A stretch of 29,139 nucleotides of DNA, taken from positions 1-29,139 of the forward strand of contig JADHWW010000118.1 of assembly GCA_016783285.1 (NCBI GenBank). The letters are read 5' to 3'. This document shows positions 1 through 29,139 of this stretch, in pieces. Under the pieces are notes generated by a model. That model was not told where the DNA came from. It saw only the letters and a list, made by a program, of their open reading frames with translations, and ran no database searches. The stretch is from Anaerolineae bacterium (GTDB lineage Bacteria; Chloroflexota; Anaerolineae; B4-G1). The position numbers and the translations under genes are program-made. How positions within the stretch are numbered: the stretch's first letter is position 1; every line of letters begins with the position of its first letter.

Positions 1-3000
1 CAGAATTCAGTCGCTACCGTGGCTACCTTACGCGTAGCCTCCAGAGCTTGATCTGTCTCATCGGACGATCTCAATAGGTATGCCATCTCAAGCCAACCGA
101 GGGTTTCATTAGCGCTTTGAGCGGGTATTCTACCGAGAGCCTTCAATCCGTCTTCTCGTGCCGGCAATTTCAGCAGCCGCTTGCTTACTCTTCGCAGCAG
201 TCGTGCTGACGCTCCGGGGTGCATCGCTGCCTCCTGCAACACACAAATGGCATCGTCCGTCTGTCCCTTCTCAGCCAGCAAATAGGCTTTCGCTGCTTGT
301 CTATAGGGATGCGCCTGGCTCTGCTCTGGCAGGGCATCCAGCCATTCCTCAGATACTCTGCGGAATCTGCCCCAAGCTTCCTGAGCACGCTCCTCCCACT
401 TTGCACGCGTGGTCTTTGGTCCGTGATTCGGTACAGCCTGGATTTCGCACGATTCTTCTGGCGGCACGATCCTTGCCCCTAGCAACCTAGTCAAGGCATT
501 GTATTTGTCGCTCACCTCGTTAACAACACGTCCCGCCAGCAAAGTCAAATCAACCTGATCCCGCTTCCGCCTTGTTGCATACAGGGTGTCATTTAGTGCC
601 AAGATTGCATTCACTCGGTCTAGTACTCCCCACCGTTCGGCAATGTCCAGAAGCGTCTGGTATGCCTCATCAATTATTTCATCTATCTTATCTTCCTTAC
701 CGGCCTTCCCAATCGCAACGGCAGCTTCATAGCGGTACGTATGTCGAACTGACATCGCTATTGCCCTGAGGGCTGCCAACCCAATCTTGTGGGCTGGGCC
801 GGCCATATTCAGTAGCGTCTCTGCAAGATGGTAGGTTTGTCTATCATTCAACTCCTGCGAAAGTAGTAGCTCGACTGATACTGTTGCTGCTTCTATTTCT
901 TCCTCTTCTCCCTGTTCAGCCAGTAACATGGCAGCGACCTGCTCATTGGCTGCGTCTAATGTCTTCGCCAGTATTGTCCAAGCACCACGTATCACGCTTT
1001 CCCGTTCCTCTAACTGCCTCAGCGCGATTATCGCCCGCAGACTATCCTCACCTTGTGTTGCCAACTCGGCAAGCACGTGTACTCCGGCTTCACGCTCGTC
1101 GTGGTATTCTATCAGCCATTCCGCTGCCAACCGTCGCACTCTCTCGACATGACCCTGGGTCGCCAACCTGCGAATCTCACTGGCTGACTCGTCGAGTCGG
1201 TACCGGACCCACTGTGCCATCTCCTGTTGTTCTGGGAGAACAAGAACTTCCGTCAGCCGGTCAATGAACGTCCCTAGCTCTGCTTTCGTCAGATGCCTCC
1301 CTACGTGGACTGATCCAAAGCTCTCATCTGTCGCAGCAACCGTTGTCTCGGTTGGGTCTGCGTTGACTTCGAGTGCAAGCCCCCGCCCCTCGTACTTTCT
1401 GGCCACATCAATGAGCCAGGCAATCGTTTTTTCTTTCCATTTCTCAAGGAGCAACTCGATGATTCGGGCCATTGTACTGGAATGTCCTCGCCTGCTGGCA
1501 GCCTCACGCAATGTCAGGAGCAACTCGCGGCTCCGCTCTCGCTCTCCAAGCCTCAACAACGTCTCTGCTATGGCAACCTCTATGGCCCACGGCCTTTCAT
1601 TCTCCAACAAGGCGCGGACGTGCTCAATTCCTGCTTGCTGATACTGCGTTCCCTGCAGTCCTGCAAAGATACGAACGGCTTCAGCCCGCAGACCCGATTG
1701 CCGGCTTAGTAATAGACTGACTAGGTTTCTAAGGATTACGCCTCGCATCTCACCGCCCACTAAAACGCCTTCTCCCAAGCATTTTCCAGCCAGTATGCGA
1801 TCCCGCCACACAATGCCTTCCCATGGACTTCCAAGGCCGAGAATAACCTGCAAAACCTTAGTTGCTACTACCTTGCTATCATATCCTACCTGTGCCACGA
1901 ACAACTCAATCACTTCGATCCACTGAGGTTTGTGGACATGATTTAGCACGAATTCCCTGTCATCAGCGTGCCAACGCTCTGCCAGATAGCCCGCCGCCAA
2001 GTATTCTGCAAATCGTCGGTGCATGAACTCAAATACGCGCTTTCCCTGCCTGTCCGTCCCCTGACTGGCCAACAGGCCACTCTCTTCGCTGATTAGTTTC
2101 AGCCAGCGTCTGCTTCCCTCCCGTGCTCGCACTTCGTCCCACCCGATTACCTCGATAATCCCTGTGGTGAGCATGTCCACCAGTTCATCTTCACCGATCA
2201 ACCCGTTCCCATTTAGCATATGGTACGCGATAGGCTTTAGAATTTGTCTGACCGTATCTTGATACAGATTTTCTAGGCCAACCTTTGATTGAGGATCATC
2301 CCCATACTTGCTCTCTCGCCAGTACTTGATTAGCGTATCTGTAGTAGCCCGGTATACCTCGATTGAACTGCCAGGCAATGTCGTCGTACGCCAATGCATA
2401 TGTATGATGATGGTCAGCATCAGAGGATTCTTTACCAGCTCCATCAGTTTCGGACGTTCATACAATGCATCTTTCAGATCTTGCGCACCTGGTTGTTCAT
2501 CGCAACTTCGTCCCTCATACCACCGGTCAATAAACTGGCAGATATACTCAAACTCTTCCATCCGCCTTATCGTCAGAGGTCTAAACCCGCCCAACCTTGT
2601 TTGGCGATATGCATCTATACGACTCGTGATTACAATGTGATTCTTTCCATAGCCAGCGGTGAAATCTTGAACCGCTTCCGCGACCTCTCTAAGACAACTT
2701 GCTTCGTCCAGACCATCCAGTATCACGACACATCGTCCTGCCCCGAGTTCTTGCTCAAGCAGTGGACCAAAGTCAGACCTGTCAAATGGATCCTCACACA
2801 GGTGCCTTTTTAAACTTAAGCCTGGTTCGCCCTCCATTAGCCGACGGGAGTATTTTGCAAGACGCCCTATGATTGGTAGATAGCCAGCAAACCGTGCGTC
2901 CGCTTTTGTACCAGGCTCACCTGCCAGTGCTAGTGCCAAATACCGTACTGTTGTGGTCTTCCCGGCGCCCGCTTCACCCAGGATAGCAATTTGGTCCGAA

Positions 3001-4472
3001 GGGCCTGATGCCAGACCGTCCCACATATCCACAATGCGACCAGGCGCTTCTCGCATAGCCTTTTCTGGCCGGGTCGGCACATACTCGATTTGCCCTTCCC
3101 CCTCGCTGTACATCTCGTCAGCCGGTTCGGGCATCTCAGGCTGATCTTCCAAAGTGTCTGCAGGCTGAGCATCTCTTACTGGCTTGCGTGCCTCAAACGT
3201 TTGCTGCGACTCCAGTCCCTCTATTAGACTTAGTGGCACGTAGACCTCTGACAAAGCTGGATCCGCCGCTCCCTCCGCTGCCTGGGGAGCCAGTCCGCGC
3301 AGTTCCAACAGCCGGTACCGCTTACGCACTGCCTCCATATAATCCTTTCGCAGTTTTTTCCGACCCACTTGCTCTTGCTCTTGTGATGAGTCTGGTTGTT
3401 CATGTCCTGAAGGAGGCTTGTCTGTTTCGAGGACCATTGACGCAGGCTCTTTCTTTTTGCCCAGATCTTTGGGCAGGTCAAAGGTGTACAAGCCCGGCGA
3501 CTCGTCCCCCGTTGTGGCGGTGTCCTTGATCCAACCTTGACGATCCTCGTAGCGTCTCAGGTATACCCTGCCTTTGCCGGTCACAAAATCAAGATGGACA
3601 TAATTGTAAGCATTGGCACAGCGCGAAATCTCTGGTTCGCGACGGTCATAGCTGGGACCAGCAGGGATGATGACACAGTCGCCTCCTGGGCCTAATTCGA
3701 TATTTACACGTGGCTGGTGCTCATGCCCTTGTAAAACAAAATGACACGCTTCCCTTAGCCGATCACACACCAAATCCCGATCAAATTTGATCAGCCAGTC
3801 AAATGGATGGTGCATTACGGCGATGCGCACATCAGCCTTGCAAAAATCCTCGTTATGCAAGAGATCGTAGATCTGCGGTTCGCCAAGGATCAAGTAACGG
3901 TCATCGTTGATCACTTCCCTGCCATCTCTGACCTCATTATGCCGTCCAGATAACAATGCAGAGTTGAGCCCAATCAAAGCAATGCACTTGCCGCCTGCTT
4001 TGAACTGTCGCAGATAAGCATAGGCTGTCTGGGATTGATCCACATGTTCAGCAATGAAGTTGTCGTACTCTTTGAAAGGACGCAGAAGATTGGTGATACC
4101 TTCCGGATCAGTGAACCATTCCTGTACCTCTGAATTAGAAGTCAAAGGTTGCTTAAGAGCCCCAAACAGGTACTTGAAAGCGTCTCTATCCAGGTCGTGG
4201 TTGCCAGGAACGATAAACAGCCGGTTATGGCTCAACCCGGCTGCTTCAAGCACAGGAGCAAACAAGTGTTCAATCGCAGTGCTGTATTCCTTTGCCTTTC
4301 CAGCATAAGCCACATCGCCGCTAAAGACGATAAAATCAACCTGCGCCAAGTCAGGACTGATGCACGCTCGTTCACGGATGTCCTGAATCAGAGCGTCGCG
4401 CACAACCCGTCTGTCAAAATCTTCCCCTCGCTGGTGCCAATCAGAAAAATGGAGCCAAGTAAGCCCTGCCAT
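1..4472 (-). CDS. Metallophosphoesterase-NACHT ATPase-helical repeat protein (bacterial NLR-like), C-terminus beyond window
   Basis: The frame is open without a stop from the ATG at 4472 to the window edge, giving at least 1490 residues. Residues 1-300 form a calcineurin-like phosphoesterase with the metal-ligand motifs D11-x-H13, GD53, GN91-H92-D, H221-H222 and GH250-E-H252. Residues 335-480 are a charged linker, including the RGL...YVPL stretch that typically precedes NACHT domains. The NACHT domain follows: Walker A GEAGAGKTT (499-507, K505), Walker B VILDGLDE (583-590), a TSR motif (616-618), the NPLMLT motif (682-687) and FMHRRFAEYLAA (816-827). From about 840 to the edge the protein is alpha-helical, with HEAT/TPR-like repeats. 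Known STAND NTPases use such repeats to sense a ligand and then oligomerise to activate the N-terminal effector; here the effector would be the phosphoesterase, cutting a nucleic acid or nucleotide (inference). GGGGAT lies just upstream of the ATG. The gene looks more AT-rich than its neighbours, which suggests transfer. Domain calls are firm; the defence role is inferred. Confidence 0.92.
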   Translation of the reverse strand, partial: MAGLTWLHFSDWHQRGEDFDRRVVRDALIQDIRERACISPDLAQVDFIVFSGDVAYAGKAKEYSTAIEHLFAPVLEAAGLSHNRLFIVPGNHDLDRDAFKYLFGALKQPLTSNSEVQEWFTDPEGITNLLRPFKEYDNFIAEHVDQSQTAYAYLRQFKAGGKCIALIGLNSALLSGRHNEVRDGREVINDDRYLILGEPQIYDLLHNEDFCKADVRIAVMHHPFDWLIKFDRDLVCDRLREACHFVLQGHEHQPRVNIELGPGGDCVIIPAGPSYDRREPEISRCANAYNYVHLDFVTGKGRVYLRRYEDRQGWIKDTATTGDESPGLYTFDLPKDLGKKKEPASMVLETDKPPSGHEQPDSSQEQEQVGRKKLRKDYMEAVRKRYRLLELRGLAPQAAEGAADPALSEVYVPLSLIEGLESQQTFEARKPVRDAQPADTLEDQPEMPEPADEMYSEGEGQIEYVPTRPEKAMREAPGRIVDMWDGLASGPSDQIAILGEAGAGKTTTVRYLALALAGEPGTKADARFAGYLPIIGRLAKYSRRLMEGEPGLSLKRHLCEDPFDRSDFGPLLEQELGAGRCVVILDGLDEASCLREVAEAVQDFTAGYGKNHIVITSRIDAYRQTRLGGFRPLTIRRMEEFEYICQFIDRWYEGRSCDEQPGAQDLKDALYERPKLMELVKNPLMLTIIIHMHWRTTTLPGSSIEVYRATTDTLIKYWRESKYGDDPQSKVGLENLYQDTVRQILKPIAYHMLNGNGLIGEDELVDMLTTGIIEVIGWDEVRAREGSRRWLKLISEESGLLASQGTDRQGKRVFEFMHRRFAEYLAAGYLAERWHADDREFVLNHVHKPQWIEVIELFVAQVGYDSKVVATKVLQVILGLGSPWEGIVWRDRILAGKCLGEGVLVGGEMRGVILRNLVSLLLSRQSGLRAEAVRIFAGLQGTQYQQAGIEHVRALLENERPWAIEVAIAETLLRLGERERSRELLLTLREAASRRGHSSTMARIIELLLEKWKEKTIAWLIDVARKYEGRGLALEVNADPTETTVAATDESFGSVHVGRHLTKAELGTFIDRLTEVLVLPEQQEMAQWVRYRLDESASEIRRLATQGHVERVRRLAAEWLIEYHDEREAGVHVLAELATQGEDSLRAIIALRQLEERESVIRGAWTILAKTLDAANEQVAAMLLAEQGEEEEIEAATVSVELLLSQELNDRQTYHLAETLLNMAGPAHKIGLAALRAIAMSVRHTYRYEAAVAIGKAGKEDKIDEIIDEAYQTLLDIAERWGVLDRVNAILALNDTLYATRRKRDQVDLTLLAGRVVNEVSDKYNALTRLLGARIVPPEESCEIQAVPNHGPKTTRAKWEERAQEAWGRFRRVSEEWLDALPEQSQAHPYRQAAKAYLLAEKGQTDDAICVLQEAAMHPGASARLLRRVSKRLLKLPAREDGLKALGRIPAQSANETLGWLEMAYLLRSSDETDQALEATRKVATVATEF

Positions 4473-4509
4473 AGATCATCCCCATTGATTAAGAGAAAAT
4501 GAGTAAAAT

Positions 4510-4541
4510 CGAACCTACGAATCTACGAATTTACGACATCC
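4510..4541. repeat. Octanucleotide tandem repeat, about 4 units
   Basis: Four consecutive 8-base units read CGAACCTA, CGAATCTA, CGAATTTA and CGACATCC. The array spans the end of the isomerase gene (its TAG stop is at 4523-4525) and part of the 50-base gap before the NACHT gene. The fourth unit is diverged. No function is evident; it is a short simple repeat of the kind found between genes. Confidence 0.6.
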
Positions 4542-5299
4542 TTCAAAAAGCGCCTCTCAATCCCCATAATCTTATCCACCCGCCGCGCGTGCCGCCCGCC
4601 GCCGAAGGGGGTCTTAAGCCACGTCTTGACGATCTGCCGGGCCAGGTTGGGGCCAATCAGCCCGGCGCCCAACGTCAACACGTTGGCATCGTTATGCTCG
4701 CGGCTATTGGCGGCTGTGGCCTGGTCGTAGCAAAGGCTAGCGCGCACACCTGGCACCTTGTTGGCCGCCATGCACGAGCCGATGCCCGCGCCGTCCACAA
4801 CGATGCCACGCCAGGCGCGGCTCCGGGCCACCAACTGCGCCACCGCAAAGGCGAAGTCCGGGTAGTCCACCGAGTTGGTGCTGTCGGTTCCGCAGTCCAT
4901 GACACTGTAACCCAACTCGCCCAGGTAGCCCTTCAGCATCTCCTTTAACTCGTACCCGCCGTGGTCGGCTCCGATGGCAACGGTCGGTTCGGCCGGGCCC
5001 ATCGAAGTCCGCTGGCCCGCGGTGGTGGGGTCGGTACACGGTACGTCAGTCAACGACAGTGCGGGCACTGCTGCTCCTGCCCCCACCATGGTCACGTGCC
5101 GCTCCAGGGCCACCTGCCAGGCCAGGGGAGTGATGAGCGCCCCCTGGGGAACGGAGATCTGTTCCCCAACCGAAACAGCCTGGACATCCGCCTCTGTCAC
5201 CAGGGGCCGGGTAGCCACCGGCCGGGAGACTTGTGGCAACCCCAACGTGCGGTAGACCACACGGCGCACCATTTGGCGGATCTGATTCTCGTCCAGCAC
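4523..5299 (-). CDS. RpiB/LacA-family sugar-phosphate isomerase with N-terminal extension
   Basis: Residues 106-258 match the RpiB/LacAB fold of ribose-5-phosphate (or galactose-6-phosphate) isomerases: IGADHGGYELKE (109-120), DYPDFA (145-150), SREHNDANVL (199-208) and GGGRHARRV (233-241). The usual catalytic Cys in the CGTGIG loop is replaced by D169 (VVDGAGIGSCMAANK), a pattern closer to LacA. The first 105 residues are extra. They start with an amphipathic helix (MLDENQIRQMVRRVV) resembling the encapsulation peptides of bacterial microcompartment enzymes. Next comes a segment (LVTEADV...GALITPLAWQVA) resembling the N-terminus of EutQ-type proteins. The start is a GTG at 5299 with GGGGAGAG upstream. 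No shell-protein gene is visible here. The isomerase fold is firm; the substrate and any microcompartment link are uncertain. Confidence 0.88.
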   Translation of the reverse strand: MLDENQIRQMVRRVVYRTLGLPQVSRPVATRPLVTEADVQAVSVGEQISVPQGALITPLAWQVALERHVTMVGAGAAVPALSLTDVPCTDPTTAGQRTSMGPAEPTVAIGADHGGYELKEMLKGYLGELGYSVMDCGTDSTNSVDYPDFAFAVAQLVARSRAWRGIVVDGAGIGSCMAANKVPGVRASLCYDQATAANSREHNDANVLTLGAGLIGPNLARQIVKTWLKTPFGGGRHARRVDKIMGIERRFLKDVVNS

Positions 5300-5338
5300 C
5301 TGATCTCTCCCCGTTATCTCTCGAATTACTGGACACGG

Positions 5339-5367
5339 ATTATACCACTGTCGGACGTGGAAGCCAA
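5339..5367 (-). promoter_or_regulatory. Sigma70-type promoter for the RpiB/LacA-like gene
   Basis: On the minus strand there is a -35 TTGGCT (5362-5367), a 17-base spacer and a perfect -10 TATAAT (5339-5344). The predicted RNA start is about 30 bases before the GTG start of the isomerase gene. It is back to back with the promoter at 5427-5455. Confidence 0.7.
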
Positions 5368-5426
5368 GTTAAGTAAAGAAGGAAGATGGAAAGCGCAATT
5401 ACTTCTTACGCGTATATTTGTGAATG

Positions 5427-5455
5427 TTGACTTTTCCTCGTCTCCCCGGTAAAAT
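5427..5455 (+). promoter_or_regulatory. Sigma70-type promoter for the receiver-Roadblock gene and polA
   Basis: The plus strand has a -35 TTGACT (5427-5432), a 17-base spacer and a -10 TAAAAT (5450-5455), about 40 bases before the ATG at 5501. As no promoter is visible before polA, it may drive both genes. Confidence 0.7.
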
Positions 5456-5500
5456 GGGCAAAACCAATGACAGATCCCGACCGCCGAGAAAGGGTGACTG

Positions 5501-6334
5501 ATGATCCATCGAATCCTGATCGTAGATAGCAACGAAGCCTTCGCCACTATGCTTCAGGAGAGCCTGGAGCAGGGGGGCGAGTACGGCGCAACCGTGACGA
5601 CCAGTGGGGACGAGGCGCTGCAGGAACTGGGCACCTCCGAGTTTGACCTGGTCATCATAGACATGGGCCTGACCGATCCAGATGGGGCCACGATCGCCCG
5701 CATGCTGCGCCAGCAGCGGGCCAACTTGCGACTGATGCTGATCCCGCTTGTAGGAGAGGAACTCCCCCCCGAACTGGCCGACCTGGACGTGCAGGGCGTC
5801 CTGCCCAAGCCCTTCTTCCTCCCTGAATTGCCGGGACGTATCGCCGACGCGTTGGCGCGGCCCATGGTTGGAACTTCAGACACCGCCGAGGGTGTAGAAC
5901 CGGACACGGCATCCGGCCGGCTTGCCGTGAGCAGCGCTGAAAGGATAGATGTGCCGCCTGAGTATATTCCAGAGATCGTCCAGGAGATGACCGTGCTGTC
6001 TCAGGAAATCAACGCCGAAGCGATAATCTTGACTTGCGAGAGAAAGTTGATTGCCCACACTGGCCGGCTCTCGGCCGAGGAGGCAGGCGAACTGGCGCAG
6101 GCCGTCGCCGAAAGTTGGCATACCTCGGCCCGCGTGGCGCAAATCCTGGGCCAGGAGCAACTGCGCTTTGAACAGAGTGTGGATGGTGGCGAGCACATGT
6201 TCTATTCGCTGGCTATCGCCGAGGGCATTATCCTCTCGGCGGCCTTGCGGGCCAGCGTGCCGCTTGGCATAATCCGTCACCGAGCCAAGGAAACGGCAGA
6301 AGCACTGAGAACTCTGATAAGCGCATCCCAATAG
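5501..6334 (+). CDS. Response-regulator receiver domain fused to Roadblock/LC7-like domain
   Basis: The 277-residue protein starts with a receiver domain (1-120): acidic D9 in ILIVDSNEAF, phosphoacceptor D54 in VIIDMGL, and K103 in LPKPFF. The second acidic residue near D9 is missing and the usual Thr/Ser before the lysine is not seen (LMLIPLVGEE), so phosphorelay may be altered. A linker (120-150) leads to a C-terminal domain (about 150-277) with the alternating strand-helix pattern of Roadblock/LC7 proteins. Those proteins form dimers that bind and regulate Ras-like GTPases. A GTPase and two more Roadblock proteins are encoded at 22697-24535. AAAGGG precedes the ATG. The gene lies 39 bases upstream of polA on the same strand. 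The receiver call is firm; the Roadblock call is from pattern only. Confidence 0.8.
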   Translation: MIHRILIVDSNEAFATMLQESLEQGGEYGATVTTSGDEALQELGTSEFDLVIIDMGLTDPDGATIARMLRQQRANLRLMLIPLVGEELPPELADLDVQGVLPKPFFLPELPGRIADALARPMVGTSDTAEGVEPDTASGRLAVSSAERIDVPPEYIPEIVQEMTVLSQEINAEAIILTCERKLIAHTGRLSAEEAGELAQAVAESWHTSARVAQILGQEQLRFEQSVDGGEHMFYSLAIAEGIILSAALRASVPLGIIRHRAKETAEALRTLISASQ

Positions 6335-6362
6335 CCAGTATCCAGTTTCCAACATCCACCAT
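6335..6362. repeat. Heptanucleotide tandem repeat filling the pre-polA spacer
   Basis: Four 7-base units (CCAGTAT, CCAGTTT, CCAACAT, CCACCAT) start directly after the TAG stop of the upstream gene. They end just before the AAGGAGAGG ribosome-binding site of polA. The unit is a rotation of the heptamers found inside mutS at 16413-16454, so this is another member of the same repeat family. Confidence 0.65.
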
Positions 6363-6373
6363 CAAGGAGAGGC

Positions 6374-9199
6374 ATGCCCCAAAAGAAGAAACTGGTCTTG
6401 ATCGACGGCCACGCGCTGGCCTATCGTGCCTTCCATGCCCTGCCCGAGGATATGAAGACCACGCAAGGCGAGTTAACCAATGCCGTCTATGGCTTTATCT
6501 CGATGTTGCTCAACGTCTTGCGCGAAGAGCAGCCTACCCACGTTGCCGTCACCTTCGATAAGGGACGTACCTTCCGCTACGACATGTACGCCGACTACAA
6601 AGCCCACCGCGCGAAGATGCCCGAGGAGATGGTTCCCCAGATGGAGCGAATCCGCCAGGTGGTGAAGGCGTTGAACATCCCCATCTTCGAGCAGGAGGGG
6701 TACGAGGCGGATGATCTATTGGGGACACTGGCCCGCCAGGCGGGAGAACAGGGAGTTGATGTGCTCATCGTCACCGGCGACATGGATCTCCTGCAACTGG
6801 TGGACGAACACATCCACGTCCTCACCTCCCGCTGGCGCTTCTCCGACACTGTTGTCTACGACCTGGAGGGAGTGAAGCGGCGCTACGGGCTGCCCCCGAC
6901 TCAATTGGTAGATCTCAAGGCCATGATGGGGGATAAATCTGATAATATCCCAGGTGTGCCCGGCGTCGGTGAGAAAACCGGTGTCAAGTTGCTCAAACAG
7001 TACGGATCGTTGGAGAACATCTACGAGCACCTGAACGAGATCCAGACCCGTTTTCGGAACAAACTGGAGACAGGGCAGGACCTGGCCTTTCTCAGCCGCC
7101 GCCTGGCGACCATCGAGCGCGACGCACCGGTGCAACTCGATCTCGACGTGTGCCGCGTGCACGCCTTCGACCGCGAGCAGGTGATGGACCTCTTCCGCGA
7201 ATTGGAATTCCGTTCACTGGCCGATCGGCTGCCGCAGCCGGAGGCTCGGTCGGGAGACCGGCCCCAGCAAGAGCCAGCGGGAGTAGTTCACCAACTCAGC
7301 CTGTTCGGTGAAGCACCCGCCTCGACGCCCGCGGTGGCCCCTGGGGCCGGTTACCAGATCGTCGCCGACGGGGAGGCCCTGCGCCAGTTGGTGGCACAGT
7401 TGGAGAGCGCGCCGGCGCTGACCCTCGATACCGAGACGACCGGCACCGATCCGATGCAGGCCGAACTGGTCGGCATCGCTCTCACCGACGGGCCCAAGCG
7501 GGGCTACTACATTCCGGTCAAGGCTCCGCCCGACGACCCCCAACTGGAACTGGGGATGGTGCTAGAAACGCTGGCCCCACTGCTGGAAGACGCCGGACAA
7601 CCCAAGTACGGCCACAACCTCAAGTACGACCTGACGGTATTGGAACAAGCCGGAGCGCGGGTGGAAGGGTTGGCCTTCGACACGATGGTCGCCGAGTGGC
7701 TGATCAACCCGGCCTCCAAGAACCTGGGGCTCAAGAACCTGGCCTGGGCGCGGCTCAAGCAGCAGATGACTCCCATCACCGATCTCATTGGCAAGAGGGA
7801 GGGCAAGGGCAAAGGGCAACTGACGATGGATCAAGTGGGAGTCGCCCAGGTGGCTCCCTATGCTTGCGCTGATGTGGACATGACCCATCGCCTGGTTACG
7901 ATTCTTGCGGCGGAATTGAAGGAAAAGCACCTCTGGTCGCTTTTTACCGAGGTGGAGATGCCGTTGATGCCGGTGTTGGCAGCGATGGAGATGGCCGGCA
8001 TGAAGCTCGATGCCACGCTATTGGAGCGGATGTCGGAAGAACTGGACAGCCGGCTGAGCGAACTGGAGGTCCGTATCCAGGAGATAGTCGGCTACTCCTT
8101 CAACGTCAACTCGACCCAGCAACTCTCCGACGCCCTGTTCAAGAGACTGAGGCTGCCTACGCAAGGATTGCGGCGCACGAAATCCGGCCACTTCTCGACG
8201 GCGGCCGGGGTGCTGGAGAGGCTGCGAGGGAAACACCCGGTGATTGACCTCATCCTGGAGCAGCGGACGCTGGCCAAACTGAAATCCACCTACGTGGACG
8301 CACTGCCCCGGCTGGTCAATCCGCGCACCGGGCGGCTGCACACCTCTTACAACCAGACTGGGACTGTAACGGGGCGACTGAGCAGCAGTGACCCCAACCT
8401 CCAGAACATCCCTATCCGCACACCGTTGGGACGTCAGGTGCGGCGGGCCTTCGTCGCTGAGCCGGGCTGGAAACTGATCGGCGCCGACTACTCGCAGGTG
8501 GAGTTGCGCGTGATGGCCCACATCTCTGGCGACGAGGGACTGCTGGGCGCGTTCGCCCGCGGCGAGGACATCCACGCCAGCACCGCGGCTGCCATCATGG
8601 GCGTCCCGCTGGCGGAAGTGACCCCCGATATGCGGCGGGTGGCGAAGGCGGTGAACTTTGGCCTTTCTTACGGACAGACCGCTTACGGGTTGTCCAACGC
8701 CACCGGTCTGACGCAGGCCGAGGCCGAGGATTTCATCAGGGCCTACTTCGAGCGCTTCCCCAGAGTGCGGGAGTACATTGACACAACCAAGGTGCTCGCC
8801 ACGCGGCAGGGGTACGTGGAGACGCTGATGGGACGCCGGCGCTACTTCTCCGAGTTGCGCCCCGGCAGCAAGGCTCCCCACAACGTGCGCCAGGCCGCCG
8901 AGCGTATGGCGATCAACGCTCCTATCCAGGGCACCGCCGCCGACATCATCAACATCGCCACCATCCGCCTGCACCGGGCGCTGCGGGAGCGTTCGCTTCG
9001 GGCACGCATGATCCTGCAGGTGCACGACGAGTTGGTCGTCGAGGCTCCCGAGGAGGAGGTGGAGACCGTCGCGCCGCTGATGCGCGAGGTGATGGAGAAC
9101 GCCTTCGAACTCAAGGCGCCTCTCAAGGCCGATCTCAAGGTGGGGCAGAATTGGGAAGAGATGGAGCCGGTGTCCAACGCCGAGGGAAAGTCCGTTTGA
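6374..9199 (+). CDS. polA: DNA polymerase I
   Basis: The 941-residue protein fills gaps and removes RNA primers in replication and repair. An N-terminal 5'-3' exonuclease (about 1-290) carries LVLIDGHALAYRAF, YEADDLLGT and MMGDKSDNIPGVPGVGEKT. A proofreading 3'-5' exonuclease (about 330-520) keeps D352 and E354 in LDTET, plus YGHNLKYDL and YACADVD, so it is probably active. The polymerase domain (about 560-941) has motif A GADYSQVELR (D705, E710), motif B RRVAKAVNFGLSYG and motif C QVHDELVVE (H884, D885). The length is normal for a three-domain family A polymerase. AAGGAGAGG ends two bases before the ATG. Its TGA stop lies inside the -35 box of the next promoter. Confidence 0.98.
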   Translation: MPQKKKLVLIDGHALAYRAFHALPEDMKTTQGELTNAVYGFISMLLNVLREEQPTHVAVTFDKGRTFRYDMYADYKAHRAKMPEEMVPQMERIRQVVKALNIPIFEQEGYEADDLLGTLARQAGEQGVDVLIVTGDMDLLQLVDEHIHVLTSRWRFSDTVVYDLEGVKRRYGLPPTQLVDLKAMMGDKSDNIPGVPGVGEKTGVKLLKQYGSLENIYEHLNEIQTRFRNKLETGQDLAFLSRRLATIERDAPVQLDLDVCRVHAFDREQVMDLFRELEFRSLADRLPQPEARSGDRPQQEPAGVVHQLSLFGEAPASTPAVAPGAGYQIVADGEALRQLVAQLESAPALTLDTETTGTDPMQAELVGIALTDGPKRGYYIPVKAPPDDPQLELGMVLETLAPLLEDAGQPKYGHNLKYDLTVLEQAGARVEGLAFDTMVAEWLINPASKNLGLKNLAWARLKQQMTPITDLIGKREGKGKGQLTMDQVGVAQVAPYACADVDMTHRLVTILAAELKEKHLWSLFTEVEMPLMPVLAAMEMAGMKLDATLLERMSEELDSRLSELEVRIQEIVGYSFNVNSTQQLSDALFKRLRLPTQGLRRTKSGHFSTAAGVLERLRGKHPVIDLILEQRTLAKLKSTYVDALPRLVNPRTGRLHTSYNQTGTVTGRLSSSDPNLQNIPIRTPLGRQVRRAFVAEPGWKLIGADYSQVELRVMAHISGDEGLLGAFARGEDIHASTAAAIMGVPLAEVTPDMRRVAKAVNFGLSYGQTAYGLSNATGLTQAEAEDFIRAYFERFPRVREYIDTTKVLATRQGYVETLMGRRRYFSELRPGSKAPHNVRQAAERMAINAPIQGTAADIINIATIRLHRALRERSLRARMILQVHDELVVEAPEEEVETVAPLMREVMENAFELKAPLKADLKVGQNWEEMEPVSNAEGKSV

Positions 9200-9224
9200 C
9201 AGATTGAACAAATCCGTCTATACT
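9196..9224 (+). promoter_or_regulatory. Strong sigma70-type promoter for the SCP2-domain gene
   Basis: It has a consensus -35 TTGACA (9196-9201), a 17-base spacer and a -10 TATACT (9219-9224), 34 bases before the ATG at 9259. The -35 contains the polA stop codon (9197-9199), so the small gene has its own promoter right at the end of polA. Confidence 0.8.
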
Positions 9225-9258
9225 CTGCTTCGATACAAATTCCATCAGGAGGACAAAA

Positions 9259-9582
9259 ATGCCTGAATACACGAGCGCATCCCAGGCACTGGAAGCGCTA
9301 AGATCGGTTGATCCCCAGAAAGTGGCTGGGGTAGATGCTGTGATACTGTTCGACCTTTCCGGTGAGGGAGGCGGGCAGTGGACTGCGACCATCGCAGATG
9401 GTCAACTCAGCGTCACCGAGGAGGCCGCAGCAACGCCAACGATGACGTTGAAAATGGCGGCCGCGGACTTCGTGGCGATGGTCAACGGCGACCTGAACGC
9501 GATGGCTGCCTTTATGCAAGGCAAGATCAAGATCGAAGGAGATATGTCATTGGCGATGCGGTTGCAGACGTTCTTCGGCTAG
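9259..9582 (+). CDS. SCP2 sterol-binding domain protein
   Basis: This 107-residue protein is a single SCP2-type domain. It shows the characteristic pattern of a hydrophobic strand (AVILFDLSGE), a GxWTATI strand, a thr/met-rich strand with the acidic-Phe turn (TMTLKMAAADFVAMVNGD), and the final helix with FMQGKIKIEGDMSLAMRLQTFF. SCP2 domains bind lipids or fatty acyl chains in a hydrophobic tunnel; bacterial stand-alone copies are mostly of unknown role. AGGAGGACAAAA precedes the ATG. It is flanked by its own promoter (9196) and a strong terminator (9611), so it is probably a single-gene unit. The fold is confident; the ligand is unknown. Confidence 0.9.
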   Translation: MPEYTSASQALEALRSVDPQKVAGVDAVILFDLSGEGGGQWTATIADGQLSVTEEAAATPTMTLKMAAADFVAMVNGDLNAMAAFMQGKIKIEGDMSLAMRLQTFFG

Positions 9583-9610
9583 GTGGTGCATCTGGCTTGC
9601 TCGTGATGGA

Positions 9611-9645
9611 ACGCCGGCGCTTAAAGCGCCGGCGTCCTCTTTTCT
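9611..9645 (+). terminator. Rho-independent terminator after the SCP2 gene
   Basis: A perfect 11-base-pair GC-rich stem (9611-9621 with 9625-9635, arm ACGCCGGCGCT) has a 3-base loop and is followed by CCTCTTTTCT. It isolates the SCP2 gene from sufS. Confidence 0.88.
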
Positions 9646-9725
9646 GGGACAAGCCTGGTAAGGTATTGACATAGTCGAGGAGCGGAAGGATTGGGCTTCG
9701 GTAGGGCTTCAGGCGGAGGCGAAAC

Positions 9726-11000
9726 ATGAATACCGAGAAGAGGATTGATCCCGTCGCCATGCGGGCTGATTTTCCCATCCTGGCACGGGAGGTGCACGGC
9801 AAAACACTGGCTTATCTGGACAACGCTGCTTCGTCGCAGAGGCCACGGGCGGTGATTGAGGCTTTGGACGAGTTTTACCGCGCCCACTATGCCAACATCC
9901 ACCGGGGGGTACACACGCTGAGCGAAGAAGCGACCGCCGCATACGAAGAGGCGAGGGACAAAGTCGCCGCGTTTATAAATGCCCCGGCCCGCTGCGGCGT
10001 GATTTTCACCCGCAACACGACGGAGGCGATCAATCTGGTGGCCTACACCTGGGGACGGACCCACGTGGGGCCAGGCGACCGCATCGTCGTCACGGAGATG
10101 GAGCACCACAGCAACCTGGTGCCCTGGCAGTTGCTCGTGCGGGAGGTTGGGGCTGAACTGGCCTACGTCTCCGTGACCGACGAGGGATGTCTCGATCTGG
10201 AATCCCTCGACCGGTTGCTGCAAGGCCCAGTCAAGTTGGTCGCTTTCACGCACATTTCCAACGTGCTAGGCACGGTGAATCCGGCGCAGGAGATCATAGC
10301 CCGAGCCCACGCGGCCGGTGCGCGGGTGCTGGTGGACGCGGCGCAGAGCGTGCCCCACCTGCCGGTGGACGTCGAGGCGCTAGATTGCGACTTTCTGGCC
10401 TTTTCCGGCCACAAGATGTGCGGGCCGACGGGCATTGGCGTGCTCTACGGCCGTCCAGAACTGCTGGAGGAGATGCCGCCCTTCCTCAGCGGCGGGGGAA
10501 TGATCAAGCGGGTGGGGCGTGCGGAGGCGAGTTGGAATGACCTGCCCTGGAAGTTCGAGGCCGGCACCCCAGCCATCGCTCAGGCGGTGGGGCTGGGCGC
10601 GGCGGTGGACTACCTGAGCACGGTGGGACTGGAACCGGTGTGGGCACACGAGCAGGAGTTGGTGGCCTATGCCTTGGAGCGATTGGCAGAGATGCCGGGA
10701 GTACACGTGATCGGGTCGCCGACCGGGAGGCGGAGTGGGGTGGTCGCTTTCACCGTCGAATCCATCCACCCCCACGATTTGGCTCAGGCGTTGGATTGGG
10801 AGGGCATCGCCATCCGTGCGGGCTTCCACTGTGCACAGCCGCTCCACGAGCGCTTCGGGCTGCAGGCCACGGCACGGGCCAGTTTTTACCTCTACAATAC
10901 CCGTGAGGAGGTGGATCGGCTGGTGGAGGGAATCCAGAAGGCACAGGGTTGGCTGGCAAATGGAGAACTGAGGGAGCCAGGTGGAGAGCTTATACCGTGA
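9726..11000 (+). CDS. sufS: Cysteine desulfurase SufS
   Basis: This 424-residue class V aminotransferase-fold enzyme uses PLP to take sulfur from cysteine, leaving alanine, for iron-sulfur cluster assembly. Visible motifs are the N-terminal AYLDNAASSQRP, TRNTTEAINLVA, EMEHHSNLVPWQ, DAAQSVPHLPVDV, the PLP lysine K230 in FSGHKMCGPTGIG, and the persulfide cysteine C369 in RAGFHCAQPLHERF. This is the SufS/CsdA (group II) arrangement. GGAGGCGAAAC precedes the ATG. Its last 20 bases overlap the GTG start of the scaffold gene, so the two are translationally coupled. No sufBCD genes are in the window. Confidence 0.97.
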   Translation: MNTEKRIDPVAMRADFPILAREVHGKTLAYLDNAASSQRPRAVIEALDEFYRAHYANIHRGVHTLSEEATAAYEEARDKVAAFINAPARCGVIFTRNTTEAINLVAYTWGRTHVGPGDRIVVTEMEHHSNLVPWQLLVREVGAELAYVSVTDEGCLDLESLDRLLQGPVKLVAFTHISNVLGTVNPAQEIIARAHAAGARVLVDAAQSVPHLPVDVEALDCDFLAFSGHKMCGPTGIGVLYGRPELLEEMPPFLSGGGMIKRVGRAEASWNDLPWKFEAGTPAIAQAVGLGAAVDYLSTVGLEPVWAHEQELVAYALERLAEMPGVHVIGSPTGRRSGVVAFTVESIHPHDLAQALDWEGIAIRAGFHCAQPLHERFGLQATARASFYLYNTREEVDRLVEGIQKAQGWLANGELREPGGELIP

Positions 11001-11355
11001 GCATATCCTTGATCATTACCGCCATCCCCGCAATCGGGGGACGTTAGAGGACGCGGACCTCTCCTGCGAGCAGGACAACCCGGTCTGCGGCGATGTGGTG
11101 CGGCTCGATATCCGGCTGGCCGACGGGCGGGTGAGCGATGCACGGTTCAGTGGTCGTGGCTGTGTGATCAGCATGGCATCAGCCTCAATGTTGACCGAGG
11201 AGATTCTGGGCAAGACAGTAGAGGAGTTGAAGGCGCTGCAGGACGAGGACGTGTTCAGCATGCTGGGCATCACGTTGGGGCCGGTGCGGGCCAAGTGCGG
11301 ACTATTGCCGCTACGGGTGCTGCAGAGCGGGCTGACCTGCCTGGAGAAGACTTAA
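10981..11355 (+). CDS. sufU: SufU/IscU-type iron-sulfur scaffold protein
   Basis: The 124-residue protein opens with YREHILDHYRHPRNRG. It has the three conserved cysteines C36 (NPVCGDVV, with D38), C61 (GRGCVISMASASML) and C106 (VRAKCGLLPLRVL). In SufU these bind zinc and accept sulfur from SufS; in IscU they hold the nascent cluster. Lysine before C106, instead of the IscU histidine, favours SufU. Yet the C61-C106 spacing (45) is IscU-like and lacks the insertion of about 20 residues known in Bacillus SufU. The GTG start at 10981 overlaps the end of sufS and has AGGGAG upstream. Confidence 0.92.
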   Translation: MESLYREHILDHYRHPRNRGTLEDADLSCEQDNPVCGDVVRLDIRLADGRVSDARFSGRGCVISMASASMLTEEILGKTVEELKALQDEDVFSMLGITLGPVRAKCGLLPLRVLQSGLTCLEKT

Positions 11356-11373
11356 GAGGCACCTCACAAGTGG

Positions 11374-11919
11374 TCAGGTCTCCGGCGTCGAACCGAGTTC
11401 CCTTTCCAGCATCTCCATGAGTACGGCGGGCAGGCTATCTCGGTTATGGGGGGTCACGGCGAGGGCAGTCGTCGAGCTGATTGGTAGTTGGAGTTGTGCC
11501 TGCGCCACCAACTCAGGGCGGACAACGACGAGCGCCAGCGCGAAGTTGGTTCCTCGCAGCACGTCAAACGCTTTCAGCCAGCCTTTCCCTTGTTCGATTT
11601 CCAGTGGCCCCAGTTCGTCCACCACGAGCAGGTGACAGGCATGCGCGCGGGCCAGCGCAACGTTCCCCCATGCCAAGGTTCCAGGGTCGAAGCGGAAACG
11701 CCCCTGGATCACGGCAGGTCTCGCGTCATGTTCCAGGGTCAGCCGACGCACATCGCCACTGCGCACGTCGAGCACGTTCCGGGTGCCATTAGGGCGGCTC
11801 GTGGTCAGGACGCCGCCACAAGTGTATCCCCTGGCCTGCACCAGAGCGATGGTCTCATGGCAGACTGTGGTCTTGCCTATGCGGCGCTCGCCGGTCAGAA
11901 TGACGATGTGTGTAGCCAC
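11374..11919 (-). CDS. THEP1-family nucleoside-triphosphatase
   Basis: It is a small P-loop NTPase of the THEP1 (NTPase_1) family. Walker A is GERRIGKTT near the N-terminus, then the family-typical CGGVLTT strand, and Walker B is LLVVDELGPLE. Members hydrolyse NTPs in vitro and their cellular role is unclear. The longer ATG start at 11949 is possible, but a -10 box (11940-11945) lies inside those first codons. I therefore chose the GTG at 11919 (protein starts VATHIVILTGE, about 181 residues), which has AGGG upstream and fits the family's N-terminus. It converges with sufU and diverges from the response regulator. Confidence 0.85.
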   Translation of the reverse strand: MATHIVILTGERRIGKTTVCHETIALVQARGYTCGGVLTTSRPNGTRNVLDVRSGDVRRLTLEHDARPAVIQGRFRFDPGTLAWGNVALARAHACHLLVVDELGPLEIEQGKGWLKAFDVLRGTNFALALVVVRPELVAQAQLQLPISSTTALAVTPHNRDSLPAVLMEMLERELGSTPET

Positions 11920-11939
11920 TTTGTCTTGCCCTATACAAT

Positions 11940-11968
11940 AATATACCATATCGAATCCAAAACCCCAA
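11940..11968 (-). promoter_or_regulatory. Putative promoter for the THEP1-type gene
   Basis: On the minus strand there is a weak -35 TTGGGG (11963-11968), a 17-base spacer and a good -10 TATATT (11940-11945). The predicted RNA start, near 11933, lies after the ATG at 11949 and before the GTG at 11919. This supports the shorter start. Confidence 0.5.
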
Positions 11969-11986
11969 ATCTCAACCTCCAGCCAG

Positions 11987-12015
11987 TTGCGCCCTGGTGC
12001 TATGTGCGGTATACT
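11987..12015 (+). promoter_or_regulatory. Promoter for the NarL/LuxR response regulator
   Basis: It has a -35 TTGCGC (11987-11992), a 17-base spacer and a -10 TATACT (12010-12015), about 57 bases before the ATG at 12072. It lies downstream of the alternative start at 11997, so the long 245-residue version would not be made from this promoter. Confidence 0.6.
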
Positions 12016-12071
12016 TACCTCAGGTGGGAGGCGGCTTATGCCGCAACCTGCGAGGGGAAAGGGCTGACAGA

Positions 12072-12734
12072 ATGGCCATTCGCGTACTATTGGCTGACGA
12101 TCACACCCTGGTTCGGCAGGGCTTGCGAGTGTTGCTGGAATCCAAACCCAGGTTCACGGTGGTCGGGGAGGCTGACGATGGGCGGGAAGCATTGCAGTTG
12201 GTCGAGAAACTGCATCCCGACGTGGTCGTGATGGACATCGGCATGCCCGGTATGAACGGCCTCGAGGCGACGGCCCAGATTACCGGCCAGGAGTCTGATA
12301 CCAAGGTTGTCATCCTGTCTATGTACACAGACGAGATCTACGTCCACCAGTCACTGCGAGTGGGCGCGTCGGCGTACGTGCTCAAGCGCGCTGTGTACAA
12401 TGAACTCCAACTCGCCATCGAGGCAGCACATCGAGGCGAGAAATATCTCAGCCCCGGCATCTCCAATGCAATAGTGGATACGTATCTTCGCGCAGCGCCC
12501 GTGGATGATCGACAGCGGACCTACGAACTTCTCACGTCGCGTCAACGGGAGGTCCTGCAGCTCATCGCCGAGGGGCGTACCCGGCAGGAAATCTCCGAGA
12601 TTCTGTGCATTAGCCCCAAAACCGTGGCCCGGCATCGGGAGAATCTGATGGCCAAGCTCGGTTTCCAGGACGAGGTAGAATTGGTGAAGTTTGCGCTGCG
12701 CATTGGCCTTTTCACCGACAGCACCGGACAGTGA
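12072..12734 (+). CDS. NarL/FixJ-type response regulator
   Basis: The 220-residue protein begins MAIRVLLADDH. The receiver domain (1-120) has D9/D10, phosphoacceptor D55 (VVVMDIGMPGMNG), S83 and K105 (YVLKRA). A LuxR-type helix-turn-helix (about 150-215) follows, with LTSRQREVLQLIAEGRTRQEI and SPKTVARHRENLMAKL. It is a two-component transcription factor; its sensor kinase is not in the window. GAGGGGAAA lies upstream of the ATG. An in-frame start at 11997 would add 25 residues unlike the family and lies upstream of the -10 box, so I rejected it. Confidence 0.95.
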   Translation: MAIRVLLADDHTLVRQGLRVLLESKPRFTVVGEADDGREALQLVEKLHPDVVVMDIGMPGMNGLEATAQITGQESDTKVVILSMYTDEIYVHQSLRVGASAYVLKRAVYNELQLAIEAAHRGEKYLSPGISNAIVDTYLRAAPVDDRQRTYELLTSRQREVLQLIAEGRTRQEISEILCISPKTVARHRENLMAKLGFQDEVELVKFALRIGLFTDSTGQ

Positions 12735-12809
12735 TCGATGACCAAGCCGCTGGAGCCCCAAAAACCCGATTTCTGATCTACCCCCTGAACGGATACCTTT
12801 GGACGAGCG

Positions 12810-14798
12810 TTAGTCCTCGTATCCTGGGATCGGCCCGAAGGCGGCCTCAATCTCCTCTGGCTCGAAAACCTCCAACATACAATCCCACCAAATCAAACCA
12901 TCGGTCTTCTGAAAATCCCACCACCGGATGTCTGGCCAAAAGTATCGCCATCGCCATAGGGCAGGCATCCGCTCCCAGCCGTAGTCGCTGGCGATGGTAG
13001 TGAAGTCCACGTAGTAGCCGGACGGGATGCTCGACTTGGGCGCTCCACCTTCCACCCGGGCGCGCCCGCCCTGCTGGCGGGTGTTCAGGTCCCACACCGC
13101 TTCGCGCAAAGGCTCTCCCATACTACCGTCCTGCTCGGCGGCGCGAATAAAGACGCGCCAGTACGTGACGTTGCCCACGTCCTCCCGTATCAGTTCAACC
13201 TGTGGTTCATCCTCCTCGTAGGGCTCTTGGTCCAGACCGATCGCCCTGCCACAGACGTGCCAACTCATACGCGAGTGGCCCGAGGGTGGGGTATAAGTCA
13301 CCGGCCGCCAGGAATCTCCCAGGTCAGCCAGGTAGTCCCACCCCACCTCCTCAACCACGCGCTGGCGCAGCGCGTTGAGACTCTCGTTCACCCGGTCGGA
13401 GAGAAGCTCCCCATCGCCGTCGTTGACGTTGGGAAGCAGGACCAATCGGTAGGGCGGGCCGCTGGCTGGCGTCGGCTGCGCCAGTTCCACGTAGAACGGC
13501 GGCTCATCGGCTGGCTCGGCAGCCTGGGCCCGGGCCACGACGCGGGGAGAAAGTGCAAGGTCCGTCCACGCCAGATCGTCCAACAAGCCATCGGTGCTGT
13601 AAACCTGGTGGAACAGCGCCCATCCGGTCATACTGGCCGCGATGAGGTGGCTGTTTCCGCCCCGCTCGTAGGTATAGATGAGACTTTGCCCGTCGGGTGA
13701 CCAGGCTGGGGAATCACCAACGCCGAAGAGTTCAGTTTCGGCCTGGTTGGCCGTCATCGCGTCCCAATCGAAGGTGGTGACCTGGATAGAAGGGTTACCG
13801 CGCGGCCCGCTGACGTACGCCAGTTGTGTGCCGTCGGGTGACCAAGCCGGGGCATCCTCGTCCAGATCGGGGCTATGGGTGATGTTGATGATCTCTCCCT
13901 CGCCATCGAGGAGGTAGAGGTAAATGTCCTTGTTGCCGTCACGGAAGGAACTGAAAGCGATAGCGCGGCTGTCAGGCGACCAGGCCGGCCCGTAGTCGGG
14001 TGCGCGGTCGGTGGTGACGCGCCGCACCTGCTCTTCGGTGGTGCTCATCACGTAGATGTCGAGGTTTCCTCGGCGGTAGGATTCAAAAGCAATCCAGCGG
14101 CCATCGGGGGACCAACTGGGGTTAGCGTCGAAGCCGGGATCGTGGGTCAGGCGGATCGGCGGCGCGCTGCCGGCCAGGTCCAGCAGATAGATGTCCCAGT
14201 TGTGGGCGCGGTTCGAGGCGAAGGCAATGTAGTTGCCGTCAGGCGACCATGCCGGGTTGCGATCCTCGGCCGGGTCGTAGGTCAGCCGCACCAGTTGCCG
14301 CTCGGCCTGATTGAGGGCGTAGATGTCGGCATTGCCGTTGCGTCGCAGGGCGAAAGCGATGGCCCCGCCGCTGCCCAAGGGAGTGGGTGTGGGGCCAGAT
14401 GTGGGGGAGAGACCAGGTGTCGTGGTGGCGACGACGAGTTGGGGAGGCCCCTCCATGACCGTCACCGTAGCCGCCTGGTACAGCGCGATGGTCAGCAACA
14501 CCAGGACGAGCAGGTTGCCCAGGATCAGCAGGACGAGCAGCCGCACGCCGCGCGGCCGCAACTTGAGGGGCTGCCCGACCTCGTCCGGCCTGCGCAGCCA
14601 GGCGAGCGCGAAGGTGATGCGGCTCCAGAACCGCCGGAGCGCGCTCCTCTGCTCATCTGGTGTCTCTGTCTGTGGTTCGTGAGACTCTTCTTGCTGCACT
14701 TCGTCTCGCTCTGCTTTGTCGGCCATGCCCTTCTCACTTGCGCTCAGACTGGTTTCTTCCCAGTGCTGCACTTCGTCTCGCTCTGCTTTGTCGGCCAT
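12810..14798 (-). CDS. Membrane-anchored TolB-like beta-propeller protein with C-terminal domain
   Basis: The protein has up to 662 residues. The acidic N-terminal tail is followed by one transmembrane helix (about 88-112, VRLLVLLILGNLLVLVLLTIA) and a Pro/Thr-rich linker. At least six PD40/TolB propeller repeats follow, each with a PAWSPDG-like turn and a DIYLL-like strand (about 145-410). The C-terminal region (about 430-662) contains SRMSWHVCGRAIGLD (H514, D523) and later YGWERMP and WWDFQ. These faintly recall M15 D-Ala-D-Ala peptidases, but the full zinc set is not there. The propeller should lie outside the membrane. The first 24 codons are duplicated, so translation could begin at 14798 (almost leaderless from its promoter) or at 14726, which has AGAAGG just upstream. 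Confidence 0.88.
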   Translation of the reverse strand: MADKAERDEVQHWEETSLSASEKGMADKAERDEVQQEESHEPQTETPDEQRSALRRFWSRITFALAWLRRPDEVGQPLKLRPRGVRLLVLLILGNLLVLVLLTIALYQAATVTVMEGPPQLVVATTTPGLSPTSGPTPTPLGSGGAIAFALRRNGNADIYALNQAERQLVRLTYDPAEDRNPAWSPDGNYIAFASNRAHNWDIYLLDLAGSAPPIRLTHDPGFDANPSWSPDGRWIAFESYRRGNLDIYVMSTTEEQVRRVTTDRAPDYGPAWSPDSRAIAFSSFRDGNKDIYLYLLDGEGEIINITHSPDLDEDAPAWSPDGTQLAYVSGPRGNPSIQVTTFDWDAMTANQAETELFGVGDSPAWSPDGQSLIYTYERGGNSHLIAASMTGWALFHQVYSTDGLLDDLAWTDLALSPRVVARAQAAEPADEPPFYVELAQPTPASGPPYRLVLLPNVNDGDGELLSDRVNESLNALRQRVVEEVGWDYLADLGDSWRPVTYTPPSGHSRMSWHVCGRAIGLDQEPYEEDEPQVELIREDVGNVTYWRVFIRAAEQDGSMGEPLREAVWDLNTRQQGGRARVEGGAPKSSIPSGYYVDFTTIASDYGWERMPALWRWRYFWPDIRWWDFQKTDGLIWWDCMLEVFEPEEIEAAFGPIPGYED

Positions 14799-14801
14799 GC
14801 C
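14692..14801. repeat. 72-base duplication at the start of the propeller gene
   Basis: A 38-base segment at 14764-14801 is repeated exactly at 14692-14729, offset by 72 bases (24 codons). Each copy carries the start codon and the peptide MADKAERDEVQ. The second copy keeps the frame, so the protein either begins with two copies of the peptide or starts at the second. Confidence 0.9.
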
Positions 14802-14807
14802 GAGCCA

Positions 14808-14835
14808 AGTATACGTCTCTTGGAACGCTTGTCAA
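14808..14835 (-). promoter_or_regulatory. Promoter for the TolB-like propeller gene
   Basis: The minus strand has a consensus -35 TTGACA (14830-14835), a 16-base spacer and a -10 TATACT (14808-14813). The predicted RNA start falls within a few bases of the ATG at 14798, so the message may be nearly leaderless. The -35 overlaps that of the opposite promoter. Confidence 0.75.
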
Positions 14836-14857
14836 GCCCGCCACAATGGGCTATACT
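14829..14857 (+). promoter_or_regulatory. Promoter for the PPDK regulatory protein gene
   Basis: It has a -35 TTGTCA (14829-14834), a 17-base spacer and a -10 TATACT (14852-14857), 19 bases before the ATG at 14877. The -35 shares five bases with that of the divergent propeller-gene promoter. Confidence 0.75.
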
Positions 14858-14876
14858 TAGTATTGGAGGAAAGGAT

Positions 14877-15674
14877 ATGTATCGCGTCTTCGTGACATCT
14901 GATGGTACTGGAGTGACGGCCGAGCAGGTCTTGAACGCGGCCCTGACGCAATTTGTGGGTGCAGCGGTGGAAATCAAGCGCCGGCCAGGAGTGCGCACCG
15001 AGGAGCAGGTACGCCAGGTGGTGCAGGAGGCGGCGCAGGCTGGAGGCTTCATTATGCACACACTGGTTTCGGATGAGATGCGGGGGGTGATGTTGCGCAC
15101 GGGCCGGATGCGCAACGTCGAGACGATAGATTTGATGGGGCCGCTGTTGGCGCGACTCTCTCAGCAGTTGGCCGTCTCACCGGCCGAGAAGCCTGGTCTC
15201 TTCCACCAGTTGAACGAGGAGTACTTCCGGCGTATTGAGACGATGGAGTTCGCGCTGCACCACGATGACGGCCGCCGCGCCCACGAACTTCCGCAGGCGG
15301 AGATCGTGCTGGTGGGTGTCTCGCGCACCTTCAAGACCCCGCTCAGCGTCTATCTGGCGTTCAAGGGCTGGTTTGTCGCCAACGTGCCCATCGTGCTGAA
15401 AACGAAGCCACCGCCGGCTCTGTTCGATCTTCCCCCCGGTCGCGTCTTCGGCCTTACGATTGACCCGGTCCGGCTGGCGGAACTGCGGCACGTGCGGCAC
15501 GAGCACCTGGGCGGAGCCACGGGCGAGTACGCCGATCTGGACTTCGTGCGTCGCGAGGTGGAGTACGCTTTGAGCATCTTCCGCAGCCAGCGTGGGTGGC
15601 CCGTCGTGAATGTGACCGACAAGCCCATCGAGGAGATCGCTTCCGAAGTTCTGGCGCTGGTGGGGCAAGCATAA
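14877..15674 (+). CDS. Pyruvate,phosphate dikinase / PEP synthase regulatory protein (DUF299)
   Basis: This 265-residue protein is a bifunctional kinase/phosphorylase of the PSRP family. It switches PPDK or PEP synthase off and on by reversible threonine phosphorylation, using ADP and Pi. Family marks are the N-terminal VFVTSDGTGVTAE, the P-loop GVSRTFKTPLS, YLAFKGWFVANVPIV and FGLTIDPVRLAELR. GGAGGAAAGGAT precedes the ATG. A longer frame upstream (from 13875) is only the antisense of the propeller gene. The target enzyme is not encoded in the window, so PPDK versus PEP synthase cannot be decided here. Confidence 0.95.
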   Translation: MYRVFVTSDGTGVTAEQVLNAALTQFVGAAVEIKRRPGVRTEEQVRQVVQEAAQAGGFIMHTLVSDEMRGVMLRTGRMRNVETIDLMGPLLARLSQQLAVSPAEKPGLFHQLNEEYFRRIETMEFALHHDDGRRAHELPQAEIVLVGVSRTFKTPLSVYLAFKGWFVANVPIVLKTKPPPALFDLPPGRVFGLTIDPVRLAELRHVRHEHLGGATGEYADLDFVRREVEYALSIFRSQRGWPVVNVTDKPIEEIASEVLALVGQA

Positions 15675-15766
15675 CAACGGATTTACAGAGCCACGCGCAT
15701 TGGCCCAACCCCCACGTGGTGAACTACAAGTGCGGATATATGTAGCAGCTTGAGGATGAGAGAGTC

Positions 15767-15832
15767 ATGAACATGTCCCAACAGAGAAGATCATCCTCCA
15801 AACCAACCGGTATGAACCTATGCCCAAAGTAA
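15767..15832 (+). CDS. Possible short upstream ORF overlapping the mutS start
   Basis: A 21-codon frame (MNMSQQRRSSSKPTGMNLCPK, then TAA) starts at 15767 after GAGGATGAGAGAG, a better ribosome-binding site than any directly before mutS. It ends 13 bases inside mutS in another frame. It could couple translation to mutS by termination-reinitiation. It is too short to support by coding signal and may be chance. Confidence 0.3.
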   Translation: MNMSQQRRSSSKPTGMNLCPK

Positions 15833-18537
15833 CCCCTGTTCGCAAACAGTATCTCCAGATCAAGGCCCGGCACCCGGACGCCATCGTATTCTTCCGGCTG
15901 GGCGACTTCTACGAGACCTTCGACGAGGACGCGGAGACCGCCTCCCGCGAACTTGATCTCGTCCTGACCTCGCGCCCGGTGGCCAAGGGGACGCGCGTGC
16001 CGATGGCCGGCGTCCCCTACCATGCCATTGAGGGATACATTGCCCGCCTCATCGAGAAGGGCTACCGCGTCGCCATCGCCGAGCAGGTGGGTGAGGTCAC
16101 CGGCAGGGGGCTGGTCGCCCGGGAGGTGACGCGCGTCGTGACCCCCGGCACCGTCGTCGAACCTGCGCTCCTGGACGAGAAGCGGCCCAATTACCTGGCT
16201 GCGATCGTGGTCGAGTGCGACCATTCTGCTCCACCCAGGGCAGGCCGGGCCGGCCTGGCTTACGCCGACATCACGACCGGCGAATTTGCCACCACCCAGT
16301 TGGACGCGGGCGAAGTGGCGCAGGAGTTGGCGCGGCTGCAGCCACGAGAGTGCTTAATCCCCGAAGGGACAAGTTGGGGGCAAGAAGCAGGAGGCAGGAG
16401 GCAAAAGAGCAAGCATCCAGCATCCAGCATCCAGCATCTAGCATCTAGTATCCACCTCACTCCGCTCCCCGCTTACCGTTTCGAGTTGGGGGCCGCTCGC
16501 CAGGTGCTGCTCGATCACTTCGGCGTGGCGACGCTGGATGGCTTCGGCTGCGCGGGTAAGCCGCTGGCCGTCCAGGCCGCCGGGGCCATCGTCCACTACC
16601 TGCACGAGACCCAGAAAGGGGCATTGGCGCAGATTGTAGAACTCAGCACCTACGCGACCTCCCGTTTTATGGTGCTCGACGCGGTCACGCGCCGCAATCT
16701 GGAGTTGACCGAGACGATCCGCGAGCGCAAGAAGCGCGGCTCACTCCTGGGCGTGCTGGACCTGACGCTCACCCCAATGGGCGGGCGGTTGCTACGGGCA
16801 CGGTTGGCCCAACCGCTGCTCAATCAGGCGGAACTGGAGGCGCGGCTGGACAAGGTGCAGGTGTTCTACGAGGACACTATCGCACGCGGGCGGGTGCGCG
16901 AAGTCCTCGCCGGGCTGCCCGACCTGGAGCGGCTGGTCAATCGGGTACTAACGGGCATCGCCACGCCCCGCGACCTGGTGGGCATCCGCAAAGCGTTGGA
17001 AGTGGTGAGAAGGATAGGGAGCAGGATGCAGGATGTAAGAAATAAAAAAGCCTCGAGAGATGCTTCTGCAACCCTGCCCCCTGATTCCTGCCTCGTGCAT
17101 CTTGCATCTTCTCTTGACCCCTGTAGCGACGTCGTTTCTCTCATCGGTTCCGCCATCGTAGACGACCCACCCGCGAGCGCCTCCGGTGGCAGGGTCATCC
17201 GGCCTGGCTTCTCCGCCGAACTGGACAGCATCGCCACGGCAGCGCGGGACGCCAAAGCCTGGGTCGCCAGCCTGGAAAAGCGGGAACGCGAGCGCACCGG
17301 CATCAAGAGCCTCAAGGTGGGCTACAACAAGGTCTTCGGATACTACATTGAGGTCACCAAGGCCAACCTGAGCGCGGTGCCCGACGAATACATCCGCAAG
17401 CAGACGTTGGTCAACGCCGAGCGGTTCATCACGCCGGAGTTGAAGGAGTACGAAACGCTGATCCTGAACGCCGAGGAGCGGCAGGCCGAGGTCGAGACGC
17501 GGCTGTTCAAGGACGTCTGCCAGCAAGTGGAAGCGCGTGCTGAGGCTTTGCTCAAGACAGCACGGGCGCTGGCGCGACTGGACGTGGTGACGGCGCTAGC
17601 CGAGGTCGCCGTGCGCAACCGGTATGTCCGCCCCGAACTGGCCGACGAGGACATACTGGAGATCGTCGCTGGCCGCCATCCTGTCGTCGAGCAGACGCTG
17701 CGGGATGAGCCTTTTACGCCCAACGACCTGCACCTCGACGCCGACGAGCGCATCCTGATCATCACCGGGCCGAATATGGCCGGAAAAAGTGTGAATCTTC
17801 GTCAGGCGGCCCTTATCGTGCTGATGGCACAGATGGGTAGTTTCGTGCCCGTCGACCGGGCGCGGGTGGGCCTCGCGGACCGCATCTTCACCCGCATCGG
17901 TGCGCAGGATGAGGTGGCCTCCGGCCAGTCTACCTTTATGGTCGAGATGATCGAAGCGGCCAACATCCTCAATCACGCCACGGTGCGCAGCCTGCTCATC
18001 CTCGATGAGATCGGGCGTGGCACCAGCACCTACGACGGTCTCTCCATCGCCTGGGCGGTGGTCGAATACCTGCACAACCACCCGGAGCGGAGAGCGCGGA
18101 CTCTCTTCGCCACCCACTACCACGAGTTGACCGAGATGGCGGAGCGGCTCCCGGCGGTGCGCAACTACAACCTGGCGGTGGTGGAGGAAGGGAACCAGGT
18201 TATCTTCTTGCACAAAGTAGTGCGCGGCGGGGCAGACCGCTCCTACGGCATCCACGTGGCGCAGTTGGCAGGCGTGCCACGCCCGGTCATCCATCGGGCC
18301 GAGGAACTGCTGGCGCAACTGGAGAGCGGAGAGTTCCGCCCCGGCACTCCTGCGCTTAAGCCCCACCAGCCGGTGCTGTTCGCCGACGAGCACCCGGTGG
18401 TGAAGGAATTGCGAGAGTTGGACGTCTCGACGATGACACCACTGGAGGCGATCAACAAGTTATATGAGCTACAGCGCCAGGCGAGGGGGGGGAGCCTACC
18501 AGTGATTACCCACATCTCATCGGATTCCCATATTTAG
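15820..18537 (+). CDS. mutS: DNA mismatch repair protein MutS
   Basis: The 905-residue protein recognises mismatched bases and starts repair. Domain I has the mismatch-stacking motif F30-Y-E32 (FRLGDFYETF). The core and clamp follow (LTPMGGRLLRARLAQPL; GYNKVFGYYIEVTKAN). The ATPase domain has Walker A GPNMAGKS (650-657), STFMVEMIEAANIL, Walker B LLILDEIGRGTSTYDG and LFATHYHELTEMA. The C-terminal tail ends MTPLEAINKLYELQRQA. Two segments, about 190-212 and 398-433, are not normal MutS sequence and derive from heptanucleotide repeats (see 16387 and 17011). Both keep the frame and lie between domains, so the protein is probably functional. mutL is not nearby. The ATG at 15820 lacks a clear ribosome-binding site. 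Confidence 0.97.
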   Translation: MPKVTPVRKQYLQIKARHPDAIVFFRLGDFYETFDEDAETASRELDLVLTSRPVAKGTRVPMAGVPYHAIEGYIARLIEKGYRVAIAEQVGEVTGRGLVAREVTRVVTPGTVVEPALLDEKRPNYLAAIVVECDHSAPPRAGRAGLAYADITTGEFATTQLDAGEVAQELARLQPRECLIPEGTSWGQEAGGRRQKSKHPASSIQHLASSIHLTPLPAYRFELGAARQVLLDHFGVATLDGFGCAGKPLAVQAAGAIVHYLHETQKGALAQIVELSTYATSRFMVLDAVTRRNLELTETIRERKKRGSLLGVLDLTLTPMGGRLLRARLAQPLLNQAELEARLDKVQVFYEDTIARGRVREVLAGLPDLERLVNRVLTGIATPRDLVGIRKALEVVRRIGSRMQDVRNKKASRDASATLPPDSCLVHLASSLDPCSDVVSLIGSAIVDDPPASASGGRVIRPGFSAELDSIATAARDAKAWVASLEKRERERTGIKSLKVGYNKVFGYYIEVTKANLSAVPDEYIRKQTLVNAERFITPELKEYETLILNAEERQAEVETRLFKDVCQQVEARAEALLKTARALARLDVVTALAEVAVRNRYVRPELADEDILEIVAGRHPVVEQTLRDEPFTPNDLHLDADERILIITGPNMAGKSVNLRQAALIVLMAQMGSFVPVDRARVGLADRIFTRIGAQDEVASGQSTFMVEMIEAANILNHATVRSLLILDEIGRGTSTYDGLSIAWAVVEYLHNHPERRARTLFATHYHELTEMAERLPAVRNYNLAVVEEGNQVIFLHKVVRGGADRSYGIHVAQLAGVPRPVIHRAEELLAQLESGEFRPGTPALKPHQPVLFADEHPVVKELRELDVSTMTPLEAINKLYELQRQARGGSLPVITHISSDSHI
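16387..16454. repeat. Heptanucleotide repeat element inside mutS (first)
   Basis: It begins with two GCAGGAG units (16387-16400) and a GCAAAAG unit. After five bases come six 7-base units (16413-16454): GCATCCA three times, GCATCTA twice and GTATCCA. It is translated as a 7-residue repeat (HPASSIQ, HLASSIH). Typical MutS proteins go straight from the CLIPEG region to LTPLPAYRF, so this is an insertion. Confidence 0.85.
17011..17117. repeat. Heptanucleotide repeat element inside mutS (second)
   Basis: Two GCAGGAT units (17021-17034) at the left are followed by an A-rich stretch and a pyrimidine-rich stretch. Two GCATCTT units (17097-17110) lie at the right. The ends are imperfect inverted repeats, so the RNA could fold. 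The plan, GCAGGAx pair then GCATCxx pair, matches the element at 16387. It encodes about 36 residues (RIGSRMQDV to SCLVHLASSL) that interrupt normal MutS sequence before LDPCSDVVSLI. Confidence 0.75.
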
Positions 18538-18592
18538 CGGTCTGCCGGGCCCAAACGGACATGTGGGTACGCCAGAAAGAGAATTTGGGGGG

Positions 18593-18622
18593 TTGACAAG
18601 AGTCATGCAAATGTGGTATAGT
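18593..18622 (+). promoter_or_regulatory. Promoter for rpoD
   Basis: It has a consensus -35 TTGACA (18593-18598), an 18-base spacer and a -10 TATAGT (18617-18622). The RNA would start near 18629, giving a leader of about 95 bases before the sigma factor start codon. Confidence 0.75.
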
Positions 18623-18667
18623 AACATCTAAGACGGAGGTGACTACGCCACCGCTCGGCTGGGCGCG

Positions 18668-18706
18668 GGAGCACATTGCCTGATTAGATGTCAAGCATTG
18701 TGCTCC
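18668..18706 (+). promoter_or_regulatory. Stem-loop in the rpoD 5' leader
   Basis: GGAGCACA (18668-18675) pairs perfectly with TGTGCTCC (18699-18706) around a 23-base loop. It sits in the predicted leader, ending 10-20 bases before the start codon, where a ribosome-binding site would be expected but is not seen. A regulatory role is inference only. Confidence 0.45.
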
Positions 18707-18725
18707 TTATCACTGCGTGATTACG

Positions 18726-19928
18726 ATGAAGTTAGATCAAGAGAACGAACTGGTAGAAATTGAAGAAAAGACAAGCAGCGAGGAGTACTTGCTCGTCAAG
18801 GCGGCTGAGCAGGGCTTTGTCACGTATGATGACATCCTGATCGCTTTTCCCGAGGCCGAGGAGAACCTGGAGGAACTTGAAGATATCCTGGCCACCTTGA
18901 TAGAAACTGGCATTAAGATAGGCGTGCCGGAAGGAGAGGAAGAGCAAGAAGCAAAGATTGACAGGAAGGCCAGTCAGACTGATGCAGCGGCCGATGAGGA
19001 AGCATACTTCCAGACTATCGCGATAGACGACACGGTCGGTCTCTACCTCAAGGAGATTGGCCGGGTGTCTCTGCTCGTGGCTGAAGAGGAGGTCACGCTG
19101 TCCAAACGCATGGAGGCTGGCCAGATTGCCCAGGAGAACCTAAGCGAGGATGGCCTCAACCCTGAGAAACGGGCCGAACTGAATAAGATTGTGCAGGACG
19201 GTCTGGCTGCCCGCGAACACCTCGTTCGCGCCAACTCTCGCCTGGTGATCAGCGTGGCCAAAAAATACATTGGCCGCGGCGTGCCCTTTCTCGACCTGAT
19301 CCAGGAGGGCAACATCGGGCTCATACGCGCCGCCAACAAATTTAACTACAGGTTGGGGCACAAGTTTTCGACTTATGCGACCTGGTGGATCCGGCAGGCA
19401 GTCACGCGGGCAATCGCCGACCAGAGCCGCACAATTCGCGTCCCGGTCCACATGGGGGACCAGATCAACAAACTGCTGCGAACTGGCCACCGGCTGACGC
19501 AGGAGTTGGGGCGCGCACCTGCCACCAACGAATTGGCCGCCGCACTGGAGATTCCCACACGCAAAGCGGAGGAGATGCTGAAGGTGGCGCGTCGTCCTCT
19601 CTCGCTGGAAATGCCCACCGATGCCGAGAAAGACAGCGAGCTGGGCGATTTCATTGAGGATGAGGACAGCCCTGCCCCCGAGGACGAGGTGACCTCTTCG
19701 ATGCTGCGGAAATTGCTGCAAGAGATTCTCCAGGATCTACCGCCGCGTGAAGTGCGCATCCTGCAACTGCGCTACGGGCTGGTGGACGGCGAAACATACA
19801 CCCTCGAGGAGGTGGGCAAGAAGCTGGGCGTGACCCGTGAACGGGTGCGGCAGATAGAGGCCCGAGCACTCAGCCGCCTCCGTCATCCCACTCACTCCCG
19901 CAGGTTGAAAGATTTTCTGAAGAAGTAA
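18726..19928 (+). CDS. rpoD: Housekeeping sigma factor RpoD/SigA
   Basis: This sigma70 protein has about 400 residues. Region 1.1-like sequence ([22 protein letters not shown]) comes first, then region 1.2 ([17 protein letters not shown]) and region 2 ([49 protein letters not shown]), which reads the -10 box. Region 3 ([14 protein letters not shown]) and region 4.2 ([23 protein letters not shown]) follow; the latter reads the -35 box. Promoters seen in this window fit its expected specificity. A GTG three codons upstream (18717) is an alternative start; neither start has a clear ribosome-binding site. The lipase-like gene follows 13 bases after its stop, so they are probably co-transcribed. 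Confidence 0.96.
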
Positions 19929-19941
19929 GAGTGAACCGCCG

Positions 19942-20703
19942 ATGCCCACTCCGGTCATGCACCTGGCCCTGGCCGAGGAAATCCTGCGCGGGGATGCGCT
20001 CTCCTCCAGCGCCCGACGCCTGCTGATCCAGCAGCGCGGTCCCTTCCTGTTGGGTAACACCGCGCCCGACGTCCAGACCATCAGCGGACAGACTCGCGAA
20101 GAGACCCACTTCTACACCATCCCACGCACTGCCGACCGTCCGGCCCACGAGGCGCTCTTCGCCGCCCACCCGGTGCTCGCTCGGGCGGAACCACTCCCAC
20201 CGGCACAGGCGGCCTTCATCGCTGGCTACATCGCCCACCTGCTGCTGGACGAACTCTGGCTCGACGACATCTTCCGGCGCTATTTCCTGCCGGATTGGAG
20301 CCCCCTGCGCGAACGGCTGTTCCTGCACAATGTCCTGCGCACCTGGATGGACCGCCAGGATCAGCAACGGCTCAACGGCAGCGTGGCTGCGGCGCTGCGA
20401 AAGGCGCAGCCTCAGGGCTGGCTGCCCTTCGTTAACGACGAGTACCTACGGGCGTGGCGTGACTGGCTGGTCGAGCAACTCGGCCCGGGCCGCAGCGTGC
20501 AGACAGCCGAAGTCTTTGCCCAACGGATGGGGGTGCTGGCGGCGGATGTGGAGGCAGTGCTGGAGTCGCCGCAGCAGATGGAGGCGCGCGTCTTCTGCCA
20601 CATTCCACAGACGGCGCTGCAATTCTTCCACGACACAGGCTACGCGCGCAGCGTGGCGTTGATCGGCCAATACCTGGCATTCGTGTCATTCGTCCACTCG
20701 TGA
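19942..20703 (+). CDS. Zinc-dependent phospholipase C-like protein
   Basis: This 253-residue protein belongs by motif to the Zn_dep_PLPC group. It has an early histidine (PVMHLALAEEIL), FLLGNTAPDVQ, a THFYTIPR histidine, and GYIAHLLLDELWLDDIFRRYF with a further His/Asp pair. These positions suit a metal site, but activity on lipids is unproven for most members. No signal peptide is visible, so it is probably cytoplasmic. It lies 13 bases after rpoD and is likely read from the same transcript. Confidence 0.82.
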   Translation: MPTPVMHLALAEEILRGDALSSSARRLLIQQRGPFLLGNTAPDVQTISGQTREETHFYTIPRTADRPAHEALFAAHPVLARAEPLPPAQAAFIAGYIAHLLLDELWLDDIFRRYFLPDWSPLRERLFLHNVLRTWMDRQDQQRLNGSVAAALRKAQPQGWLPFVNDEYLRAWRDWLVEQLGPGRSVQTAEVFAQRMGVLAADVEAVLESPQQMEARVFCHIPQTALQFFHDTGYARSVALIGQYLAFVSFVHS

Positions 20704-20717
20704 CACTCGTGTTCCTT

Positions 20718-22223
20718 TCACAACCCGTACAACTCTCCGTACTTGTCCCGAAGATACCGGACGTACGGCTCAACACTCAGCGGCCCGCCAGTGACGCGCT
20801 CAATGAGTTCAGACGGCGTGTACTTGTGCCCGTGTTGGTAAATGTTCTCCTTGAGCCAACTGTGCAACGCGCCAAACTTCCCCTTTTCAGTCTCGCTCGT
20901 GATCTCGGGGGCAGCCCGCAGCGCAACCTCGAAGAACGCCGCGCTCATGATGTTGCCCAGCGTGTAGCCCTGGAACGCGCCACCGATGAGGCCACCGTAC
21001 CAGTGCACGTCTTGTAGCACACCGTCGTGGTCATCCGGCGGGACGATGTCCAGGTCGGCCCTGAAGCGCTCCCGCCATGCCTCCGGCAGGTCGCGCACAG
21101 CCAGGCGACCTTCGAGCAATTCCAGTTCAAAGTCAAAGCGCAGTAAGACGTGCAGGTTATAGGTTACCTCGTCGGCATCTGTGCGGATCAACGAGGGCTC
21201 GACCTTATTGATCGCGCGGTAGAACGTCTCTAGCGGCACACTTCCCAGTTGGTCGGGAAAGACTGCTTGCAGCCTGGGGTAGAAGAATCGCCAGAAGCCC
21301 CGGCTGCGCCCGACGATGTTCTCCCACAGGCGAGATTGGCTCTCGCGGACGCCCGAGGATGTCCCACCGGCCAGTGGCGTACCTTCGAAGTCCACATGAA
21401 CACCCTGTTCATACATCGCGTGGCCGGCCTCGTGCATCGAACTGAACAGCGCCTCGCCCAGGTCGTTCTCCTTGACGCGGGTGGTGATGCGCACGTCACC
21501 GATCGAGAATTCCGTCGTGAACGGGTGGTGGCTCTGGTCCTGCCGCCCGCGCTCGAAGTCGTACCCGAAGCGCTTGATGACCTCGAGCCCGAAGGCCAAC
21601 TGCTGCGCCTCGGGGAAGGTCTGGCGCAGGCACGCGTCGTCCACGACGGGCTGACCGGTGATCGCCTGCACGAGGGGCACGAGTTGCTCCCGCAGCCCTG
21701 TGAAGATCGCGCGCACGGTCGATGCCTTCATGCCGTAGTCTGAGTAGTCGATCAAGGGGTCGGCGATGTGCTCGTAGCCGGGGAAGAAATCTGCGAGTTG
21801 CCGGCTCAGGTCGAGCGTCTTCTCGAGATGGGGCTGCACCCTCGCGAAATCGTTCGCTGGCCGGGCCTCCGCCCAGACCTGGTAGGACGCGGACATGTGG
21901 TCGTAGAGCTGCGCGATGAACGAGGGCGGCACCTTCACCGCCCGCTCGTAGTCGCGCCGTGTGACGCGGATGAGGCTGGCTTCGTCCGAATCGTAGGGCA
22001 GGCTCTCTTCGTAGGACCGCAGGTCGTCCAACAACTTCCCGATAGCCGCGTCGGTGAATTGCTCGTGCACCAGTCGCTGTAGCGTGGCGATCTGACGCGC
22101 ACGGGCCGGCGCGCCGCCAGGCGGCATGTAGGTCTCTTGATCCCACTGCAACAGCCCGGCAGCGGACTTCAGGTCGTTGATCTCGACGAGGCGAGTTTTC
22201 AGTTCCTTCAGTTTGGTTTCCAT
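20718..22223 (-). CDS. Carboxypeptidase Taq (M32 family metallopeptidase)
   Basis: The 501-residue enzyme removes C-terminal residues from peptides. The zinc motif is HEAGH (H264, E265, H268) in SSMHEAGHAMYEQGV. Other family motifs are LLQWDQETYMPPGG near the N-terminus, HPFTTEFSIGDVRITTR before the zinc site, ESQSRLWENIVGRS after it, and the C-terminal DVHWYGGLIGGAFQGYTLGNIM. The length matches the family. It has AGGAGG before the ATG and no signal peptide, so it is cytoplasmic. It converges with the phospholipase-like gene, with 14 bases between them. Confidence 0.97.
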   Translation of the reverse strand: METKLKELKTRLVEINDLKSAAGLLQWDQETYMPPGGAPARARQIATLQRLVHEQFTDAAIGKLLDDLRSYEESLPYDSDEASLIRVTRRDYERAVKVPPSFIAQLYDHMSASYQVWAEARPANDFARVQPHLEKTLDLSRQLADFFPGYEHIADPLIDYSDYGMKASTVRAIFTGLREQLVPLVQAITGQPVVDDACLRQTFPEAQQLAFGLEVIKRFGYDFERGRQDQSHHPFTTEFSIGDVRITTRVKENDLGEALFSSMHEAGHAMYEQGVHVDFEGTPLAGGTSSGVRESQSRLWENIVGRSRGFWRFFYPRLQAVFPDQLGSVPLETFYRAINKVEPSLIRTDADEVTYNLHVLLRFDFELELLEGRLAVRDLPEAWRERFRADLDIVPPDDHDGVLQDVHWYGGLIGGAFQGYTLGNIMSAAFFEVALRAAPEITSETEKGKFGALHSWLKENIYQHGHKYTPSELIERVTGGPLSVEPYVRYLRDKYGELYGL

Positions 22224-22252
22224 GTCTTTTCCTCCTATTCACGTATGATGGC

Positions 22253-22281
22253 TTGCCAGGAAATGCTACACAGGTTATAAT
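22253..22281 (+). promoter_or_regulatory. Promoter for the small zinc-finger gene
   Basis: It has a -35 TTGCCA (22253-22258), a 17-base spacer and a perfect -10 TATAAT (22276-22281), 25 bases before the ATG at 22307. Confidence 0.75.
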
Positions 22282-22306
22282 GAGTAACTAATGAGAGAGA
22301 AGGAAT

Positions 22307-22606
22307 ATGCCAGCGTACCGTAGGGCCAGCGTTCGGGAATTGGCTTCAGCCGCCTACGAACTAGATTCAGGCGTTGTCGAAGGTCGCCTACGTCGCAGCG
22401 GGGAAGATAGTCGTTGGATGGTGGACGACGTGGAGTTGAACGAGTGGCTGGCCCGGTACGATGGTCAGGAAATCGTCCTCATCGTTGCTTCGCTGGAGGA
22501 TGACCGCCCCATTCCCCCTAAAGTATGCCGCACTTGTGGCAACGAATACATAGGTGTCGAGTGCCCACGCTGCCGCGAGATCCGCATCCGACTGCGGGGT
22601 CATTAA
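22307..22606 (+). CDS. Small protein with C-terminal four-cysteine zinc finger, function unknown
   Basis: I do not recognise this 99-residue protein. The C-terminal 27 residues hold two CxxC pairs (VCRTCGN and ECPRCRE, about 74-89), expected to bind one zinc. The middle (about 35-65) alternates hydrophobic and charged residues (EIVLIVASLEDD) like beta strands. The N-terminus is basic and helical. The gene has a strong promoter of its own, a good ribosome-binding site (GAGAGAAGGA) and possibly its own terminator, so it is probably a real, separately controlled gene. Confidence 0.75.
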   Translation: MPAYRRASVRELASAAYELDSGVVEGRLRRSGEDSRWMVDDVELNEWLARYDGQEIVLIVASLEDDRPIPPKVCRTCGNEYIGVECPRCREIRIRLRGH

Positions 22607-22632
22607 GCGGCAGCCACTGCGCAGGTGAACAA

Positions 22633-22660
22633 GGAAGGCCACATCTGGCTTCCCTCTTTG
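22633..22660. terminator. Possible bidirectional terminator hairpin
   Basis: GGAAGGCC (22633-22640) can pair with GGCTTCC (22647-22653) with one bulged base and a 6-base loop, followed by CTCTTTG. It lies between the small zinc-finger gene and the end of the Roadblock operon and could end either transcript. The stem is weak. Confidence 0.3.
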
Positions 22661-22696
22661 CTTGTGAGTGTGGCCAGGGCCCAACCTTATCCCATG

Positions 22697-23110
22697 TCAA
22701 CCGGTCGGAGCCTCGGCCAGCACGTCCTCCTGCAAGATTGCCTTGGCCTCGGAGGCGATGCGGCCCATGTCCATAAAGACCAGGGCTAGCTTGGCGTCGG
22801 GGTTAGCCAGCGCGACCAGGATAGCATCCTCGCCGATAGACGTCAAGAAGACATAGCCGGTGCCCTGTCCTTCAACATAGACCTGCTTGACCCGCCCCGA
22901 CAGCAGCTCTCTGGCGATGCGCTCGCCTAGAGTGAGTACGGCCGCCGACATAGCGCCGATCTCCTGCTCGTCGGTACCGGAAGGCAAGGCCGACGCCAGC
23001 ACCAATCCCTCGGAGCTGACGATAGCCGAGGCTTCGATATTGGGCGTGAGCCCCTGCATCTGGCGCAGCAACATATCTAGTCTTCGGACTCGATCATCGA
23101 CGCTAACCAT
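22697..23110 (-). CDS. Roadblock/LC7-domain protein (short)
   Basis: The 137-residue protein is essentially one Roadblock/LC7 domain: helix (RVRRLDMLLRQMQGL), strand (SAIVSSEGLVLAS), the long middle helix (EIGAMSAAVLTLGERIARELL), strands (QVYVEGQGTGYVFLTSIGEDAILVAL) and a final helix. In Myxococcus the related MglB is the GTPase-activating protein of the Ras-like MglA; the same role here is inference. GAGGAGGG precedes the ATG. The gene overlaps the end of the longer Roadblock gene by 34 bases, so the two are translationally coupled. It is the last gene of the operon. Confidence 0.9.
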   Translation of the reverse strand: MVSVDDRVRRLDMLLRQMQGLTPNIEASAIVSSEGLVLASALPSGTDEQEIGAMSAAVLTLGERIARELLSGRVKQVYVEGQGTGYVFLTSIGEDAILVALANPDAKLALVFMDMGRIASEAKAILQEDVLAEAPTG

Positions 23111-23925
23111 TTAAGTGCCCTCCTCAAGAATGAACTTTGTTGGCCCACCCGTTCAGCTACATCTTGGCCTGCGATCACCGAAGATAAGACAGGCGGGGTT
23201 ATGTCTTGCTCTAACGCAACCATCACATCCTTCTCTAATGTCAGCAACTCGGCCTCGACCTCTTTGAGATGATGGGGATACTGCAATCTGGCACGAAGGG
23301 CGTTCACTCGCTCTGGGAAGAAGCCCAGGTCCAGCGATTCGAGTTTGGACCGCAGGTCACCCAGGCGATCCTCCGGCATCCCAACCGCCTGCCCCTCACT
23401 GACCAACCTGCGCAGCCTTTCGATGGATGAGGCAGCCTCGGTCCATTTACCCGCCTCGCGCGCTGTGATTCCCATGACCCGGGCCACGTGCCCCTCAAGC
23501 ATGTCCACGTCGTGCAATACCAAGGCCAGGTTAGCGTCGGCGGAGGCGATGGTCAGCAAAACTGCTGCTTCGCCGATGGTCCGTAAGATGGCGTATCCGC
23601 CCTCTCCCTCGACGTGCGCCTGACGCATATCGGACCCCAGTTGTTCCAAGGCAACACGCCGCCCCAGCAAGGCGACGGGCGCGGCCATCGCCGCCACGGT
23701 CTCCGCCTCTACGCCGTCCGGCAGCGCCGAGGCCCACAGTTTTCCACCGGGGCTGATCAAGGCCAGAGCCACGATGTAAGGCCGTCGTCGAATGACCTGC
23801 GTCAGCAGGCTCTCCAGAGAATCCCTTGGTGGTACCGGGAGGGCGTACTCTCGAGTGCCGAGAGTCCGCTGGAGCCCCTCTTCCGGCAAGGTGTTCTTGT
23901 GCGATTCGTTCATTTTTTGCTCCAT
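23077..23925 (-). CDS. Roadblock/LC7-domain protein with helical C-terminal extension
   Basis: The 282-residue protein has a variable polar N-terminus (1-35). A Roadblock domain (about 36-145) follows, with IVALALISPGGKLWASALPDG, the helix AETVAAMAAPVALLGRRVAL and ILRTIGEAAVLLTI. After that comes a charged, helix-rich tail (150-282, for example HLKEVEAELLTLEKDVMVALEQ) not seen in simple Roadblock proteins. It may hetero-dimerise with the short Roadblock protein encoded just after it. The gene starts 7 bases after the GTPase stop. A second ATG at 23913 has GGAG at a better distance and could be the true start. Confidence 0.87.
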   Translation of the reverse strand: MEQKMNESHKNTLPEEGLQRTLGTREYALPVPPRDSLESLLTQVIRRRPYIVALALISPGGKLWASALPDGVEAETVAAMAAPVALLGRRVALEQLGSDMRQAHVEGEGGYAILRTIGEAAVLLTIASADANLALVLHDVDMLEGHVARVMGITAREAGKWTEAASSIERLRRLVSEGQAVGMPEDRLGDLRSKLESLDLGFFPERVNALRARLQYPHHLKEVEAELLTLEKDVMVALEQDITPPVLSSVIAGQDVAERVGQQSSFLRRALKWLASMIESED

Positions 23926-23932
23926 CCCGTCT

Positions 23933-24535
23933 TCACTTGATGTGCACTGCGCCCAGCCTGTTCTGCAGAGAGTGCTGCGCGTCGTGCGAGTCGATTGTCA
24001 GATAGGGCGTTATCGTTTCCAGGACGGATAGTACACTGCTTCGGTCGCAAGCGACGCAGCCAGGGATCGGCAGTAGGGCGACCGCGCGCCCGGCCCGGCC
24101 TGGGCCGACCAGGTTCAGTGCTCGGCTCACCTCGTCAGGCGATAGCGCGCCGGGTAGATCCTGCTTGTTGGCGACGACAAACATCGAAACGCCATTGGCG
24201 CGGGCAGCAAAAAAATCGAACATTAGGCCAGCGTCGGCAAGTCTGGTCGGGTCGCTGCTGTCCACCAACATCAGTATACCGTTGCATTCGATGACGAGCG
24301 TCTCCCACATAAAGGCGAACCGTCGCTGTCCTGGTGTGCCGACCAGGTGCAACGAGGTGCCATTCGGCAACGTGACCCGGCCGAAGTCCATCGCCACCGT
24401 CGTCTGCTGCTTAATGTGACTGCCTGCGTCGGTGTCCACATCGGTGTTCACACCGCGAATCTCGTTGACAGTATTGATGAGCAGCGTTTTGCCAGCGTTA
24501 AAGGGTCCTGTGACGACGAGTTTGACGTAAGCCAT
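23933..24535 (-). CDS. Ras-like small GTPase (prokaryotic MglA/Rup-type)
   Basis: This is a P-loop GTPase of about 200 residues, in the group often found beside Roadblock proteins. Numbering from the ATG at 24544, G1 is GPFNAGKT (13-20), with TT and AMDFGRV in the switch I area. G3 is VGTPGQ (68-73), where the usual Asp of DxxGQ is Gly. G4 is NKQD (126-129), giving guanine specificity. LMLVDSSDP is the strand after G3. I start it at the third ATG (24535, MAYVKLVVTG), which has AAGGGA at normal spacing. It begins about 20 bases after the MMPL gene and is followed closely by two Roadblock genes. Confidence 0.92.
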   Translation of the reverse strand: MAYVKLVVTGPFNAGKTLLINTVNEIRGVNTDVDTDAGSHIKQQTTVAMDFGRVTLPNGTSLHLVGTPGQRRFAFMWETLVIECNGILMLVDSSDPTRLADAGLMFDFFAARANGVSMFVVANKQDLPGALSPDEVSRALNLVGPGRAGRAVALLPIPGCVACDRSSVLSVLETITPYLTIDSHDAQHSLQNRLGAVHIK

Positions 24536-24553
24536 GTTCATCATTCCCTTGCA

Positions 24554-27103
24554 TTAAGACCGTGGTTGGTAGCCCAGTGCCGGTGCAATTAGGAAATGCC
24601 CTGCCAGCAAGCCCGCGCTCAGGGCCAGGCCAACGGCAGTTAACGTAGCCACTCCGGCCAGAGCCAGACTCAATGGCGGCAGCGCCAATGCCAGCGCTTC
24701 GACATTGGGCACCGGCCCGCCTGCCATTCGCCCTCCCACCATGGCCACCAGAGCCACGCCGACCAGGGCGATGGCGCTAGCGTCTATGTGCCATAATACC
24801 ACAGATGTCACTCCCACGCCAGCGACGATGCTCAACACAGCGCCAGCGGCCAGGCGCAGTGCAGGCCCGGCCTGCGACAGCGTGCCCCAAGCGAACAGCA
24901 TCACGGCCAGCGCAGCCACGACGACGCCAAGGGCGAGCAAGTCTTGCAGCGCCCACGCCCGCCGACCTGCCGCCATAGCAGATGTGCCGGTCAATGCCAG
25001 TTCACTGTCGGCCAGCGGGCTGCCGGCCAACCCCCTCTCGGTCGCCTGTACCAATGTCTGCGCATCATCAAGAGTGTCCGCGGCATACGGGTCGCCAGCC
25101 GGGATGAGAACCAGGCGAATCAGATCGTGGCTGACCAGGTAAGGATCAGGTGCGGAAGGGGTCGAATCGCCCAGTGCAGCGCCGGCCCACATCGCCTCAG
25201 CGGCGGCCAGTTCGGCGCGCAGAAAGGTAGCGTCGGTGGCTACAGTCTCAAGGACGGCCATCGAATTACCCAGATCTGCTTTGATTGCAGTCAACGGGTT
25301 GTCCTGAGAATTGGCGTTGGGTGTGTTTTGAGCAGCGAGATGTTGCAAATCGGCCGTGATCTCGTTCAGATCGGCAACGGCAAAGTCAAGAGTAGTTGGT
25401 AGCGCATCCAAGGCAGGTACGTCGTTCATGCGAGGAGCAATTTCGGGAAACTCTGTGGGCACGCGGATCAGCCCAGCGGAAGCGTCGGCCAGTTCCTCAC
25501 TCACGTTAACCAATCGTTCGCTGGCCTCGTTCAACACCATCGCGACAGAGGTAGTCAGAGCGTCGCTGGCTGCCAGGTCCAGGTTCTGTAGATCGGCAGC
25601 CACCTGCGATAGTTCACTGGCTTGAGTGCCTAGCCTGACTTCCAACTCGGCAGCCATGCGCCCCAGCCGGGCCAACAGAGCAGTCTGCTCGGCAGGGCTC
25701 AACTGACCCTCGTCGGTGGCAGGGGAGGGCTGGAGCGTAGCAGCACCCTCTACCGCAGCTATAGCCGGTCGGGCGTTCAGTTCCTCAGACAGGTTCCGCA
25801 ATGAGTCCAACCCGGCCTCGCTGCGGGCGACGCCTGGTGCCTGGATCAACAGGTGCAAGGGCAGCAAACGACCAAGGGTTAGTGCATCTTCCCCGGCCCC
25901 ATCCTCATTCTCACTGGCGGTGACCAGAAGCTCGTATCCAGTGGCAGCCTCCATTCTGCGCGACACAGTGTCGGCTGGGTGTGCGCTCAGAGTCAGCCAG
26001 AGCAAACTCACGACTGGGATCAACGCCAGCGCCAGGAGGAGCCACTTTCGATGGGTCGTAACCGGGATGGGTCGGGGGCGACGCGGTTTAGTGAGCAAGG
26101 CGATGAGAGCGGGAGTGCCACTCAGGCTGATGACGACGGCAACGACCAGGCTCAGCAGTAGGGCAATGCCGGCCCGAGCGTCAAACAAGAATCCGGTCAA
26201 CCCAGCAGCGATGATTAGCGCCTGGAGCAGCGTCCCCTCGCCCGCCTGGATGATCGCGCGCTGCAGGGGCGTGATTCTCCGAATCGGTGGCGAACTGGAG
26301 ATTGGCTTTTTAGGAGAGACGGGCGGCGGCGCACCAGGGCTTAGCCTTGGGGCGGGAGCAGGCGGTGGCGAACCGGGTCTTGACTTTGGGGGGGAACCAG
26401 ACAGCGGGGCTGCGGGATGGACGAACCATCGTGGCGTGAGTAGGCGCACGGCCCAGGCCCCAGCCAGCCCGGCACTGACGACAGCGCTCAAGGCGACAGG
26501 AGATGGTGGAGCCACGAGTGCAGCCAGCACGCTTGCCACTGCGCTGGCGCTGCCAGCGCAGACGCCGACGACGAGGGCACGACGCGGGCCGAGTTTCCCG
26601 AATAGCGCGACGAGCCCGGCGATGAGGGTCACGCCGACCAGGACCAAGGGGCGAGCGCGCCGCCAGGAGATACCGGCGTCGTAGGCAAAGGCCGCCATGC
26701 CGGTAACATATACCTCCAGATCATCAGGCACATCCTGAACGTCTGCCCGCAGGTCGGGCACGTCGGCCACGCTGGCTGCCAGAGAGACGACGCAGGTCTC
26801 ACCGGTGTCATGGCCATGAATCTGCACGTCACCCCCGGCGGCTTGCAGCGCGCGACTGGAAGCATTCACATAGACCAGGTCGGCCGGCGTGAGACCGCCG
26901 GGGCGATGGAACACGATCAGGGTCGGCTCGGGGGGCAAATCGAAGGCACGGCGCAAGCTGCTTTCACCCGGTCTCTGGGGCCACACAGTCGCCAGCGGGT
27001 GCGGTGAGTACAGGATGGCCAGCAGGATGAAAGGCAGCCAGAGAGCAATCAGGGCCAGGGGCCGGCGGCGCGCGGTCGCAGAACTACTGGGTCTCTGAGA
27101 CAT
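24554..27103 (-). CDS. MMPL/RND-like polytopic membrane protein
   Basis: The protein has about 849 residues. The N-terminal helix (RPLALIALWLPFILLAILY) precedes a short external region. Several membrane helices follow (VLVGVTLIAGLVALFG; ALVVGVCAGSASAVASVLAALV), interrupted by a long Pro/Ser/Lys-rich cytoplasmic loop. More helices come next (GIALLLSLVVAVVISLSGTPALIALL; WLLLALALIPVVSLLWLTL), then a large external, helix-rich, coiled-coil-like domain (about 390-680). Five or so C-terminal helices end the protein. This two-halves-with-external-domain plan is that of MMPL/RND exporters, but it is degenerate and the substrate is unknown. The frame extends to 27319. I start at 27103 (MSQRPSSSATARRRP) because upstream residues are the antisense-like reading of the previous gene; it overlaps that gene by 20 bases. 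Confidence 0.8.
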   Translation of the reverse strand: MSQRPSSSATARRRPLALIALWLPFILLAILYSPHPLATVWPQRPGESSLRRAFDLPPEPTLIVFHRPGGLTPADLVYVNASSRALQAAGGDVQIHGHDTGETCVVSLAASVADVPDLRADVQDVPDDLEVYVTGMAAFAYDAGISWRRARPLVLVGVTLIAGLVALFGKLGPRRALVVGVCAGSASAVASVLAALVAPPSPVALSAVVSAGLAGAWAVRLLTPRWFVHPAAPLSGSPPKSRPGSPPPAPAPRLSPGAPPPVSPKKPISSSPPIRRITPLQRAIIQAGEGTLLQALIIAAGLTGFLFDARAGIALLLSLVVAVVISLSGTPALIALLTKPRRPRPIPVTTHRKWLLLALALIPVVSLLWLTLSAHPADTVSRRMEAATGYELLVTASENEDGAGEDALTLGRLLPLHLLIQAPGVARSEAGLDSLRNLSEELNARPAIAAVEGAATLQPSPATDEGQLSPAEQTALLARLGRMAAELEVRLGTQASELSQVAADLQNLDLAASDALTTSVAMVLNEASERLVNVSEELADASAGLIRVPTEFPEIAPRMNDVPALDALPTTLDFAVADLNEITADLQHLAAQNTPNANSQDNPLTAIKADLGNSMAVLETVATDATFLRAELAAAEAMWAGAALGDSTPSAPDPYLVSHDLIRLVLIPAGDPYAADTLDDAQTLVQATERGLAGSPLADSELALTGTSAMAAGRRAWALQDLLALGVVVAALAVMLFAWGTLSQAGPALRLAAGAVLSIVAGVGVTSVVLWHIDASAIALVGVALVAMVGGRMAGGPVPNVEALALALPPLSLALAGVATLTAVGLALSAGLLAGHFLIAPALGYQPRS

Positions 27104-28340
27104 CTGATAGCATCTGCCCATAAAGGGCGAGGTTGCCATTGTTGCGGTCGTCTTCCCACACGGCGAAGAAGGCTCCCGTATTCTGGTCAAAGGCCAAGGC
27201 CGGCCAGTACTGGTTGTGGCTGTCAGTGGACAGGGCAAAGTTAATTCCCATCGGAACACCAGCCGACGATAGCCACTGACCATAGATGTCAGTGCCGTGG
27301 CTGTCCTGGTTACGCCCATCCTCCCACACGATCAGGTACTTGCCATCGGCGTCAATGGCGACCACCGGTTTGTACTGGAAGGGGCTCTCCAGCGAGACTT
27401 CAACCTTAGCACCCAGTGGCTGGCCGTCGCGGGATACACGGCGGCAACTGATGTCGTCATTCCAGACAACCATGTACTCGGCGCTAACCGGATTATAGAC
27501 GGCTGCCGGGGAGTCTTGATACCATCGCTCGACAGCCACGTCTATCTTGTCGCCGATCGCATCGCCGCTGGCGGCATTGACCAGGCGGCCCATAATATCC
27601 GTGTAGAAAAAACTGTTGTTCCGGTTGTCCATCCACACGACCAGGCAATGGGGCCCCTCGGTCTCGCAGGCAACACTGGGGATGAGCTGGTCGCTGGAGA
27701 CGGAGCTGACGACGAACTCTTTGGCCAGGGCTGGGGCGCTGCCGTCCGCCACCGGTACCAGACGGGCATACAGGTCAACGTTACCCATGCGATTGTCCTG
27801 CCAGGCAACGACGAAGATATTGGCATCCGGAGCGTAGGCGACGGCGGGGCGAAGTTGGTCGCCTTCGGCGATGCAAATAGCAAAGGAATCGCCTTGTGGG
27901 CGGCCCTCGGCGTCCAGGTGGCGGGCGTAGATGTCAGAATCGGCATCGCTGCTTCGTTGGCTGTGCCACACGACGAGGTAGTTTCCGCCCTCGGTGCTGG
28001 AGGCAATAGAGGGCACTGCTTGATCGCCAGGACCGCCACCGATGAGAAGCGGCTCACCCTGAGAGCGACCGTCGTTATCTAACCGCAGACCAAAGACATC
28101 TAGACCGTCTCCGCCCTGGGCATACCAAATCATCAGGTCCCCGTTGGCAATGGCAGGGCGCAAGAGATCATCTGGCCCCTGAACGATGGGGAACTCTTGA
28201 TTCGATGGGGAGAGTGAATGGGGTAGGAGATAAGTGCTGGCCCCTGCCCTCCTGACCAGATTTAGGGTCAGAAACAATCCCACGAGGACCAGGACCAGCC
28301 CGGTGCTGACTATACGCTGGTAGTGACGTGCTGTCTTCAT
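27084..28340 (-). CDS. Exported beta-propeller-type repeat protein
   Basis: The protein has about 418 residues. Its start is the ATG at 28340 with an excellent AAAGGAGG ribosome-binding site; upstream in-frame codons to 28493 are not needed. A signal anchor (about 12-30, STGLVLVLVGLFLTLNLV) leads to an exported domain built from repeats of about 50 residues. Each repeat has a strand like YLVVWHSQR, FVVAWQDNR, CLVVWMDNR, YLIVWEDGR or FFAVWEDDR, followed by DIYG/DLYAR. I count at least six, which suits a beta-propeller. It probably sits outside the membrane next to the MMPL-like protein encoded by the following gene, which overlaps its end. Ligand unknown. Confidence 0.85.
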   Translation of the reverse strand: MKTARHYQRIVSTGLVLVLVGLFLTLNLVRRAGASTYLLPHSLSPSNQEFPIVQGPDDLLRPAIANGDLMIWYAQGGDGLDVFGLRLDNDGRSQGEPLLIGGGPGDQAVPSIASSTEGGNYLVVWHSQRSSDADSDIYARHLDAEGRPQGDSFAICIAEGDQLRPAVAYAPDANIFVVAWQDNRMGNVDLYARLVPVADGSAPALAKEFVVSSVSSDQLIPSVACETEGPHCLVVWMDNRNNSFFYTDIMGRLVNAASGDAIGDKIDVAVERWYQDSPAAVYNPVSAEYMVVWNDDISCRRVSRDGQPLGAKVEVSLESPFQYKPVVAIDADGKYLIVWEDGRNQDSHGTDIYGQWLSSAGVPMGINFALSTDSHNQYWPALAFDQNTGAFFAVWEDDRNNGNLALYGQMLSDVSETQ

Positions 28341-28401
28341 TTCGCCTCCTTTTGTTCCGTTGAACCTACTCCGTGGCGGCCAGCCATTCTTGGGCAGCCC
28401 C

Positions 28402-29139
28402 TTAGTCCGAAGATGCCAGGCTGAGGAGACTGGCACCGCAGACAATACAGTGACCCTTGACCGCGCGACGGCCGTCGGGCATGACGAGTTCACGCGCTTC
28501 TTTGATGGGGCGATGGACGTGGCAGGTCAGACAGTAAGCAGTGTGTTCCTGCCGTTGTTGCCCAATTTGGTCTTGGCTTATCTTATAGTCGGCCTGCAAG
28601 CGGGCGATTTCTGCCTCTCGTTCGGCCAATTGGTCGTCCAGTTGAGCGATCTGATGTCGTACGTCTTCCAGGTCCGCAGTGAGCCGAGCGGCGGCGGCCT
28701 GGGCCTTCTCACATTCGGCCTGGAAGGTATCTCGTTCGGTGACGGTCTGCTCTAGGCGGTGGTGGGCGTCGTCGAGGTCAGTGGTCAGGCGCTTGATGTC
28801 GGTCCGGGCATCCACTCGCTCGGCGTCGAGCTGTTCGCTCATTTGCTCCATGCGCTGGCGGGCGGCCTCGAGCTCGGCAGAGACGTCGTCTCGCTCGACC
28901 CGAACGGCGCTGAGCGCGGCCGTGTGATCGCTGCTTAGACGCTCGATCTCTGCACGGGCGGCCTCGAGCTCGGCGGAGACGTCGTCTCGCTCGACCCGAA
29001 CGGCGCTGAGCGCGGCCGTGTGATCGCTGCTCAGACGCTCGATCTCTGCACGGGCGGCCTCGAGCTCGGCAGAGACGTCGTCTCGCTCGACCCGAACGGC
29101 GCTGAGCGCGGCCGTGTGATCGCTGCTTAGACGCTCGAT
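28402..29139 (-). CDS. Coiled-coil protein with C-terminal zinc ribbon (DUF5679-type), N-terminus beyond window
   Basis: The frame stays open from the TAA at 28402-28404 to the right edge, at least 245 residues. Most is a long charged coiled coil. The part at 28861-29139 consists of near-identical 32-residue repeats with core EIERLSSDHTAALSAVRVER. The last 45 residues are a zinc ribbon: YCLTCHVHRPI, then MPDGRRAVKGHCIVCGASL, with two CxxC pairs as in DUF5679. Internal ATGs such as 28851 are not convincing starts, because the coiled coil continues upstream. It precedes the propeller gene by 61 bases on the same strand and is probably the first gene seen of the GTPase-Roadblock operon. Confidence 0.85.
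   Translation of the reverse strand: MERLSSDHTAALSAVRVERDDVSAELEAARAEIERLSSDHTAALSAVRVERDDVSAELEAARAEIERLSSDHTAALSAVRVERDDVSAELEAARQRMEQMSEQLDAERVDARTDIKRLTTDLDDAHHRLEQTVTERDTFQAECEKAQAAAARLTADLEDVRHQIAQLDDQLAEREAEIARLQADYKISQDQIGQQRQEHTAYCLTCHVHRPIKEARELVMPDGRRAVKGHCIVCGASLLSLASSD
28861..29139. repeat. 96-base in-frame tandem repeat, at least 2.9 copies
   Basis: Units begin at 28861, 28957 and 29053 with GGCGGCCTCGAGCTCGGC. They differ at only a few bases (for example A/G at 28880 versus 28976). Each encodes 32 residues of coiled coil. The array continues past the window edge, so the copy number is unknown. Confidence 0.95.

What the first reader, a model, noticed from the sequence alone, without database searches (positions are those of the whole stretch)
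1..4472. Metallophosphoesterase-NACHT-helical repeat protein of more than 1490 residues
A single uninterrupted frame joins an apparently intact calcineurin-like phosphoesterase (D11-x-H13, GD53, GNH92D, H250-E-H252) to a NACHT ATPase with all core motifs and a long TPR/HEAT-like sensor. NACHT/STAND proteins with nuclease or other effectors defend bacteria against phage. A phosphoesterase effector is rarely discussed, and I know of no characterised example. The prediction is a sensor that oligomerises on a phage product and releases nuclease, nucleotidase or phosphatase activity. The frame reaches the edge, so it is easy to miss.
Basis: partly seen in the sequence, partly recalled or inferred. 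Interest (0 to 1): 0.78.

Follow-up and report, generated by a model that had tools for sequence, protein, structure and literature searches.

The report
Phosphoesterase-armed bacterial NLR-like immune protein
A bacterium of the Chloroflexota carries an edge-truncated, probably horizontally acquired NLR-like protein whose front end is an intact-looking metal-dependent phosphoesterase; it looks like a new example of a recently validated kind of anti-phage protein rather than a new kind of system.

Summary
One open frame on the minus strand (window 4472 to 3, 1490 codons, no stop, cut by the contig edge) joins a calcineurin-type phosphoesterase, a NACHT NTPase and an alpha-helical solenoid. The catalytic metal-site residues are invariant in every aligned homologue with letters there. 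The NACHT part folds like animal NLRs in the AF2 model. The front domain is a portable module: it stays about 50% identical while its partners change (NACHT, NB-ARC/TPR, WD40, FGE, AAA), and relatives of this same body carry other N-termini. That is how an effector behaves. The gene is foreign by GC3. This protein is not a DS-8 orthologue; only the phosphoesterase aligns. A defence-gene neighbourhood test against partly matched same-genome controls was negative. Substrate and trigger are unknown. Verdict: new member of a known kind, modest interest.

The parts
3..4472 (-). Open reading frame MPPE-NACHT-solenoid, ATG start, 1490 codons, 3' end cut by the contig edge
3483..4472 (-). Residues 1-330: calcineurin-like metallophosphoesterase (presumed effector domain)
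4434..4442 (-). D11-W12-H13 (D11, H13 metal ligands)
   Evidence: 118 of 118 aligned sequences with letters there
4314..4316 (-). D53 metal ligand
   Evidence: 118 of 118
4194..4202 (-). N91-H92-D93 (GNHD motif)
   Evidence: 119 of 119
3810..3812 (-). H221 metal ligand
   Evidence: 119 of 119
3717..3725 (-). H250-E-H252
   Evidence: both His 119 of 119
3033..3482 (-). Residues 331-480: linker with a conserved segment before NACHT
   Evidence: alignment with P0005 57% over 42 aa; partly low pLDDT
1893..3032 (-). Residues 481-860: NACHT NTPase with winged-helix part
2958..2960 (-). K505, Walker A lysine
3..1892 (-). Residues 861-1490: alpha-helical solenoid, presumed sensor, C-terminal rest missing
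   Evidence: AF2 model, block pLDDT mostly 80-95; homologous in P0002, P0003, P0005, P0121
4523..5299 (-). Upstream neighbour, RpiB-type sugar-phosphate isomerase, 50 bases away, same strand; not thought part of the system

Best explanation
It is an NLR-like (NACHT/STAND) intracellular immune protein. The C-terminal helical solenoid binds a phage or other invader product; ATP-driven NACHT opening and oligomerisation then brings together the N-terminal di-metal phosphoesterases, which hydrolyse a phosphodiester or nucleotide substrate and stop infection, probably by harming the host's nucleotide economy or the invader's nucleic acid. Shown here: conserved active-site residues, a modelled NLR-type NTPase fold, a modelled helical solenoid, module swapping at the N-terminus, foreign base composition of the gene. 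Inferred from DS-8 and NLR knowledge: anti-phage role, oligomerisation, that the phosphoesterase is the executioner. Unknown: substrate and trigger.
Against: No enrichment of PADLOC families among 102 neighbour ORFs of relatives against 102 control ORFs (49 against 69 families). The window neighbours that were scanned (rpiB, response regulator, sufS, an NTPase, a TolB-like propeller, a PLPC-like gene) show no defence system. The DS-8 similarity covers only the phosphoesterase (95.5 bits, cut-off 790), and a DS-8-type body has no significant BLASTP match to this protein. The frame is cut, so an intact gene is not shown.
Confidence: 0.66

Rival explanations
1. The phosphoesterase is not the killer but a signal eraser: it cleaves a cyclic nucleotide or nucleotide alarm and the NACHT-solenoid controls that signalling task, for example to keep another system quiet.
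Confidence: 0.17
2. A STAND signalling or self-recognition protein of the bacterium's own physiology (cell death, development, stress) that has nothing to do with phage.
For: No defence-gene enrichment around relatives; ordinary neighbourhood in the window; phosphoesterase-bearing loci found first come from Methanothrix and Nostoc (L001-L004), which are filamentous (recalled).
Against: Patchy distribution and foreign base composition do not fit core physiology; DS-8 precedent; a related phosphoesterase leads GASH gene sets on three conjugative plasmids.
Confidence: 0.12
3. A decaying or mis-assembled remnant: the frame merely looks intact because the break lies beyond the contig edge.
For: No stop codon can be seen, the contig ends inside the gene; GC jumps near the gene boundary.
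Against: 1490 codons without a stop; 50% identity to P0002 and P0003 from residue 1 to 1490 and 1486; catalytic motifs kept.
Confidence: 0.05

Closest known systems
DS-8 (metallophosphatase-NACHT single-protein system, NCBIfam NF053861, PMC13092281)
   Same: Single protein, N-terminal metallophosphatase that aligns to DS-8 profile positions 1-273, NACHT-type NTPase; the paper shows both domains needed for phage protection (passages).
   Different: 95.5 bits against a family cut-off of 790; no profile match beyond position 273, and a DS-8-type body does not align with this protein; the DS-8 profile is 994 long, relatives of this protein reach about 2080.
DS-9A anti-phage phosphoesterase (NF053862)
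   Same: Related phosphoesterase domain, 42 bits over residues 7-222.
   Different: DS-9 is a two-gene system with a HAD phosphatase.
Calcineurin-type effectors of STAND-FGS and GTPase-centric (GAP1-N1/GASH) conflict systems (Kaur et al. 2020, 2021)
   Same: Same effector role proposed (passages); GASH loci with a related phosphoesterase (25-33% identity) found here on plasmids L103-L105.
   Different: C-terminal part here is a helical solenoid, and no GASH gene was recognised among the six neighbours scanned with Pfam; the passages read are sequence predictions.
Animal NLRs (NLRC4, NLRP3, NOD2) and bacterial Avs3
   Different: Phosphoesterase at the N-terminus; no LRR hit in Pfam; Avs3 effector is a nuclease (recalled).
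YydB of Bacillus subtilis (9a6c_B)
   Different: 19% identity; the entry is titled an integrative model by crosslinking and deep learning; chain of 481 residues.

Membership tests
Calcineurin-like metallophosphoesterase | Full set of motif residues D-x-H, GD, GNH, H, GHxH | tested here: met
Calcineurin-like metallophosphoesterase | Fold | tested here: met
Calcineurin-like metallophosphoesterase | Hydrolytic activity and substrate | not testable with these tools
   needs biochemistry
NACHT/STAND NLR-like protein | Walker A, Walker B DGLDE, T-S-R, winged-helix segment | tested here: met
   invariant or nearly so in 21 aligned proteins
NACHT/STAND NLR-like protein | Pfam NACHT gathering score | tested here: inconclusive
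   24.6 bits against 26.7 in this protein; 31.3 in P0002 and 43 in P0005, which pass
NACHT/STAND NLR-like protein | NLR fold | tested here: met
NACHT/STAND NLR-like protein | Ligand-triggered oligomerisation | not testable with these tools
   needs biochemistry
DS-8 | N-terminal DS-8-like metallophosphatase | tested here: met
   E 1.8e-27, profile 1-273
DS-8 | Whole-protein NCBIfam cut-off (790 bits) | tested here: not met
   95.5 bits for the 1490 residues held; the longer P0002 has 95.1
DS-8 | Homologous NTPase and C-terminal body | tested here: not met
   no profile match beyond position 273; no significant BLASTP match to one DS-8-type body
DS-8 | Anti-phage activity dependent on both domains | not testable with these tools
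   shown for DS-8 only
GTPase-centric (GAP1-N1/GASH) system | Neighbouring GASH and GTPase genes | tested here: inconclusive
   no GASH among six neighbours scanned on the upstream side; the downstream side is off the contig

The most novel reading that the evidence does not exclude
The phosphoesterase is one universal, plug-in nucleotide-destroying effector that archaea and bacteria have attached to many unrelated triggers (NACHT, NB-ARC, WD40, AAA, GTPase-centric, DS-8 and DS-9 types), and it works on the products or substrates of NAD+ and nucleoside effectors: it is found fused to SIR2 (Nostoc L002, beside an nSTAND1-WD40 gene), to NB-ARC plus TIR (P0113) and to a nucleoside phosphorylase plus NACHT (P0038). 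It would make nucleotide or NAD+ depletion irreversible by hydrolysing ADP-ribose, NAD or a related nucleotide.
Probability: 0.1. Interest if true: 0.65.

Novelty: new member of a known kind. Interest (0 to 1): 0.36.

Why it matters
The kind is known since DS-8, but its substrate and trigger are not. The family found here is large (293 proteins in one capped search) and the phosphoesterase module is very constant across unrelated triggers, so one biochemical answer for this module would bear on many systems at once. Non-ligand residues that are invariant or nearly so (W12, N170, R177, D190, Q200, H222, W226, N290, R306, W314; each at least 116 of 118-119) give a short list for substrate work. 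It also shows that an NLR-like body exchanges a phosphoesterase for other N-terminal modules within one lineage.

Tried and rejected
Defence-island test. ORFs of 90 aa or more were called by script in the flanks of ten loci from nine genomes with phosphoesterase matches of 34-52%; not all of these have a NACHT (L002 is phosphoesterase-SIR2, L131 a 459-aa ORF). I gave 102 of 116 non-phosphoesterase ORFs (short or edge ones left out by me) to PADLOC at E<=1e-8. Control: 102 ORFs drawn at random from 172 in nine 20-kb stretches of five of these nine genomes. Result: 49 families against 69, only the first 25 of each shown; the numbers count redundant models (39 GajB-like ones come from one UvrD-like ORF), so they are crude, but there is no enrichment; the leading control hits include a cysteine-desulfurase-type DndA/SspA match. 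So I make no defence-island claim. Single cases (RADAR rdrB beside a GASH set on L104, DarT/DarG among the neighbour hits) are anecdotes.

Empty-site test: rpiB was found in 4 of 5 Chloroflexota genomes searched, but in the three regions fetched none of the other 19 window genes tested had a match at E<=1e-5, so the insertion site could not be compared.

Surveys with the phosphoesterase domain, seed genomes taken out: Cyanobacteria (phylum of the Nostoc genome) 0 of 243, Verrucomicrobia 0 of 193, class of the Methanothrix genome 9 of 146 (all E<=1e-30; with seeds 1 of 244, 1 of 194, 12 of 149); Chloroflexota 1 of 400 at E<=1e-20, only 28% identical. Group names follow the titles of the seed loci. 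Viral contigs: 4 loci, matching only the NACHT part; phage records: no match for the phosphoesterase.

The homologue search with residues 861-1490 returned one other protein, although P0002, P0003 and P0005 carry this region at 46-48%: the candidate cap makes that search incomplete.

Full report
What is there. The window's left end carries one minus-strand frame from ATG at 4472 to base 3, 1490 codons without a stop, leaving the contig. The contig appears to be the window itself (longest contig 29139) and no genome is held, so the missing C-terminus cannot be read. The start codon is preceded by a GGGG stretch seven bases upstream and lies 50 bases after the stop of an rpiB-type gene on the same strand.

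Domains. Pfam gives Metallophos at residues 7-254 (4.9e-11) and NACHT at 494-632 (2.5e-5, 24.6 bits, just under its cut-off of 26.7). AF2 with 36 aligned sequences gives the phosphoesterase (residues 1-345) at pLDDT 89.2, pTM 0.90. AF2 of residues 331-1490 with 18 sequences gives pLDDT 82.4, pTM 0.63, with an alpha/beta NTPase core followed by a long run of paired helices. Pfam lists no TPR or HEAT in this protein at E<=0.01; in P0002 the best TPR and HEAT stretches lie at 1539-1973, and window residue 1490 aligns with P0002 residue 1485, so they would fall just past the contig edge. P0121 shows that a shorter protein of the kind exists: its match to residue 1490 ends at 1261 of 1326.

The phosphoesterase behaves as an interchangeable effector. 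Of 119 listed homologues 118 have it; 64 of these also have a NACHT detectably similar to this one, 54 do not. Median identity of the phosphoesterase is 49.5% in the first set and 47.5% in the second, while the NACHT median is 26.5%. P0004 has the closest phosphoesterase (65%) but a 24%-identical NACHT and an FGE-type C-terminus. On a quick tree of the domain the NTPase class needs 10 changes (least possible 6; shuffled mean 43) and the FGE label 7 (38 of 116 inner branches well supported, 50 weak; labels partly by exclusion). So the class is clustered but has been exchanged several times. Conversely, the NACHT-solenoid body of this protein is found with other N-termini: P0005 (link, NACHT and C-term 46-57% identical, no N-terminal Pfam domain among the families shown) and P0121 (NNH5 at 6-138, NACHT 47% and C-term 34% identical). 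In the DS-8 family, two of 394 genomes of the order of an Alteromonadaceae seed (taken to be Enterobacterales) carry a DS-8-like body from profile position about 300 onward (555-567 bits, below the cut-off of 790) with a TIR domain in front. Exchange at the N-terminus is what STAND effectors do (recalled).

Origin. MutS of the window is 76% identical to that of one genome of the phylum of an Anaerolineae seed, and 167 of 201 sampled genomes of that phylum match, so the host is very likely a Chloroflexota bacterium. The gene has GC3 0.523, the 19 other ORFs measured 0.671-0.819. In 400 genomes of that phylum only one weak phosphoesterase match (28%) was seen, while archaea of the class of Methanothrix have mostly 45-56% identical ones, one of 38%. 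This fits a horizontally moving gene.

Context. Of the window's other genes, rpiB, a response regulator, sufS, an NTPase, a TolB-like propeller and a PLPC-like gene were scanned; polA, mutS and a sigma factor are named by recall from the translations. None points to defence. Around relatives, PADLOC scanning of 102 neighbour ORFs gave no more families than 102 control ORFs (49 against 69; controls cover five of nine genomes). This negative result stands against a defence-island argument. A plasmid search found 17 records with a related phosphoesterase; of four looked at, three conjugative ones have it (25-33% identity) in front of GASH-type gene sets, one of them next to RADAR rdrB, and one non-mobilizable plasmid has it in front of or within an FGE-type (SUMF1) gene.

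What is known. DefensePredictor (PMC13092281; [quoted passage not shown] the target is unknown. DS-9A is a related phosphoesterase. Kaur et al. 2021 (PMC8195603; passages) list calcineurin among N-terminal effectors of STAND-FGS proteins; Kaur et al. 2020 (PMC7159879; passages) call it the commonest effector of GAP1-N1 GTPase systems; a 2024 paper on hypermutated sensors (PMC10907252; passages) mentions a cAMP-phosphodiesterase domain with NACHT in one target protein. My searches of the open-access library (listings) showed no other tested metallophosphatase-NACHT example; most subscription papers are absent from it.

Membership. The phosphoesterase is DS-8-like, the whole protein is not DS-8 (95.5 bits against 790; no body similarity). 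It works, most likely, like DS-8; it is a separate lineage of the same kind.

Mechanism. Most likely: solenoid senses, NACHT oligomerises, phosphoesterase is switched on and destroys a phosphodiester or nucleotide. The substrate is open. Three fusions put the module next to NAD- or nucleoside-directed enzymes: SIR2 in Nostoc L002, TIR in P0113, nucleoside phosphorylase in P0038. Three cases against more than a hundred without are a hint, not a pattern.

Verdict. Real, well observed, foreign in composition and probably functional, but a new member of a kind that has been predicted since 2020-21 and tested in 2026.

Noticed in passing
28859-29139: A 96-base unit repeated 2.9 times at 97% identity runs to the right contig end inside an open frame (28402-29139, minus strand); it may have stopped the assembly.
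   Followed up: no
16412-16454: A 7-base repeat (AGCATCC, 6 copies) sits inside the mutS frame, in a stretch that reads KHPASSIQHLASSIH; the nearest relative's mutS match (76%) has two TAA codons inside.
   Followed up: no
14692-14801: A perfect 38-base direct repeat at the start of a TolB-like propeller gene doubles the peptide MADKAERDEVQ.
   Followed up: no
4523-5299: RpiB carries about 105 extra N-terminal residues without a Pfam hit; one Chloroflexota genome has a 60% identical match over residues 4-255.
   Followed up: no
1893-3032: The NACHT part matches a phage protein family of unknown function, phrog_18297 (4.8e-12), so phages carry NACHT-like NTPases of this kind (see also the NACHT-only viral loci).
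   Followed up: no
L138:9362-11917, L139:8463-11102: DS-8-like bodies (profile from about 300 on) with a TIR domain in place of the metallophosphatase, in two of 394 genomes of one order.
   Followed up: partly
L002:10001-16128: Nostoc paludosum: phosphoesterase-SIR2 fusion of 718 aa directly followed by an nSTAND1-WD40 protein of 1312 aa, perhaps a two-gene system.
   Followed up: partly
L104:7989-16735: Aliivibrio salmonicida plasmid pVSAL840: phosphoesterase, an IS30 transposase, GASH and GTPase genes, next to RADAR rdrB.
   Followed up: no
P0038: Fusion of nucleoside phosphorylase, phosphoesterase, NACHT and HEAT repeats, 1598 aa.
   Followed up: no
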